Source of the DNA: Pseudomonas amygdali
Lineage (GTDB): Bacteria; Pseudomonadota; Gammaproteobacteria; Pseudomonadales; Pseudomonadaceae
Assembly (NCBI RefSeq): GCF_002699855.1
Contig: NZ_LKBW01000299.1
Coordinates: 1 to 64,000 of the forward strand
Reading direction: 5' to 3'
DNA: 64,000 nucleotides
This document shows, one piece after another, positions 1 through 64,000 of the stretch. Each line of letters opens with the position of its first letter. Positions within the stretch are counted from its first letter, which is position 1. The notes below the pieces were generated by a model. That model worked only from the letters and a program-made list of their open reading frames with translations. It ran no database searches and was not told where the DNA came from. A program made the position numbers and the translations under genes.

Positions 1-231
1 CCGAGTCTGCCCAGGTGGCATGACTCAAACAAAAGGGTCTCCGAGAAACCCGGGGCGGTTCAGCCTGTGTTGAAAATGTCTTCGACTGAGGGGGTTTCCC
101 TTTCAATCTGACCTGAGCGTTCCAGTTGCCTGATGGTAGGGAGCGGATGTTAGCCATGTTGACGCCTCATGATGTGAATGGGCGTTCTCTCAAGGCCATA
201 GCCTGTATGGGCTAGTGGGTATTGCTCCTCT
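1..231. other. Gene-less left edge, probably the tail of an integrated element
   Basis: I find no credible coding region here. The stretch lies immediately left of a truncated tRNA-Val 3' half, so by the usual geometry of tRNA-targeting integrases it would be element-derived DNA rather than ancestral chromosome. No integrase gene is visible, because the window starts too late. The assignment to an element is an inference from the tRNA fragment alone. Confidence 0.4.
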
Positions 232-278
232 CCTTGACATGGTGGGGGTCGTTGGTTCGAGTCCAATCGCGCCTACCA
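232..278 (+). repeat. 3' half of tRNA-Val(GAC), probable att site
   Basis: The segment holds the anticodon loop (TTGACAT, anticodon GAC), the 3' anticodon stem, the variable loop, the T arm (GTTGG, TTCGAGT, CCAAT) and the 3' acceptor strand GCGCCTA plus encoded CCA. The matching 5' acceptor strand, the D arm and the 5' anticodon stem (expected CCACC) are absent; the upstream bases are unrelated. It therefore cannot be a functional tRNA. A tRNA 3' half flanked on the right by the tRNA's own terminator is the classic distal attachment site left when a tyrosine-recombinase element inserts into a tRNA gene and rebuilds it at the other end. Confidence 0.8.
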
Positions 279-302
279 GATAAAATCCGCTCTGCTGGGC
301 GG

Positions 303-336
303 TAAAAAAAGGGTCAACCGAGAGGTTGACCCTTTT
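303..336 (+). terminator. Rho-independent terminator of the tRNA-Val locus
   Basis: A perfect stem GGGTCAACC / GGTTGACCC closes a GAGA loop, with an A-run before it and a T-run after it, so it can stop transcription in both directions. It lies about 25 bases after the CCA of the tRNA fragment. This supports the DNA right of the fragment being the native downstream flank of the tRNA gene. Confidence 0.85.
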
Positions 337-370
337 TTGTTGCGTCTGTTTCACCCGAAGCAAGTGCCCG

Positions 371-403
371 CTCTTGTGCCAACGCAAAGCGTTGACACAA
401 GAG
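371..403. terminator. Long stem-loop 3' of the PRISE-type reductase gene
   Basis: CTCTTGTG pairs with CACAAGAG, and internally CAACGC pairs with GCGTTG around an AAA loop. Only one C/A mismatch interrupts the stem. It lies just after the stop of the minus-strand reductase gene. There is no U-run, so it may stabilise the mRNA end or be a palindromic repeat rather than an intrinsic terminator. Confidence 0.5.
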
Positions 404-414
404 GACAAGCAGCT

Positions 415-1476
415 TCAGGGAATCAGTCGGTCACGGCGCAGCTTTTCAAATACTTCGAAAAACGCGTCGTGACTCGCCTGAAAAGCCGTGAAGCCCAGTT
501 TGCGACTTTTCGACATATCCGTAACCACTTCGATCGGGCGACCCAGGTCGGCGTCGGTGTGCCATGGCGAAATCAGGCGATTGATATCGCCTTCCTTGAG
601 TTGATGCTCGCGGACAATATCGGTCCAGGCAGCCTGATCATCGGCCATCTGCGTTTCCAGCGGGGCTGGCTCGCACGGAAAATCGGCTGGCTGCAGGTCG
701 AAGTACTCGGCGATCTGCCCCCACATCCAGCTCCAGCGGAATACGTCGCCATTGGTGATGTTGAACGCCTGATTTGCCGCAGCAGGCGTCGTGGCGGCCC
801 ACAGTTGCTGATGGGCGAGCTGACGTGCATCGGTCATGTCGGTCAGACTGTCCCACTGCACGCGTGAGCCCGGAAACACGAAAGGTCGGCCGGTTGCCTT
901 GCAGATCGAGGCATAGACGGCGAGGGTGGTCGCCATGTTCATCGCATTGCCGACCGCGACACCTGTCACGGTGTGCGGGCGATGGACGCTCCAGGTAAAA
1001 CCGTCTTTCTCGGCGGCAGCGAAGACTTCATCTTCCTGCGCGTAGTAGAAGTTCTCGATATCCAGGCGCGCTTGCGTCTCCCTGAACGGCGTTTGTGGCA
1101 GTGTGCCCTTACCGTAGGCTTCGAACGGGCCAAGGTAATGCTTGAGCCCGGTGACCAGCGCAACGTGTTTCACACTGCCAGCGGGCCGTACAGCATCCAG
1201 CACATTGCGCACCATCGCAGCATTGACGCGGATGTTCTCTGCTTCAGTGGCCTGACGCGACCATGTGGTGATGAAAACGTGGGTGGGCTTCAAATCAGCC
1301 AGGGCCGCACTGACGGACTCCGGGTTCTGCAGGTCTGCAGCCACCGGAATTACGCCGGGCCGCGCTGACGGACTACGGGAGAGGGCGGCAACCTGCCAAT
1401 CGTTTTCCAGTAACAGCTGTGTGATTGCACTGCCGACAATGCCACTTGCGCCAACAACCAGGGCGGTCTGAGTCAT
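415..1476 (-). CDS. PRISE-type (progesterone 5-beta-reductase/iridoid synthase-like) SDR reductase
   Basis: The 353-residue product is an atypical extended short-chain dehydrogenase. The nucleotide-binding turn is GASGIVG (residues 9-15). The PRISE hallmarks follow: TW at 71-72, TGLKHYLGPF at 109-118 with the family lysine at 112, and NFYY at 142-145 with the catalytic-type tyrosine. Members reduce activated C=C bonds of enones with NAD(P)H; the bacterial substrate is unknown. The length is normal for the family. No metabolic partner is adjacent: it lies between the tRNA terminator and a Nudix gene on the same strand, about 130 bases away. The family call is firm, the substrate is not. Confidence 0.85.
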   Translation of the reverse strand: MTQTALVVGASGIVGSAITQLLLENDWQVAALSRSPSARPGVIPVAADLQNPESVSAALADLKPTHVFITTWSRQATEAENIRVNAAMVRNVLDAVRPAGSVKHVALVTGLKHYLGPFEAYGKGTLPQTPFRETQARLDIENFYYAQEDEVFAAAEKDGFTWSVHRPHTVTGVAVGNAMNMATTLAVYASICKATGRPFVFPGSRVQWDSLTDMTDARQLAHQQLWAATTPAAANQAFNITNGDVFRWSWMWGQIAEYFDLQPADFPCEPAPLETQMADDQAAWTDIVREHQLKEGDINRLISPWHTDADLGRPIEVVTDMSKSRKLGFTAFQASHDAFFEVFEKLRRDRLIP

Positions 1477-1603
1477 AGGGGATCTCCTGAGACGGGGATG
1501 AAGGTAATAAACCGTCTGCTCTCTCAGAACAGCTTCAGGCCTGACCGTTCAACCCGATCTGGCTGATCACCCTTTGGCGTTGCGCCAGATGCTCGAAATG
1601 CTC

Positions 1604-1966
1604 TCAGGCCCGCTGGGCATATGACTTGACGATGGTCTTGGTCGCACTGCTGGCCTTCAAGTCTGCGAGTTTCTTCGGAGCCAGCCATTTGCAAGCGGCA
1701 ATCTCATTCTGTGGCGAAGGCTCGCTTGAGGTCGGGACCTGCGTAGTGAACACGTAGTGAGTAACCTGATCTTTCTCATAAACCTCGAGATAGAGCAGAT
1801 CAAGATTTTTCAGGCCTGTTTCCTCGCACAATTCACGCCTGGCGGCCTGAGCAGGCGTTTCACCAGCCTCGATCTTGCCACCAGGCAATGCCCAGCGGGA
1901 TTTTGGTTTGCGCACGTAGAGGACCTGGCCGTCGCGTTTGCAGATGACTGTCGCTCGTTGTTTCAT
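1604..1966 (-). CDS. Nudix hydrolase
   Basis: A single-domain Nudix protein of 120 residues. The Nudix box spans residues 30-52 and reads G-x5-E-x7-REL-x-EE-x-GL, so all metal-binding glutamates are present. The family hydrolyses nucleoside diphosphates linked to another group, using Mg2+ or Mn2+. The small size and N-terminal RATVICKRDGQVLYV strand resemble MutT-like or diphosphoinositol-type housecleaning enzymes, but the substrate cannot be told from sequence. It is transcribed alone on the minus strand, with a 318-base spacer upstream. Confidence 0.85.
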   Translation of the reverse strand: MKQRATVICKRDGQVLYVRKPKSRWALPGGKIEAGETPAQAARRELCEETGLKNLDLLYLEVYEKDQVTHYVFTTQVPTSSEPSPQNEIAACKWLAPKKLADLKASSATKTIVKSYAQRA

Positions 1967-2284
1967 GATTTGTTAACCTGTTAAAACGTCCGTTGACATG
2001 AGTATCTGCAAGGACTTCGTGAACTTGAGACCCAAAGGCAGTCAATGATAGTCACTAAAATGTAATAAATAGTTCATTTTTCTGGCCAGGACAAGCTCAT
2101 GCCAGCATGAAGCAGGGTGGGCCAGGCGCAAGTGCGGGCTTCAAGCCGTTGCCGACACTTACAGTGAGTATGAGTATCAGTGGGTTATTGTCTGTAGTCA
2201 GTTCATGCCTTGCGACGTACGGCATGTCTAGTGCGCGCCGCCATCCATGGCAGCGCCAGGCTCTTCAGGTGCATTCAGCCCGCA
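1967..2284. other. Intergenic spacer between the Nudix and alcohol dehydrogenase genes
   Basis: No credible gene. The left half, near 1990-2085, is AT-rich and should hold the minus-strand promoter of the Nudix gene; TTGACT on the minus strand near 2040 is a possible -35 but I see no convincing -10. Open frames through the right half have no ribosome-binding site or recognisable product. Confidence 0.4.
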
Positions 2285-3361
2285 TCATGCGGCGTTTGAG
2301 TCAGCAGGAATTTCCTGCTTGAGGCTGGCCATGTCGATGACGAAACGATATTTCACGTCGCCTTTGAGCATCCGCTCATAAGCCTCGTTGATGTCCTGCA
2401 TGGCGATCATTTCAATGTCTGAAACGATTCCGTGTTCGGCGCAGAAATCCAGCATTTCCTGGGTTTCCTGAATGCCGCCGATCAACGAGCCTGCCAGACT
2501 GCGGCGTTTGAAGATCAAATTGAAGACTGCCGGAGACGGGTGCGGCTCTGCCGGTGCGCCGACCAGCGTCATGGTGCCGTCACGCTTGAGAAGGGACAGA
2601 AATGCATCCAGATCATGCGGTGCTGCGACTGTATTTAGGATGAAATCCAGGCTATTGGCCTGGGCTGCCATCTGTGCAGCATCTTTGGATACAACAACTT
2701 CGTCGGCACCCAGCCGCAAGCCATCTTCACGCTTGTCGGGCGATGTCGTGAACAGCACCACATGAGCGCCCATGGCGTGCGCGATCTTGACGCCCATGTG
2801 GCCGAGCCCTCCGAGCCCGACAATGCCCACTTTTTTGCCCGGGCCGACCTTCCAGTGGCGCAATGGCGAGTACGTGGTGATACCTGCGCACAACAGCGGC
2901 GCGACGGCGGCCAGATTGGCGTCGTGAGAGATGCGCAGGACGAACTTCTCCTTGACCACGATCTTGTCGGAGTAGCCGCCGAAGGTGTTCTCGCCGCCAA
3001 ATACCGGGCCGTTGTAGGTACCTGTGAAGCCGCTCTCGCAATATTGCTCGTCACCCTCTGCGCAGGATGTACATTGCTGGCAACTGTCTACCATGCAGCC
3101 GACACCCGCGAGGTCGCCGACCTTGAAATGTTTGACGTCTGCACCGACTGCCGTTACCCGGCCAACGATTTCGTGGCCCGGAACCGAAGAATAGAGTGTG
3201 TTGTGCCACTCATTGCGTGCGGTATGCAGGTCCGAGTGACAAACACCGCAGTAGAGAATGTCGATCTGAACGTCTTCGGCACCGGGTGAGCGGCGTTCGA
3301 ACTGATATGGTTTGAGCACTTCCTGAGCAGACTGCGCTGCGTAACTGTAAGTCTTGACCAT
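2285..3361 (-). CDS. Zinc-dependent alcohol dehydrogenase (YahK/cinnamyl alcohol dehydrogenase type)
   Basis: A medium-chain dehydrogenase of 358 residues that should interconvert alcohols and aldehydes with NAD(P)H. Catalytic zinc ligands lie in CGVCHSD (38-44) and GHEIVG (62-67). The structural zinc site is CQQCTSCAEGDEQYC (94-108). The Rossmann turn GLGGLGHMG follows. CGVCHSD and the GLGGLGHMG turn place it in the YahK/CAD branch with broad aldehyde reductase activity. The start at 3361 is chosen because AGGTGA precedes it at good spacing; the open frame extends 31 codons further without a better site. It is divergent from the GGDEF gene. Confidence 0.9.
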   Translation of the reverse strand: MVKTYSYAAQSAQEVLKPYQFERRSPGAEDVQIDILYCGVCHSDLHTARNEWHNTLYSSVPGHEIVGRVTAVGADVKHFKVGDLAGVGCMVDSCQQCTSCAEGDEQYCESGFTGTYNGPVFGGENTFGGYSDKIVVKEKFVLRISHDANLAAVAPLLCAGITTYSPLRHWKVGPGKKVGIVGLGGLGHMGVKIAHAMGAHVVLFTTSPDKREDGLRLGADEVVVSKDAAQMAAQANSLDFILNTVAAPHDLDAFLSLLKRDGTMTLVGAPAEPHPSPAVFNLIFKRRSLAGSLIGGIQETQEMLDFCAEHGIVSDIEMIAMQDINEAYERMLKGDVKYRFVIDMASLKQEIPADSNAA

Positions 3362-3629
3362 GACTGTCACCTGTTCAGTGGGGGAAGAATATGTAACGCC
3401 GCGAGCAAGCATAGCCGAGCCCTGCTCATTCACCTTGGCGGTCTCGCGACACACCTGAATCTGACCCGTATGGCAGCCGGGTAGTGCCCCACGTCACATG
3501 GATGTTATCTGACAGGCAAAGGGTCTGCCAAATAAGGTATGAACTTTGCAACAATGCAGCAGCACACTTGTTACCTTTGGTCATGATTTTTACGGATGAC
3601 CGTCGTCGGCTCATGCATCTGGTGTTTCC

Positions 3630-6512
3630 ATGACAGTCTCACATCTGGCCACGGGTATATGCCCAAGCGTAGCGTTCAGTCCAGACACCACGTTGGCTGC
3701 CAACCATGACAGATTCGCCAGTCACGCGCCCATCGACGCACTTTTGAGCGCTGCACGGGAACAGATACCGGATATCGCCTGGGCGGCCTACGCTGCAGGC
3801 GAGCTGAAATGTCTGCTCGGGCAGGGCGACCCTGCAGTCGTCTGGCCTGCGCACATCGCTGCTGAAGACTTCGACACATACTGTGCTCAATTGCAGCTTC
3901 ATTGCCGAGTCGCCGGGCAGGGCGAGGGCGTGTTGGGCTGGGTGCTGGCGCCAATGGCTGAAAAAGACCATCCCGCGCTGGTGGATCTCGCTGCCAGACT
4001 GGGTTCACTGTTGCAGACCGCTGCGTTGATCCGGGCGCAGAACACCCAGCGGGTTCTCTATGAAATCAGCCTGCTGGCCAGCTCCACGCTGGATCTCGGG
4101 GCTTTTCTGCAGGGTATTCATGAGCAGTTGAGTGCGCTGATCGATGCCGAGAACTTCTACGTCGCGCTGTATGACCAGCAAAGCCGCAAGATCACTTATC
4201 CGTATTACATCGACCGTTTCGATGACGAAGCGATGGGCCACGAGACGTTCGAATTCATCGACGCCGATCGAATGTCGCTCACCGGGTATGTCTTGAGCAC
4301 CGGGCAACCCTTGTTTCTGGAAGCTGCCTGTATCGAGCGAGCAAAAGCCGAAGGTCGTTTTTTCTGGGTGGGGCGTCTGCCGGAGTTCTGGATGGGCGCG
4401 CCCCTGAAAAACGCCTCGGACGAAGTATTCGGCATGGTTGCGATGCAGGTCTATGACGTGTCCCGCGTCTACAGTGCTCAGGATCGCGCGTTGTTTTCCG
4501 TGGTGTCGCGGCATGTGGCGATGGCCCTGGACCGGCTGCTGCGCCGTACCGACCTGGAGCAGATTGTGGCACTGCGCACACAACAGCTTTCGGCAGCCAA
4601 TGACGCCCTGCGCCAGGAAGTGCGCGACCGTGAACGCGCCGAGCACTTGCAGAGTGCTCTGTTCCAGATTGCCGAGCTTTCCAGCCAGCCGGGCGATATG
4701 AATGAGCTGTTTCGCAGCCTGCACATGATTGTCGGCGAGCTGCTGGTAGCACTCAATTTCTACATCGCCCTTTACGACAGCGCTACAGGCGAAGTGACCT
4801 TTCCTTACTACATCGACGAATACCAGCACACGCCGCCACGTTCACGGCGTGGGCAGCGTGGCTTTACCGAGTATGTGATAGGCCAGCGGCGACCCTGTCT
4901 GATCGATTACGACGATGCCCGCAGGCTGGAAAGCCTCGGCGAAATCGAGGTGCAAAAAAACACTGGTCGTTCTTCTTCCTGGCTGGGCATTCCGTTGTTC
5001 GATGGCGAGCAAGTGCGCGGCGTCCTGGTGGTGCAAAGCTATTCGAAGGATGTCAGCTATACCTTGCGTGATCAGGAACTGCTGACCTTTGTCTCTCGCC
5101 ACATCGACACGGCACTGTCCCGGCGCAGTGCGGCAGAAGCGATCCATACCGCCAATGTGCTCCTGGAAGCCCGGGTTCGCGACCGGACCCGGGAGCTGGA
5201 CCAGGCCAACGCCAGGTTGCAGCATGAAAACTCCCACGACTCGTTGACCGGGTTGCCCAACCGCAGTCACTTGCAACATCGCCTGAAACAGGCATGGCAA
5301 GACTTTTGCCTGAACGGCCAGCAGCTGATTGTCATGTTCATCGATCTGGATCGCTTCAAGATGATCAATGACAGCCTTGGCCACCACTGCGGCGATATCC
5401 TTCTGGTGCAGGCCGCCGAGCGGCTGCGCAGTTGCATGCGTGAAGGGGATCTGCTGGCCAGGCTTGGAGGTGACGAATTTGCGGTGCTAAGCATCGATGC
5501 ACCGTTACAGGCCGGTACGGATATAGCCCAGCGGATCCTGACCGCCTTCGAGCAACCGTTCGTGATTGACGATCACAGTGTCTTTTCTTCTTGCAGCATC
5601 GGCGTGGTGGGTGCTGACAGCCGCTTTCATGAGGAGCCGGCAGACCTCTTGCGTGATGCCGACACCGCCATGTACCGGGTCAAGAATGGTGGGCGTGACA
5701 GCTTCGCCGTGTTCAATCAGGCTCTGCGTCGGGAGGTGTCGGATCAGGTCGAGCAAGAGGGAGCGTTGCGCACGGCCCTGAAGCGTACTGATCAACTGAT
5801 CCCCTATTTTTAGCCGGTCATCTGTGTCAGGACCGGAGAGTTACTGGCGTTCGAAGCGTTGATCCGCTGGCGCATGCCGGATGGACGGATCGTCGGGCCG
5901 GAAAGCTTTTTGCCCGCGCTGGAGGGTTTGCGCCTGATTGGTCGTCTGGATATCTACATGCTCAAATGCGTGGTGAACATCCTGGCGCAACCCGAGAACG
6001 GCCACTGGCCGCCAGTGCATGTGAACTGCTCCAGCTACAGCATCACCCGCCCGGCATTCGCTGCAGAAGTGCTGGCGATGCTTGCTGAACAGAATGTTGC
6101 GCCCTGGCGTCTGTGCCTGGAACTTACGGAGGGGGCACTGGTGGCCGACCCCGAGCAGGCACGCCTGTCAATGAAGCAACTGGCCGAGCAGGGCATGTCG
6201 GTCATGCTGGACGATTTTGGCGCGGGGTTTTCTTCGCTCAGCTATGTGCATCAGTACCATTTCAGCGGCTTGAAAATCGACAAATCGTTTATCTTCGGAC
6301 TGGCCTCCAGCATACGCAGCCGGGCCATCGTGCGGGCCATCGTACGCATGGCCGAATCCCTTGATCTGAACGTCGTCGCCGAAGGTGTCGAAGATCTGGA
6401 AACACTCGAGTTGCTGCGCGAGATCGGCGCGACCCAGGCGCAGGGTTACTACTTCTCTGAACCTTTGCCGATCGAGCTGTTGAACGTCAATACCGGTCGT
6501 GCGGCAGGCTGA
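3630..6512 (+). pseudogene. GAF-GAF-GGDEF-EAL cyclic-di-GMP protein interrupted by an in-frame TAG
   Basis: The frame runs 960 codons apart from one TAG at 5811-5813 (codon 728). The first part has an N-terminal region, two GAF domains (about 130-300 and 340-505), a coiled linker and a GGDEF domain with intact GGDEF (613-617) and the inhibitory RxxD (605-608). The second part continues in the same frame as an EAL domain with EAL, ELTE, DDFGAGFSS, KID, VAEGVE and QGYYFSEP, all that a phosphodiesterase needs. The context LIPYF-stop-PV matches the usual YFQP of such proteins, so CAG to TAG is the simplest explanation. As it stands, a 727-residue cyclase without EAL is made. Confidence 0.85.
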
Positions 6513-6522
6513 AATCAGCCTG
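6505..6522. terminator. Palindrome overlapping the EAL stop codon
   Basis: CAGGCTGA and TCAGCCTG pair perfectly around AA, covering the stop codon of the EAL reading frame. A second small hairpin, TGCCG-CAAA-CGGCA, follows at 6537-6550 and a T-run lies near 6561. Together they could end transcription, although no element is a textbook intrinsic terminator. Confidence 0.4.
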
Positions 6523-6636
6523 TGTCGGTGAATGTTTGCCGCAAACGGCAGAATGTATGGGTTTTTTTGACAGTGCCGATCATGAGTATCTGAATTTAAG
6601 TTATAAAAATCAGTAACTTATGGATTTACTGTGCAC

Positions 6637-6654
6637 TTGGCACTGGACTTGCTG
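6637..6654 (+). promoter_or_regulatory. Sigma-54 (RpoN) -24/-12 promoter
   Basis: TTGGCAC, five bases, then TTGCT places GG (6639-6640) exactly ten bases before GC (6651-6652), the diagnostic sigma-54 spacing, and the flanking bases also fit the consensus. Transcription would start near 6664, about 27 bases before the next gene. An activator site should lie further upstream; the small palindrome at 6537-6550 is a candidate only. Confidence 0.75.
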
Positions 6655-6655
6655 T

Positions 6656-6676
6656 TGAACCTGCGCAACAGGTTCA
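6656..6676 (+). promoter_or_regulatory. Inverted repeat over the predicted start site and leader
   Basis: TGAACCTG and CAGGTTCA are perfect inverted repeats around CGCAA. The element lies between the sigma-54 promoter and the ribosome-binding site GGAGGTG of the 184-residue gene. It could be a repressor operator, or a 5' mRNA hairpin that affects stability or translation. Confidence 0.5.
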
Positions 6677-6690
6677 TCAGGAGGTGAAAG

Positions 6691-7245
6691 ATGATTATTG
6701 GCACGAGTGCGCTTGAGCAGCTTGTTTCCCGGGCTGTGGTTGGGCGCAAAACCGTAGATGAGGTGTCTCAGGACGCATTCAGCTCGGTTGCCGCCGCTGG
6801 CCTGACATCAGGTTCGGCACCGGTTACCATGCCGGTCAGCAATTCAACATCGCAAGACAGCAAGCAGGACAACAGCGGTTACAACGAATCCTTCGCGCGG
6901 ATGATGATCAATCTCAAGTCTGCCGGTGATTCGTCACTGTCGGAAAAGACGGCTGATCGCGACAACGGTGTCATCGGTTCAGTGGCCAGCGCCACCAGCA
7001 CCACTGACACTGCATCGACGGGTTCGGTAGAACAGAAGTTCATGGACTCTCTGAAGCAGACGGCCGAAGAGAAAGTGCGCGAGAAGCTGACGGGCGTCAC
7101 CCAGAAAGACTACGACGCCATGGCACCTCAGGACCAACTGGCCATTGACCAGAAAGTCCAGGACGCGCTCAAGGACAAGCAGAACAACGTTGCGGATGAC
7201 ATCAACACCCGCATCAGAGGTATCAAGGCCGGGATGGTGGCTTGA
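6691..7245 (+). CDS. Unrecognised Ser/Thr-rich soluble protein
   Basis: I do not recognise this 184-residue protein. It has no signal peptide or membrane segment. Residues 1-110 are rich in Ser, Thr, Gly and Asp and look disordered, with a short amphipathic start (MIIGTSALEQLVSRAVV). Residues 110-184 are charged and predicted helical (EQKFMDSLKQTAEEKVREKL; KVQDALKDKQNN) and end in IKAGMVA. The ribosome-binding site is strong and the gene stands alone behind a sigma-54 promoter. A polar, Ser-rich N terminus is common in type III secreted proteins, but I see no hrp box, so secretion is speculation. A REP pair follows. Confidence 0.75.
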   Translation: MIIGTSALEQLVSRAVVGRKTVDEVSQDAFSSVAAAGLTSGSAPVTMPVSNSTSQDSKQDNSGYNESFARMMINLKSAGDSSLSEKTADRDNGVIGSVASATSTTDTASTGSVEQKFMDSLKQTAEEKVREKLTGVTQKDYDAMAPQDQLAIDQKVQDALKDKQNNVADDINTRIRGIKAGMVA

Positions 7246-7290
7246 CCAGGCAGTGGGTTCGGTTGCTTGTTCGGCGACTGTAATGGCTCT

Positions 7291-7401
7291 TTCGTGAGCA
7301 AGCTCACTCCCACAAATGGAATGCTTTCCAAATGGGAGTGAATCCTGAAACTTCTCCCGCTTGGAACAGGTTCGGAATGTGGGAGTGAGCTTGCTCACGA
7401 A
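7291..7401. repeat. Inverted pair of Pseudomonas REP palindromes (REPIN)
   Basis: Positions 7291-7313 and 7379-7401 are perfect 23-base inverted copies of each other, built on the core GAGCAAGCTCACTCCCAC typical of Pseudomonas REP elements. The pair is about 65 bases apart and lies between two convergent genes. Such REPINs are moved by RAYT transposases acting in trans; no RAYT gene is in the window. Confidence 0.85.
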
Positions 7402-7466
7402 GACTTTATTTCATGCGTTACATGTTGCGGATGTACCGCTGTTTTTGTTTCTCGTCGAAAACTGAA

Positions 7467-8405
7467 TCACCCCAACTGATGCCGATACGGCAGATCCGGT
7501 CCGACCTTTGTGCAGGTCAGCGCGGCTGCGCCGACGGCAAAATTCAGCATCTCGTCCAGGGTTTCCCGTGACAGCGTCGACAAGCCTTCTGGCGTATCGA
7601 GCTGACGCTCGCTGAGGAAGGTCAGCAGCGCCGCCTGAAAAGTATCCCCGGCCCCGACGGTATCGGCGGTGACCACCGTTTTTGCCGGCACTGACCAAGT
7701 ACCATGCTGCCGGGTAAAGACGCTGGCACCTTGCGTGCCGCGGGTGACGATGACCAGTTGCGTACGCTTGCCGAGCCAGCCTTCGGCGATTTTTTGTGGA
7801 TCGCTGTCCGGGTACAACAGGTGCAAATCTTCGTCACTGACCTTGATCAGGTGCGCATGTTCGGCGAACGCTGCGATCTGGCTGCGCCAGCGCTGAATGT
7901 CCGGTGCCGGGTTGAGGCGCACGTTGGGGTCCAGTGAAATCAGGCGCGTCGCACTTTCGCGGGCGACCAGCGCCAGCAGTGTGTCGGCAATCGGCTGCAC
8001 CACCAGCGAAAACGAGCCGACGTGAATGCCGCGTACCTGCGCATCGAGTTCCGACAGATGTTCAAGGCGCAACTGCCGGTCCGCGCAGCCGTCGCCGCGA
8101 AAGCTGTAAGTCGGCGAGCCGTCGCTGCCCACGGCGACCATGGCCAGTGTCGTGGGCGCGTCGAACTCAACCAGGTGATCGGTATTGACCGTTTCCTTTT
8201 CCAGCACGGCACGCAGACGGCGGCCCAGGTAATCGGTGGACAGCCCGGCAAAGAAGCCTGCCTCCACACCCAGGCGGCGCAGTCCGATCGCAACGTTGAA
8301 TGGAGAGCCGCCGGCAATCGCATCAAACCCCAATCTGTTCAGGGAACCGCTGTCATCAGCGCGGGTAAAAATATCGAACAGTGCTTCGCCACAAACCAGA
8401 AACAT
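7467..8405 (-). CDS. mtlZ: Fructokinase, PfkB family
   Basis: The last gene of the polyol cluster encodes a 312-residue carbohydrate kinase that phosphorylates fructose made by oxidation of mannitol or sorbitol. PfkB features are the N-terminal LVCGEALFDIF, the GGSPFNVAIGLRRLG substrate region, and the C-terminal signature DTVGAGDTFQAALL with the catalytic aspartate. The start at 8405 is preceded by GGAG at six bases; the open frame extends 35 codons upstream without a site. It lies 22 bases after mtlY, consistent with one transcript. A REP pair follows. Confidence 0.9.
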   Translation of the reverse strand: MFLVCGEALFDIFTRADDSGSLNRLGFDAIAGGSPFNVAIGLRRLGVEAGFFAGLSTDYLGRRLRAVLEKETVNTDHLVEFDAPTTLAMVAVGSDGSPTYSFRGDGCADRQLRLEHLSELDAQVRGIHVGSFSLVVQPIADTLLALVARESATRLISLDPNVRLNPAPDIQRWRSQIAAFAEHAHLIKVSDEDLHLLYPDSDPQKIAEGWLGKRTQLVIVTRGTQGASVFTRQHGTWSVPAKTVVTADTVGAGDTFQAALLTFLSERQLDTPEGLSTLSRETLDEMLNFAVGAAALTCTKVGPDLPYRHQLG

Positions 8406-8427
8406 AAGAGCTCCATGAAAAAACGGT

Positions 8428-9909
8428 TCAAAACTTGCGCAGTTGCGCCTGATAACGCTGATAGACCTGCTGATAGGCGGCCACATTATGCACCACGGGG
8501 TGCGTCTCACTGTTTTGATCGAGACTTACACAGCGTTCGCACAGTTGCTGCAGGCCCTCAGCCTTGCCGTCGGCATGCGACCAGCACCATGCGGCCTGAA
8601 TGGCCGCGCCCAGCGCGGCGGCTTCTGCGTGGTCGGTACAGATCACCGGAGTATTCATGATGTCAGCTACGATCTGCCGCCATACCGCACTTTTGGAACC
8701 GCCGCCAATCAGGCGGATTTTCTCGCTTTTGATACCACTGTCGCGCAGCAGATCCAATCCGTAGCGAAGGCCGAAGGTGGTGCCTTCGACCACGGCGCGG
8801 GACAGGTTGGCCTGGGTCAGATTGGTACTGTCCAGCCCGACGATGCTGCCAGTGGCATCAGGAAGGGCGGGCACGCGTTCACCGTTCAGAAAAGGCAATA
8901 TCAGCACGCCTTCGGCCCCTATCGGAGCCTCGGCGACGGTCTGGTTGAAACCAGCGATATCCAGAGCGAACAGCTCACGAATTGCCGTAGTCGCATTGGT
9001 CAGGTTCATGGTGCAGATCAATGGCAGCCAGCCACCAGAGGATGAGCAGAAGGTAGCGACCGACTCATGCTCGCTGACCCGCGCCTCATCGGCGTAGGCA
9101 TAGACAGTGCCTGACGAGCCCAGGCTCATGGTGATCAGACCGGGCTGGATATTGCCCGTGCCAATGGCGCCCATCATGTTGTCGCCGCCACCACTGGACA
9201 CCAGTGCTGCGGGGTTCAGGTCCAGCAGTCGGGCGATTTCAGGATGCAGCACGCCAACCGCTTCGTGTGCTTGCACCAATTGCGGCAGCGCCTTGCCCAG
9301 ACGGCCGCTCGGGTCGATGTGCGCGAGCAGCGGCAGGTCCCACTCACGGGTGCGCACATTGAAATAACCGGTGCCCGATGCGTCTCCGAATTCAGTGCAG
9401 CAGCGGCCGGTCAGCCAATAGTTGAGGTAGTCGTGGGGCAGCAGCACCTTGTCTATACGCTCAAACAGCTGCGGGTACTGTTCCTTGGTCCACAGCAGTT
9501 TGGACACGGTATAGCCCGGCGCAATGACCAGGCCAAGGCGTTGCAGGGAACCCTGCGCGCCGCCCAGGTAATCCAGCAAGCGCTGGTTTTCAGGAGCCGA
9601 TTCGGTGTCGCACCACAGTTTGGCCGGGCGCAGCACCTCACCTTGAGCATCGAGTAGCACCAGACCATGTTGCTGGCCCGATACGCCGATGCCGAGAATC
9701 TGCTGCCCCGACACGCCAGATTGTGCCAAGGCATCGCGGGTGGCCTGTTGCAGCGCATTCAGCCATTGCCCTACGTCCTGCTCGCGGCGGCCGTTATGGT
9801 CGCTGATCAGGCTATGCGAGGCCGAACCCTCGCCCAGCACAGTACCGCTTTCGGTATCGAGCACCAGCACCTTGGTGCCCTGGGTGCCGCAGTCAATTCC
9901 AAGAAACAT
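8428..9909 (-). CDS. mtlY: Xylulokinase, FGGY family
   Basis: A full-length 493-residue FGGY kinase that phosphorylates D-xylulose, the product of arabitol oxidation, for the pentose phosphate pathway. The N-terminal phosphate loop FLGIDCGTQGTKVLVLD, the QQHGLVLLD substrate region, and the C-terminal GGGSKSAVWRQIVADI and AEAAALGAAIQAAW motifs are intact. It starts nine bases after the end of the dehydrogenase gene. Its presence beside mtlD indicates that the system handles arabitol as well as mannitol and sorbitol. Confidence 0.92.
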   Translation of the reverse strand: MFLGIDCGTQGTKVLVLDTESGTVLGEGSASHSLISDHNGRREQDVGQWLNALQQATRDALAQSGVSGQQILGIGVSGQQHGLVLLDAQGEVLRPAKLWCDTESAPENQRLLDYLGGAQGSLQRLGLVIAPGYTVSKLLWTKEQYPQLFERIDKVLLPHDYLNYWLTGRCCTEFGDASGTGYFNVRTREWDLPLLAHIDPSGRLGKALPQLVQAHEAVGVLHPEIARLLDLNPAALVSSGGGDNMMGAIGTGNIQPGLITMSLGSSGTVYAYADEARVSEHESVATFCSSSGGWLPLICTMNLTNATTAIRELFALDIAGFNQTVAEAPIGAEGVLILPFLNGERVPALPDATGSIVGLDSTNLTQANLSRAVVEGTTFGLRYGLDLLRDSGIKSEKIRLIGGGSKSAVWRQIVADIMNTPVICTDHAEAAALGAAIQAAWCWSHADGKAEGLQQLCERCVSLDQNSETHPVVHNVAAYQQVYQRYQAQLRKF

Positions 9910-9918
9910 GGGCGCACC

Positions 9919-11400
9919 TCAAAGGCGGTTGGCCAGAAGTTTTTCCAGCGTGCCACTGACGCCCAGCGTGCGCAGGTCATTGAGGTTCTGCTCGAACGCT
10001 GCGACAAACTCGGCTGATTTCGGAATGGCAACGCCAAATATTTCCTCAACCTGCAACAGCCGCTGGGTAATCAGCGCGTCGTCGGCCACCAGTGCCTGAC
10101 AGAACTCGGCGCGCGGGTCTGGAATTTTGTAGGTCGTGCCGTTCTCGTCGACACCCTTCAGATACAGCGCCCACGCGGCAACGACCAGCGAGGCGCGTTC
10201 GAAATTACCCTGATCGACGATCAGACGATTGATCGTCGGAATAGTGAACTTGGGAAATTTGGACGAACCGTCCGAACAGACCCGTTCCAGCTGATCGGCG
10301 ATCGCCTGGTTGGAAAAGCGCTTGATCAGTGTGTCTTTATAGCCTTCCAGGTCGATGCCCGGCACCGACGCCAGCTGCGGCGTGACGTCCAGGTCCATGT
10401 AAGCGCGGATGTAGCGCACGAACAGCGGGTCATTCATGGTTTCGTGGACAAAACGATAACCCTTGAGGAAGCCTAGATATGTCAGGGCAAGGTGGCTGCC
10501 GTTGAGCAGCTTGATCTTCATTTCCTCATAGGGCGTTACATCATCGGTGAACTGCACGCCGACCTTTTCCCAGGCCGGGCGACCGTTGACGAACTTGTCT
10601 TCCAGCACCCATTGCACGAACGGTTCGCAGACCACCGGCCAGGCGTCGTCGATGTGCTTTTCGTCTGCCAGCTTCAGCCGGTGAGCAGCGCTGGTCATGG
10701 GGGTGATGCGGTCGACCATCGCGTTGGGGAAGCTGACGTTGTCTTTGATCCAGTCATGCAGGTCGGCAGCGCGCAAGGTGGCAAATGCCAGCAGCGCCTT
10801 GCGAGTGACTGCGCCATTGTGCGGCAGGTTATCGCAGGACATCAGGGTAAAGGCTGGCGTACCTTCGGCACGGCGGCGCGCCAGTGCAGCGCAGAGGAAG
10901 CCGAATACCGTCTTTGGCTGGTCCGGGTTTGCCAGGTCATGCTGGATCTGTGGCAGATGCGCCATGAACTGGCCATTGCTGTCGTCGATGCAATAGCCGC
11001 CTTCGGTGATGGTCAGCGAGACGATGCGAATGTCCGGGCTGGCTAGCTTGTCGATCAACGCCTGAGTGCTGTCTTCGGCCAGCAGCATGCCGCTGATCGA
11101 GGCAATGACGCGGGTTTCGGTATCTGGCGTGTCGCCCAGTTCGTAGAGCGTGTACAGATAGTCCTGCTGCGCCAGTGCGTCACGTACGGCTTTGTCTTCA
11201 GGGCGCAGACCGACGCCGCATATACTCCATTCAAAGCCTTCGCCGCTGTTCATCAGTGCATCGGTGTAAAACGCCTGATGCGCCCGATGGAAGCCGCCAA
11301 CGCCGATATGGGCAATGCCCTGGCGAGTGCTGTCGACGGTGTAGGCGGGCAGGGCAATGTCGGTGTCCAGTCGGGACAGATTGTTTTTGGTCAGTTTCAT
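9919..11400 (-). CDS. mtlD: Mannitol/polyol 2-dehydrogenase, long-chain family
   Basis: The 493-residue enzyme oxidises mannitol, sorbitol or arabitol to the ketose with NAD+, in the cytoplasm. The Rossmann segment GIAHIGVGGFHRAHQAFY lies near residue 30. The long-chain mannitol dehydrogenase core motif KIKLLNGSHLALTYLG, with the catalytic lysine region, lies in the middle. The start at 11400 (MKLTKNN) has GGAG upstream; the frame remains open about 80 codons more, but that part overlaps mtlK and looks non-coding. It is zinc-independent, as expected for the family. Confidence 0.93.
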   Translation of the reverse strand: MKLTKNNLSRLDTDIALPAYTVDSTRQGIAHIGVGGFHRAHQAFYTDALMNSGEGFEWSICGVGLRPEDKAVRDALAQQDYLYTLYELGDTPDTETRVIASISGMLLAEDSTQALIDKLASPDIRIVSLTITEGGYCIDDSNGQFMAHLPQIQHDLANPDQPKTVFGFLCAALARRRAEGTPAFTLMSCDNLPHNGAVTRKALLAFATLRAADLHDWIKDNVSFPNAMVDRITPMTSAAHRLKLADEKHIDDAWPVVCEPFVQWVLEDKFVNGRPAWEKVGVQFTDDVTPYEEMKIKLLNGSHLALTYLGFLKGYRFVHETMNDPLFVRYIRAYMDLDVTPQLASVPGIDLEGYKDTLIKRFSNQAIADQLERVCSDGSSKFPKFTIPTINRLIVDQGNFERASLVVAAWALYLKGVDENGTTYKIPDPRAEFCQALVADDALITQRLLQVEEIFGVAIPKSAEFVAAFEQNLNDLRTLGVSGTLEKLLANRL

Positions 11401-11417
11401 GAAGGGCTCTCCGGAAC

Positions 11418-12524
11418 TCAGGCGGCGACAGTCTGCAAGGCTTTGGCAATCACCAGACCTTGATCGTCGAACAGGTGGCATTGGGCACTGTCCAGGTGCA
11501 GGTTCAGCGTCTCGCCGTATCGGCTGGCCAGGTCGCCACGAATACGCATGGTCAGCGCCTCGCCCGAGCGGGTGCGCACATGGCAATAGGTGTCGCTGCC
11601 GAGGCGTTCGCTGACATCGGCAATCACCTGCAACTGGCAATCTTCGCCTTGGGCAAGATTCAGGTGTTCCGGGCGAATGCCCAGCGTTATCGGCGCTCCG
11701 ACACTCAGCCCTGCGCCGTTGACCGGCAGACTGATGCGCGTTCCTGCATCCAGCTCGACCTCACAGCCGGCGTTGTCCACTCGATTGATCTTGCCCTTGA
11801 GGAAGCCCATTTTCGGCGTGCCGAGAAAGCCTGCGACAAACAGATTGGCCGGGTGGTGATAAAGCTCCAGCGGCGAGCCGACCTGCTCGACCTTGCCGCC
11901 GTTGAGCACCACCACCTTGTCGGCCAGGGTCATTGCCTCAACCTGGTCGTGGGTCACATAGATCATCGTGGCCTGCAGCTCTTTGTGCAGGCGCGACAGC
12001 TCCAGGCGGGTTTGCACGCGCAACGCGGCGTCGAGGTTGGACAATGGTTCATCGAAGAGAAAAATCTTCGGATTGCGCACGATGGCCCGGCCAATCGCAA
12101 CACGCTGTCGTTGTCCACCGGACAACTGCTTGGGTTTGCGTTCCAGCAACGGGCCGAGCTCCAGAATACGCGCGGCTTCATCGACCTTCTTCTTGATCTC
12201 GGCCTTGTCGCCACCCGCCAGGTCCAGCGCGAATGACAGGTTCTTGCCTACCGTCATGTGCGGGTAAAGCGCGTAGGTCTGGAACACCATCGCCAGATCG
12301 CGTTTGGCCGGCGTGACCTGGGTAATGTCGCGGCCATCGAGTTCGATGGTCCCCGAGGTGACCTCCTCAAGCCCGGCGATGAGCCGCAGCAGGGTGGATT
12401 TGCCACAGCCCGAAGGCCCGACAAAGACCACGAACTCGCGGTCATTCACGTCCAGATCGATACCCTTGATGATTTGATGACCATCAAAGCCTTTTTGCAG
12501 GTTGCGGATGCTCAGGTTAGCCAT
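11418..12524 (-). CDS. mtlK: Polyol ABC transporter ATP-binding protein
   Basis: The 368-residue ATPase drives sugar-alcohol import with MtlE, MtlF and MtlG. Walker A GPSGCGKST, Q-loop VFQTYALYPHMT, signature LSGGQRQR, Walker B IFLFDEP and the switch THDQ are all present. The last 130 residues form the MalK/UgpC-type regulatory TOBE domain (GIRPEHLNL), typical of carbohydrate uptake family 1. It lies 30 bases after mtlG and 17 bases before mtlD. Confidence 0.94.
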   Translation of the reverse strand: MANLSIRNLQKGFDGHQIIKGIDLDVNDREFVVFVGPSGCGKSTLLRLIAGLEEVTSGTIELDGRDITQVTPAKRDLAMVFQTYALYPHMTVGKNLSFALDLAGGDKAEIKKKVDEAARILELGPLLERKPKQLSGGQRQRVAIGRAIVRNPKIFLFDEPLSNLDAALRVQTRLELSRLHKELQATMIYVTHDQVEAMTLADKVVVLNGGKVEQVGSPLELYHHPANLFVAGFLGTPKMGFLKGKINRVDNAGCEVELDAGTRISLPVNGAGLSVGAPITLGIRPEHLNLAQGEDCQLQVIADVSERLGSDTYCHVRTRSGEALTMRIRGDLASRYGETLNLHLDSAQCHLFDDQGLVIAKALQTVAA

Positions 12525-12554
12525 GTTGGATTCCTTCTTGTTCTTTGAGGCGGG

Positions 12555-13388
12555 CTATTTGACAGCGCCGAACGACAGGCCGCGAACCAGCTGCTTCTGA
12601 CTGATCCAGCCGAAAATCAGGATGGGCGCACACGCCAGGGTCGAGACCGCCGACAGCTTGGCCCAGAACAGCCCTTCGGGGCTGGAGTAGGAGGCGATCA
12701 GTGCCGTCAACGGTGCCGCTGCGGACGAGGTCAGGTTCAGTGACCAGAACGCTTCGTTCCAGCACAGGATCAGCGATAGCAGTGCTGTAGAGGCCAGCCC
12801 GCCCTTGCAGATCGGCATCAGCACGCGAAAGATCTCCTGGCGGGTGCTGGCTCCGTCCAGCCGTGAGGCCTCGAGGATCTCACCGGGAATATCCTTGAAA
12901 TAGGTGTAGATCATCCAGACCACGATCGGCAGGTTGATCAGCGTATAGATGATGATCAGCGCCAGCCGCGAATCCAGCAGGCCAAAGGTCTTGGCCAGCA
13001 GGTAGATCGGCATCAGCACGCCCACTGGCGGCAGCATCTTGGTCGAGAGCATCCACAGCAGGGTGCTTTTGGTGCGTTTGGTTTCGAAGAACGCCATGGA
13101 ATACGCCGCAGGAATGGCGATCAGCATGGCCAGGGCGGTGGCGCTGAAGGAGATCAGCACCGAGTTCCAGGCAAAGTGGAAGTAATCGCTGCGCTCCTGA
13201 ATGTGCAGGTAGTTTTCCAGTGTTGGGGTAAAGAACAATTGCGGCGGCGTCGCAAATGCGTCGATCTCGGTCTTGAAGCTGGTCAGCACCATCCAGAAGA
13301 TCGGGAAGAACACCAGCGCAGCGATCAGCCAGGACAGGCTCCCGAGTAGCAGGCTTTGCAGGCGGCGTGATTGTTTGAGGGTCATCAT
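12555..13388 (-). CDS. mtlG: Polyol ABC transporter permease
   Basis: A MalG-type inner-membrane subunit of 277 residues with six expected membrane helices. The EAA loop that docks on the ATPase reads EILEASRLDGASTRQEIFRVLMPI. It pairs with MtlF, whose gene ends 10 bases upstream. Two consecutive ATG codons begin the frame, at 13388 and 13385; either could be used, with AGGA upstream. Confidence 0.93.
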   Translation of the reverse strand: MMTLKQSRRLQSLLLGSLSWLIAALVFFPIFWMVLTSFKTEIDAFATPPQLFFTPTLENYLHIQERSDYFHFAWNSVLISFSATALAMLIAIPAAYSMAFFETKRTKSTLLWMLSTKMLPPVGVLMPIYLLAKTFGLLDSRLALIIIYTLINLPIVVWMIYTYFKDIPGEILEASRLDGASTRQEIFRVLMPICKGGLASTALLSLILCWNEAFWSLNLTSSAAAPLTALIASYSSPEGLFWAKLSAVSTLACAPILIFGWISQKQLVRGLSFGAVK

Positions 13389-13398
13389 GGCAAGGTCC

Positions 13399-14331
13399 TC
13401 ATGACTTGTCGGTGAGGTTTTTGCCGATCATCCGGATCAGGATGATCGCCGCGATGTTGGCGATTACTACGGCGATCAGTCCGCCCGCCGAGGCCATACC
13501 CACGTCGAACTGCAGCAGCGCCTGGATGTAGATCAGGTATGCCAGGTTGGTCGAGGCAAAACCGGGGCCGCCATTGGTGGTGGTGAATATTTCAGCGAAC
13601 ACCGAGAGCAGGAAGATCGTCTCGATCATGACCACCACGGCAATCGGCCGTGCCAGGTGCGGCAGGGTCAGGTGCCAGAAGATCGCGATGGGGCCGGCTC
13701 CATCCAGACGCGCCGCCTCTTTCTGTTCCTGATCCAGCGACTGCATGGCGGTCATCAGGATCAGAATCGCGAACGGCAGCCATTGCCAGGACACGATGAT
13801 GATGATCGACAGCATCGGGTAATGGGCAAACCAGTCGATGGGCTGCGCACCGAAGAACTTCCACACCGCCGCGAGTACGCCGGACACCGGATGGAAAATC
13901 AGGTTTTTCCAGATCAGCGCGCTGACCGTGGGCATGATGAAGAAGGGCGAGATCAGCAGAACGCGGACGATGCCGCGGCCGAAAAACTCACTGGCTTCGA
14001 GCAGCGCCGAGATCAGCACGCCGAGGATTACACTGATCGCCAGCACGCTGCCGACCAGCAGCAAGGTGTTACCGGCACCGGGCAGAAAGCCGCTGTCGGT
14101 GACGAAATACTGGAAGTTCTCCAGCCCGACGAACTCGTTTTCGCCGGGGGAGAGCAGGTTGTAGCGGATCAGCGAGAAATAAATGGTCATGCCCAGCGGC
14201 ACGATCATCCACACCAGCAGAAGCGCCACTGAAGGACTGACCAGAAACCAGCCCGGCTTGAATCGACGGCTTTTGAGCGGTTGCTGTTCGCCGGACAGGT
14301 CCGTGCGTTCAGGGGAGGCTGAGGTATTCAT
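13399..14331 (-). CDS. mtlF: Polyol ABC transporter permease
   Basis: A MalF-type permease of 310 residues with a hydrophilic N-terminal tail of about 30 residues and six or more membrane helices. The EAA loop reads KEAARLDGAGPIAIFWHLTLPHL. Start 14331 (MNTSASPER) is preferred because GGAG lies six bases upstream; an in-frame ATG at 14355 has no such site. It follows mtlE by 87 bases, a space often used to raise binding-protein levels over membrane subunits. Confidence 0.92.
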   Translation of the reverse strand: MNTSASPERTDLSGEQQPLKSRRFKPGWFLVSPSVALLLVWMIVPLGMTIYFSLIRYNLLSPGENEFVGLENFQYFVTDSGFLPGAGNTLLLVGSVLAISVILGVLISALLEASEFFGRGIVRVLLISPFFIMPTVSALIWKNLIFHPVSGVLAAVWKFFGAQPIDWFAHYPMLSIIIIVSWQWLPFAILILMTAMQSLDQEQKEAARLDGAGPIAIFWHLTLPHLARPIAVVVMIETIFLLSVFAEIFTTTNGGPGFASTNLAYLIYIQALLQFDVGMASAGGLIAVVIANIAAIILIRMIGKNLTDKS

Positions 14332-14418
14332 GGAGAGCTCCGAACCGGATTGCACCAGAGTTGTTGCGCAGTTGAGCGGCAGGGCGAAAGCATCGGCTTT
14401 CGCCCTGGTGCGTGACGG

Positions 14419-15741
14419 TTACTTTTTCGGGTAACCCGCTCGTTTCATGTCACGTGCAGTCGCTGTTTGCGCATTCTGCAAGGCTTGATCCACAGTGGAC
14501 TGGCCTATAAGTGCTGCGGAGAACTGCTGGCCGACGCTGGTACCGATGGCCTGAAACTCAGGAATGGTGACCAATTGAATACCTACGTAAGGCACTGTTT
14601 TGAGCGATGGCGATTTGGGATCGGCCTTCTTCAGCGACTCAAGCGTAATATTGGCGAATGGTGCGGCTTTCTTGTACTCATCGGTGTAGGTCGAGGCACG
14701 GGTGCCTGGCGGCACGTTGGACACACCGTCGGTATCGGCAACCAGTTTGGCGTACTCTTTCGAGGTGGCCCACTGGGTGAACTCGGCAGCATCCTTGGTG
14801 TTCTTGGCGCTGGTCGGGATCGCCAGCGACCACGAATACAGCCACGACGAGCCCTTGTCGGTTACTTCATGCGGGGCGTAGGTGAAGCCGACGCTGTCGG
14901 CCACTTTGCTCTGCTTCTTGTCGGTCACGAACGAACCGGCAACGCTGGCGTCGACCCAGATGGCGCACTTGCCGCTATTGAACAGCGCAAGGTTTTCGTT
15001 GAAGCCATTGCTGGAGGCACCCGGAGGGCCGGACTGCTTCATGGTGTTGACGTAGAAATTCAGCGCATTCTTCCACTCTGGCTGATCGAACTGTGGCGTC
15101 CACTGCTCATCGAACCAGCTTGCACCATAAGCGTTGGCCAGCGTGGTGATCAGCGCCATGTTTTCGCCCCAGCCAGCCTTGCCACGCAAGCAGATGCCGT
15201 ACTGTTCCTTGGACTTGTCAGTCAGTTTGCCAGCGAATTCGGCAATCTGTGTCCAGGTAGGGCGCTCGGGCATGGTAAGGCCGGCGGCCTTGAAGAGGTC
15301 GGTGCGGTAGTAAGTGATCGAAGCTTCAGCATAGAACGGCAGGGCGAACAGTTTGCCATCCGCCGACAGGCCTTCACGCACCGAGGGGAAGACATCGTCC
15401 AGTTCATAACTGGCAGGCAGGTCTTTCATTTCCTGCAGCCAGCCTTTCTTGCCCCAGAGTGAGGCTTCGTACATGCCGATGGTCAGCACATCGAACTGGC
15501 CGCCCTTGGTGGCGATGTCGGTGGTCAGTCGTTGGCGCAGGACGTTCTCTTCCAGCACGACCCAGTTGAGCTTGATGTCGGGGTGCTTTTCTTCGAAGGT
15601 CTTGGAGAGGCGCTGCATGCGAATCATGTCGCTGTTGTTGACCGTGGCAATGGTCACGGTGCCTGCCGTGGCGCTGCCACTGAAGACGAAACAGGTGCTG
15701 AGCACGGAACTGGCGAGCAGAAGTTTTGCTGAGTTCTTCAT
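14419..15741 (-). CDS. mtlE: Polyol-binding periplasmic protein
   Basis: A solute-binding protein of 440 residues that captures mannitol, sorbitol or arabitol in the periplasm. A signal peptide with a basic start (MKNSAK), a hydrophobic core and cleavage after SATA, near residue 26, is clear. The mature protein starts GTVTIATVNNSDMIRM, as in family 1 binding proteins. GAGGAG precedes the ATG. It is the first gene of the mtlEFGKDYZ operon and should be the most highly expressed. Confidence 0.94.
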   Translation of the reverse strand: MKNSAKLLLASSVLSTCFVFSGSATAGTVTIATVNNSDMIRMQRLSKTFEEKHPDIKLNWVVLEENVLRQRLTTDIATKGGQFDVLTIGMYEASLWGKKGWLQEMKDLPASYELDDVFPSVREGLSADGKLFALPFYAEASITYYRTDLFKAAGLTMPERPTWTQIAEFAGKLTDKSKEQYGICLRGKAGWGENMALITTLANAYGASWFDEQWTPQFDQPEWKNALNFYVNTMKQSGPPGASSNGFNENLALFNSGKCAIWVDASVAGSFVTDKKQSKVADSVGFTYAPHEVTDKGSSWLYSWSLAIPTSAKNTKDAAEFTQWATSKEYAKLVADTDGVSNVPPGTRASTYTDEYKKAAPFANITLESLKKADPKSPSLKTVPYVGIQLVTIPEFQAIGTSVGQQFSAALIGQSTVDQALQNAQTATARDMKRAGYPKK

Positions 15742-15873
15742 TGATCACTCCTCTTCCACGCCCAGTGAGCAGTAGAAGGATGGTTATTGTTTTTTTCTCT
15801 TCCGGAGGTCAGGAAGATGTGGATTGATTACACCGGCGTTCGGTCGGAAAGACAAATCCTGCGCCGCACTCTG

Positions 15874-15895
15874 ACTGATACTTTTTTGCACTGAT
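15874..15895 (-). promoter_or_regulatory. Candidate MtlR operator upstream of mtlE
   Basis: In the 240-base gap between mtlR and mtlE, the plus strand carries ACTGAT twice (15874-15879 and 15890-15895), separated by a T-rich spacer. AraC-type activators bind direct repeats of this kind upstream of their target promoter. The spacing is shorter than the common 21 bases, so this is only a candidate. No clear sigma-70 promoter stands out. Confidence 0.3.
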
Positions 15896-15981
15896 GCACG
15901 AAAGGCCGATAGAGCCGAATCGCCCATAGGCTGGCTTCGCCGCAACTGCAGCGTAGACGATAGGCGCAAGGGCAGGGTGAA

Positions 15982-16887
15982 TCAGTACAGGTTTTGTTCG
16001 GTCAGGCGCTGCACGGCCAGGCGGCGATAATGCGAGGGCGTCATGCCCTTGAGTTGCTGGAAGCGCCGATTGAAGTTGGAGATATTGTTGAACCCGGATT
16101 CAAAGCACACATCAGTGACCGGTTTGTCGCCATCAGCCAGCAATTCGCACGACTTGCTGATGCGCAGTCGATTGACGAACTCTACAAAGCATCGCCCCGT
16201 GGCCTGCTTGAACACTCTGGAAAAATAGGTTGGCTTCATGCCCAGATACTCGGCCACTTCCTCCAGCGGCAGCTCCCGGCCATAGTGGGCAAAGATGTAA
16301 TCCACCGCCCGGTTGGTGCGATCGACGCTGTGCTCGTCAGTCGTATGGGCGACCGCAGTGCCAGAGAGCAACTGATAGTCGTCGCTGGCTGCCAGCAACT
16401 CGAGAAGAATGAAGAAATGACCCAGGCGGGTGATGCCCCGTGAGTCGGCAATCTTCTGCATCAGCTTCATGGCCTGACGAATCGTACGTTTGCAGCGAAA
16501 TTCGATGCCGTAGCGGGCGCGTTCCAGTAATGGCGTCAGGGTTTTTAGTTCGGCAAACACCTGATTGCCACTTTCCAGCAGTTCATCGGTGAAGTTGACC
16601 AGCATGTCGCGTTTGGCCACAACTTCACCCTCATCGATCTGGCTGATCCAGTTATGCGGCAGATTGGGGCCGGTCAGAAACAGGCTGGCAGGGTTGAAAT
16701 TGCCGATGTAATCGCCGACAAATACCTTGCCTGAGCTGGCCACAATCAAATGCAGCTCGTATTCCTTGTGAAAGTGCCAGCGCACCAGCGGACAGGGGAA
16801 TCCGTGCTCGCGATAAATGATCGACAGCCCGTTGTGGTCGTCCATCAATTCGTAGGAAGGGTCGGCGATTCTTGTTGTTTTACTCAT
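15982..16887 (-). CDS. mtlR: AraC-family activator of the polyol operon
   Basis: A 301-residue regulator with an N-terminal cupin-like sugar-sensing half (LVRWHFHKEYELHLIVASSGKVFVGDYIG) and a C-terminal pair of helix-turn-helix units (LPLEEVAEYLGMKPTYFSRVFKQATG; PVTDVCFESGFNNISNFNRRFQQLKGMTPSHYRR). The length matches Pseudomonas MtlR. The start MSKTTRIAD at 16887 fits that length; the frame is open 27 codons further. It lies directly upstream of mtlE in the same direction, as in other Pseudomonas mtl loci, and would respond to polyol. Confidence 0.92.
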   Translation of the reverse strand: MSKTTRIADPSYELMDDHNGLSIIYREHGFPCPLVRWHFHKEYELHLIVASSGKVFVGDYIGNFNPASLFLTGPNLPHNWISQIDEGEVVAKRDMLVNFTDELLESGNQVFAELKTLTPLLERARYGIEFRCKRTIRQAMKLMQKIADSRGITRLGHFFILLELLAASDDYQLLSGTAVAHTTDEHSVDRTNRAVDYIFAHYGRELPLEEVAEYLGMKPTYFSRVFKQATGRCFVEFVNRLRISKSCELLADGDKPVTDVCFESGFNNISNFNRRFQQLKGMTPSHYRRLAVQRLTEQNLY

Positions 16888-17016
16888 GGCTATGTCGTGT
16901 TCAGCAGTTGCCAGAACGATAATGTGCCTGATTTTCAGCTTCAATGCCCGGTCGCTGACAAAAATCACCTACGATCACGCGTCTCACATGATTTGCCACA
17001 GTGGAGTGGTTATCCG

Positions 17017-17775
17017 ATGAAACAGATCCTGCTGATCGGCATGGGGGCCGGTGATCCCGAGCAGATTACCTTGCAGGCCATTGCCGCGCTGAACCGTGCC
17101 GACGTGATCTTCATCCTCGACAAGGGCTATGTCGACGATGAGCTGCTGCGCCTGCGCAAAGCGCTTTGCCAGCGCCATATCACTCATCAGGGCTACCGTT
17201 TGGTACAGGTTCAGGACCCACGGCGCGAAGGCGACCCTGACGTCTACGAGCGGGGTATCGAGAGTTGGCACGAGCAGCGCGCTGCATTGTTCGAACGGCT
17301 GTTGACCGATGAGCTTGGCGCAGATCAGGTTGGTGCATTTCTGGTCTGGGGCGATCCGTCACTGTATGACAGCACCATGCGCATCCTTGACCGCGTATTG
17401 GCGCGCGGCAGGGAAACATTCGAATATCAGGTGATTCCCGGCATCACCAGTGTCCAGAGCCTGGTGGCGCAACACCGGATACCGCTCAATCGTATTGGTG
17501 AGTCGATTCACATCACCACAGGGCGACGCCTGGCGGCGGCAGCGCTTGAGCAACACAGCAATGTCGTGGTGATGCTGGATGCACAGTGCACATTCGAGCG
17601 TTACGTCGGGCACGGGCTGGATATCTATTGGGGCGCTTATCTGGGCACCGCGGACGAGATACTGGTGTCTGGCAGGCTCGATGACGTGTGTGAGCAGATC
17701 AAGCTGTTGCGCGCCGAAGCGCGCGACCGCAGGGGGTGGATCATGGATACCTATCTGCTGCGCAAACCAGCTTAG
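17017..17775 (+). CDS. cobF: Precorrin-6A synthase (deacetylating)
   Basis: A 252-residue SAM-dependent tetrapyrrole methylase that methylates C1 of precorrin-5 and releases the acetyl group, in aerobic cobalamin synthesis. Motifs are LLIGMGAGDPEQIT at the N terminus, VWGDPSLYDST and VIPGITSVQSLVAQHRIPLN. The start at 17017 gives the family N terminus; upstream codons overlap mtlR on the other strand. The gene stands away from any cobalamin cluster. Its last four bases overlap the convergent glycosyltransferase gene. The B12-dependent MetH encoded at 42.8-46.5 kb is a potential user of the pathway product. Confidence 0.93.
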   Translation: MKQILLIGMGAGDPEQITLQAIAALNRADVIFILDKGYVDDELLRLRKALCQRHITHQGYRLVQVQDPRREGDPDVYERGIESWHEQRAALFERLLTDELGADQVGAFLVWGDPSLYDSTMRILDRVLARGRETFEYQVIPGITSVQSLVAQHRIPLNRIGESIHITTGRRLAAAALEQHSNVVVMLDAQCTFERYVGHGLDIYWGAYLGTADEILVSGRLDDVCEQIKLLRAEARDRRGWIMDTYLLRKPA

Positions 17776-19106
17776 ACCGTATCTTCAGCCTTGTTACGGT
17801 TCTTGGCTTCGATCCACTGCGCCATGTACTTGGTGCTCTTGTGGTGATGATGGCGAAGCATGGCGCCGGTGAAGTTCGCCAGACGATGCTCGGGCAACTG
17901 GTTACGAAGGGTCTGAATGCGCTCGATCAGGCTCGCACAGTGTTGCCGATGCTGGTAACGCGCCTGCAGCAACGCCAGCCCGGCGTTTTGCGCCTCTAGC
18001 CAGCGGGTCTGGTCTTGATAGAGTCTGACCGCAGCATCAGCGATGTCTTTCGGGTTATCGGCGATGACGCCAGGCCACTGCAGCCCGCCGCTCATGGCTT
18101 CTGCGCCGATCACAGTGGTGATTGACGGAGTGCCGCAGAGCATGGCATCCATCAATTTGCCCTTGATGCCGGCACCGAAACGCAACGGCGCAAGACAAAT
18201 GCGTGCTGATGACATGACCTGCAACGCATCTTCAGCCCAGTGCTTCACATGAAACCCTTGAGCGCCATTGTGCAGCGCTGTTGCCTTGGGTGGCGTGTAG
18301 GCACCGTAAATATGCAGCTGCGCTTCAGGCAATTGCTGACGGATCAGCGGCCAGAGTGCGGTTTTCATCCATAGCACCGCATCCCAGTTGGGGGCGTGAC
18401 GGAAATTACCTATGCTGAGGAAGTGCGCGCGTTCTGCAAAAGGCCGAACGCTGTCGGGAACGCCGTCAATCATTAGCGGACACCAGTGCAGCAGCGAGGC
18501 GGGCAGCCCAAACGAACCGGTCAGTAATGCCATTTCAACGTCGGATGTCATCAGGTTCAGGTCGCAGCGATACAACGATGCGACCTCGCGCTGCGCCAGC
18601 TCACTGGAGGCGATCTGCTTGAAAAGCCCCGGCGTTGAAGTGTCGCAAATATCGCTCGGATCACCCGCGGAATCGCTGTTCAGCGAGTCCTTCAACATCT
18701 GATGGCGTGCATGGCGCAGGCTTTGAAAATCCGACGTTTCCAGAATGCGCAGGGCGTCGGGGCATTGTTGCTCGACGCGCCAGCCGAACTGCTCTTCGAT
18801 CATGAACTGATCAAAAACAACGATATCGGGCTGCAATTTGCTGACAAACAGGTCAAAACTGCTGTCATTGAGCGCGATTCGTACTTCCTCGATGCCCAGG
18901 CTGACCAGATCGGCCCTATGTTCACCTTCAGTGGCAGGGCTGGCAAAGGTAATCTGCCAGTTCTGCTCGAGGAAGCATTGGATCAGTTGCATCATGTGCC
19001 CGCTGGCAGCCGAAGAGCGTGGCTCGGGCCATACGTAGCCGATGATCAATACACGTGTGGTGGCGTGCGTGTCGGTGTGACTGAAAGCAGCTTTGATGTC
19101 AGTCAA
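17772..19106 (-). CDS. Glycosyltransferase, GT4-like
   Basis: The 444-residue protein has the two-Rossmann layout of GT-B enzymes. VLIIGYVWPEPRSSAASGHMM opens the N-terminal half. The C-terminal half carries FLSIGNFRHAPNWDAVLWM, LHIYGAY, the donor-loop segment LAPLRFGAGIKGKLMDAMLCGTPS and TTVIGAEAM. It lacks membrane segments, so it acts on a cytoplasmic or membrane-facing acceptor that cannot be named. Its start overlaps the end of the response-regulator gene by eight bases, so the two are co-transcribed and translationally coupled. No other polysaccharide genes are nearby. Confidence 0.85.
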   Translation of the reverse strand: MTDIKAAFSHTDTHATTRVLIIGYVWPEPRSSAASGHMMQLIQCFLEQNWQITFASPATEGEHRADLVSLGIEEVRIALNDSSFDLFVSKLQPDIVVFDQFMIEEQFGWRVEQQCPDALRILETSDFQSLRHARHQMLKDSLNSDSAGDPSDICDTSTPGLFKQIASSELAQREVASLYRCDLNLMTSDVEMALLTGSFGLPASLLHWCPLMIDGVPDSVRPFAERAHFLSIGNFRHAPNWDAVLWMKTALWPLIRQQLPEAQLHIYGAYTPPKATALHNGAQGFHVKHWAEDALQVMSSARICLAPLRFGAGIKGKLMDAMLCGTPSITTVIGAEAMSGGLQWPGVIADNPKDIADAAVRLYQDQTRWLEAQNAGLALLQARYQHRQHCASLIERIQTLRNQLPEHRLANFTGAMLRHHHHKSTKYMAQWIEAKNRNKAEDTV

Positions 19107-19458
19107 GGATGCTTTTTACCTTGTCACGCAACTGGTCGATTGAAAAAGGCTTGCCGATCGAATGCATGCCTGGCGGCACATCGATGTTCTCGGAGTAACC
19201 GCTGGCGAACAGTACCGGCAATTGAGGCCGCAGTTCGATGACCTTTTTAGCCAACGCGGTGCCCTTCATGTCGGGCAACCCCTGATCAGTCATCAACAGG
19301 TCGATGTGCCTGGTATCGTCAACAACGAAAGTCAGGGCTGAAGTGGCGTCCTCGGCTTCCAGTACCTTGTATTCCAGCTCTTCGAGCACGTCGACAATCA
19401 GCATGCGCACAATGGCGTCGTCTTCGACCACGAGAATGGTGCGGGCTGTGTCCGGCAT
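19099..19458 (-). CDS. Single-domain response regulator
   Basis: A CheY-like receiver of 119 residues without an output domain. VVEDDAIVR provides the acidic pair, LLMTDQGLPDMKG the phospho-aspartate, and a KPFS segment the conserved lysine. The DQGLPDMKG, FASGY and IGKPF pattern is that of receivers attached to hybrid kinases such as the one at 26560-28590. AAGGAG precedes the start at 19458. It shares a transcript with the glycosyltransferase and is divergent from the CHASE3 kinase, so it may relay phosphate for it. Confidence 0.88.
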   Translation of the reverse strand: MPDTARTILVVEDDAIVRMLIVDVLEELEYKVLEAEDATSALTFVVDDTRHIDLLMTDQGLPDMKGTALAKKVIELRPQLPVLFASGYSENIDVPPGMHSIGKPFSIDQLRDKVKSILD

Positions 19459-19792
19459 TGTTGACTCCTTAAACCTGAAAAATGGTGATAGCGCAGACAG
19501 CATGGAATGCGATGCTTCCTTATTCCGGCAGCTCAGAGTAACCGAGCGCCGTCCTGTCCACTGTTGATACTGTCCCTGTATCAGTAAATAAAAACCGGGT
19601 GGAAGTTCAATCGGCGCACAAATACGGTGAATTGTGAGGGTGATTGATGGCTTTACGTAATGAACGCGATATGTGCGTGAGCTTATCACCGATTTATGTG
19701 TGAAATTTCAATCCTCTATGTCAGAAATAAGAGTGTTTTTCGTGGGTTTACGGCAAACTCTACGGTTTTGATCCACTCGTCAGGGATATTTC
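19459..19792. other. Divergent promoter region between response regulator and hybrid kinase
   Basis: The 334 bases hold no gene but two outward promoters are expected. On the minus strand GAACTT near 19600 is followed about 17 bases later by a CTGA element, a weak match to AlgU-type promoters. A palindrome TGATAC / GTATCA lies at 19565-19583. The right half is AT-rich. None of these is strong enough for a separate call. Confidence 0.35.
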
Positions 19793-22700
19793 ATGAATCG
19801 GACGTCTGTTGTCGATGAGCAACGCTTTCGAAAACTGCTGGGGCGTAACGTCGGCTTGCCATTGGGTGTGGGGGTACTGAGCGCCGTTTTCTTCATTTTG
19901 CTGATCAGTTATCTGCTCACGGCCATACAGTGGGTCGAGCATACTGACCGGGTGATCAATAACACCAACCGTTCGATGAAACTGTCGATAGACATGGAAA
20001 CCGGCATGCGCGGTTTTCTGCTGACCGGCGATCAACACTTTCTCGACCCCTATGAAATCGCCAAACCGTTGCTGGTTGCCGAGCTGGACGGACTCAAGAG
20101 TCTGGTCGAAGACAACCCGACGCAACAGGACCGGTTCAGGCGTCTGTCCACGATGCAGCAGGAGTGGAATGCGTTTGCTCAGGAGATGATCAATCTGCGG
20201 CGCAACAACGGCGACTATCAAACTGCTGTGCTGGCCGGACGTGGCAAGCGAATTACTGATCAGATCCGCACCGAGTACGATCAGGCTGTCGAAATGGAAC
20301 AGCAACTTCGGTTGACCCGTAACGCAGAGGTCACGCGCAGTACCATTCTTTCCGTCTGCCTGTATCTGATATTCGTGGTGATTGTCAGCGCTATCCTGGC
20401 GTATATCGGACGACGTGATTTGCTGTCGCTTTCGGCCACCTACAGCGAAAACCTCAGGCAGCAGGAAATCAATGCCGAGCGTCTGCAAAAAGTCGCCTGG
20501 TTGCGCAACGGTCAGAGCGAACTGGCCGAACAGGTACTGGGTCAGTTGACACTCAATATGCTGGGTCGAAACATCCTTCAGTTTCTGACTCATTATCTGG
20601 GCGCGTCGGTGGCGGCGGTCTATATTCGCCAGGATCACGGCGGCTTGACGCGTGCTGCTTCCTACGGTTTCTCTCGCGAACAGGAGCAGCAGGATCAGAC
20701 CATTCACAGCGATGAAGGCATTGTGGGGCAGGCCGCACAACAGGACCGGATCATCACGCTGGATGAACTGCCCGAAAACTACTTCAAAGTGGCTTCCGGT
20801 CTGGGTGAAGGCTCGCCGCGCAGCATAGTGGCAGTGCCTACCAGCAATGACGATCAGGTCAACGGGGTGATCGAGTTGGGCTTTCTGCGCCCGCTTACCG
20901 AGCAGGATCTAGAGTTTCTTGAGCTGATCGCGGACAACATTGGCACTTCGATTGAAGCGGCCCGTTATCGCCAGCGTCTGCAAGAGGTGCTGGCCGAGAC
21001 CCAGCAACTCAACGAAGAATTGCAGGTGCAGCAGGAAGAATTACGCACGGCCAACGAAGAGCTGGAAGAGCAGTCGCGTATTCTCAAGGAGTCTCAGGCA
21101 CACCTGGAAACTCAGCAGGCCGAGCTGGAACAGACCAACGAGCAGCTGGCCGATCAGAGTCAGGCACTGGCCGATCAGCGTGATGCGCTGGACCGCAACA
21201 ACGAGGAACTGAGCATCGCTCAGGCCGAGTTGCAGGCGCGTGCGGACGAGCTGCAGCGCGCCAGCAAGTACAAGTCCGAGTTCCTTGCCAACATGTCCCA
21301 TGAGCTGCGCACGCCGCTCAACAGTTCGTTGATCCTGGCCAAGCTGCTGGCCGAAAATCCGGGCGAAAATCTGACCGCCGAACAGGTCAAGTTTGCCGAG
21401 TCGATCTATTCGGCGGGTAATGACCTGTTGAACCTGATCAACGACATTCTGGATATTTCCAAGGTTGAAGCCGGCAAGCTCGAAATGCGCCCGGAAAACA
21501 GCAGCGTATCTCGCCTTGTCGAAGGCCTGCGCAGCATGTTCCAGCCGCTTGCCGCCGAGAAAAAGCTGGCGTTCACGGTCGACATACAGGCAGGCGCGCC
21601 GACCATGCTGTTCACGGACCGCCAGCGTCTTGAACAGATTCTCAAGAACCTGCTGTCCAACGCGATCAAATTCACCGAAGCGGGCGCCGTCAGCATGGTC
21701 GTTTCGCGCCAGCCGGGTGCAGGCATCGTGTTTATCGTGCGCGACTCGGGCATCGGCATCGCCGAGGAGCATCAGCAGGGTATATTCGAGGCATTCCGTC
21801 AGGCAGATGGCACCACCAACCGGCGTTATGGCGGTACCGGGCTGGGGTTGTCGATCTCCCGCGATCTGGCGGCATTGCTGGGCGGATCCATCAGTGTGAC
21901 CAGCGCGCCAGGGCAGGGCAGTATTTTCAGCCTGGTGTTGCCGGAAAGCTATGTCGAGCAAGGCCCTCAAGAGCCAGGCAATGAGTCTGCGGTCATGCTT
22001 GCGCCTCCCGCGCCTTCATTGCCGGTTCCTGCCGCGCCGGTCATCCAGCAGTCGGCCCCGGCCCCGGTGCCGGTGGAAACACCTGTAGCCGTGTTTGCCG
22101 ATGATCGTGACAAGGCACCGTTTCAGCGGCGCTGCATTCTGGTCATCGAAGATGAAGTGCGCTTCGCTCAGATCCTCTTCGATCTGGCCCATGAGCTGGG
22201 CTATGACTGTCTGGTCGCGCATGCTGCGGATGAAGGGTTCAACCTGGCGTCACGCTACACGCCGGACGCGATCCTGCTGGACATGCGCCTGCCGGATCAC
22301 TCGGGCCTGACCGTGCTTCAGCGTCTCAAGGAGCTGGCACCTACCCGACACATTCCGGTGCATGTAATTTCGGTCGAGGATCGCCAGGAAGCTGCGCTGC
22401 ACATGGGCGCCATTGGCTACGCCGTCAAGCCGACCACCCGCGAAGAGCTCAAGGATGTATTTGCCAAGCTGGAGGCCAAACTGACCCAGAAGGTCAAACG
22501 CATCCTGCTGGTCGAAGACGATGCGCTGCAACGTGACAGCATTGCTCGCCTTATCGGCGACGATGATATTGAAATCACTGCGGTGGGTTTTGCCCAGGAG
22601 GCATTGGACCTGCTGCGCGAGAATGTCTACGACTGCATGATCATCGACTTGAAACTGCCGGACATGCTCGGCAATGAGCTGCTCAAGCGCATGTCCACTG

Positions 22701-23311
22701 AAGACATCTGCGCCTTTCCGCCGGTGATTGTCTATACCGGGCGCAACATGACCCGTGATGAAGAAGCCGAGCTGATGAAATATTCGCGCTCTATCATCAT
22801 CAAGGGCGCACGCTCGCCTGAACGCCTGCTGGACGAGGTCACGCTGTTCCTGCACAAGGTCGAGTCGCAACTGTCCAACGAGCGACAAAAGATGCTCAAG
22901 ACCGCGCGCAGCCGTGACAAGGTCTTTGAAGCGCGCAAAATCCTTGTGGTCGATGACGACGTGCGTAACATCTTCGCCCTGACCAGCGCCCTAGAGCACA
23001 AGGGGGCAGTGGTGGAAATTGCCCGCAATGGTCTTGAAGCGATTGCAAAGCTCAATGAGGTCGAAGACATCGATCTGGTCCTGATGGACGTGATGATGCC
23101 TGAAATGGACGGTTACGAAGCCACCATCGAGATCCGCAAAGACCCGCGCTGGCGCAAGCTGCCGATCATCGCCGTTACTGCCAAGGCCATGAAAGATGAT
23201 CAGGAGCGTTGTCTGCAGGCAGGTTCCAACGATTACCTGGCCAAGCCCATTGACCTGGATCGACTGTTTTCACTGATTCGCGTCTGGCTGCCGAAGATGG
23301 AGCGCATTTGA
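19793..23311 (+). CDS. CHASE3-GAF hybrid histidine kinase with three receivers
   Basis: A 1172-residue inner-membrane sensor. A first membrane helix (about 22-46), a CHASE3 periplasmic sensor (NRSMKLSIDMETGMRGFLLTGD) and a second helix (about 182-206) are followed by a GAF domain (about 245-395) and a long Gln/Glu-rich coiled coil (395-490). HisKA has FLANMSHELRTPLNS with the phospho-histidine; the ATPase domain has DSGIGI and GGTGLGLSIS. A proline-rich linker leads to three receivers (about 780-900, 900-1020, 1045-1165) with LLDMRLPD, IIDLKLPD and LMDVMMPEMDG. It begins a cluster with CheR, CheB and further kinases. Confidence 0.93.
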   Translation: MNRTSVVDEQRFRKLLGRNVGLPLGVGVLSAVFFILLISYLLTAIQWVEHTDRVINNTNRSMKLSIDMETGMRGFLLTGDQHFLDPYEIAKPLLVAELDGLKSLVEDNPTQQDRFRRLSTMQQEWNAFAQEMINLRRNNGDYQTAVLAGRGKRITDQIRTEYDQAVEMEQQLRLTRNAEVTRSTILSVCLYLIFVVIVSAILAYIGRRDLLSLSATYSENLRQQEINAERLQKVAWLRNGQSELAEQVLGQLTLNMLGRNILQFLTHYLGASVAAVYIRQDHGGLTRAASYGFSREQEQQDQTIHSDEGIVGQAAQQDRIITLDELPENYFKVASGLGEGSPRSIVAVPTSNDDQVNGVIELGFLRPLTEQDLEFLELIADNIGTSIEAARYRQRLQEVLAETQQLNEELQVQQEELRTANEELEEQSRILKESQAHLETQQAELEQTNEQLADQSQALADQRDALDRNNEELSIAQAELQARADELQRASKYKSEFLANMSHELRTPLNSSLILAKLLAENPGENLTAEQVKFAESIYSAGNDLLNLINDILDISKVEAGKLEMRPENSSVSRLVEGLRSMFQPLAAEKKLAFTVDIQAGAPTMLFTDRQRLEQILKNLLSNAIKFTEAGAVSMVVSRQPGAGIVFIVRDSGIGIAEEHQQGIFEAFRQADGTTNRRYGGTGLGLSISRDLAALLGGSISVTSAPGQGSIFSLVLPESYVEQGPQEPGNESAVMLAPPAPSLPVPAAPVIQQSAPAPVPVETPVAVFADDRDKAPFQRRCILVIEDEVRFAQILFDLAHELGYDCLVAHAADEGFNLASRYTPDAILLDMRLPDHSGLTVLQRLKELAPTRHIPVHVISVEDRQEAALHMGAIGYAVKPTTREELKDVFAKLEAKLTQKVKRILLVEDDALQRDSIARLIGDDDIEITAVGFAQEALDLLRENVYDCMIIDLKLPDMLGNELLKRMSTEDICAFPPVIVYTGRNMTRDEEAELMKYSRSIIIKGARSPERLLDEVTLFLHKVESQLSNERQKMLKTARSRDKVFEARKILVVDDDVRNIFALTSALEHKGAVVEIARNGLEAIAKLNEVEDIDLVLMDVMMPEMDGYEATIEIRKDPRWRKLPIIAVTAKAMKDDQERCLQAGSNDYLAKPIDLDRLFSLIRVWLPKMERI

Positions 23312-23360
23312 ATGAGGGGTCACTGGCCGTGCTTTCCGGGGCGCAAAAACGGATGGCATC

Positions 23361-24182
23361 ATGCACCTTGATCGAAGCATAGAGATCGAGCTGCGCCTGC
23401 TGATAGAGGCTATCTACCTCCAGTACAGCTACGATTTCCGCGACTATTCCGGTGCGTCGATCAAGCGCCGCGTGATCCATGCGTTGCGTCAGTTCGATTG
23501 CGCGACCATCTCGGCCCTGCAGGAGCGTGTGCTTCATGACCCGGCAGCATTCATGCAGCTGCTGCAGATTCTCACCATCCCGGTGAGTGAGATGTTCCGT
23601 GACCCCTCGCACTTTTTGGCGATCCGCAACGAGGTCGTGCCGGTGCTACGCACTTATCCGTCGATCAAGGTGTGGATTGCCGGTTGCAGTACGGGTGAGG
23701 AGGTTTATTCAACGGCTATTCTATTGCGCGAAGAGGGGCTGCTGGAGCGGACCATCATTTATGCGACCGATATCAATCCCAGCTCTTTGGAGAAGGCCAA
23801 GCAGGGCATCTTTTCCATGGATAACCTGCGCACCTATACGGAGAACTACCGTAACTCGGGAGGGCAGCGCAATTTCGCCGATTACTACACGTCTGCCTAC
23901 GATTACGCGATCTTCGACAAGACACTGTGCGAGAACGTCACTTTTGCCGATCACAGTCTGGCCACAGATAGTGTATTCTCCGAAACGCAATTTATTTCCT
24001 GTCGTAACGTACTGATTTACTTCAACAAAAAACTTCAGGATCGAGCTTTCGGGTTGTTTCATGACTCGCTGTGTCATCGCGGCTTTCTGGCGCTGGGCAG
24101 TAAGGAAACCCTGGATTTCTCTGCCTACGGCGGGGCGTTCGAGACGCTGGTGAAACCCGAGCGGATCTACCGGAAATTATGA
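23361..24182 (+). CDS. CheR-type protein methyltransferase
   Basis: The 273-residue protein uses SAM to methylate glutamates, in chemoreceptors or, as the context suggests, in sensor kinases. The N-terminal helical domain is followed by the catalytic core with VWIAGCSTGEEVYSTAILL (SAM binding) and YATDINPSSLEKAK. FISCRNVLIYFNKKLQ completes the family signature. It starts 50 bases after the hybrid kinase and overlaps the CheB-like gene by four bases (ATGA), so it belongs to the same operon. There is no chemoreceptor gene nearby. Confidence 0.92.
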   Translation: MHLDRSIEIELRLLIEAIYLQYSYDFRDYSGASIKRRVIHALRQFDCATISALQERVLHDPAAFMQLLQILTIPVSEMFRDPSHFLAIRNEVVPVLRTYPSIKVWIAGCSTGEEVYSTAILLREEGLLERTIIYATDINPSSLEKAKQGIFSMDNLRTYTENYRNSGGQRNFADYYTSAYDYAIFDKTLCENVTFADHSLATDSVFSETQFISCRNVLIYFNKKLQDRAFGLFHDSLCHRGFLALGSKETLDFSAYGGAFETLVKPERIYRKL

Positions 24183-24793
24183 GAACCACCTTTGACGATG
24201 ACCTGTCCTGCGGCCCGTTGCCCGTGGTCGATGCTATTGTCGTAGGCGCGTCAGCGGGTGGTGTAGAGGCCCTGCTGAAAATATTCAGAAACCTGCGGCC
24301 GGGTTTAAGTCTGCCTATATTGATGGTGTTGCATTTGCCGGATGACCGGCGCAGCCAGTTGGCCCATGTATTCCAGAATCGCTTGGCGATCCCGGTCAAG
24401 GAAGCCGATGACAAGGAAGATATCGTGCCGGGGACTTTGTACGTTGCGCCAGCGGGTTACCACGTCTCGGTGGAGTCTGACTTTTCACTGTCATTGAGTC
24501 AGGAAGACAGGGTGTTTTACTCAAGGCCCAGTATCGACATTTTGTTCGGTTCGGCCGCGGATGCCTACGGCCCGCGACTGGCTGGCGTATTGCTGACTGG
24601 TGCCAATAATGACGGCGCACAAGGTTTGCTGCAGATCAAGAAGTATGGTGGTTTCACGGTGATTCAAGACCCCTCGCAGGCCCAGGCGTCGACCATGCCC
24701 GAGGCGGGCCTGGCGTTGCACTCGCCGGATTACCTTCTTTCCCTGAACGATATTGGCCGCTTGCTGGTCGAGTTGGAACGAACCGCATGTTAA
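24179..24793 (+). CDS. CheB-type methylesterase domain protein
   Basis: A stand-alone CheB catalytic domain of 204 residues, without the usual N-terminal receiver. The active-site serine lies in VGASAGGVEALL, a histidine in VLHLPDD and the aspartate in LTGANNDGAQGL. It would remove methyl esters set by the adjacent CheR. The missing receiver means that its activity must be set by partners, perhaps the neighbouring kinase that begins with a receiver. It overlaps the next gene by seven bases. Confidence 0.9.
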   Translation: MRTTFDDDLSCGPLPVVDAIVVGASAGGVEALLKIFRNLRPGLSLPILMVLHLPDDRRSQLAHVFQNRLAIPVKEADDKEDIVPGTLYVAPAGYHVSVESDFSLSLSQEDRVFYSRPSIDILFGSAADAYGPRLAGVLLTGANNDGAQGLLQIKKYGGFTVIQDPSQAQASTMPEAGLALHSPDYLLSLNDIGRLLVELERTAC

Positions 24794-25968
24794 GTGAAAT
24801 TCAGGCAAAACTGCTCATCGTCGATGATTTGCCGGAAAACCTGCTGGCCCTCGAGGCGCTGATCAAGCGCGGTGATCGACTCGTCTACAAGGCACTCTCG
24901 GCGGACGAAGCGTTGTCACTGCTGTTGCAGCACGAGTTCGCGCTGGCCATCCTCGACGTCCAGATGCCTGGAATGAACGGGTTCGAGCTGGCCGAGATGA
25001 TGCGCAGCACCGAGAAGACCAAGAGCATACCGATCGTTTTCGTCAGCGCTGCCGGTCGCGAGCTCAATTATGCCTTCAAGGGCTATGAAAGTGGTGCCGT
25101 GGACTTCCTGCACAAGCCGCTGGATATCCATGCGGTAAAGAGCAAGGTCAATGTTTTCGTTGATCTGTATCGGCAGCGCAAGGCCATGAAACTACAGGTC
25201 GAAGAGCTGGAGCGCAGTCGCCAGGAGCAGGAAGCCTTGCTCAAGCGTCTGCAGTCGACCCAGGGCGAACTGGAACACGCGATCCGTATGCGTGATGACT
25301 TCATGTCCATCGTTTCCCACGAGGTGCGTACGCCGCTCAACGGTCTGATTCTGGAGACCCAGCTGCGCAAACTTCACCTGGCCAAAGACAACGCTTCAGC
25401 GTTCACCATGGAAAAGCTGCGGGCAATGGTCGACCGTGACGAGCGGCAGATTCAGAGCCTTATCCGCCTGATAGAAGACATGCTTGATGTCTCCAGAATT
25501 CGTACCGGCAAGCTGTCTATCAGGCCGAGCCCGTTTGACTTGAGCGAACTGGTCTGTCAGTTGCTGGAAAGCTTTGCCGCACAGATTGCCGCCGCCGATT
25601 CGACGGTCACCCGGTTTGCCGAAGAGCCCGTGATCGGCGTCTGGGATGAGTTCCGTATCGAGCAAGTGGTTGCCAACCTGTTGACCAATGCGCTGCGCTA
25701 CGGTGCGCGCAAACCGATTGAAGTGCATGTGTACAGCAGGGAGGGCGAAGCCTTCATTGAGGTTCGGGATCAAGGCATCGGTATTACTGCTGAAAACCAG
25801 AAGCGCATCTTTCAGCAATTCGAGCGAGTATCGAGCAATCACGCTGTTGCCGGGCTTGGCCTGGGGTTGTTCATTTCCGATCAGATCGTCATGGCTCACG
25901 GCGGTCGTATCGAGGGGGAGAGCGAAGAAGGCAAGGGTTCCGTCTTTCGTATCTGCCTGCCTTTATAG
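24787..25968 (+). CDS. Receiver-histidine kinase (REC-HisKA-HATPase)
   Basis: A soluble 393-residue kinase with an N-terminal receiver (LLIVDDLPENLLALEALI; phospho-aspartate in LAILDVQMPGMNG; YESGAVDFLHKPLD), a short coiled coil and a kinase core (MSIVSHEVRTPLNGLI, then DQGIGI and GLGLGLFISDQIV). There is no sensor domain, so its input is phosphate on the receiver. Such proteins serve as relay or phosphatase steps downstream of hybrid kinases. It is translationally coupled to the CheB gene. Confidence 0.92.
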   Translation: MLSEIQAKLLIVDDLPENLLALEALIKRGDRLVYKALSADEALSLLLQHEFALAILDVQMPGMNGFELAEMMRSTEKTKSIPIVFVSAAGRELNYAFKGYESGAVDFLHKPLDIHAVKSKVNVFVDLYRQRKAMKLQVEELERSRQEQEALLKRLQSTQGELEHAIRMRDDFMSIVSHEVRTPLNGLILETQLRKLHLAKDNASAFTMEKLRAMVDRDERQIQSLIRLIEDMLDVSRIRTGKLSIRPSPFDLSELVCQLLESFAAQIAAADSTVTRFAEEPVIGVWDEFRIEQVVANLLTNALRYGARKPIEVHVYSREGEAFIEVRDQGIGITAENQKRIFQQFERVSSNHAVAGLGLGLFISDQIVMAHGGRIEGESEEGKGSVFRICLPL

Positions 25969-26031
25969 ATGACAGCTGCTGTCGATACAGGTGACAGCCG
26001 TTGGCGATGTAGATGATAGCCACTGGCAATC
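25966..26031 (+). repeat. Three degenerate 21-base tandem repeats
   Basis: Immediately after the REC-kinase stop, three imperfect units of about 21 bases follow each other, each built on GATGACAGC or a close variant followed by TGTCG, GTTGGCGATG or CACTGGCAATC. They precede the next response regulator. The function is unknown; slippage or a multi-site operator are possible. Confidence 0.45.
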
Positions 26032-26112
26032 AAGTTTAATCACACATCGGCGCAACCTCCCATGCATGCCGTGGTCGTAATGGCAGCTATTTATAAGATC
26101 AAAGGCAGTTCA

Positions 26113-26490
26113 ATGAGCGCTGATGCAGAAAACGTCGTATTAATCGTCGAAGACGAACCCCTGATCCTGATGCTTCTGGCCGATTATCTGTCTGGTGAGG
26201 GTTATCGAGTCCTGAAAGCCGAGAATGGTGAGCAGGCTTTCGAGATTCTGGCGACCAAACCCCACCTTGACCTGATGATCACCGATTATCGATTGCCGGG
26301 TGGTGTCTCGGGTGTACAGATTGCCGAGCCTGCGGTGATGCTTCGACCGGAGTTGAAAGTGATCTTCATCAGCGGCTATCCGGCGGAAATACTCGATTCA
26401 GGCAGCCCGATTGCGCTGAAGGCACCCATTCTCGCCAAACCGTTCACCATGGAAACGCTGCATTCGCGTATTCAGGAACTGCTGGCCTGA
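26113..26490 (+). CDS. Single-domain response regulator
   Basis: A CheY-like receiver of 125 residues with IVEDEPLILMLLADYL, the phospho-acceptor in LMITDYRLPGGVSG, FISGYPAEI and LAKPFT. It has no output domain and closely resembles the receiver at the C terminus of the next kinase. The start MSADAENV at 26113 is the most likely; in-frame ATGs at 26062 and 26080 lack better ribosome-binding sites. It is the last plus-strand gene of the signalling cluster. Confidence 0.85.
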   Translation: MSADAENVVLIVEDEPLILMLLADYLSGEGYRVLKAENGEQAFEILATKPHLDLMITDYRLPGGVSGVQIAEPAVMLRPELKVIFISGYPAEILDSGSPIALKAPILAKPFTMETLHSRIQELLA

Positions 26491-26544
26491 AGACGCGCTT
26501 TAACCGTCGAGTGAGCAGGCCGTCTTACAGGCCGGAGTCATGCA

Positions 26545-26567
26545 AAGCCTGAGCGTTTCTCAGGCTT
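26545..26567. terminator. Hairpin between convergent signalling genes
   Basis: AAGCCTGAG and CTCAGGCTT form a perfect nine-base stem around CGTTT. It overlaps the stop codon of the minus-strand hybrid kinase and lies 55 bases after the plus-strand response regulator. It probably serves both as a bidirectional terminator, although the U-runs are short. Confidence 0.55.
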
Positions 26568-28590
26568 CTATCATTTCCCGCACTTTCGAGGTCAGGTGGT
26601 CGAACGCAAAGGGTTTGGTAATCAGTTGCATACCGTTCTCCAGAAAGCCTCCGCGGACGGCGGCATGCTCTGCGTAACCGGTGATAAACAACACTTTGAG
26701 TTCCGGTCGCAGCTGCCTGGCGATTTCTGCAAGCTGCCGGCCATTCATGCCCGGCAGCCCTACATCGCTGATCAGCAAATCAATACGCTGGCCTGATTCC
26801 AGTATCGGCACGGCGTCCAGTGCTTCGCCGGCCTCGATGAAGGTGTAACCCAATTCGCTGAGTACCTCACTGACCAGCGTCCGAACAGCCGGGTCGTCTT
26901 CGACGATCAGCACGGTTTCGCCATTTTCGGCGTAAACGGCATTGCTCTGGAAACTCTGCTCGGCTTCATCTGCAAGCCCCTTAAAGCGCGGCAGTAACAG
27001 CTGTACGGTAGTGCCTCGGCCTACTTCACTCTTGATTGAAACATGACCATGCGACTGTTTGCTGAAACCATAGATCATTGAAAGACCCAAACCGGTGCCC
27101 TGACCGATAGGCTTTGTGGTAAAGAACGGGTCAAACGCACGGCTGATCACTGTTTCCGGCATGCCGCAGCCATTGTCACTGACGCTCAGCACCACGTAAT
27201 CACCGGGCAGCAGGTTCTCATGGGCATTGGTAAACGATCTGTCCAGCTGCTGATTGAAGGTTTCGACCACCAGCGTGCCGCCGTCGGGCATTGCATCGCG
27301 TGCGTTGAGCACCAGGTTGAGCAGGGCGCTCTCCAGCTGGTTAGGGTCCGCTTCTGCAGTCCACAGATCGCTGGCCATGCGCAATTGCAAATGAATGCTC
27401 TCGTTGACACTGCGCTGCAACAGTTCGTCCATGGCATTGACCAGATGGTTCATCTCCACCGGCTTTGAGTCCAGTGACTGGCGCCGCGAGAATGCCAGCA
27501 AGCGATGGGTAAGTGCTGCGGCGCGATTCGCCGAGGTCACACCCAGGTCGATCAGGCTGTTGAGGTCCTCTATGTTGCCGCGCGCCAGGCGTCTTCTTAT
27601 CAATTCCAGGCTGCCGATGATCCCGGTCAGCATGTTGTTGAAGTCATGCGCAATACCGCCGGTCAATTGGCCGACTGCTTCCATTTTCTGTGACTGACGA
27701 AGAATGTCTTCCTTATGGCGTAACTGCGAGGTGCGTTCTTCAACCTGTTGCTCGAGTGTTTCATTGAGGCGTCGCAATTGCGACTCGGCTTGCTTGCGTT
27801 CGGTGATGTCAGAGGTCACGCCTGCCAGAGAACTGACCAGACCGTTCTTGCCGCAAATGGCGCGGGCGCGCACATCCACCCAACTGAGTGAGCCATCCGG
27901 CCAGACGTTGCGGTATTCGATGATCAGATCAACACCGGTGTCCAGGCTGCGCTGAAGCGCCGACTGCATTCTGGGCTGATCTTCGAAATACACAGCGGCG
28001 AGCCAGTCGTCGTAATTGAACGTGTCCTGTTCGTTGCGGCCATAGTGACTTTTAGTAATATCCGAACAAGTCAGTTTGAGGTATTCCGCTTCCAGCAACC
28101 AGGAGCCCAGCCTGCCGGCCTTGAGCGCATTCTGCAGACGGCCTTCACTTTCGTGCAGGTCCTCCATGCGCGCTCGTGCTTCATACTGGCGTCTGCGCCC
28201 GCGCACGGCCGTGACGACCAGGCTGACCAGAGTCGCAGGATGGAAGGGGCGTTCGAGAAAGGTCACATTGCCCAGTAGATTACCCATCCGTGCAGACGGA
28301 TTGTGATCCGGACCGCCATGATGAGTCATCAGGACGATCGGCAGATCCGACCACGCTGGCTGGCGACTGATGAGGTCCAGCAGCGGTTTAATGTCACTAT
28401 TGCGCAACGCCTCATCGGCGATGATTGCCAGGCCAGCGCCCGAGCTCAACTCTTTGACCAGTTCGAACAAGTCATGGGCCACCGTTGCCAGGTAGCCGGC
28501 TTCATCGAGGATCCGCATAGCGATCTGACTGTCTCGACCTCTGGGCGCCAGAATGATTGCGCGCTCCGACAACAGTCCTGGAATACTCAC
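26560..28590 (-). CDS. Hybrid histidine kinase (pseudo-receiver, PAS, HisKA, HATPase, receiver)
   Basis: A soluble 676-residue kinase. Residues 1-140 fold like a receiver but lack the usual DD pair (IILAPRGRDSQIAMRIL), so this is probably a pseudo-receiver. A PAS/PAC sensor follows (about 145-270; WPDGSLSWVDVRARAI). The kinase core has GGIAHDFNNMLTGIIGSLELI with the phospho-histidine and DNGCGM plus GTGLGLSMIYGF. The C-terminal receiver carries LLISDVGLPGMNG and ITGYAEHA. Translation starts at GTG and overlaps the KaiC-like gene's TGA by four bases, so the two proteins are coupled. Confidence 0.92.
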   Translation of the reverse strand: MSIPGLLSERAIILAPRGRDSQIAMRILDEAGYLATVAHDLFELVKELSSGAGLAIIADEALRNSDIKPLLDLISRQPAWSDLPIVLMTHHGGPDHNPSARMGNLLGNVTFLERPFHPATLVSLVVTAVRGRRRQYEARARMEDLHESEGRLQNALKAGRLGSWLLEAEYLKLTCSDITKSHYGRNEQDTFNYDDWLAAVYFEDQPRMQSALQRSLDTGVDLIIEYRNVWPDGSLSWVDVRARAICGKNGLVSSLAGVTSDITERKQAESQLRRLNETLEQQVEERTSQLRHKEDILRQSQKMEAVGQLTGGIAHDFNNMLTGIIGSLELIRRRLARGNIEDLNSLIDLGVTSANRAAALTHRLLAFSRRQSLDSKPVEMNHLVNAMDELLQRSVNESIHLQLRMASDLWTAEADPNQLESALLNLVLNARDAMPDGGTLVVETFNQQLDRSFTNAHENLLPGDYVVLSVSDNGCGMPETVISRAFDPFFTTKPIGQGTGLGLSMIYGFSKQSHGHVSIKSEVGRGTTVQLLLPRFKGLADEAEQSFQSNAVYAENGETVLIVEDDPAVRTLVSEVLSELGYTFIEAGEALDAVPILESGQRIDLLISDVGLPGMNGRQLAEIARQLRPELKVLFITGYAEHAAVRGGFLENGMQLITKPFAFDHLTSKVREMIEA

Positions 28591-30071
28591 AGGTCGTCAT
28601 CCTCAAGCAGCGGTTTCTTGTCGCCAAAGTATGACGGCACCCCGCGCAGTACGCCTTGGAAGGCTTCAAGCGGCTTACCGATCTTCAGACCGTTGGCACT
28701 GATGCGGTATTCACGAATAGTGGACTCGTGAGTGCCCGTGCGCTTCTTGATGATGGATATCGCGCGACGCACCTGACCCAAAGCTTCGAAATAACGCAAC
28801 AGAATAACGCTGTCGGCAAGGTAGGTAATGTCGACCGGTGAGCGCATGTCACCGACCAGCCCGTGTTGTGCAACGGTCATGAAGGTCGATGCGCCCTGGC
28901 GATTGAGGTAGAGCAGAAGCTCGTGCATGTGCAAAACCAGTGCGCTCTCTTCCGGCATTGCCGCCTGATAACCGTTGATGCTGTCGATGATCACGGTCTT
29001 TATCTGCTTGCGGTCCACTGCGCGCCTTACGCGGTGCGCAAATTCGCCAGGAGAAAGCTCAGCCGCGTCGATCTGCTCGACCACCAGATTGCCGGTTTCC
29101 TGAAGCGCCCGCAGGTCAATCCCGAGCTTGAGCATGCGTTCGAACAGCAGGCCCATTTCTTCATCGAATACGAACAGCCCCACGCGCTCGCCACGTGCCA
29201 CTGCCTGTGCCGCGAAAACCAGTGAAATGAGCGATTTACCGGTCCCGGCAGGGCCCAGAATCAGCGTGCTGGAGCCGCTTTCTATGCCGCCGCCCAGCAG
29301 GTCGTCCAGTTCTGTGATGCCGCTGCTGACCTGAGTACGGGCGTAATTGGAGCGGTGTTCGGCCGCTACCAGGCGTGGGAATACATGGATGCCGTTCTCG
29401 GCGATGGTGAAGTCGTGGAAACCGCCGCGGTATTTCTGGCCGCGGTATTTGACGATCTTCAACCGTCTACGCTCGGCACCGTAGGTGGGTGTCAGCGCTT
29501 CAAGACGGATAACCCCGTGGGCCACACTGTGTACGGTTTTATCCAGCGCTTCGGTGGTCAGGTCATCGAGCAGCAATACCGTCGCGTTATAACGCGTGAA
29601 GTAATGTTTGATGGCCAGAATCTGGCGTCTGTAGCGCAATGAACTTTGCGCCAGAAGACGAATTTCCGAGAGGCTGTCGATCACCACGCGAGAGGGTTTG
29701 ACCCGCTCCACCACCTCGAATATCTGCCGCGTCGCTTCGCCCAGCTCCAGATCCGAGGAGTACAGCAGGCTTTGATGATGATCCGCATCAAGCAAGCTTT
29801 CAGGCGGCGTCAGCTCGAAAATATTGATCTGCTCGTCAAGCTCCCAGCCGTGTGAGGCAGCACCCGAGCGTAGCTCGCTTTCAGTCTCGGAAAGGGTGAT
29901 GTACAGCGATATTTCACCCGCTGCTGCGCCTGCCTTCAGGAACTGCAGTGCCACGGTTGTCTTGCCGGTTCCGGGTTCTCCTTCAAGGAGAAAAACATGA
30001 CTGCGTGAAAGACCACCCGCAAGGATGTCATCCAGACCTTCAATCCCGGTTGCCGCTTTTGACGTATTCAA
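28587..30071 (-). CDS. KaiC-like double RecA-type ATPase
   Basis: A 494-residue protein with two KaiC domains. Domain 1 has Walker A GEPGTGKTT, the acidic segment YITLSETESEL and Walker B RVVIDSLSEIRLL. Domain 2 has GPAGTGKSLIS, VFDEEMGLLFERM and TVIIDSINGYQAAM. ATP binding and hydrolysis look possible in both. No KaiA or KaiB gene is nearby. It is the first gene of a two-gene operon with the hybrid kinase, suggesting that it sets or reads that kinase's state. I prefer TTG at 30071, with GAGGG upstream; a GTG at 30110 adds 13 residues but lacks a good site. Confidence 0.88.
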   Translation of the reverse strand: MNTSKAATGIEGLDDILAGGLSRSHVFLLEGEPGTGKTTVALQFLKAGAAAGEISLYITLSETESELRSGAASHGWELDEQINIFELTPPESLLDADHHQSLLYSSDLELGEATRQIFEVVERVKPSRVVIDSLSEIRLLAQSSLRYRRQILAIKHYFTRYNATVLLLDDLTTEALDKTVHSVAHGVIRLEALTPTYGAERRRLKIVKYRGQKYRGGFHDFTIAENGIHVFPRLVAAEHRSNYARTQVSSGITELDDLLGGGIESGSSTLILGPAGTGKSLISLVFAAQAVARGERVGLFVFDEEMGLLFERMLKLGIDLRALQETGNLVVEQIDAAELSPGEFAHRVRRAVDRKQIKTVIIDSINGYQAAMPEESALVLHMHELLLYLNRQGASTFMTVAQHGLVGDMRSPVDITYLADSVILLRYFEALGQVRRAISIIKKRTGTHESTIREYRISANGLKIGKPLEAFQGVLRGVPSYFGDKKPLLEDDDL

Positions 30072-30291
30072 GTATCGCCCTCTAATAACCCATATAGGTT
30101 TTGCTATCACTGATTACTGGACCTCCCGGCATTCTGACCGTTCACACTATTTAACGGTAGCGGGTACAGCGAATATATAAACGCGGCTGGCGGTCGGTCC
30201 GGCAAATGTTACTTAAGCCCGGTTACGATGATTGCGTCGCTGCTGTTATAGTCCAGCGCCTGAATACTCAACATGCCCTGAGGATCACGTC

Positions 30292-31103
30292 GTGACCGAT
30301 TATCAAAGTTTCCGGGTCGAGCTGGCTGACAGCATTGCTCACGTACAGATCAACCGGCCTGAAAAGCTCAACGCAATGAACGAGGCGTTCTGGACTGAAA
30401 TAATCGGCATATTCGACTGGATTGAGCGCAATGACGAAGTGCGGGCAGTAATACTCAGCGGAGCGGGTAAACATTTTTCGTCGGGTATCGATCTGGCATT
30501 GCTGGCTTCTGTTGCCAACCAGATGGGCAAGGATCCAGGCCGTAATGCCCGGCTGTTGAGGCGCAAGATCCGTGACATGCAGGCTTCGTTCACTGCAGTG
30601 GCAAATTGCCGAAAGCCGGTTCTGGCTGCTTTCAGGGCTATTGCCTGGGTGGTGCCATAGACCTGATTTCGGCCTGTGACATGCGTTACGCCGCCGCCGA
30701 CGCCCAGTTTGCCATTCGCGAGATCGACATGGGCATGGCAGCGGATGTAGGGACTCTGCAACGTCTGCCGCGAATCATCGGCGATGGCGTGCTGCGTGAG
30801 CTGGCTTATACCGGGCGTACCGTGGGAGCTGAAGAGGCGCAGAGGATCGGGCTGGTCAATCGCACCTTCGATGACCTGGAAGGTCTGTTGCAGGGCGTCT
30901 TCGCGGTGGCCCGGGAGATAGCCGGCAAATCACCCATTGCCATCGAAGGCACCAAGCAAATGATCAGCTACATGCGCGATCACCGAGTGGAGGACGGCCT
31001 GGAACACGTTGCCATCTGGAACGCAGCCATGCTGCAATCACCTGACCTGAAGCTGGCGATGGTTGCGCAGATGAACAAGCACAAGCCGGTCTTCGATAAT
31101 TGA
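30292..31103 (+). pseudogene. Crotonase-family enoyl-CoA hydratase/dienoyl-CoA isomerase, frameshifted
   Basis: Two overlapping reading frames together make one crotonase. Frame A, from GTG at 30292 with GAGGA upstream, gives VTDYQSFRVELADS to NCRKPVLAAF, then reads out of phase to a stop at 30660. Frame B resumes at 30630 with FQGYCLGGAIDLISACDMRY and ends at 31103. One missing base near 30630-30632 restores the usual PVLAA-x-QGYCLGGA oxyanion-hole segment. The glycine-rich loop and REIDMGMAADVGTLQRLP, with the acidic catalytic region of Delta3,5-Delta2,4-dienoyl-CoA isomerases, would otherwise be intact. The gene is inactive unless the base is a sequencing error. Confidence 0.85.
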
Positions 31104-31142
31104 TTCATGATAGAGCTCGAATCTGAGCAAAGGAGTTTTTCC

Positions 31143-31979
31143 ATGGCGCACCCGGAGCGTTGGACAACTGCAGTTCTGGATGTCGAGGCCGGTGGTGGTT
31201 TGGCTGTGGTCCAGAGTGATCAGGGGTTTTTGCTGGATACCAATGGGGCAATGTTCCCCAGAGGCTGGCTGGCGGGGCTGGATTTGCCAGTGCAGAGCGA
31301 GCACGGCATCGGCTATTTTGAGGGTGAGCCTGTCTACCTGCTGGTGCTTGAGCGCTCGGTTGCGGTGGAGGGCTGTTCGTGGCAAGGCTTGCGTCAGTTC
31401 ATGCTGGAAGGCGATTTTGCGGTCTTCCAGATGCTCGGCTACGCCGCGCAAGTCAGTACGTGGGCCAGAGAACATCGCTTTTGCGGAGCCTGCGGTCGTG
31501 CGACGGTGCAGATCCGTGGAGAGCGGGCGATGTTCTGCGAGCACGACAACCTGCGTCTGTACCCGCGTATTTCCCCGAGCATGATCGTGCTGGTCACGCG
31601 GGGCGATGAAATACTGCTGGCCCGCTCACCACGGTTTGTCACCGGCATGTACAGCGCGCTGGCAGGGTTTGTAGAGCCGGGCGAGTCTGCCGAAGACTGC
31701 GTGCACCGCGAAGTGATGGAAGAAGTGCAGGTGCGCATCAAGAACCTGAAATACATGGGCAGCCAGTGCTGGCCGTTTCCGCACTCGATGATGCTTGGCT
31801 TCCATGCCGAATATGATAGCGGTGACATAGTGCCCCAGGCGGAAGAAATCGAGGACGCACGCTGGTTTCATGTTGATGACTTGCCGCCGTTACCGGCCAA
31901 CCGTTCTATCGCCCGCTATCTTATCGAGGCGTATCTGGCCGAGCGCTCAGGCGCCCCCGAACCAGTGCTGCCAGGCTAG
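31143..31979 (+). CDS. nudC: NADH pyrophosphatase / NAD-RNA decapping enzyme
   Basis: A 278-residue protein that cleaves NADH to NMNH and AMP and removes NAD caps from RNA. It has the N-terminal domain, a zinc ribbon, the Nudix box (175-197: GFVEPGES then REVMEE) and the NADH motif SQCWPFPHS (207-215; usual form SQPWPFP-x-S). The zinc ribbon is unusual: Cys114, Cys117 and Cys132 are present, but the fourth ligand position holds Asp135 (CEHD where CxxC is expected). The start MAHPERW has AAGGAG at seven bases. The 3' end overlaps the convergent TSUP gene by 33 bases. Confidence 0.9.
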
Positions 31980-32726
31980 GCGCACGGTCAGGCCCAATAC
32001 CACGGTGATGAACACTGGGCGGATGAATTTGGCACCGCCCTTGATTGCAGTGCCTGCGCCGAAGTAGGCACCCAGCATTACCGCAAGGCCCATGCTCAGG
32101 CCGATGATATAGTCCACCTGGCCGGAAAATATGAATACCGAAAGCGCCACGGCATTGCTGACGAAATTCATGCTGCGCGCCACGCCGCTGGCCTTGACCA
32201 GATCCACCGGGTAGAGCAGCAGCGTGCTGACCGTCCAGAAGGCGCCGGTACCGGGCCCGGCAACACCGTCATAGAAGCCCAGCCCCAGCCCTTGTGGCAG
32301 TTGCCATTTCTTTTTGATCGGAGCATTGCTATCCAGTGGTGCCTTGGGCGTGCCGCCAAACAGCAAGTACAGCCCGCAACCGAACACAATGACCGGCAAC
32401 ATCTGGTTCAGCCATTCGGCTGGCAGGTAATGAGCAATGACCGCGCCGGCTGCGGCACCCACCGCAGTGCCGACCACTGCGTGTATCCACTGTCTGGGAT
32501 GAAACAGTTTGCGGCGATAGAACGTAAAACTGGCGGTTGCCGAACCGAACGTCGAACTGAGCTTGTTAGTGCTCAGCACCAGATGCGGTGGCAGACCGGC
32601 TGTCATCCGGGCGGGTGTAGTAAGCAGTCCGCCACCACCGGCGATGGCGTCTATAAAACCCGCGATGAACGCAACGACAGCAAGAATGGCGAGGGTGGTC
32701 AGGTCGACGCTGAGTTCAAAAGGCAT
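31947..32726 (-). CDS. TSUP-family (TauE/SafE) anion permease
   Basis: A 259-residue inner-membrane protein with about eight hydrophobic helices. The family repeats are visible: [20 protein letters not shown] with STNKL in the first half, and [15 protein letters not shown] with [13 protein letters not shown] in the second. TSUP carriers move sulfite, sulfoacetate or other small organosulfur and organic anions, mostly outward. The substrate is not set by sequence. The start MPFELSVDL fits the family; the frame is open further upstream into low-complexity codons. It stands alone between nudC and an oxidoreductase. Confidence 0.88.
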
Positions 32727-32818
32727 GGTGGCAAGCGTGCTTATAGGGGAGGCGGGAGGGGGCAGAATGGCTGCCTGAATGTGGCGCATTCTACCCCCTT
32801 GCCAAGCGTTGCAGGAAG

Positions 32819-33967
32819 TCAGATATCGCTGAGCGCGACCCAGCGTTGCTCGGCGGCGGCGAGGCGAATGGCAGTCGCCAGACGCTCGATCTGCCAGGCT
32901 TCTTCGAAGTCCGGACCACGGCTGCCCTTGCCGCATACCGCAAGAATGAGTGCCTGTACCTCAAGTGCCTTGAGTTCGTTGTAACCCAGCTGATGGCCTG
33001 GTGCCGGGCAGAATGCCGCGTAACCGGGTTGCGCAGGGCCTGCCAGAAGACGCTGAAAACCATCGCGCCCAGCTGCGCCAGTGCGATAGATGCGCAGTTC
33101 GTTAAGGCGCTCCTGATCGAATGCCAATGTGCCCTTGGTGCCGCTGATTTCGAAACTCAGGTGGTTTTTGTAGCCGTGTTTCAGCCAACTGCTACTGAAC
33201 GTTCCGCGCGCACCATTGGCAAAACGCAGCAGTGCGTGGGTCTGGTCATCCACTGCGATGCTGCGCATTTCCTGGCTTCCGTTCCTCGCAGGGCGTTGGC
33301 GGTGTACGGTGCTGGAGTCTGCGCAGACCGCTTCGACATCGCCCAGCAAATGGCGAGCCATCGCCAGCAAGTGACTGCCCAGATCGGCCAGCGCGCCGCC
33401 CGCATGCGCCGCTTCGCAACGCCACGACCAAGGGGACGACGGGTTGCCCATGAAGTCCTCGCTGAACTCACCCTGAAAACTGACGATATCGCCCAGTTCG
33501 CCCGCGTCGATCATTTCCCTGGCAAGGCCGATCATAGGGTTGTGCTGGTAGTTGTAGCCAACCTGAGTAACAACCTCGGCGGCCTTGGCGCTACGGCGCA
33601 TGTCGTCGGCCTGGGCGAGGCTCACCGCCAGCGGTTTTTCGCAATACACTGCCTTGCCTGCGGCGATGGCGGCCATGGCCATGGGGAAATGCAGATGATT
33701 GGGCGTTGTGATCGCCACGATCTGCACCTGCGGATCACTGATCAGGTGCTGCCAGTCAGCGTGGCTGTGATCGAAGCCCCAGGCGCTAGCGCACTGCTCG
33801 GCCCTGACGCTGTCCGCATCCGCCAGGGCGGTCAGCCGAATGCGTGCCGGCAGATCAAGGGCGGCATTCGCATTGCCGAAGGCCAGGGCGTGGGCACGGC
33901 CCATGAAACCGGTGCCGATCAGCCCGATGCCCAGTTGCGCCTGAGACGTAGAAGGGTTTTCCCGCAT
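32819..33967 (-). CDS. Gfo/Idh/MocA-family NAD(P)-dependent oxidoreductase
   Basis: A 382-residue sugar or inositol dehydrogenase-like enzyme. The Rossmann turn is GIGLIGTGFMGRAHALAF and the hallmark EKPLAVSLAQ supplies the catalytic lysine, with GSHLLAMARHL further on. The C-terminal half is the beta-sheet substrate domain. Family members oxidise cyclitols or sugars, but the substrate here is unknown. GGAG lies six bases before the start. An AT-rich spacer of about 100 bases upstream holds its promoter. No transporter or regulator is adjacent. Confidence 0.88.
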   Translation of the reverse strand: MRENPSTSQAQLGIGLIGTGFMGRAHALAFGNANAALDLPARIRLTALADADSVRAEQCASAWGFDHSHADWQHLISDPQVQIVAITTPNHLHFPMAMAAIAAGKAVYCEKPLAVSLAQADDMRRSAKAAEVVTQVGYNYQHNPMIGLAREMIDAGELGDIVSFQGEFSEDFMGNPSSPWSWRCEAAHAGGALADLGSHLLAMARHLLGDVEAVCADSSTVHRQRPARNGSQEMRSIAVDDQTHALLRFANGARGTFSSSWLKHGYKNHLSFEISGTKGTLAFDQERLNELRIYRTGAAGRDGFQRLLAGPAQPGYAAFCPAPGHQLGYNELKALEVQALILAVCGKGSRGPDFEEAWQIERLATAIRLAAAEQRWVALSDI

Positions 33968-34069
33968 GACATTCTCCAGAGAGGATTGTTGTTGTGCGGA
34001 AAATATATTCCATAAATATAAAATATGGAAAATTAATTCATTTTTCAGCGTGGTAGTAAGTTCCAGACA

Positions 34070-34837
34070 TCAGGATAAAAATCCGCCGTCGACATTAAGC
34101 GCAACGCCGGTGGTGTAGCTGGATGCTGCGCTCGCCAGATACAAGCCCGCCCCAGCCATTTCGCTGGGCGCTGCGACGCGTTTCAGCGGAATCTGCGCCA
34201 GGGCCATATTGAGAATCGCATCGTTCTTGACCAGCGCCGATGCAAATCGGGTATCTGTGAGGCCGGGCAGCAAAGCGTTGCAGCGAATTCCGAACTCGGC
34301 GCATTCCTTGGCGAACACCTTGGTCATGTTGACCACCGCCGCTTTGGTCATTGAATAGACACCTTGATAGGCACCCGGCGACACCGCATTGATGGATGCA
34401 ACATTGATAATGCTGCCACCGCCGCCTTCGCGCATCAGCTTGCCGGCTTCCACCGACATGAAGAAATAGCCGCGAATGTTAACGTCGATAGTCTTTTGAA
34501 ACGCGCTGAGGTCGGTGTCCAGCACATTGCAGAACTGCGGGTTGGTGGCTGCGTTGTTGACCAGTATATCCAGGCGCCCGAATTGCTCGCGAATCTGGGC
34601 GAAAACGCTGGTTATCTGCTCCATCTCGCCAATATGGCAGGCAATGGCTGTGGCCTTGCCGCCCTCGCTGATGATGGCGTCGGCAACCGCCTGACACCCG
34701 TCGAGCTTGCGGCTCGACACAACAACGTGCGCGCCCTGTTGAGCGAGCAGCCTGGCAGTGGCTTCACCGATTCCCCGGCTCGCACCTGAAACAAAAGCAA
34801 CCTTGCCATCAAGGTCGAAAAGCTGGGTTCTGGACAT
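34070..34837 (-). CDS. Classical short-chain dehydrogenase/reductase
   Basis: The 255-residue SDR has SGASRGIGEATARLL for cofactor binding, LVNNAATNP and the catalytic YSMTKAAVVNMTK (Tyr-x3-Lys) after INVASINAVSPGAYQG. The absence of an acidic residue after strand two, where SSRKLD stands, suggests NADP(H). It is last in a minus-strand group after an APH-like kinase, an SCP2 protein and a histidine phosphatase, the usual neighbours of FadE/ACAD11-type acyl-CoA dehydrogenases. A role as 3-hydroxyacyl-CoA dehydrogenase is an inference from context. Confidence 0.9.
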   Translation of the reverse strand: MSRTQLFDLDGKVAFVSGASRGIGEATARLLAQQGAHVVVSSRKLDGCQAVADAIISEGGKATAIACHIGEMEQITSVFAQIREQFGRLDILVNNAATNPQFCNVLDTDLSAFQKTIDVNIRGYFFMSVEAGKLMREGGGGSIINVASINAVSPGAYQGVYSMTKAAVVNMTKVFAKECAEFGIRCNALLPGLTDTRFASALVKNDAILNMALAQIPLKRVAAPSEMAGAGLYLASAASSYTTGVALNVDGGFLS

Positions 34838-34864
34838 GTCGTTTCCTTGTCTTGGCGTTGGCGG

Positions 34865-35932
34865 TCAAAGGCTGGATTTGGTGATTACATTCAGGCTCAT
34901 CTGCTCCAGCAGCCTGTTCATGTCAATGAACCGGGCAAAGCGCTTGTCCTGAGTCTGTCCATGGAAAAAACGGTAGTAAATCTGTTGCACGATACCGGCC
35001 AGACGAAACAGGCCGTAGGTGTAGTAGAAGTCGAAATTGTCGATACGGATGCCCGAACGTTCGGCGTAATAGTCGACGAACGCCTGGCGCGTCAGCATGC
35101 CGGGGGCATTGCTCGGCTGGCGACGCGTCAACTGAACCGGCAGCGGGTCGTCAGCCTGGACCCAGTAGGCGAGGGTATTGCCCAGGTCCATCAGCGGATC
35201 ACCGAGCGTGGTCAGTTCCCAGTCCAGCACGCCGATGATGTTCATCGGGTTATCCGGATCGAGGATCACATTGTCGAAGCGGTAGTCGTTATGCACGATG
35301 CTGGAGGTGGGCGAGTCGGCGGGCATTTTGTCTGCCAGCCACGCCTGGACCTGCTCCCATGCCGGAGCGTCCGGGGTTCGCGCTTTTTCATAACGCTCCG
35401 ACCAGCCCGAAATCTGCCGCTGCACGTAACCCTGGGGTTTGCCCAGATCACCCAGGCCGCACGCCTGGTAATCAACGCGGTGCAAGTCCACCAGTTTGTT
35501 GATGAAGCTCTTGCACAGGTCTTCAGTCTGTCGTGCATCCAGCGCCAATTCGGGCGGCAGGTCAGAGCGCAGGATGATCCCCTTGACGCGCTGCATCACG
35601 TAAAACTCCGAGCCGATCACCGACTCATCCGTACAGTGCAGGTACGCTTGCGGGCAATAGGGGAAGGCATTCTTGAGCTGATTGAGAATGCGGTATTCAC
35701 GACCCATGTCATGTGCCGATCGCGCCTTGTGTCCGAACGGCGGGCGCCGCAGCACTAACTCGCGCTCGGGGTACTGAATCAGATAAGTCAGGTTCGATGC
35801 GCCACCGGGGAACTGACTGATCGCCGGGGTGCCATGCAGATCCGCCAGATGCGCCTTCAGGTACGGATCTATCAGGGAGGCGTCCAGTTCTTCGCCGCTG
35901 CGAATCCCGGTGGACTGGTCAGTCAGTGCCAT
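34865..35932 (-). CDS. APH-family phosphotransferase, ACAD10/11-associated type
   Basis: A 355-residue aminoglycoside-phosphotransferase-fold kinase. SIVHNDYRFDNVILD is the catalytic loop and IGVLDWELTTLGDPLMDLGNTL the metal-binding DxD-like segment. LVLRRPPFGHKARSAHDMGREYRIL contains the ATP-binding lysine. Homologues fused or adjacent to acyl-CoA dehydrogenases phosphorylate 4-hydroxyacyl-CoAs, so this is a candidate 4-hydroxy fatty acid catabolic kinase rather than a resistance gene. It lies 27 bases before the SDR. The acyl-CoA dehydrogenase expected beside it is absent here, but one is encoded at 59788. Confidence 0.88.
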   Translation of the reverse strand: MALTDQSTGIRSGEELDASLIDPYLKAHLADLHGTPAISQFPGGASNLTYLIQYPERELVLRRPPFGHKARSAHDMGREYRILNQLKNAFPYCPQAYLHCTDESVIGSEFYVMQRVKGIILRSDLPPELALDARQTEDLCKSFINKLVDLHRVDYQACGLGDLGKPQGYVQRQISGWSERYEKARTPDAPAWEQVQAWLADKMPADSPTSSIVHNDYRFDNVILDPDNPMNIIGVLDWELTTLGDPLMDLGNTLAYWVQADDPLPVQLTRRQPSNAPGMLTRQAFVDYYAERSGIRIDNFDFYYTYGLFRLAGIVQQIYYRFFHGQTQDKRFARFIDMNRLLEQMSLNVITKSSL

Positions 35933-36084
35933 ACGTATACCTTGTGTTTATTATGGTCAGCTCAAACTATTGACTAATCTAATGATCGTCTGAACCACGA
36001 GCAAGCTCGCGGCAGCGTTATAGACTAGCGTGTTGCCGGGCAATCAGCGGCTCTGATTGCTGCTTTGTACAGAACGGCACAGAC

Positions 36085-36119
36085 AAAAAAACCGAAGCCG
36101 GCGGGGCTTCGGTTTTTTT
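36085..36119. terminator. Bidirectional rho-independent terminator
   Basis: ACCGAAGCC and GGCTTCGGT form a perfect nine-base stem around GGCGG, with seven A's before and seven T's after. It lies 30 bases after the SCP2 stop on the minus strand, so it may attenuate transcription between the phosphatase-SCP2 and kinase-SDR pairs. Confidence 0.85.
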
Positions 36120-36145
36120 GGTGCAGCTTGCAAAGTGTCAGGTGT

Positions 36146-36463
36146 TTAAACCGGGAACAGTTCGCTGAGCTTCATGGCCAGCATCATGTCGCCTTCGGCG
36201 CGCAGCTTGCCGCCCATGAATGCCTGCATGCCATCGGTCTCGCCGCTGACAATGCCCTTGAGGGTTTCGCTGTCCATGACCAGGGTCACGTTGGCGTCCG
36301 GGTTTTCGCCTTCCTGCAATTCGCAGGTGCTGTCCTTGACGATCAGGGCGTAGTGTTTGTCTTCGTCGGTGATATGGAAACCGAAGACCAGGTCCAGACC
36401 GGCAGCAGCAGCCGGGTTGAACTTGTTCTTCATGGTTTGTACGGCGTCTGCTACTGAGGTCAT
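36146..36463 (-). CDS. SCP2 sterol-carrier-domain protein
   Basis: A 105-residue stand-alone SCP2 domain that binds acyl-CoAs or other hydrophobic ligands. Motifs are FGFHITDEDKHYALIVKDSTCEL, PDANVTLVMDSETLKGIVSG and MGGKLRAEGDMMLAMKLSELF, covering the complete fold. It would shuttle or buffer acyl chains for the neighbouring catabolic enzymes. It follows the histidine phosphatase gene by 55 bases on the same strand, and a strong terminator follows it. Confidence 0.9.
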   Translation of the reverse strand: MTSVADAVQTMKNKFNPAAAAGLDLVFGFHITDEDKHYALIVKDSTCELQEGENPDANVTLVMDSETLKGIVSGETDGMQAFMGGKLRAEGDMMLAMKLSELFPV

Positions 36464-36518
36464 GTCTTGATCCTTTTGTGGTGAGTACTTGCGTCCGCAA
36501 GGACGCGATTGGCCGGGC

Positions 36519-37229
36519 TCAGCGATAGGTAATGAGCGTCGGCGTCTTCAGCAGTTGCAAGTGTGTGTAACCGTTAAAGGAAGCCAGGGTAACGTCGTTG
36601 CCTTTGAATTTGAGCTGATGCAGAGAAGTGTTGACGATATGCCAGTGCAGCTCCAGTGCCTTTGCTGCAGGCATTCCGGTAACGAGGTGGAGCAGGGCAG
36701 TAATGGTGCCGCCGGAGGTGAACACGGCAATACGCTCATGCGGACCTGCGTCCTGAAGAATTCTGTCCAGGCCTGCCTTGACGCGGTCTAAGAAACCTTG
36801 CCAGCTTTGCAGCCCCGGCGTGTCCTGCTCGCCACTCAGCCAGCGTTTGGTAATCAGGTTGAACAACCGATGAAACCCTGCGGGGTTGCCAGCCACGTCG
36901 CGCAGAATATCCAGTGCTTGCGGTTCATCGACAAGCATCGCCGGTATCAACGCCCTGATCACGCCTTCAGCGTCGAATTCATCGAAGGCGCTGTCGAGCT
37001 GTACGGGAGGCGTTTCAATACCTGCTTCTGTGTACTGGCCCAGCACATGCTGTGCCGTGTCTTTCTGGCGCAGGAGCTCACCCGATACACACCGGTCAAA
37101 GGTCACGCCCGACTGCGCGAGGTGAGCACCCAGCACTTGTGACTGACGAATGCCCATGGGCGACAGGACGTCGTAATTGTCTGCACCAAATGAGGCCTGG
37201 CCATGTCGTATCAGATAGATGCTGCCCAC
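36519..37229 (-). CDS. Histidine phosphatase superfamily protein
   Basis: A 236-residue phosphoglycerate-mutase-like phosphatase. The phospho-histidine lies in YLIRHGQASFG at the N terminus; the second catalytic pair is in a VFTSGGTITAL segment, where the usual His is replaced within SGG, as in several branch-one members. The substrate is unknown. It opens the minus-strand group with SCP2, the APH-like kinase and SDR, where it could act on an acyl-phosphate or phosphorylated intermediate; that is inference. Confidence 0.85.
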   Translation of the reverse strand: MGSIYLIRHGQASFGADNYDVLSPMGIRQSQVLGAHLAQSGVTFDRCVSGELLRQKDTAQHVLGQYTEAGIETPPVQLDSAFDEFDAEGVIRALIPAMLVDEPQALDILRDVAGNPAGFHRLFNLITKRWLSGEQDTPGLQSWQGFLDRVKAGLDRILQDAGPHERIAVFTSGGTITALLHLVTGMPAAKALELHWHIVNTSLHQLKFKGNDVTLASFNGYTHLQLLKTPTLITYR

Positions 37230-37434
37230 GTCCGTGTTGTCTCGGTACGTTGAAGGTGGGTCGAGGTTATGAGGGATGCCGGGCGACTGTCAATGAAAAA
37301 ACATACGCTCGTTTGAAATCATCGTTTTAATGGTTTGTAACGGCTCGATAGCTGGTGCGTCGCACGGGGCGTCGGTATGCTGCATTTATTGCGGCCCTTG
37401 ATTGGTAAAGGCCTGACGCAAATGAGGGATATTC

Positions 37435-38457
37435 GTGGATTTCGTTGTCGATTACGCAAGTTTTCTGGCCAAAACCGTGACGCTGGTGATCGCCATCGTG
37501 GTGGTGCTGGTTGCCATTGCGTCCATGCGTGGCAAGGGGCGTCGCAAAACGGCCGGGCAACTGCAGGTCACCCGGCTCAATGATTTCTATAAAGGCCTGC
37601 GTGAGCGGCTCGAGCAATCCTTGCTCGACAAAGAGCGCCTCAAGACGCTGCGCAAGGAGCAGGGCAAGGCCCTGAAAAAAGAAAAAAAGCAGGCCGAGCC
37701 AAAATCCCGTGTCTATGTGCTGGATTTCGACGGTGACATCAAGGCCTCGGCTACTGAAAGCATGCGTCATGAAATTACCGCTCTGCTGACGCTGGCCACC
37801 GACAAGGACGAAGTGGTCCTGCGTCTGGAAAGCGGTGGCGGCATGGTGCACAGCTATGGTCTGGCGTCCTCGCAACTGGCACGCATTCGGCAGGCCGGTA
37901 TTCCACTGACCGTATGCATCGACAAGGTTGCGGCCAGTGGCGGGTACATGATGGCCTGCATCGGCAACAAGATCATCAGCGCACCCTTCGCCATCCTCGG
38001 GTCCATCGGCGTCGTGGCGCAGTTGCCGAACGTCAATCGCTTGCTGAAGAAGCACGACATCGATTTTGAAGTGCTGACCGCAGGCGAATACAAACGCACC
38101 CTGACGGTGTTTGGCGAAAACACCGAGAAGGGTCGCGAGAAATTCCAGCAGGACCTGGACATCACCCACGACCTGTTCAAGAACTTCGTTGCCAGCTACC
38201 GCCCGCAGTTGTCTATCGACGAAGTGGCGACGGGTGAGATATGGCTGGGCATGGCAGCGGTCGACAAACTGCTGGTCGACGAACTCAAGACCAGCGACGA
38301 GTACCTGGCCGAGCGCGCCAAGGATGCAGACGTGTTCCACCTGCACTACGTGCAACGCAAGAGCCTGCAAGAGCGCATGGGTATGGCTGCAGCCACCTCG
38401 GCGGATCAGTTGGCTGCTAAGTGGTGGGGACGTTTGACTCAGCAGCGGTTCTGGTAG
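37435..38457 (+). CDS. sohB: Inner-membrane peptidase SohB, family S49
   Basis: The 340-residue protein has an N-terminal membrane anchor (about 7-26), a Lys/Glu-rich coiled segment (50-95) and an S49 protease domain. The nucleophile serine is in DKVAASGGYMMACIGNKI and the SIGVVAQLPNVNRLLKK segment follows, with the general-base lysine further on in GEYKRTL. It degrades abnormal membrane or periplasm-facing proteins. Translation starts at GTG with GAGGG upstream. A palindrome-rich spacer follows. Confidence 0.9.
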   Translation: MDFVVDYASFLAKTVTLVIAIVVVLVAIASMRGKGRRKTAGQLQVTRLNDFYKGLRERLEQSLLDKERLKTLRKEQGKALKKEKKQAEPKSRVYVLDFDGDIKASATESMRHEITALLTLATDKDEVVLRLESGGGMVHSYGLASSQLARIRQAGIPLTVCIDKVAASGGYMMACIGNKIISAPFAILGSIGVVAQLPNVNRLLKKHDIDFEVLTAGEYKRTLTVFGENTEKGREKFQQDLDITHDLFKNFVASYRPQLSIDEVATGEIWLGMAAVDKLLVDELKTSDEYLAERAKDADVFHLHYVQRKSLQERMGMAAATSADQLAAKWWGRLTQQRFW

Positions 38458-38469
38458 GCATTGTTTAGG

Positions 38470-38935
38470 GGGGTAACGACTTGTGCCAATGCTCCGGTGC
38501 GAGCGATAACCTCAACTATCGTGCGGCGCTCTGCGTCGCACATCAAGATCGGACGCAGAGCGTCCAGAGCCGCGTTCCCACGCTGGAGCGTGCGGAACGA
38601 TAATCTCCAACTATCGTGCGACGCTCCGCGTCGTCACGCTGTCTCGTGACGCTCTGCGTCACAATTGGGCTGCCGCGTAACGTCATGCCTTGCCCGTAAT
38701 CACGGCACATAAACCAAAGCGCTTTTTATCACGATGGCACTGTCGACGCAGAGTGCGACGTTAGTGACAGGGCGCCTGATCTCGCAGGACGACCGTGTGA
38801 CGCAGAGCGTCACGAAAGGCATTACCACGCGGAGCGTGGGAACGAGAATCTGAGCCGAACGCCAATCACCTGACACCACAGAACCACGAACTGCATGCCT
38901 ACGCGGAGCGCAGGCACGATAGTCATCTCAAGTGA
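38470..38935. repeat. Cluster of degenerate palindromic repeats
   Basis: This gene-less stretch after sohB is a mosaic of related short palindromes. GACGCAGAGCGTC-like units recur at least five times, for example near 38520, 38555, 38640, 38750 and 38800. Longer units built on CACGC-GGAGCGTG with GGAACGA flanks lie near 38580 and 38830, and the flank AACTATCGTGCG occurs twice (near 38514 and 38608). They resemble REP-like intergenic repeats and could form many alternative hairpins. No coding region is supported. Confidence 0.7.
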
Positions 38936-38965
38936 GCACAGAGACGATAATGCAGGTCGCCTGAA

Positions 38966-39460
38966 TCAGCGGCGCCGGAACAGCGGTAGCGGCTCGTCGG
39001 TTGCAGCCTGATAGGTCACCGAAAAGTCCTTGAGGCCTTCCAGCGCCTCGTACGGGTCCTTGTCGGCACGCACTGCAAAGGCGTCGAAGCCACAGCGGCG
39101 CATGTAGAACAACTGATCGCGCAACACGTCGCCGATGGCACGTAATTCGCCCTTGTAGCCAAAGCGATCACGCAACAGGCGCGCGTTCGAGAAGCTACGA
39201 CCGTCAGTGATAGCCGGAAAGTTCAGGGCGATGACCTGAAACTGGTCCACATCTGCGCCAATCTCTTCGGCTTCTTCATCACTGTCCAGCCATACGCCCA
39301 AACCGCCATCGCGTGCCTTCAATGCATGCGCGTGTTCGCGCCACAGTCCCAGCGGCACGATCAGGTCGTCGCAGTTCGACAGGCTGTCAAAGGTGGTTTC
39401 CTTCGGCAACAAGTGCCAGGTTTCATCAATGACTTCGTTGTTCTTAATGATTCGCTGCAT
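38966..39460 (-). CDS. DUF934 protein associated with sulfite reductase
   Basis: A 164-residue protein starting MQRIIKNNEV, with LIVPLGLWREHAHAL, VIALNFPAITDGRSFSNARLLRDRFGYKGELRAIGDVLRDQLFYMRRCGFDAF as the family core (several short blocks of it are diagnostic). Genes of this family sit directly after cysI in many Pseudomonas and other proteobacteria and are needed for or linked to sulfite reduction, although the biochemical role is unclear. The start overlaps the cysI end by 17 bases, so the two are co-translated. A Cys-poor sequence without metal motifs argues against a redox role of its own. Confidence 0.88.
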   Translation of the reverse strand: MQRIIKNNEVIDETWHLLPKETTFDSLSNCDDLIVPLGLWREHAHALKARDGGLGVWLDSDEEAEEIGADVDQFQVIALNFPAITDGRSFSNARLLRDRFGYKGELRAIGDVLRDQLFYMRRCGFDAFAVRADKDPYEALEGLKDFSVTYQAATDEPLPLFRRR

Positions 39461-41102
39461 AGACGCGCTCCTTGAAAGGGTCAATGCCAATACGTTGGTA
39501 GGTGTCGATAAAGCGCTCGTCTTCTGTACGTTTTTCAACGTAGACGTCGATCAGCTTCTCGATCACGTCCGGCATCGCCTCCTGGGCAAAGGAAGGGCCG
39601 AGGATCTTGCCGAGGCTCGCATCACGGCTGGCACTGCCGCCGAGTGAGACCTGATAGAACTCTTCACCTTTCTTGTCCACGCCCAGCACGCCGATATGGC
39701 CGACGTGGTGGTGGCCGCAAGCATTCATGCAGCCGGAAATATTCAGGTCCAGCTCGCCGATATCGAACAGGTAGTCCAGATCGTCGAAGCGGCGCTGGAT
39801 GGATTCTGCAATCGGAATCGACTTGGCGTTGGCCAACGAGCAGAAATCACCGCCAGGGCAGCAGATGATGTCGGTCAGAAGACCAATGTTCGGTGTGGCA
39901 AAACCATTGTCGCGCAGCTCGTTCCACAGGGTGAACAGCTCGGCCTGCTCGACGTCGGCCAGGATGATGTTCTGCTCGTGGGAAGTGCGCAGTTGACCAA
40001 AGCTGTAGCGATCGGCCAGATCGGCGATGGCGTCAAGCTGCTTGTCGGTCACGTCGCCCGGCGCAACGCCGGTGGGCTTGAGCGACAGGGTCACAGCAAT
40101 GTAGCCAGGCTTTTTGTGGGCCAGCACATTGCGTTGACGCCAGCGAGCGAAACCTGGGTGTTGAGCGTCCAGTGCTGCCAGTTCGGCGTGCTGGTCGCTG
40201 AGAGCCTTGTATTGCGGGTCGACGAAGTGCCGGGAAACGCGCTGCACTTCGGCTTCGGTCAGGGTGGTCTGGCCACCACGCAAGTGCGCCATTTCGGCGT
40301 CGACCTTGGCGGCGAACACCTCGGGCGTCAGTGCCTTGACCAGAATCTTGATCCGCGCCTTGTACTTGTTATCGCGACGGCCATAACGGTTGTAGACCCG
40401 CAGGATGGCGTCGAGGTAACTCAGCAGGTCCTGCCACGGCAGGAACTCGTTGATGAAGGCACCTACAACCGGCGTACGGCCAAGGCCGCCACCCACCAGG
40501 ACGCGGAAACCCAGCTCGCCGGCTTCGTTGCGCAACGGTTCAAGACCGATGTCATGTACTTCGATGGCGGCGCGATCACTGGTCGAACCGTTGATTGCGA
40601 TCTTGAACTTGCGCGGCAGGTAGGCGAACTCCGGGTGGAACGTGGTCCACTGGCGGACGATTTCGCACCATGGGCGTGGGTCCACCAGCTCGTCTGCAGC
40701 AACACCGGCAAACTGGTCGGTGGTCACGTTGCGCAGGCAGTTGCCGCTGGTCTGGATCGCGTGCATCTGCACGGTCGCCAGTTCAGCGAGAATATCCGGT
40801 ACATCTTCAAGCGCAGGCCAGTTGAACTGTACGTTCTGGCGAGTACTGATGTGCGCGTAGCCCTTGTCGTAGTCACGGGCAATTTTGGCCATCATGCGCG
40901 CCTGACGCGAGGTCAGCTGGCCGTATGGAACCGCCACACGCAACATCGGCGCAAAGCGCTGCACATAAAGGCCGTTTTGCAGGCGCAACGGTCGAAATTC
41001 TTCTTCGCTCAGTTCCCCGGCCAGATAGCGTCGGGTCTGATCCCGGAACTGCTTGACGCGGTCCTCGATGATCTTCTGATCGTAATCGTCGTATACGTAC
41101 AT
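39444..41102 (-). CDS. cysI: Sulfite reductase haemoprotein
   Basis: The 552-residue enzyme reduces sulfite to sulfide with six electrons in cysteine synthesis. It has two nitrite/sulfite reductase half-domains. The cysteines that bind the coupled 4Fe-4S/sirohaem centre lie in CCPGGDFCSLANAKS and NISGCMNACGHHHVGHIG. The start MYVYDDYDQ at 41102 gives the length usual for Pseudomonas and has AGGA upstream; an in-frame ATG at 41129 is possible. No cysJ lies beside it, as in other pseudomonads. Confidence 0.95.
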   Translation of the reverse strand: MYVYDDYDQKIIEDRVKQFRDQTRRYLAGELSEEEFRPLRLQNGLYVQRFAPMLRVAVPYGQLTSRQARMMAKIARDYDKGYAHISTRQNVQFNWPALEDVPDILAELATVQMHAIQTSGNCLRNVTTDQFAGVAADELVDPRPWCEIVRQWTTFHPEFAYLPRKFKIAINGSTSDRAAIEVHDIGLEPLRNEAGELGFRVLVGGGLGRTPVVGAFINEFLPWQDLLSYLDAILRVYNRYGRRDNKYKARIKILVKALTPEVFAAKVDAEMAHLRGGQTTLTEAEVQRVSRHFVDPQYKALSDQHAELAALDAQHPGFARWRQRNVLAHKKPGYIAVTLSLKPTGVAPGDVTDKQLDAIADLADRYSFGQLRTSHEQNIILADVEQAELFTLWNELRDNGFATPNIGLLTDIICCPGGDFCSLANAKSIPIAESIQRRFDDLDYLFDIGELDLNISGCMNACGHHHVGHIGVLGVDKKGEEFYQVSLGGSASRDASLGKILGPSFAQEAMPDVIEKLIDVYVEKRTEDERFIDTYQRIGIDPFKERVYAANH

Positions 41103-41442
41103 ATAGGTCCTGTTCTCAGGCTTCGTCATGAAGCAGGGCAGTTGCGTCAGTCCGGGCACACGCTCGTCACTCGCGGTAGCCTGCTTCATCTGGTCAATTC
41201 TGCGCGCACGGCCGCGCACTCCGTCGGGAGCGAAGGCGACGATAGCAGTTTGCAGATATCGATAAAAGTGATGTTTATATATATGCAAATCACTAAAAGC
41301 GATAAGCAAAAAAGGTTTGATCATATCCCTGCTTGCCGTGTGGGCAAGACTCGACTTAACTGTGCATTGACCGATGCCGAATGAGTGTCGTAACCCTTCC
41401 TTTCATATGCAATCACCCATAAGACCGACAAGAGGCGATGCG
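41103..41442. promoter_or_regulatory. Divergent regulatory region of cysI
   Basis: The gap holds no gene apart from the weak frame that extends cysI. An AT-rich core at 41262-41310 includes an inverted pair AGTGAT (41267-41272) and ATCACT (41289-41294) around TTTATATATATGC. Its position and AT content suit a CysB-type operator with the cysI promoter on the minus strand, leaving a leader of about 170 bases. This is an inference from composition and symmetry. Confidence 0.4.
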
Positions 41443-41556
41443 ATGAGCAAGCACCCGAAAGTAACCAAACCGGGCAGATCCGTGGACACCTTGGCCATTT
41501 TATTCATTGTCATACTGGCCGTGGGCGCGGCGATGTTCTGGGCCAGCAGCCAGTGA
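41443..41556 (+). CDS. Small single-span membrane protein
   Basis: A 37-residue protein with a basic N terminus (MSKHPKVTKPGRS) and one hydrophobic helix (TLAILFIVILAVGAAMFWA) ending in SSQ. AGAGG lies eight bases before the ATG. The positive-inside rule predicts the N terminus in the cytoplasm. I know no function. Its reality rests on the ribosome-binding site and the clean helix; conservation in relatives would settle it. Confidence 0.6.
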   Translation: MSKHPKVTKPGRSVDTLAILFIVILAVGAAMFWASSQ

Positions 41557-41604
41557 CAGGCTGAACAAAGAATTTGCCTGAGTCTCCAGAACCTTGCTGT
41601 AGCA

Positions 41605-41612
41605 GCCGATAA
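41605..41612 (+). promoter_or_regulatory. Possible FliA (sigma-28) -10 element
   Basis: GCCGATAA matches the sigma-28 -10 consensus in all eight positions and lies 45 bases before the periplasmic binding-protein gene. The -35 position, 11 bases upstream, reads CCAGAACC and does not match the consensus well, so the call is tentative. Confidence 0.35.
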
Positions 41613-41656
41613 CTCGCGTGTAGCGATAAATTCCTGCTACCTCAAGGTTCGTTGAT

Positions 41657-42757
41657 ATGAAGGCGCTATTTGTTGGCTGGCTAATGCTATTCGGCTTTTG
41701 GTGGGCAGGATCCGCATTTGCCGCCTCGGTGGTATTTCTGAGTCCCGGTACAGAGACCGATGGCTATTGGCAGAGCCATGCCCGGGTGATGCAGACGGCC
41801 GCCGATACCACCGGTATGTCACTCAAAATTCTCTATACCGATCGCGACACCCGCAAGTTGCTGGCCATGGCGCGCGATACGCTGCAAGGGTATGTGCGTC
41901 CGGACTACCTGATGTTTTCCAATGAGCTGAATGTCGCCCCTGAAATCCTGCGTATGTCTACAGGCAGCGGGGTCAAGCTGTTCGCCGTCAACAATACACT
42001 GACGGCGGATCAGATTCGTATTCTGGGTGATCTGCCGTCGCGCTATCCGGATTTCATTGGCAGCCTGGTCGGCAACGACGAGCAGGGTGGTTACCTGACG
42101 GCGAAAAGGCTTATCAGCCTTGCTTACCCGGTCATGGACGGGCAGGAGGTTGAAATGCTCGCGTTCTCGGGCACCAACACCACGCCTGTGTCCCTGTTGC
42201 GTGAAAAAGGCATGCTGCGCGCCTTGTCAGAGCACCCGGAGGTGCATTTGCGGCAAGTTGCGCTGGGAGGATGGCGTCGGGATCGCGCACTCGAGCAGGC
42301 GCGCGTGTTGTTCAAACGCTACCCGCAGACACGCCTGGTATGGGCTGCCAACGAGCAAATGGCGTTTGGTGCGATGGATGCATTGCGGGAAAAAGGCGGC
42401 AAACCGGGTGAAGATGTATTGTTCAGTGCTATCAATGGCACGTCACTGTCATTGCAGGCCCAGCTCAATGGCAACCTGAGCGTAGTGGCCACCGGGCATT
42501 TCAACCTGGGTGGATGGGCAATCATCCTGTTGCATCGCTATGACACTGCCCAGCGGCAAGCCCGGCAACAGGTCGGCGCACGCACTATCGATGTGTTGCA
42601 CCTGGTCGAGCCGCAGGACACGCAACGCTTTCTGAACGCAACCCGCGAGGAGCGCTACCGGCTTGATATCCAGGCATTCAACGTGGGGGCTTTTGGCGAG
42701 GACTCACCGTTTTCCCTGAAAAACATGTTGCCGCCTGATCGCCCAGGCGGCAAGTAG
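41657..42757 (+). CDS. Periplasmic type-I (ribose-like) substrate-binding protein
   Basis: A 366-residue exported protein with a signal peptide (hydrophobic residues 5-21, cleavage after SAFA) and the two-lobed fold of sugar and autoinducer-2 binding proteins: VVFLSPGTETDGYWQSHARVMQTAA, YLMFSNELNVAPEIL, LVGNDEQGGYLTAKRLI, LVWAANEQMAFGAMDAL. No ABC permease or ATPase gene is adjacent, so it may feed a sensor or distant transporter. Ligand unknown. The possible FliA element upstream would link it to motility or chemotaxis. Confidence 0.85.
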   Translation: MKALFVGWLMLFGFWWAGSAFAASVVFLSPGTETDGYWQSHARVMQTAADTTGMSLKILYTDRDTRKLLAMARDTLQGYVRPDYLMFSNELNVAPEILRMSTGSGVKLFAVNNTLTADQIRILGDLPSRYPDFIGSLVGNDEQGGYLTAKRLISLAYPVMDGQEVEMLAFSGTNTTPVSLLREKGMLRALSEHPEVHLRQVALGGWRRDRALEQARVLFKRYPQTRLVWAANEQMAFGAMDALREKGGKPGEDVLFSAINGTSLSLQAQLNGNLSVVATGHFNLGGWAIILLHRYDTAQRQARQQVGARTIDVLHLVEPQDTQRFLNATREERYRLDIQAFNVGAFGEDSPFSLKNMLPPDRPGGK

Positions 42758-42763
42758 TCGGGC

Positions 42764-45700
42764 TTACTCGTCATAACCCAGGTTCGGTGCCAGCCAGCGC
42801 TCGGTGACGCTCAGGTCCTGGCCTTTGCGGGCGGTATAGCTTTCGACCTGATCCTTATCCACCTTGCCTACCGCAAAGTACTGCGCCTGAGGATGGGCAA
42901 AATACCAGCCGCTGACGGCCGCAGCCGGGAACATTGCGTAGTGCTCGGTCAGGAACATGCCGCTTTTGCCGGGCGTATGTTCGGGTGTGCCTTCCGGCAG
43001 TGGATCGAGCAGGGCGAACAGGGTGCCTTTTTCGGTGTGATCCGGGCAGGCCGGGTAGCCGGGAGCCGGACGAATGCCCATGTATTGCTCCTTGATCAAC
43101 GCCTCGTTGTCCAGCGCCTCGTCTTTCGCGTAACCCCAGTATTCCTTGCGCACCTGCTGGTGCAGCCATTCGGCACAGGCCTCGGCCAGACGGTCGGCGA
43201 GCGCCTTGACCATGATCGAGTTGTAGTCGTCGCCCTTGTCCTGATACGCCTTGGCAACTTCTTCGGCACCAATGCCGGCTGTGGTGATGAAGCCACCGAT
43301 GTAGTCGGTCAGGCCACTGTCTTTCGGCGCGACGAAGTCGGCCAGCGAGAAATTCGGCTTGCCGTCAGGCTTTATGGTCTGTTGGCGCAGGTGATGCAGC
43401 TTCGCCAGCGGCTTGCCGTCGTCGCCATAGACTTCCAGATCATCATCGTTGACCTGATTGGCTGGCCAGAAGCCGAATACTGCACGGGCGCTGATCAGTT
43501 TCTCGTCGATCAGCTTGCGCAGCATCTGAGTGGCGTCCGCATACAGCGCGGTGGCCGCTTCACCGACCACTTCGTCGGTCAGGATGCGTGGGTATTTACC
43601 GGCCAGATCCCAGGAGATGAAGAACGGTGTCCAGTCGATGTATTCGGCCAGCACGTTCAGGTCGATATCCTGCAGAACCCGGGTGCCGGTGAAGGTCGGT
43701 TGGGCAGGGGTGTAGTTTTCCCAGTCGAACTGCGGCTTCTTCGCCACCGCCGCGCCATAGCTCAAGCGCTCGGTGCGCGCTCTGCGTGCCGAGGTACGCT
43801 CACGTACTTCCACGTATTCCAGGCGGGTCTTTTCGATGAAGGCCGGTTTCAGTTCTTTCGACAGTAACTGGGTCGCCACGCCCACCGCACGTGAAGCGTC
43901 GGTGACGTAGATGACTGCATCATTGCTGTATTTAGGCTCGATCTTGACCGCCGTGTGCGCCTTGGAGGTGGTCGCGCCACCGATCATCAAGGGCAGATGG
44001 AAGTCCTGGCGCTGCATTTCCCGGGCAACATGGACCATTTCGTCCAGCGACGGCGTGATCAGGCCGGACAAACCAATGATGTCGCACTTTTCATCGCGCG
44101 CCACCTGGAGAATTTTCTCGGCAGGCACCATCACCCCGAGATCGACGATATCGTAGCCGTTACAGCCCAGCACCACGCCGACGATGTTCTTGCCAATGTC
44201 ATGGACGTCGCCCTTGACCGTGGCCATGAGGATCTTGCCCTTGGCCTCTGGCTTGTCGCCTTTTTCCAGCTCGATGAACGGGATCAGGTGCGCAACTGCC
44301 TGTTTCATGACCCGTGCGGACTTCACCACCTGAGGCAGGAACATCTTGCCTGCGCCAAACAGGTCACCGACCACGTTCATGCCCGCCATCAATGGGCCTT
44401 CAATCACTTCGATGGGGCGGGTGAATGCCAGACGCGACTCTTCGGTGTCCTGCACGATATGAGTGGTGATGCCCTTGACCAGCGCATGCTCCAGCCGCTG
44501 ATTGACCGGCCAGCTGCGCCATTCTTCGGTTTCGGCTTCCTTGACACTGCCATCGCCCTTGAACTTGTCGGCAATTGCCAGCAATGCATCCGTGCCCTCG
44601 GGATTGCGGTTGAGCACTACGTCTTCGACGCAGTCACGCAGTTCAGCGGGAATCTGGTCGTAGATTTCCAGCTGCCCGGCGTTAACGATGCCCATACTCA
44701 GGCCATTGCGGATCGCATGCAGCAGGAACACCGAGTGGATCGCCTCGCGCACCGGGTTGTTGCCGCGGAACGAGAACGAAACGTTGGACACCCCACCCGA
44801 GGTCAGGGCATACGGCAGCTCGTCACGGATGTAGGCGCAGGCGTTGATAAAGTCCACGGCATAGTTGTTGTGCTCTTCAATACCGGTAGCGATGGCGAAG
44901 ATGTTCGGGTCGAAGATGATGTCTTCCGGCGGGAAGCCCACTTCGTTGACCAGAATGTCGTAGGAGCGCTTGCAGATTTCCTTCTTGCGCGCCTCGGTAT
45001 CGGCCTGACCCTGTTCGTCGAAGGCCATGACCACCACGGCCGCGCCGTATCGCTTGCACAGCCGCGCGTGATGAATGAACTGCTCGACGCCTTCCTTCAT
45101 GCTGATGGAGTTGACGATGCCCTTGCCCTGGATGCACTTGAGGCCGGCCTCGATCACTTCCCACTTGGAGGAGTCGATCATGATCGGTACGCGGGAAATG
45201 TCCGGCTCGCCTGCGATCAGGTTGAGGAAGGTCACCATGGCCTTCTTCGATTCGAGCATCCCTTCGTCCATGTTGATGTCGATCACCTGGGCACCGGCTT
45301 CGACCTGCTGCAGGGCGACTTCCAGCGCTTCGGTGTAGTTGTCTTCACGAATCAGACGGGCAAAGCGGGCAGAGCCGGTGATGTTGGTGCGCTCGCCGAC
45401 GTTGACGAACAGCGACTGACGATCAATGGTGAACGGTTCCAGGCCCGACAGGCGGCAGGCTTTTGGAATGTCCGGAATTTCGCGTGGCGCGTAGCCCGAA
45501 ACAGCCTCGGCAATCGCCTTGATGTGCGCTGGCGTCGTACCGCAGCAACCGCCGACGATGTTCAGGAAGCCGCTTTGCGCGAACTCTTCGATGATCTTCG
45601 CCGTCTGGCTCGGCAGCTCGTCGTATTCGCCAAAGGCGTTGGGCAGACCGGCGTTGGGGTGCGCAGATACATGGGTGTTGGCCTTGTTGGCCAGCTCTTG

Positions 45701-46483
45701 CAGGTAAGGGCGCAGCTCGCTGGCACCCAGCGCGCAGTTCAGACCGACCGAGATCGGTTTGGCGTGGCTGATCGAGTTCCAGAAGGCTTCTGTGGTCTGT
45801 CCCGACAGGGTACGTCCCGAAGCGTCGGTGATGGTCCCGGAAATCATGATCGGCAGTTCAAAACCCACTTCTTCGAACACGCCCTGCACGGCAAAGATCG
45901 CCGCCTTGGCGTTGAGGGTGTCGAAAATGGTTTCGATCAGGATCAGGTCGGCACCGCCCTCGATCAGCCCCTTGGTGGCTTCGCTGTAGTTCTCGACCAG
46001 CTCGTCGAACGTGACGTTGCGATAGCCAGGGTTGTTGACGTCCGGCGACAGCGAGCAGGTGCGGCTGGTAGGGCCCAGCACGCCCGCCACGAAGCGCGGC
46101 TTGTCCGGCGTTTCAAGGGTTTTGGCGTCTGCGACCTTGCGCGCCAGGCGCGCGCCTTCGACGTTCAGCTCGTAGACGATCGATTCCATGCCGTAATCGG
46201 CCTGAGACACCTGGGTGGCGTTGAATGTGTTGGTTTCGAGAATGTCGGCACCGGCATCCAGATAAGCCTTCTCAATGGCGCCGATCACGTCAGGCCGAGT
46301 CAGGATCAACAGGTCGTTGTTGCCCTTGACATCGCTTGGCCAATCGGCGAAGCGCTTGCCCCGATAATCGTGCTCTTCAAGCCTGTAGCTCTGAATCATG
46401 GTGCCCATGCCGCCATCGAGGATTAGAATCCTCTGTTTCAGAGCAGTGAGAAAGGCTTGATGGCGGGCGCTGCGGTCAGACAT
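42764..46483 (-). CDS. metH: Cobalamin-dependent methionine synthase
   Basis: The 1239-residue enzyme transfers the methyl group of methyltetrahydrofolate to homocysteine through cobalamin. Domains in order: homocysteine binding (about 1-340; zinc cysteines include [10 protein letters not shown]), pterin binding (about 360-620; [14 protein letters not shown]), cobalamin binding (about 660-900; [13 protein letters not shown] with the cobalt-ligating histidine) and reactivation (about 920-1239; [33 protein letters not shown]). It is complete and monocistronic, with a 158-base divergent spacer to cti; I see no riboswitch there. Its coenzyme need fits the cobF gene in this window. Confidence 0.96.
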
Positions 46484-46641
46484 GGGGGCTACCTTGAGAA
46501 GGTCGATACTTTAAAGGACGGGATGATAGCAAACTGGAGCGGTTTTGGTGGTGCTGCGGCTTTTGCATGAAAATCATTCATGTTGGAGGCAATTACGGCC
46601 TAGTAGAATTGTGCCATTCTTAATGACAGAGCCTACGGGAT

Positions 46642-48948
46642 ATGCCGCACCGTTTGTTGGCAAGCATCGCCTTGCTTTTTATCTGCTGTGCTGCACAGGC
46701 CCAGACACCCTCAGCCATACCCGCAAGCCCGGCTATTTCCTACGTAAAGGATATTCAGCCGATCCTTACCGAGAAATGCGTTGCCTGCCATGCCTGCAAC
46801 GACGCTCCCTGCCAGCTGAACCTGGGCAGCGGGGAAGGCGTGAGCCGTGGTGCCAGCAAGATCCCGGTTTACCAGGGCGAGCGCAGTGAGGCGGTAGCGC
46901 CGACCCGACTGTTTTATGATGCGCGTGATACCGAGGCTTGGCGCGGCAAGGGGTTTTACTCAGTGCTGGAGGCCCAGGGCAGTCAGGCTGCCCTGATGGC
47001 GCGCATGCTCGATCTGGGGCGCAGCGCGCCGTTGCCGGCCAACAGCAAAATTCCGGACGAGATCGCGCTGGGCATCAATCGCGAAAATGTCTGCCCGCTG
47101 CCCGGCGAATTCAACGCCTATGCCGCAGCTCATGCGCAACAAGGCATGCCACTGGCGGTGGATGGCCTGACCGATGCCGAATACCAGACGCTGCAGCGCT
47201 GGCTGGCTGCCGGTGCGCCGGTGGAGCAGCAGACCATTACCCCGAGTGTCACCGAGGCCGCGCAGATCAATGCCTGGGAGGCGCAGCTCAACGAGCCTGG
47301 CGCGAATCAGGCGCTGGTCGGTCGCTGGCTGTTCGAGCACCTGTTCCTGGCGCACATCTATTTCGAAGGCGGTGAGGCGGGGCACTTCTTCCAGTGGGTG
47401 CGCTCGCGAACTCCAAGCGGCAAGCCTGTGGACCTGATCGCTACTCGTCGCCCCGACGATGATCCGGGCAGTGACTTCTATTATCGATTGATCCCTGTGC
47501 AGGGCGTGATCGTTCACAAGACCCACATTACCTATGCCATGAGCCCACAGAAACTGATGCGGGTCAGGCAGTTGTTCTACGGTAAAGACTGGAAGGTCAA
47601 CGCACTGCCTGGCTATGGCCCTGGCCATCGGGCCAATCCGTTCCTGACCTTTGAAGCGATCCCGGCAGCGGCGCGTTATCAGTTCATGCTCGACAACGCC
47701 GAGTATTTCGTCCGCACCTTCATTCGCGGGCCGGTCTGTCGCGGGCAGATCGCGACCGATGTGATTCGCGATCAGTTCTGGGTACTGTTCCAGGCCCCGG
47801 CGCACGACCACTACATCACCGATGCGGCTTATCGCGGGCAGGCCACGCCTTTACTGGCCATGCCGGGGCAGAACGATGACGTCGGCAGCGTGCTCAGCCT
47901 GTGGCTGTCGTACCGGGACCGGCGTAATCAATATGAAGACATGCGCCGCGACAGTTACGCAAAAATGCCGGCACCGGGGTGGAGCACGCTGTGGGCTGGC
48001 AACGACAATGCCTTGCTGACCGTTTTCCGTCATTTCGACAGCGCTTCGGTCAATAAAGGCCTGATTGGCGACGTGCCGCACTCCATGTGGTTGTTCGACT
48101 TCCCGTTGCTGGAGCGTACCTATTACCAGTTGGCGGTGAACTTCGATGTCTATGGCAACGTTTCACATCAGGCACAGACCCGGCTGTATTTCGATTTGAT
48201 CCGCAACGGTGCCGAGATCAACTTCCTGCGCCTGATGCCCGCCGATCGCCGGGAAGACATACTCAGCAATCTTTATCAGGATGGCGGCAAGATCAAGATG
48301 TGGCTGGATTACCAGAAGATCGATGACGATACGCCAACCGGTATCAAACTCGATGAAAAGGCCCCGCAGCGTGACTTTGCGTTCAAGCTGATCGAGCGTT
48401 CCGGAAGCCTGAATGCCGCGCCTGATCCAATCAACCGCTGTAGCGGGGCGTATTGTTCTCGGCCAAACCTCGACAGCAGTTTTGCCCAGGCGGAACAGGC
48501 ACTGAGCCGTTTGACCTCACGCCCGGCGGCGGGCCTGAAAGTCATCGATCAATTGCCGGAAGCAAGCATGCTGCGCATCGAGGGCAGCGACGGCAAACGC
48601 ATGATCTACAGCATGCTGCGCAACCGTGCGCACAGTAACGTCGCGTTTCTGCTGGGCGAGTCTTATCGCTATATACCGGGGCTGGACACACTGACCGTCT
48701 ACCCGGGCGTGCTCAGCAGTTATCCGAATTTCATCTTCAATATTCCGGTCGCACAGGTGCCGGCCTTTGTCGATGCCATGCAGCAGAGCAAGGATCAGGC
48801 GAGTTTCGAAAAAATCGTCCAGCGTTGGGGCATCCGTCGTACTCATCCACTGTTCTGGAGTTACTTCCACGATCTGAATCGCTACGTTCAGGAAACTGAA
48901 CCACGCGAAGCGGGTGTGCTGGACATGAATCGCTACGAGAACCTCTGA
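46642..48948 (+). CDS. cti: Fatty acid cis/trans isomerase
   Basis: A 768-residue periplasmic haem protein that converts cis to trans unsaturated membrane fatty acids in response to solvents or heat. A signal peptide ends after AAQA, near residue 20. The c-type haem motif CVACHAC lies at about 48-54. The long C-terminal region has the Cti segments YFEGGEAGHFFQWVRSRTPSG and DNAEYFVRTFIRGPVCRGQ. The length agrees with Pseudomonas Cti. It is transcribed alone, divergent from metH, and ends in a strong hairpin. Confidence 0.94.
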   Translation: MPHRLLASIALLFICCAAQAQTPSAIPASPAISYVKDIQPILTEKCVACHACNDAPCQLNLGSGEGVSRGASKIPVYQGERSEAVAPTRLFYDARDTEAWRGKGFYSVLEAQGSQAALMARMLDLGRSAPLPANSKIPDEIALGINRENVCPLPGEFNAYAAAHAQQGMPLAVDGLTDAEYQTLQRWLAAGAPVEQQTITPSVTEAAQINAWEAQLNEPGANQALVGRWLFEHLFLAHIYFEGGEAGHFFQWVRSRTPSGKPVDLIATRRPDDDPGSDFYYRLIPVQGVIVHKTHITYAMSPQKLMRVRQLFYGKDWKVNALPGYGPGHRANPFLTFEAIPAAARYQFMLDNAEYFVRTFIRGPVCRGQIATDVIRDQFWVLFQAPAHDHYITDAAYRGQATPLLAMPGQNDDVGSVLSLWLSYRDRRNQYEDMRRDSYAKMPAPGWSTLWAGNDNALLTVFRHFDSASVNKGLIGDVPHSMWLFDFPLLERTYYQLAVNFDVYGNVSHQAQTRLYFDLIRNGAEINFLRLMPADRREDILSNLYQDGGKIKMWLDYQKIDDDTPTGIKLDEKAPQRDFAFKLIERSGSLNAAPDPINRCSGAYCSRPNLDSSFAQAEQALSRLTSRPAAGLKVIDQLPEASMLRIEGSDGKRMIYSMLRNRAHSNVAFLLGESYRYIPGLDTLTVYPGVLSSYPNFIFNIPVAQVPAFVDAMQQSKDQASFEKIVQRWGIRRTHPLFWSYFHDLNRYVQETEPREAGVLDMNRYENL

Positions 48949-48964
48949 AAAACCGGGGCTTCAC

Positions 48965-48996
48965 GCCGCAGGCCCTTGTGCAACATGGCCTGCGGC
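48965..48996 (+). terminator. Hairpin after cti
   Basis: GCCGCAGGCC and GGCCTGCGGC pair perfectly across a 12-base loop 17 bases after the cti stop, followed by CATCTTTACTTCC. The stem is strong but the T-run is broken, so termination may be partial. Confidence 0.6.
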
Positions 48997-49128
48997 CATC
49001 TTTACTTCCTGAACGAAATGTATCTCGTGCGATCTTTTTTCCAAAAAGGTGGTCCGAAATGGTGCGCGTCATAGGCCGGTTTATCAAACGACCCATGATT
49101 GAAAGTCAGGCAGTAGAGGTTTTTTGTG

Positions 49129-50151
49129 ATGTTGATTTCAGTTCAGGCGCTACGGGCGTTCGCAGCGTGGGTCGTGGTGTGTCATCACTTCATGCAGATT
49201 TTTTTCGATTTCAAGGCCAGCGGCCCGGTGGGACAGTTCTTTGTGTCGAAGGGCGCGGTCGGCGTTGATATCTTCTTTGTCATCAGTGGTCTGGTTATCT
49301 TTTTGTCGACGCAGAACAGCGATATGCCTGCACGGCGCTTCATTCTGCATCGTCTGATTCGAATTGTTCCGGCCTATTGGCTGTACACCGCCGCCATGGC
49401 TCTGTTGTTGCTGATTGCAGCACCGATGCTCCCGCATCAGGTCATCGGCTGGCAGAACTTCCTCTTGTCACTGGTATTCATTCCTTCCGAAAACCCCGGT
49501 GGTTATGGCCTTTACCCGACGCTTAACGTCGGCTGGACGCTCAACTATGAGATGTTTTTCTACCTGCTGTTCTCGGTGGTATTCCTCTTCCAACAGCGTC
49601 ACCGGCCGCTGATCATTGCCGCAGCGCTGTTTGCGGTCAGTGAGGTTCTGGCTCGCGCCGGGCTGATCAGCCGCTTCTACGGCAATGACATCATTTACGA
49701 ATTCCTGCTGGGTATCGGCATCGGCATCCTCTATCGCCGTGGCTGGATCAAACAGGCGCTATGGCTGCCGCTGGCGGGTATTGCGGTAGGGCTGTATGCG
49801 ATCAATCACCTGACCAATGAGCAGCGTCTGCTCAACTGGGGCCTGCCGAGTGCATTGATCGTGCTGTCGTGCATCTCGCTGGAACCGTATTTCCAGGGCA
49901 ACCGCCTGCTCAAGGTGCTGGGTGACTGCTCGTATTCGGTGTACCTGCTGCACGTTCTGGTGCTGTACGGCGGGTTGCTGATGGCGCAACGCTTTGGCCT
50001 CAGTCCTTATGTGGTGTTCGCGTTCTGCGTGCCGATCATCGCCATAGGTGCCTGGGTGAGTTATGAATGGATCGAGAAGGGCCTTTACCGAAGGATGAAG
50101 AGCTGGCTGGACGGGCGCCGAGCGGTCAGCCGGGCGCAGGCATTAACCTGA
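49129..50151 (+). CDS. Acyltransferase family 3 membrane protein
   Basis: A multi-spanning protein of about 340 residues that probably O-acetylates or O-acylates an extracytoplasmic glycan or lipid. The family motifs are [14 protein letters not shown] (catalytic-type histidine after helix 1), [16 protein letters not shown] and [15 protein letters not shown], followed by about ten helices. The C-terminal tail is basic. An upstream in-frame GTG at 49126 is equally possible; AGAGG lies just before both. No glycan genes are adjacent, so the acceptor is unknown. Confidence 0.88.
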
Positions 50152-50221
50152 CAAAAATACTAGGACTTTGTGTGACGGTGCCGATTGGCGTAAACTGCTG
50201 GCACGTCTGCGAGGAATTTTC

Positions 50222-50815
50222 ATGACCGCTATCACTATTACCGATGCCGCCCACGATTATCTGGCCGATCTGCTGGAAAAGCAGAACACCCCGGGCATTG
50301 GCATCCGCGTATTTATTACCCAGCCCGGCACTCAGTACGCTGAAACCTGCATTGCCTACTGCAAGCCGGGTGAAGAAACGCCGGAAGACAAGGCTATCGG
50401 CCTGAAGAGCTTCACCGCCTGGATCGATGGTTTCAGCGAAGCGTTTCTGGATGATGCCGTGGTTGACTACGCCACTGATCGCATGGGCGGCCAGTTGACC
50501 ATCAAGGCACCAAACGCCAAGGTGCCGATGGTCAACGCCGACAGCCCGATCAACGAGCGCATCAATTATTATCTGCAAACCGAGATCAATCCCGGCCTTG
50601 CCAGTCACGGTGGTCAGGTCACGCTGATCGATGTGGTTGAAGAAGAAGCGAAAAACATTGCCGTTCTGCAATTCGGTGGCGGTTGCCAGGGTTGCGGTCA
50701 GGCCGATGTCACGTTGAAGGAAGGTATCGAGCGTACGTTGCTTGAGCGCATTCCCGAGCTGTCGGGTGTTCGCGATGTGACCGACCATACGCAGAAAGAA
50801 AACGCTTACTACTAA
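50222..50815 (+). CDS. nfuA: Fe/S biogenesis protein NfuA
   Basis: The 197-residue protein carries 4Fe-4S clusters to target enzymes and is needed under oxidative or iron stress. The N-terminal A-type-like half lacks the usual cysteines, and the C-terminal Nfu half has the cluster-binding [11 protein letters not shown]. The start MTAITITD at 50222 has GAGGA upstream and matches NfuA length. It is transcribed alone and ends at a clear terminator. CysI in this window is one iron-sulfur enzyme in the same cell. Confidence 0.95.
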
Positions 50816-50833
50816 GCCTTTCTCTGCTGCGCA

Positions 50834-50861
50834 AAAACGCCCTGACTGTTCAGGGCGTTTT
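50834..50861. terminator. Bidirectional terminator between nfuA and liuD
   Basis: AAAACGCCCTGA and TCAGGGCGTTTT form a perfect 12-base stem around CTGT. It lies 19 bases after nfuA and 22 bases beyond the liuD stop on the opposite strand, with A/T runs inside the stem, so it serves both genes. Confidence 0.88.
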
Positions 50862-50883
50862 CGTGTGCGGCCGTCGCTGGTGG

Positions 50884-52833
50884 TCAGGTCAGTTCCACCA
50901 GTACTGCGCCTTCGTTGACCATCTCTCCCTCATGGCAGTAAAGCGCTGTGACAACGCCGGCACTGGCAGCGCGGATGCTGTGTTCCATCTTCATGGCCTC
51001 CAGCACCACCAGTTGCGCCCCGATCTCGACCGTCTGACCCACTTCAACCAGCACGCGCACGATGCTGCCATTCATGGGGGCTGTCAGGCCTCCATGCTGG
51101 CTATCACTGGCATCGGCCTGCGCGATGGGGTCAAGTCGGGTGATGGTGTGTAGGTCGCCTTGCCATTTGAGGTAAAGCGCATTGCCACGGCGTATCGCCA
51201 GATGCGAGCGGCGCACACCGTTGTGCTCGACAGCCAGATGTTCGTTGCTGAGTTTGAACGGTGAGTCGCTGCTGTTGCGCAGGTAGACGGTTCGGGTTTG
51301 ACCATTGCAGCTCAGTCGCAGATCCGTCTCTGCAGGCAGGCCTGCGCGAAAGCCTGTCGTGACCGCCCAGGGCGAGTGCAGGTCGGCTTGATCGACGCGT
51401 GCCGTTTCGCTCTGGCTGAAGGCCTCGGCGGCGGCCTGCCAGAATTCCTCACACAGTTCACCCGCTTGCGGCAGCAATTGATCCTGATAGCGGGGGATGA
51501 AGCCGGTGTCCAGTTCCGCGGCGGCAAACGCCGGATGGGCGATGATTCTGCGCAAAAATGCGAGGTTGGTTCTGACACCGCCCACTGCAAACTCATCCAG
51601 CATAGCGAGCAGGCGCAAACGGGCCTGCTCACGGTTTTCGCCCCAGGCAATCAGTTTGCCGAGCATGGGGTCATAGAAGGGTGAAATGTTGTCACCCTCG
51701 CTAACGCCATTGTCCACACGCTTGCCGGGGCCGGACGCGGATTCTCTGTAGAGTTCCAGCGTGCCGGTCGCAGGCAGAAAATCGTTGGCCGGGTCTTCGG
51801 CGTATAACCGGACCTCAATGGCGTGACCGATCAGTGGCACTTGTTCCTGAGTAATAGGCAGCGGTTCGCCTCTGGCCACCCGAATCTGCCATTCCACCAG
51901 ATCCAGGCCCGTGATGTACTCGGTCACCGGGTGCTCGACTTGCAGGCGGGTATTCATCTCCATGAAGAAAAACTCGCCGCGCGCGTCCAGCAGGAATTCC
52001 ACCGTGCCTGCACCCACGTAGCCGATTGCCTGTGCGGCCTTGACCGCCGCTTCACCCATGGCTTTGCGCAGTTCGGGTGTCAGGCCGGGCGCAGGTGCTT
52101 CTTCGACGACCTTCTGGTGTCGGCGCTGAATGGAGCAGTCGCGCTCATTGAGGTAGAGACAGTGACCATGGCGGTCGGCAAACACCTGAATCTCGACGTG
52201 GCGCGGAGTGAGGACGTATTTCTCCACCAGCATTCGCGCGTCGCCGAACGATGAGAGCGCCTCGCGTTGCGCAGAGGCCAGCGCTTCGGCCATTTCGCCG
52301 CTGTGCTCCACCACCTTCATGCCTTTGCCGCCACCGCCTGCCGTGGCTTTCAACAGCACGGGGTAACCGATGCGTTCAGCGGCGCTGCGGAACGTCTCGA
52401 TGTCCTGTGCGTCGCCGTGATAGCCAGGCACCAATGGCACGCCAGCTTGATCCATCAGCGCCTTGGCGGCAGATTTGCTGCCCATGGCGTCGATGGCCGA
52501 GGCGGATGGGCCGAGGAAAATCAGCCCTGCCTCTTCAATGGCACGGGCAAAGTCGGCATTTTCGGACAAAAAACCGTAGCCGGGGTGCATCGCTTGTGCA
52601 CCGCTTGCCCTGGCCGCATCGATAAGCTTGTCGATCGCCAGGTAGCTTTCTGCTGCCTTGCTGCCTCCAAGGTCCACACGGATATCAGCCTCTCGGCTAT
52701 GCCGTGTGTCACGGTCAATGGCACTGTGCACGGCGACTGTGGTGAGCCCCATGGTTTTCGCGGTCCGCATGATGCGACAGGCAATTTCACCGCGGTTGGC
52801 GATCAGCAGCGTGGTCAGCTCTGGGGTACTCAT
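50884..52833 (-). CDS. liuD: Methylcrotonyl-CoA carboxylase, biotin-containing alpha subunit
   Basis: A 649-residue subunit that carboxylates biotin for conversion of 3-methylcrotonyl-CoA to 3-methylglutaconyl-CoA in leucine degradation. An N-terminal biotin carboxylase domain (LIANRGEIACRIMRT; ATP grasp loop KATAGGGGKGMK; EMNTRLQVEHPVTE) is followed by a linker and the biotinyl domain ending LVVLEAMKMEHSIRA, with the biotinylated lysine. The ATG overlaps the liuC stop by four bases. It is the last gene of the liuABCD transcript. Confidence 0.94.
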   Translation of the reverse strand: MSTPELTTLLIANRGEIACRIMRTAKTMGLTTVAVHSAIDRDTRHSREADIRVDLGGSKAAESYLAIDKLIDAARASGAQAMHPGYGFLSENADFARAIEEAGLIFLGPSASAIDAMGSKSAAKALMDQAGVPLVPGYHGDAQDIETFRSAAERIGYPVLLKATAGGGGKGMKVVEHSGEMAEALASAQREALSSFGDARMLVEKYVLTPRHVEIQVFADRHGHCLYLNERDCSIQRRHQKVVEEAPAPGLTPELRKAMGEAAVKAAQAIGYVGAGTVEFLLDARGEFFFMEMNTRLQVEHPVTEYITGLDLVEWQIRVARGEPLPITQEQVPLIGHAIEVRLYAEDPANDFLPATGTLELYRESASGPGKRVDNGVSEGDNISPFYDPMLGKLIAWGENREQARLRLLAMLDEFAVGGVRTNLAFLRRIIAHPAFAAAELDTGFIPRYQDQLLPQAGELCEEFWQAAAEAFSQSETARVDQADLHSPWAVTTGFRAGLPAETDLRLSCNGQTRTVYLRNSSDSPFKLSNEHLAVEHNGVRRSHLAIRRGNALYLKWQGDLHTITRLDPIAQADASDSQHGGLTAPMNGSIVRVLVEVGQTVEIGAQLVVLEAMKMEHSIRAASAGVVTALYCHEGEMVNEGAVLVELT

Positions 52834-53696
52834 GATTGCGAGTCCTTCTGTGATTCTTGCCGGGCTGCAAGCGCTGCTGGCGTTTGATCGCCGTGTGGCT
52901 GCCAGCCGGGTGTACGTTTTTGCAGGAAGGCGCGCAGGCCTTCCTGGCCTTCGGCGCTGGTGCGGATGCGCGCGATGGCGCTTTCACAGTAGCGACGCAA
53001 TGCGGGTGTGAGTTCGCCGCTACCGACTTCGCGCAGCAACTCCTTGCTGACTCGCATGGCCTGCGGGCTGTTAAGCAGCAGGTTGTCGATCCACTCCTGC
53101 GTGCGGGCTTGCAGGTCGGCAGCCGGGTAGCACTCAGCTATCAGCCCCATCTGCTGCGCTCGCTGGCCATCGAAACGCTCGGCGGTCAGGGCGTAGCGCC
53201 GCGCGGCGCGTTCGCCGATGGCCTGTACCACAAACGGACTGATAACCGCTGGAGCCAGACCTATGCGTACTTCTGACAGGCAGAACTGCGCATCTGCCGT
53301 CGCAATGGCCATGTCGCAGCAACTGATCAGGCCCAGCGCGCCACCGAACGCTGCACCTTGCACCACCGCAAGCGTCGGGATTTTCAATTTGGCGAGGCTG
53401 TACATCAGCTCTGCCAGTTCACGGGCATCATCCAGATTGGTGTTGTAGTCCAGCTCTGCGGCCTGCTGCATCCAGGCCAGATCGGCACCGGCGCTGAAAT
53501 GCCTGCCACGCCCGCGCACCAGCAGAAAGCGCAGGCCGACATCACTTTGCACCTGGTCCAGCGCGAGGATCAACTCGCGAATCATCTGCGCATTGAAGGC
53601 ATTGTTCTTGTCCGGTCTATTTAGCCACAGCGTGGCGAAACCACGTGGGTCGGTGATCAACTCTATGGTCGCGAATGAGGTCGAAGTCATGGTCAT
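52830..53696 (-). CDS. liuC: Methylglutaconyl-CoA hydratase, crotonase family
   Basis: A 288-residue crotonase that hydrates 3-methylglutaconyl-CoA to HMG-CoA. RGRGRHFSAGADLAWMQQAA gives the first oxyanion-hole strand, VQGAAFGGALGLISCCDMAIA the second, and FCLSEVRIGLAPAVISPFV the acidic catalytic region. The start at 53696 has GAGG six bases upstream; an in-frame ATG lies at 53690. Its C-terminal tail is Gln/Ala-rich and longer than usual. It lies eight bases after liuB and overlaps liuD. Confidence 0.92.
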   Translation of the reverse strand: MTMTSTSFATIELITDPRGFATLWLNRPDKNNAFNAQMIRELILALDQVQSDVGLRFLLVRGRGRHFSAGADLAWMQQAAELDYNTNLDDARELAELMYSLAKLKIPTLAVVQGAAFGGALGLISCCDMAIATADAQFCLSEVRIGLAPAVISPFVVQAIGERAARRYALTAERFDGQRAQQMGLIAECYPAADLQARTQEWIDNLLLNSPQAMRVSKELLREVGSGELTPALRRYCESAIARIRTSAEGQEGLRAFLQKRTPGWQPHGDQTPAALAARQESQKDSQS

Positions 53697-53704
53697 TTCC
53701 CGCC

Positions 53705-55312
53705 TCACATCCGGAACAGGCCGAAGGTGGTAGGTTCGATGGGCGCATTGAGCGAGGCGGACAGGGCCAGCGCAAGAATGTCGCGGGTTTGTGCCGGGTC
53801 GATGACTCCGTCGTCCCACAGTCGGGCGCTGGAGTAATAAGGATGCCCTTGATGCTCGTACTGATCGAGAATCGGCTGCTTCAGTTCAGCCTGCTGCTCG
53901 GCGCTGAAGGCCTGGCCGGCACGTTCCGCCTGCTCGCACTTGACCTGCACCAGCACGCCCGCTGCCTGCTCGCCGCCCATCACGCCGATTCTCGCGTTGG
54001 GCCACGTCCACAGGAAGCGCGGGTCGTAGGCGCGGCCGCACATGCCGTAATTTCCTGCGCCGAAACTGCCGCCGATGATGACCGTGAATTTCGGCACCTT
54101 CGCGCAGGCCACGGCGGTCACCAGCTTGGCACCATGCTTGGCGATGCCCCCGGCTTCATACTTCTGACCGACCATGAAACCGGTGATGTTCTGCAGAAAC
54201 AGCAGGGGAATTCCCCTTTGGCAGGCCAGTTCGATAAAGTGCGCGCCTTTTTGCGCAGCTTCTGCGAACAGAATCCCATTGTTGGCTAGAATCGCGATCG
54301 GGTAGCCATGCAGGCGAGCGAAGCCGCAGACCAGCGTGGTGCCAAACAACGCCTTGAATTCATCCAGTACCGAGCCATCCACCAACCGCGCGATGACTTC
54401 GCGTACGTCAAACGGCTGCTTTGTGTCGGCCGGGATAATGCCGTACAGGTCATCGCTTGCGTACAACGGCGCAATCGGTGTGACAGTGTTCAGTTGACCC
54501 TGCTTGCGCCAGTTCAGATTGGCGATGCTGCGTCGCGCCAATGCCAGCGCGTGCTCGTCGCTGTCGGCATAGTGATCGGCCACCCCGGAGGTGCGGCAAT
54601 GCACATCGGCACCGCCCAGGTCTTCAGCGCTGACTATTTCTCCGGTGGCAGCTTTTACCAGTGGCGGGCCTGCGAGGAAGATGGTGGCTTGCTGACGCAC
54701 CATGATCGCTTCGTCGGCCATGGCCGGAACATAGGCCCCGCCTGCGGTACAGGAACCCATGACCACGGCAATCTGGGGAATGCCTTGTGCGCTCATGTTG
54801 GCTTGATTGAAGAAGATTCGCCCGAAGTGTTCGCGGTCCGGAAACACTTCGTCCTGGCGCGGCAGGTTGGCACCACCGGAGTCCACCAGGTAAATGCACG
54901 GCAGGCGGTTTTGCTGGGCGATGGTCTGCGCGCGCAGGTGCTTTTTGACGGTCAGCGGGTAATAGGAGCCACCTTTGACCGTCGCGTCGTTGGCGATGAT
55001 CATGCACTCGACGCCCTCGACCCGGCCAATACCGGCTATTACCCCGGCGGCCGGAACCTCTTCGCCATATACCTCATGGGCGGCCAGTTGGCCGATCTCC
55101 AGAAACGGCGAGCCGCTGTCCAGTAAACGGTTGATACGTTCGCGCGGCAGCAGCTTGCCGCGTGACGTATGACGTTCCTGTGCCTTGGGCCCGCCGCCTT
55201 GGCGAACGATGCTCAGCAACATACGGAGCTCTTCGACCTGCTTGAGCAGCGTGGTGCGATTAAGGGCAAATTCCGGCGAGCGGGCGTTGATGCGAGTCTG
55301 CAGAATGGTCAT
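53705..55312 (-). CDS. liuB: Methylcrotonyl-CoA carboxylase, carboxyltransferase beta subunit
   Basis: The 535-residue subunit moves CO2 from biotin on LiuD to 3-methylcrotonyl-CoA. Both halves of the crotonase-like carboxyltransferase fold are present: [11 protein letters not shown]-type start ([16 protein letters not shown]), [35 protein letters not shown] and [21 protein letters not shown]. The start MTILQTRI at 55312 has GGAG five bases upstream; the frame is open 55 codons further inside liuA. It lies 13 bases after liuA. Confidence 0.94.
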
Positions 55313-55325
55313 GGTAGCTCCGCAA

Positions 55326-56489
55326 TCAACGGGTTTCGTTGAACAGTTCGCGACCGATGAGCATGCGCCGGATCTCGCTGGTGCCTGCACCGATCTCGTA
55401 GAGTTTGGCGTCGCGCAACAGTCGACCGGCCGGGAATTCGTTGATGTAGCCATTGCCGCCCAGAATCTGGATGGCATCCAGCGCCATCTGCGTGGCGCGT
55501 TCGGCGCTGTAGAGGATCACGCCCGCTGCGTCCTTGCGCGTGGTCTCGCCACGATCACAGGCTTGGGCGACGGCGTACAGGTAGGCCCGGCTGGCGTTGA
55601 GCTGGGTGTACATGTCTGCGACCTTGCCCTGAATCAGCTGGAACTCGCCGATGCTCTGGCCGAACTGCTTGCGGTCGTGAATGTAGGGCACCACCACGTC
55701 CATGCAGGCCTGCATGATTCCGGTCGGCCCGCCAGAGAGCACGACGCGTTCATAATCGAGGCCGCTCATCAGGACTCTGACACCACCATCAAGCGCGCCC
55801 AGCAGGTTCTCTTCGGGCACCTCGACATCATCGAAAAACAGCTCGCAGGTATTGGAACCGCGCATGCCCAGCTTGTCGAACTTGCTGCCGCGCGAGAAGC
55901 CTTTCCAGTCACGCTCGACGATGAATGCGCTAATGCCATGCGCAGCCTTTTGCAGATCGGTCTTGGCGTAGATCACGTAGGTATTGGCGTCAGGCCCGTT
56001 GGTGATCCAGGTCTTGCTGCCATTTAACACATAGCGATCACCACGCTTGTCGGCGCGCAGCTTCATCGATACCACGTCCGAGCCTGCATTGGGTTCGCTC
56101 ATGGCCAGCGCGCCAATGTGCTCGCCGCTGATCAGCTTGGGCAGGTATCGGGCTTTCTGCGCCGGGCTGCCATTGCGGTTGATCTGATTCACGCACAGGT
56201 TGGAATGTGCGCCGTAGGAAAGTGCCACCGATGCCGAGCCACGGCTGATTTCTTCCATCGCCACGACATGCGCCAGATAACCCAGGCCTGCGCCACCGTA
56301 TTCCTCGCTGACCGTGATGCCGAGCACGCCCATCTCACCGAATTTGCGCCACATGTCGACTGGGAACAGGTTGTCCTTGTCGATCTGCGCGGCGCGCGGG
56401 GCGAGCTCTGCGGCGACGAAGGATTGCAATTGGTCGCGCAGCATGTCGATGGTTTCGCCCAAGGCGAAGTTCAGGCTGGGGTAACTCAT
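55326..56489 (-). CDS. liuA: Isovaleryl-CoA dehydrogenase
   Basis: A 387-residue FAD enzyme that oxidises isovaleryl-CoA to 3-methylcrotonyl-CoA and passes electrons to ETF. Family motifs are [20 protein letters not shown] and, near the C terminus, [39 protein letters not shown]; the catalytic glutamate region of this branch lies in the [12 protein letters not shown] segment. The start MSYPSLNFA at 56489 fits the family; upstream codons in the same frame include a simple tandem repeat and are not coding. It is the first gene of liuABCD, 56 bases from a LiuR palindrome. Confidence 0.95.
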
Positions 56490-56544
56490 GGGTAGCGTTC
56501 CTGTTTTATTCTTGGAGATGATTCTATGCGGACTGGCTATGACC

Positions 56545-56560
56545 TTTACGTTAACGTAAA
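56545..56560 (-). promoter_or_regulatory. LiuR operator upstream of liuA
   Basis: TTTACGTTAACGTAAA is a perfect 16-base palindrome of the type known for the MerR-family regulator LiuR in gammaproteobacteria. It lies 56 bases before the liuA start, within the expected promoter. Release of LiuR by a branched acyl-CoA would turn on liuABCD. Confidence 0.8.
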
Positions 56561-56642
56561 CCTGCGGATGTGTGCTGTCAATCAGGCTTGTGCGCAGAGG
56601 GTGGGGGAGAGTCGGGAGGCAAAAGCAAACGCTGGAAAGCAC

Positions 56643-56666
56643 GAAGGGGAGCCTGGGCTCCCCTTC
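56643..56666. terminator. Perfect hairpin upstream of liuA
   Basis: GAAGGGGAGC and GCTCCCCTTC pair perfectly around CTGG. On the minus strand it follows liuE by about 570 bases and precedes the liuA promoter, so it could block read-through into liuABCD. It lacks a U-run, and a repeat-derived origin is equally possible. Confidence 0.5.
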
Positions 56667-56702
56667 AAGGTATGTTTCAAGGTATGTTTCAAGGTATGTC
56701 TC
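56667..56702. repeat. Three-copy 12-base tandem repeat
   Basis: AAGGTATGTTTC occurs twice exactly and a third time with one change (AAGGTATGTCTC). The block directly abuts the perfect hairpin at 56643-56666. Copy number could vary between strains by slippage. Confidence 0.8.
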
Positions 56703-57148
56703 TATGCTCTTTTTTGTTTTTCGGGTGGCCTGTTGTTGTTTTTGGCGACCTGGCCCTTTACTGCTTTTTTGAGCGGTCCGCATGCGGGACCAAGAGCAAA
56801 CGTATTTTTTTGAGCGCTGATCAAGCTTTCATCATGTGATCCACCAGTTCGGGAGCTGCCTCGGGGCAGTTTTGTTATTCTCTGTCTGGCTGCAGAACGA
56901 CTTGCAACGCAAGCAGTTCAGAAAAGCTGTCCACTTCAAAAAAATCTGTTAGCTACGTCTCTGTCCGTGTTGTTCTTGTTGTGTCAGAGCCGGTACGTGT
57001 TGTTTTTATTGGGTTGCTGCGTGTTTTTATTTTTGTTGTACAAAGGATATAGCAGGACCCGTGCCAGTTTTTTAAAAGCCCCGTAATACCGGGAGCTGAA
57101 CGTCTTTTTCGGGCATCGGGCCATCTGATTCAGTTGCCGAGTGTTTCT

Positions 57149-57220
57149 GTGTTACCCGTTTGTCTCGACTGTACGCGGGGCAGGGTAACACTGTGTGACA
57201 AGTTGTCGCACCCTGTTACC
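57149..57220. repeat. Repeated GGGTAACA boxes at the 3' side of liuE
   Basis: GTGTTACCC (57149-57157) and GGGTAACAC (57183-57191) are perfect inverse copies, and TGTTACC recurs at 57214-57220. The first two can form a hairpin downstream of liuE on the minus strand. Function is unknown. Confidence 0.45.
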
Positions 57221-57235
57221 GACAGGTGATAGTCG

Positions 57236-58135
57236 TTACGCAGACAGCCGGGCCCTGGCCACGCGCGAGCCATTGCTGCGTTGCAGTACGCCGCAGATGC
57301 GCTGGCCTGCGGCGATGACCTGGTCCAGATCTACCCCGGTTTCAATACCCATGCCCTGCAACATGTACTGCACGTCCTCAGTGGCAACATTGCCGCTGGC
57401 ACCCTTGGCGTACGGGCAGCCGCCCAGGCCTGCCACGGAACTGTCGAAGACCTGGATACCTTCCTCCAGGCTGGCGTAGATATTCACCAGCGCCTGACCG
57501 TAAGTGTCGTGGAAGTGCCCGGCAAGCTTGCCTCGCGGGATCTGCGCAGAGACGGCGTTGAACAGCGCTCGCGTGGCCCCCGGCGTGCCGGTGCCGATGG
57601 TGTCGCCCAGCGAAACTTCATAGCAACCCATCGCGTAGAGTTCGTTGGCGACGGCTGCGACCTGCTGCGGCGAGACACTGCCCTCATAAGGGCAGCCCAA
57701 CACGCACGACACATAACCCCGAACCTGCACACCATGCATCTGCGCCGCCGCCATGATGGGCGCAAAGCGCTCCAGGCTTTCGCTGATCGAGCAATTGAGG
57801 TTACGCCGGGAGAACCCTTCGGTTGCCGCTGCAAACACCGCGACCTCTCTGACGCCGGCCGCCAACGCATCTTCGAACCCGCGCAGGTTGGGTGCCAGGG
57901 CAGAGTAGATAACGCCTGCACGCCGCTGGATATTTTCGAACACCTGGGCGGAGCCAGCCATCTGCGGCACCCATTTGGCCGATACAAAGCTGCCGACTTC
58001 AATGTGGCTCAGTCCGGCTGCCGTCAGGTCATCCACCAAGCGCACCTTGTCGTCGATACTGATCGGTTGTGCTTCATTCTGCAGGCCGTCACGCGGGCCG
58101 ACTTCAACGATATTTACCTTTTGTGGAAGAGACAT
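57236..58135 (-). CDS. liuE: Hydroxymethylglutaryl-CoA lyase
   Basis: The 299-residue lyase splits HMG-CoA into acetyl-CoA and acetoacetate, the last step of leucine degradation. It is a TIM barrel with VEVGPRDGLQNE at the start, metal-binding GHFHDTYGQALVN and the active-site signature AGLGGCPYAKGASGNVATEDV. It lies 18 bases after liuR on the same strand. Here it is separated from liuABCD by 746 bases, so it needs its own promoter, upstream of liuR. Confidence 0.95.
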   Translation of the reverse strand: MSLPQKVNIVEVGPRDGLQNEAQPISIDDKVRLVDDLTAAGLSHIEVGSFVSAKWVPQMAGSAQVFENIQRRAGVIYSALAPNLRGFEDALAAGVREVAVFAAATEGFSRRNLNCSISESLERFAPIMAAAQMHGVQVRGYVSCVLGCPYEGSVSPQQVAAVANELYAMGCYEVSLGDTIGTGTPGATRALFNAVSAQIPRGKLAGHFHDTYGQALVNIYASLEEGIQVFDSSVAGLGGCPYAKGASGNVATEDVQYMLQGMGIETGVDLDQVIAAGQRICGVLQRSNGSRVARARLSA

Positions 58136-58153
58136 GGCAGTGCCTTTTGGTGG

Positions 58154-58546
58154 TCAGTGTGAAGTGGCAGCAGTTTTATCGAGCGCAGTCCGGCAACGCT
58201 CTTCGGCGGTGTCCAGCTCCAGTTGCATTTGCCGGATGTCCAGCAATTGTTGTTCGAGCTGTTCACGGCGCTCGGCGATCTTGCCGAGCATGGTCTGCAA
58301 CTGCTTCTGGTTGTCACCGGCAGGGTCGTACAGCGAGATTAGTTCCTTGCATTCAGCCAGCGAAAAACCAATGCGTTTGCCGCGCAGGATCAGTTTCAGG
58401 GTGACTTTGTCACGGGCGGTGTAGATGCGCTCCAGTCCCTTGCGTTCAGGGCTGAGCATGCCTTGCTCTTCGTAAAAGCGGATCGCGCGGCTGGTGATAT
58501 CCAGCTCACGGGCGAGCTCGGAAATGCTGTAGGTCTGACTGCTCAT
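58154..58546 (-). CDS. liuR: MerR-family regulator of branched-chain acyl-CoA catabolism
   Basis: The 130-residue regulator has an N-terminal MerR helix-turn-helix (YSISELARELDITSRAIRFYEEQGMLSPERKG) and a coiled-coil dimer helix. There are no metal-binding cysteines, in keeping with an acyl-CoA or small-molecule effector. ATG at 58546 is preferred; a GTG at 58573 in the same frame is possible. It precedes liuE and is itself preceded by a LiuR-type site, indicating autoregulation. Confidence 0.9.
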   Translation of the reverse strand: MSSQTYSISELARELDITSRAIRFYEEQGMLSPERKGLERIYTARDKVTLKLILRGKRIGFSLAECKELISLYDPAGDNQKQLQTMLGKIAERREQLEQQLLDIRQMQLELDTAEERCRTALDKTAATSH

Positions 58547-58589
58547 GGTGTCGCTCAACGAGATATTCAGCACTCAACCTACGGCGTGC

Positions 58590-58605
58590 TTTACGTAAGC
58601 GTCAA
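58590..58605 (-). promoter_or_regulatory. LiuR operator upstream of liuR-liuE
   Basis: TTTACGTAAGCGTCAA (plus strand) agrees with the perfect palindrome at 56545 in 13 of 16 positions and lies 44 bases before the liuR start. It is the expected autoregulatory site of the liuRE transcript. Confidence 0.7.
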
Positions 58606-58711
58606 GCAGAAGTCGTGTTGTCAAGGCGCGCCAAGCCGCGCCTGCCAAATTAGAAACGACTTTAACAAATTTAAATATTTAATTTAAAAACAATGGCTTG
58701 GTGTTTTTATC

Positions 58712-59604
58712 TCATGCTTTCTCGAGGCTTTGTTCCTGCGCCACGACCCGCTGTGAAAGCTCGATGATCTGTTCGCGCATCCAGCGGTTGGCTGGGGCCT
58801 GATCAGTGCTTTCATGCCAGTACAGATGGGTTTCGACCGAAGGCACATCGTTGACCGGTAAGTGGACATAGTGCAAATCCTTACGGCGGGCGAAGCGTTC
58901 AGGTATGGTCATGACCATATCAGTCTGCTGCAGGACCTGTGTCGCCATCAGGTAATGCTGCGAGCGCAACGCAATCCTGCGCTGAATACCCATCTTGCCC
59001 AACGCCAGGTCCACGTGCCCCAGTCCGCTACGCCGACTGGAAATATGGATGTGTGCCTGGCTCATGTAATCATCCAGCGTCAACGTGGCCTTGTTCGCCA
59101 GCGGATGCGCCTTGCGCATGCCGCACACATAGCGGTCTTCCAGCAGCTTGACGTGGCGAACCTGCGGGTCGGTATTGAGCGGTGCATCCACGGCGAAGTC
59201 GAGGCGCCCGGCAGCCAGCTCCTTGGTGGTTTCCCGCCGCTTGGACAGAAAGCTCTCGATCGTCACGGCAGGATCACGGCCTCGGTCAGGTCGGTCATGC
59301 TGATGCGGTAGTTCTTGTTGGCCTGCAACGGGTTGAATATACGGCTTTCCTGCACCGAAACCCTGAGCAATGAGAGTGCATTGCGCACCGGGCCGATGAT
59401 GTTCTGTGCCATCGGTGTCGGCACCATGCCTTGAGCCGTTCGCACAAACAGCGGGTCGTTGAAGGTCTCTCGCAGCCGCGCCAGGGCGTTGGACACCGCA
59501 GGCTGGGTAATGCCGACGATCTGCCCGGCCCGGGTCAGATTGGCTTCGGTGTAGATGGCGTCGAAGACAATGAAAAGATTGAGATCGACCTTGCTCAGGT
59601 TCAT
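58712..59604 (-). pseudogene. LysR-type regulator broken by an internal deletion
   Basis: Two abutting minus-strand frames make one LysR protein. The first, from 59604, has the helix-turn-helix (LNLFIVFDAIYTEANLTRAGQIVGITQPAVSNALARLRE) and ends MTDLTEAVILP-stop at 59263. The second, out of phase, continues with VTIESFLSKRRETTKELAAGRLDFAVD to its end at 58712. Together they have about 297 residues, roughly 12 short of a normal member of this branch, and the missing part is the stretch that normally follows ILP. A deletion of a non-multiple of three, about 37 bases, explains this. It is divergent from the acyl-CoA dehydrogenase it probably controlled. Confidence 0.85.
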
Positions 59605-59787
59605 TGATGGGCGCCTCGTGCTGTTATTTTGATTCGCTGTTCGGCAGGCTGGGGACGCCGCAGCGGTGATGGATCATATATCGGTTATGAATGTTTATAC
59701 ACGCCGAGAATAGATTAGATAAATGTACGGCGTTTCTCTAGCATCAGGATCATGCATTCGACACCCTGATCGAGAAGGTAGTGGCCC

Positions 59788-61017
59788 ATGGATTTCGCGT
59801 ATTCCCCGAAGGTGCAGGCATTGCGTGAGCGCGTCACCGCGTTCATGGATGCATACGTTTATCCGGCCGAGCCGGTTTTCGAACAGCAAGTGGCCGAAGG
59901 CGACCGCTGGCAGCCCACCGCGATCATGGAAGAACTGAAAGCCCGTGCAAGAGCCGAGGGGTTGTGGAATCTGTTTTTGCCGGAGTCTGCGCTGGGTGCC
60001 GGCCTGAGCAATCTGGAATACGCGCCGCTGGCGGAAATCATGGGGCGTTCGATGCTGGGCCCCGAGCCGTTCAATTGCTCTGCGCCTGACACCGGCAACA
60101 TGGAGGTGCTGGTTCGCTATGCCAGCGAGGAACAGAAAGCCCGCTGGCTGGAACCGTTGCTGCGCGGCGAAATTCGTTCTGCTTTTGCCATGACCGAGCC
60201 CGACGTGGCGTCATCGGACGCCACCAATATGGCCGCGCGCGCCGAGCGCGATGGTGATGAATGGGTGATCAATGGCCGCAAGTGGTGGACTTCCGGTGCC
60301 TGCGACCCGCGCTGCAAAATCCTGATTTTCATGGGCCTGAGCAATCCTGACGGGCCGCGCCATCAGCAACACTCGATGATTCTGGTCCCGGTCGACACGC
60401 CGGGCGTGAAGATTGTCAGGCCGCTGCCTGTGTTCGGCTACGACGACGCGCCCCACGGGCATGCCGAAGTGGTGTTCGATAACGTCCGGGTGCCGTTTGA
60501 AAACGTCTTGCTGGGTGAGGGGCGCGGCTTTGAAATCGCTCAAGGCCGGTTGGGACCAGGCCGCATTCACCACTGCATGCGCTCCATCGGTATGGCTGAG
60601 CGGGCACTTGAGCTGATGTGCAGGCGCTCCGTAGACCGGGTTGCCTTCGGCAAACCGCTGGCCAGGCTGGGGGGCAATATCGACAGGATTGCCGATTCGC
60701 GCATGGAGATCGATATGGCCCGTCTGCTGACCCTGAAGGCTGCCTACATGATGGATACAGCAGGCAACAAGGTCGCCAGAAGCGAAATCGCGCAGATCAA
60801 GGTGGTAGCGCCGAACGTGGCGCTGAAGGTCATCGATCGGGCGATCCAGATGCACGGCGGGGCGGGTGTTTCCAATGATTTCCCCTTGGCCTATATGTAC
60901 GCCATGCAGCGCACACTGCGTCTGGCAGACGGCCCGGATGAAGTACACCGCGCCGCTATCGGCAAGTATGAACTGGGCAAATACCTGCCGGCAGACAGGG
61001 AGCGCAGCCAGTCCTGA
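59788..61017 (+). CDS. Acyl-CoA dehydrogenase, ACAD10/11-like
   Basis: A 409-residue FAD enzyme. Motifs are [74 protein letters not shown] and [36 protein letters not shown]. The [10 protein letters not shown] signature and overall length place it in the branch of ACAD10/11 and bacterial FadE-like long-chain enzymes. These usually act with APH-like kinases such as the one encoded at 34865, which is here about 24 kb away. It stands alone, next to a broken divergent LysR gene. Confidence 0.92.
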
Positions 61018-61043
61018 GCCGGTAGCCGATAACTGCGCCCAGG

Positions 61044-62381
61044 CTACTGCACCCAGACTTCGACCCGACGGTTCTTGATTCGGCCGTCATCGATGTCATT
61101 GGTAGCTACCGGCATCTCATCCCCCAGGCCGACGATGTCGCGAAATGTCACGCCGCTTTTCAGCAGCTCACGGCGCACCGCCATGGCGCGCAGCCTTGAG
61201 AGCAGGGCTGCGCGAGCCGGATCGCTTTTGGCATCACCAAAGCCGACCAGCGTGACATGTTGATTGAGCTGGTTGCTGGTTTTCAGGTACTCCGCCACCC
61301 GCTTGAGGTCCTGCTGCGCCTTGTTATCCAGCTTCGCACTGCCCTGGGCAAAGCGAAAATTGACCGACAGCCGTTCGGCCTTGCGCGCCAGCGCCTGATA
61401 ATCCGCAGGCATCTGCGCGGTAGGCTGCACCTTGAGTGCCTGCACGGTCTGCGCGACGATGGCCTGACCCTCGGCGCTTTGCGCGAAACGGACCAGCGCC
61501 TGCGCCCAGCGTTGATGAGCTGAGGTAGGCACATAAAAGTAGAGCCGTCGCGACAGAGGATAGTCTTCGGTGGCAATAAGACTGACAGTCGGGAGCATGG
61601 GTCTGGAATCACCATCGGCAATGGCCACCGCTTTGGCATGCCTGATGGACGGTAGCCCGATAAAACCGATGCCATTGATGTCCTTGCTGACCTCGTCGGA
61701 GAGCTGCTCGCTGGATTCAAAGCGCGCGGCTGTGCCGGACAGGTTCTTGCCGTACTTTACAAGTATCAGGTCCTTGAACGTTTCGTAGGTGCCGGACTTC
61801 TCATCGCGAACATAAAGATGAATGGCTCCCGGATTTTCGCCCACTTCTGCCCAGTCCCTGACTTCCCCGCTGAAAATGCGCGCCAGCTGCAGCGTATCCA
61901 GCTGTCTGACCGGATTGCCTGGATGCAGAATCACAGCAACGCCATCGATGGCAATGGTTTGCTCGCTTGCTGCGCTTTTCAGGTCGCCCAGGCCAGCCAG
62001 GTCCTTGGCTTCCTGATCCTTGATAGGTCGTGAAGAGGTGGCAATATCGGCGTTACCTGCTTTGAGCGCAGTAAACCCGGTGCCTGAACCATGTGCGGCG
62101 ATTTCGATACTGACCGTCTGCCCTGCGGCGGTAGTGCCGACGACGCGCTGTTCATTCATGACATTGCCGGCAACAGTCTGCACTGATTGCAGGCCTTGCT
62201 GGCGCATCAACCCTTCAGCCAGTGCGGGGCCCAATTGGGCATTGATGGTATTTGAGCCTTGAATGCGCAAGGCCGGTATTTCACCCGCGGGCAGCGGCAG
62301 TGCCGCCAGCGCAAGGGCGGGCAGGGTGGCGCTCGACAGAGTCAGCGCCGTTAGCAAAGCGCGCAACATCGGCGTCAACAT
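61044..62381 (-). CDS. PstS-like phosphate-binding protein fused to an OmpA domain
   Basis: A 445-residue exported protein. A signal peptide (hydrophobic residues 5-25) is followed by a phosphate-type binding domain (about 35-315) with ALRIQGSNTINAQLGPALAEGL, HGSGTGFTALKAGNADIATSSRPI, IAIDGVAVILHPGNPV and GIGFIGLPS. The C-terminal OmpA/MotB-like domain (about 335-445; LSVNFRFAQGSAKLDNKAQQDL, GFGDAKSDP, LSRLRAMAVRRELL, NRRVEVWV) should bind peptidoglycan. This would tether a substrate-binding lobe to the wall rather than feed an ABC transporter. It stands alone. The start could also be the ATG at 62369. Confidence 0.9.
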   Translation of the reverse strand: MLTPMLRALLTALTLSSATLPALALAALPLPAGEIPALRIQGSNTINAQLGPALAEGLMRQQGLQSVQTVAGNVMNEQRVVGTTAAGQTVSIEIAAHGSGTGFTALKAGNADIATSSRPIKDQEAKDLAGLGDLKSAASEQTIAIDGVAVILHPGNPVRQLDTLQLARIFSGEVRDWAEVGENPGAIHLYVRDEKSGTYETFKDLILVKYGKNLSGTAARFESSEQLSDEVSKDINGIGFIGLPSIRHAKAVAIADGDSRPMLPTVSLIATEDYPLSRRLYFYVPTSAHQRWAQALVRFAQSAEGQAIVAQTVQALKVQPTAQMPADYQALARKAERLSVNFRFAQGSAKLDNKAQQDLKRVAEYLKTSNQLNQHVTLVGFGDAKSDPARAALLSRLRAMAVRRELLKSGVTFRDIVGLGDEMPVATNDIDDGRIKNRRVEVWVQ

Positions 62382-62501
62382 GAGTCACGGGAGGGTGCCG
62401 GGAGAATAAGACAGAAAGATTTCCGGAGTATGACGATTGCTCGACCACTGCGCGCGCGACCCGTTTATGCATAAAGCCGGATCGCACGATAGGGCGCTTT
62501 T

Positions 62502-63314
62502 TCAGTTCAGTTCCAGCCAGATCGGCGCATGGTCCGACGGCTTTTCCATGCCGCGCAAATCGTAGTCCACCCCGGCCGCCTTGATGCGTGGCTGCAGGCC
62601 GGTGGAGGTCATGATCAGGTCAATGCGCAGGCCGCGCTTGGGTTCGTCTTCGAAGCCGCGGCTGCGATAGTCAAACCAGCTGAATCGGTCGATGACTTCA
62701 GGGTACAGATGACGGAAGCTGTCCACCAGGCCCCAGTTTTTCAAGCGTTCCATCCACTCGCGCTCTTCGGGGAGAAAGCTGCACTTGCCGGTCTTCAGCC
62801 AGCGCTTGGCGTTGTCGGCACCGATGCCGATGTCGCAGTCCTGCGGAGAAATGTTTACGTCACCCATCACGATAAGCGGCTGCTCGTTGCTGAAATGGCT
62901 CTCCAGCAAGGTCTGCAGATTCTCGTAAAAACGCTGTTTGGCTGGAAATTTGGTCGGGTGATCACGGCTCTCGCCCTGCGGAAAGTAGCCATTCATGATG
63001 GTGACCGGCTGCCCATTGCTGTCGGCATAAGTGCCCCAGATGAAGCGCTTCTGCGATTCCTCGTCGTCGCCTTCAAAACCCTTGTGCAGGGCCAGCGGAG
63101 GATTGCGTGATAGCAGGGCAACACCGTAATGGCCTTTCTGACCGTGGAAATGCACATGATAGCCCAGCGCTTCGACTTCCGCGTGGGGGAACTGCTCGTC
63201 AGAAACCTTGGTTTCCTGAAGGCCGATTACGTCAGGCTGGTGTTTGTCGATCAGCGCCGCCAACTGATGAGGTCGAGCGCGCAGACCATTGATGTTGAAC
63301 GAGACGATTTTCAT
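62502..63314 (-). CDS. xthA: Exodeoxyribonuclease III
   Basis: The 270-residue AP endonuclease and 3'-exonuclease repairs abasic and oxidised 3' ends. Catalytic motifs are [17 protein letters not shown] (metal glutamate), [18 protein letters not shown] (Asp and Asn), LRIDLIM and the final [11 protein letters not shown] with the catalytic histidine. The start [10 protein letters not shown] at 63314 gives the usual length; the frame is open 40 codons further. It is a monocistronic gene divergent from the acetyltransferase at the window edge. Confidence 0.95.
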
Positions 63315-63505
63315 AAAACGGCGGTCCTGAGCAAAAACAAACAGCGATGCTAGCTGACCTGTGGTTTCAGGACCAGCACCGTGTAAGGCACCGCGCAAAC
63401 ACAGGCCCGGACAAATCGTTGGAACTGTTATCAAGTGCCATCACTCGAAAGCCTGCTTGCCAAAACTGCTGCGCCAGACGCAGTTCCGTTAACACGAGGC
63501 CCTTT

Positions 63506-64000
63506 ATGTCCCTACCTGCTGCCATCACGGGTGAAGTTCGTCAACTCGACAGTGGTTATTCCCGTGAAACCCGCTCCTTGCTGTTCAGGGCCTATCGGCA
63601 CGATCCGACGTTCGCCTATCTGTTCAATGCCGAGCGCGAGGGATATGAGCAACGCGTATTGGCGACCATTCGCCAACTGGTCAAACAACACTTCCTGCAA
63701 GACCAGCCTGCACTCGGTCTGTTTCTGCAGGATCGGCTGGTCGGCGTAGCGCTGATCGCGCCACCGCAACGTCGTCTGGGCGTCACTGAAAGCTGGGCCT
63801 GGCGTCTGCGCATGGTAATGGACACCGGCCTTGGTTGCACCCAGCGTTATCTGGCTTATTACAACGCGGTGCTGGCCTGTGTTCCGTCCGAAACCGTGCA
63901 TGTGCTGCCGTTGATAGGCCTGGATCCGGAATTTCAGGGTCAGAAGCTGGGGCAGGATTTGAGCGAACAACTGCTTGGGGCGTTGCACGATTGGTGCGCG
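63506..64000 (+). CDS. GNAT-family N-acetyltransferase (partial, runs off the window)
   Basis: The frame is open from ATG at 63506, with GAGG eight bases upstream, to the window edge, giving the first 165 residues. The C-terminal part of this fragment has VHVLPLIGLDPEFQGQKLGQDLSEQL, which resembles the acetyl-CoA pyrophosphate-binding motif of GNAT enzymes (Q-x-x-G-x-x-L here). The N-terminal part has the usual mixed strands (LFRAYRHDPTFAYLFNAE). The substrate is unknown. Confidence 0.8.
   Translation, partial: MSLPAAITGEVRQLDSGYSRETRSLLFRAYRHDPTFAYLFNAEREGYEQRVLATIRQLVKQHFLQDQPALGLFLQDRLVGVALIAPPQRRLGVTESWAWRLRMVMDTGLGCTQRYLAYYNAVLACVPSETVHVLPLIGLDPEFQGQKLGQDLSEQLLGALHDWCA

Follow-up and report, generated by a model that had tools for sequence, protein, structure and literature searches.

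The window, i.e. the whole 64,000-nt stretch of contig C299 of a Pseudomonas amygdali genome that was analysed here, begins inside an insertion sequence (IS), passes through the start of an integrase gene and a partial tRNA gene, and then enters chromosomal DNA. The genome is available as a draft assembly of 331 contigs, many of which are broken at ISs. An earlier note, made from the sequence of the window, had proposed that a truncated tRNA-Val(GAC) near position 1 marks the far end of an integrated element. The features relevant to this proposal are the following:

1..62, no strand assigned: terminal part of an IS51-type IS of the IS3 family, within which the contig starts
63..157, minus strand: codons 1-31 and 2 further nt of the island's tyrosine integrase gene, cut by IS51, recognized by translation
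158..231, no strand assigned: island DNA that separates the tRNA fragment from the integrase start codon, recognized by likeness to other genomes
232..278, plus strand: displaced 3′ part of tRNA-Val(GAC), att end; length 47 nt, anticodon-loop edge through CCA
311..338, plus strand: intrinsic terminator of the second tRNA-Val gene, on the chromosomal side; stem 311-319/324-332, T-run 333-338
415..1476, minus strand: NAD-dependent epimerase/SDR-like gene, chromosomal neighbour, with Pfam PRISE and Epimerase matches

The tRNA fragment, the integrase start and the IS end

By sequence comparison, positions 232-278 correspond to the final 47 nt of tRNA-Val(GAC); the 5′ part is missing. No tRNA was called by ARAGORN anywhere in the window. 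The score of the Rfam tRNA model over 209-275 was 19.9 bits, less than its gathering score of 29. Contig C94 of the same assembly harbors two tRNA-Val copies (#1 and #2); window 232-305 (74 nt) is exactly identical to #1 and window 232-269 (38 nt) to #2, up to the point at which #2 is cut. These exact matches bear out the assignment of 232-278 to a 3′ half lacking its 5′ half. With up to 3 mismatches allowed, a 31-nt core of the fragment was found at two places in the own genome, in the window and on C94, and its reversed control at none.

The terminator, 33 bases beyond the end of the tRNA, matches the hairpin and T-run behind the second tRNA-Val gene at the empty site of P. congelans described below, in agreement with the view of the earlier note that the fragment is followed by the tRNA's own terminator. 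The intervening positions 279-305 are identical to the DNA behind tRNA-Val #1 (GATAAAAT) and unlike the DNA behind #2 of P. congelans (AACAAAAT); gene conversion between the tandem copies or strain variation are possible reasons for this likeness. Rfam matches to HPnc0260 (48 bits, cut-off 59, E 0.001), STnc320 and STnc250 over the fragment and the terminator all stayed below the gathering score and were set aside, the aligned part of HPnc0260 being the tRNA 3′ end in reverse reading.

Translation of the minus strand from position 157 down to 63 yields MANIRSLPSGNWNAQVRLKGKPPQSKTFSTQ, which over residues 1-32 is 94% identical to a 318-aa protein encoded in the island of a relative (L144). This protein is a tyrosine integrase according to Pfam (PF00589, 7.1e-22) and PHROGs (phrog_1, 1.5e-48). 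In the window, the gene starts 74 bp from the tRNA fragment and reads inwards into the island. The earlier note had expected the integrase to the left of the window, at the side of the intact tRNA; instead, it starts inside the window beside the fragment (63-157, minus strand). The DNA of this flank is shared with other genomes: window 64-231 is 98% identical over 168 bases to a genome designated G192, and parts of it (about 75 to 155 bases) align in 24 further genomes. The assignment of positions 1-231 to element DNA thus holds for 63-231, which belong to the island, and fails for 1-62, the end of the IS51-type IS.

The same 62 bases are found at all eight compared contig ends, which diverge beyond them. 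With 40 of 90 candidates scored, matches to window 1-62 or a longer stretch were found at no fewer than 37 other places of the own genome. Among the plasmid matches listed for 1-62 (30 of 61 records), 22 are annotated as IS51 family transposase, three as IS3 family and five carry no annotation; the name IS51 is taken from these plasmid annotations, the window itself containing no transposase gene. Annotated IS51 copies end with the sequence of window 1-62, and their flanks diverge beyond it. The contig break falls inside a many-copy IS51-type element.

Contig C94 and the empty site

In the direction of the window, C94 carries a 467-aa gene, which presumably resembles an FAD oxidoreductase gene, the intact tRNA-Val(GAC) #1, a terminator, a spacer and tRNA-Val(GAC) #2, directly before the contig end. 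Copy #2 is cut after ...GTCCAATC, 10 bases short of its end, and is followed by a 65-base sequence that occurs at 40 places in the own genome, the C94 site included, 14 of them at the first base of a contig (40 of 116 candidates scored). From the look of its terminal repeat, we take this sequence to be the end of an IS256-family element. The target duplication of IS256 is 8-9 bp. Since the 38-nt overlap is too long for an IS target duplication, the fragment and C94 do not flank a single IS insertion. ARAGORN still labels the cut #2 as a tRNA-Val gene, although it is presumably dead; one intact tRNA-Val(GAC), #1 on C94, is kept in the window strain. The intact tRNA-Val(GAC) that had been predicted for the other end of the element was found in part: C94 does contain the 3′ part a second time, but the target copy #2 has its last 10 bases replaced by the IS256-like end, and the intact tandem copy lies just upstream. 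The IS load of this genome is heavy in general, with at least 37 further IS51-end places and 40 IS256-like-end places on C299, C94 and other contigs.

For comparison, 80 loci were fetched via the SDR neighbour gene, and DNA similar to window 232-340 lies beside this gene in four of them (L013, L014, L018 and L022). The P. congelans locus (L013) has the same neighbours and an uninterrupted empty site consisting of a tandem pair of intact tRNA-Val(GAC) genes, as the earlier note would lead one to expect of strains without the element. C94 as the left part and the window as the right part align colinearly to this site and overlap in the tRNA 3′ part; we infer that C94 and C299 are joined in the chromosome. 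The same left flank without an island, which the earlier note had named as a counterexample, was not encountered among the genomes read. The SDR gene is also present at one occupied site, that of G192 (L143), which by blastn is the only fetched island next to it; it is absent by blastn from the other 16 islands analysed below, which share the tRNA gene and not the chromosomal place.

Pseudomonas sp. KUIN-1 (L022) was set aside as a further empty site because another tRNA 3′ part lies between its two intact tRNA-Val genes. This foreign 3′ part with a terminator, within 6197-8063 of the locus, is perhaps the remnant of a different island. In P. graminis PDD-13b-3 (L014), stretches similar to window 57-104 (integrase start) and 286-342 (terminator) stand side by side at 6627-6729 without a tRNA fragment; they adjoin two intact tRNA-Val genes and are likely an island remnant.

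Islands at tRNA-Val(GAC) in related genomes

All or part of window 64-231 was detected in 26 of 398 sampled genomes of the genus, including the own genome. Of the 25 others, 19 were fetched (left out were G315, G330, G336, G350, G360 and G362, with a short locus only for G330). In two of the fetched loci (L148 and L159), the contig stops before the tRNA is reached; they were excluded, which leaves 17 islands with both ends. In every one of these, the fragment is preceded on the same strand, at a distance of 2.1-13.5 kb, by an intact tRNA-Val(GAC). In 16 of the 17, tRNA and fragment have 71-112 bp in common as an exact direct repeat, which includes the stretch corresponding to window 232-278 and starts 0-3 bases before the anticodon loop TTGACAT; the fragment of the remaining island (L155) is imperfect, with 93.75% identity over 48 bases. 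A frame of the same integrase family as in the window adjoins the fragment in 16 islands; 13 frames are of full length, those of L143, L151 and L157 are not, and L155 contains no integrase frame of more than 100 aa. In the seven islands examined for it, the island brings its own terminator behind the rebuilt tRNA. The interiors, 2.1-13.5 kb in length, are very different from each other.

Among 57 relatives searched, one other genome (G030) contains the island end. G192, an assembly of 7 contigs, contains the junction 64-336 without interruption at 97% identity; in other genomes, the identity is 77-82%. A fusion of an island end to the chromosome by misassembly might be suspected in a draft contig that begins at a repeat, and in view of this junction in independent genomes we regard it as next to negligible.

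In a phage collection queried with 64-300, the 20 matches listed out of 81 records lie only at or near the tRNA part, and a plasmid collection queried with 64-231 gave a single match of 33 bases (E 0.1); accordingly, no phage or plasmid among the matches listed has the island end of the window. The integrase is found in three IMG/VR contigs with 79-96% identity and in four more with 23-36%, and all 124 records of the phage collection that match it do so with less than 60% identity.

With a probability of about 95%, the window starts with the displaced att end of a tyrosine-integrase island at tRNA-Val(GAC), which was later cut by an IS51-type and an IS256-like element. The tRNA fragment, the integrase start, both IS ends, the empty site and the occupied tRNA-Val genes of relatives were observed directly, and the site-specific recombination event itself is presumed. 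An integrative element that encoded its own tyrosine integrase would have entered the second gene of the tandem tRNA-Val(GAC) pair; the recombination would have taken place in the 3′ part of this tRNA gene, beginning at the anticodon loop. Its attP, carrying a copy of the tRNA 3′ part and a terminator as in the relatives, would have rebuilt the tRNA at one end, and the original 3′ part would have been moved to the opposite end, at which the window begins and from which the integrase gene reads inwards. Later, the IS51-type element would have cut the integrase after codon 31, and the IS256-like element the rebuilt tRNA. The central claim of the earlier note, that the fragment is the far end of an element integrated at tRNA-Val(GAC), has withstood the comparison with the second 3′ copy, the empty site and all 17 readable relatives.

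As the locus is a tandem tRNA pair in a genome with many IS copies, the fragment could in principle be a decayed third tRNA-Val copy that arose by tandem duplication and was cut by an IS, with no site-specific island involved. However, directly to its left, at 74 bp, lies an integrase start instead of an IS or a tRNA spacer, all or part of the same flank is found in 25 other genomes, and tRNA-Val genes are occupied in relatives, which makes such an origin very improbable.

The probably eroded island of the window strain, known systems and island contents

No integrase sequence beyond codon 32 was found in the own genome, where five other matches are partial and 21-42% identical. G192 is the nearest relative at this island end (97-98%), and a search of the own genome with its island, in which 40 of 65 candidates were scored, recovered only the end in the window, transposase-like stretches and parts of tRNAs. 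Likewise, the acceptor end expected behind the IS256-like element is absent from the assembly, in which tRNA #1 and the window are the sole places with CAATCGCGCCTACCA. Since the assembly lacks the other flank of each IS insertion, the window strain has probably lost most of the island by deletion and retains an eroded remnant. Loss by an IS-linked deletion is the simplest reading, with a gap in the draft as the alternative: C94 and C299 are unjoined in the assembly, and the IS flanks that are missing could have been on small contigs lost from the assembly instead of being deleted. The island might then still be largely present between the two contigs, with ISs only at its ends and an interior unlike those compared. 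The very different interiors of the relatives' islands (2.1-13.5 kb) and the many breaks at ISs among the 331 contigs would fit this possibility; the absence from the assembly of both the integrase beyond codon 32 and the expected tRNA acceptor end speaks against it, and we consider it unlikely, while giving it some weight.

Under the preferred reading of an eroded remnant, what remains of the island should not move by its own integrase. A putatively active island would have an intact integrase and two intact att sites; in the window strain, the integrase is cut after codon 31 and tRNA-Val #2 lacks its end. The elements that define a tRNA-targeted tyrosine-integrase island are all found, namely a tRNA with a displaced fragment on the same strand, an integrase gene and an empty site, the ends in the window strain lying on two contigs.

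The Islander database is built on the signature of a tRNA gene, a displaced fragment and an integrase between them, and 2083 of its 3919 islands have anticodon-centred sites (PMC4383910). Islands of the type found in the window resemble this class in the tRNA, the displaced 3′ fragment, the integrase between them and a repeat starting at the anticodon loop (Islander type A; PMC4383910). In contrast, the integrase and the rebuilt tRNA of the window strain are cut and its island ends lie on different contigs; since Islander requires an integrase, it would probably miss this island. PFGI-1 of P. fluorescens Pf-5 is a 115-kb Pseudomonas island targeting tRNA-Lys, with the integrase 335 bp from the tRNA and a 45-bp direct repeat of the tRNA 3′ end (class IA after Williams), the repeat being the feature in common with the present site (PMC2647930). 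Unlike PFGI-1, the present islands use tRNA-Val, measure 2.1-13.5 kb in relatives and carry the integrase next to the displaced fragment. We assume that the term class IA can be applied to the present tRNA-Val site. GI 15 of Pseudomonas sp. UW4 adjoins tRNA-Val, and its likeness as an island by the 3′ end of a Pseudomonas tRNA-Val gene is one of description, not of sequence (PMC3596284). Phage satellites and small integrative elements with replication genes are similar with regard to the replication-like genes in the scanned islands: L161 encodes a 106-aa protein like replication initiation proteins (phrog_8540, 1e-06), and L144, L145 and L162 encode phrog_2467 proteins, one with a DEAD helicase match.

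The window contains a worn member of a well-known kind of island. It identifies one end of a recurrent Pseudomonas insertion, that is, of islands of 2-13.5 kb at tRNA-Val(GAC) with a common integrase and differing cargo. It also illustrates that ISs can strand an island by cutting the integrase and the rebuilt tRNA, leaving a signature that would escape finders that need an integrase.

An additional feature was observed in nine of the 17 islands (L143-L147, L149, L150, L158 and L161), which contain an inverted copy of the 5′ end of pre-tRNA-Val(GAC). Measured from the anticodon of the intact tRNA, it is located 309-323 bp further on. It comprises 8-12 nt of the leader and tRNA nucleotides 1 to 23 or 24 (with a single mismatch in L161) and passes into a conserved tail that could pair with the leader and the acceptor strand in a predicted hairpin. 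In this hairpin, 93.8% of the cells pair, compared with 26-46% in slid controls, and a test for covariation was negative: none of the 13 pairs changes on both sides. Host leaders are of two types (T or C) at one position, at which the inverted copy follows its own host. The pattern was found in nine of 398 genomes, the own genome not among them, and in one IMG/VR contig; Rfam gave no family at the inverted copy beyond tRNA and the sub-threshold HPnc0260. A subfamily of the islands might make a tRNA-Val decoy RNA from this copy and not merely carry cargo. We consider this quite improbable, because the agreement with the host leaders rests on one variable position and no Rfam family is found there. 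The island of the window may have had an inverted copy before its erosion.

Regarding the cargo, 13 proteins chosen by eye from the relatives' islands were scanned with PADLOC. Five have strong matches; of the other eight, two have weak ones (E 0.004-0.005) and six none. L152 encodes two retron-type reverse transcriptases with RT-Protease_XI and RT_V as best models, and matches to PDC-S32, PDC-S60 (200 of 906 profile positions) and PDC-S15 were obtained in L151, L154 and L162, respectively, making the tRNA-Val(GAC) islands candidate carriers of anti-phage cargo.
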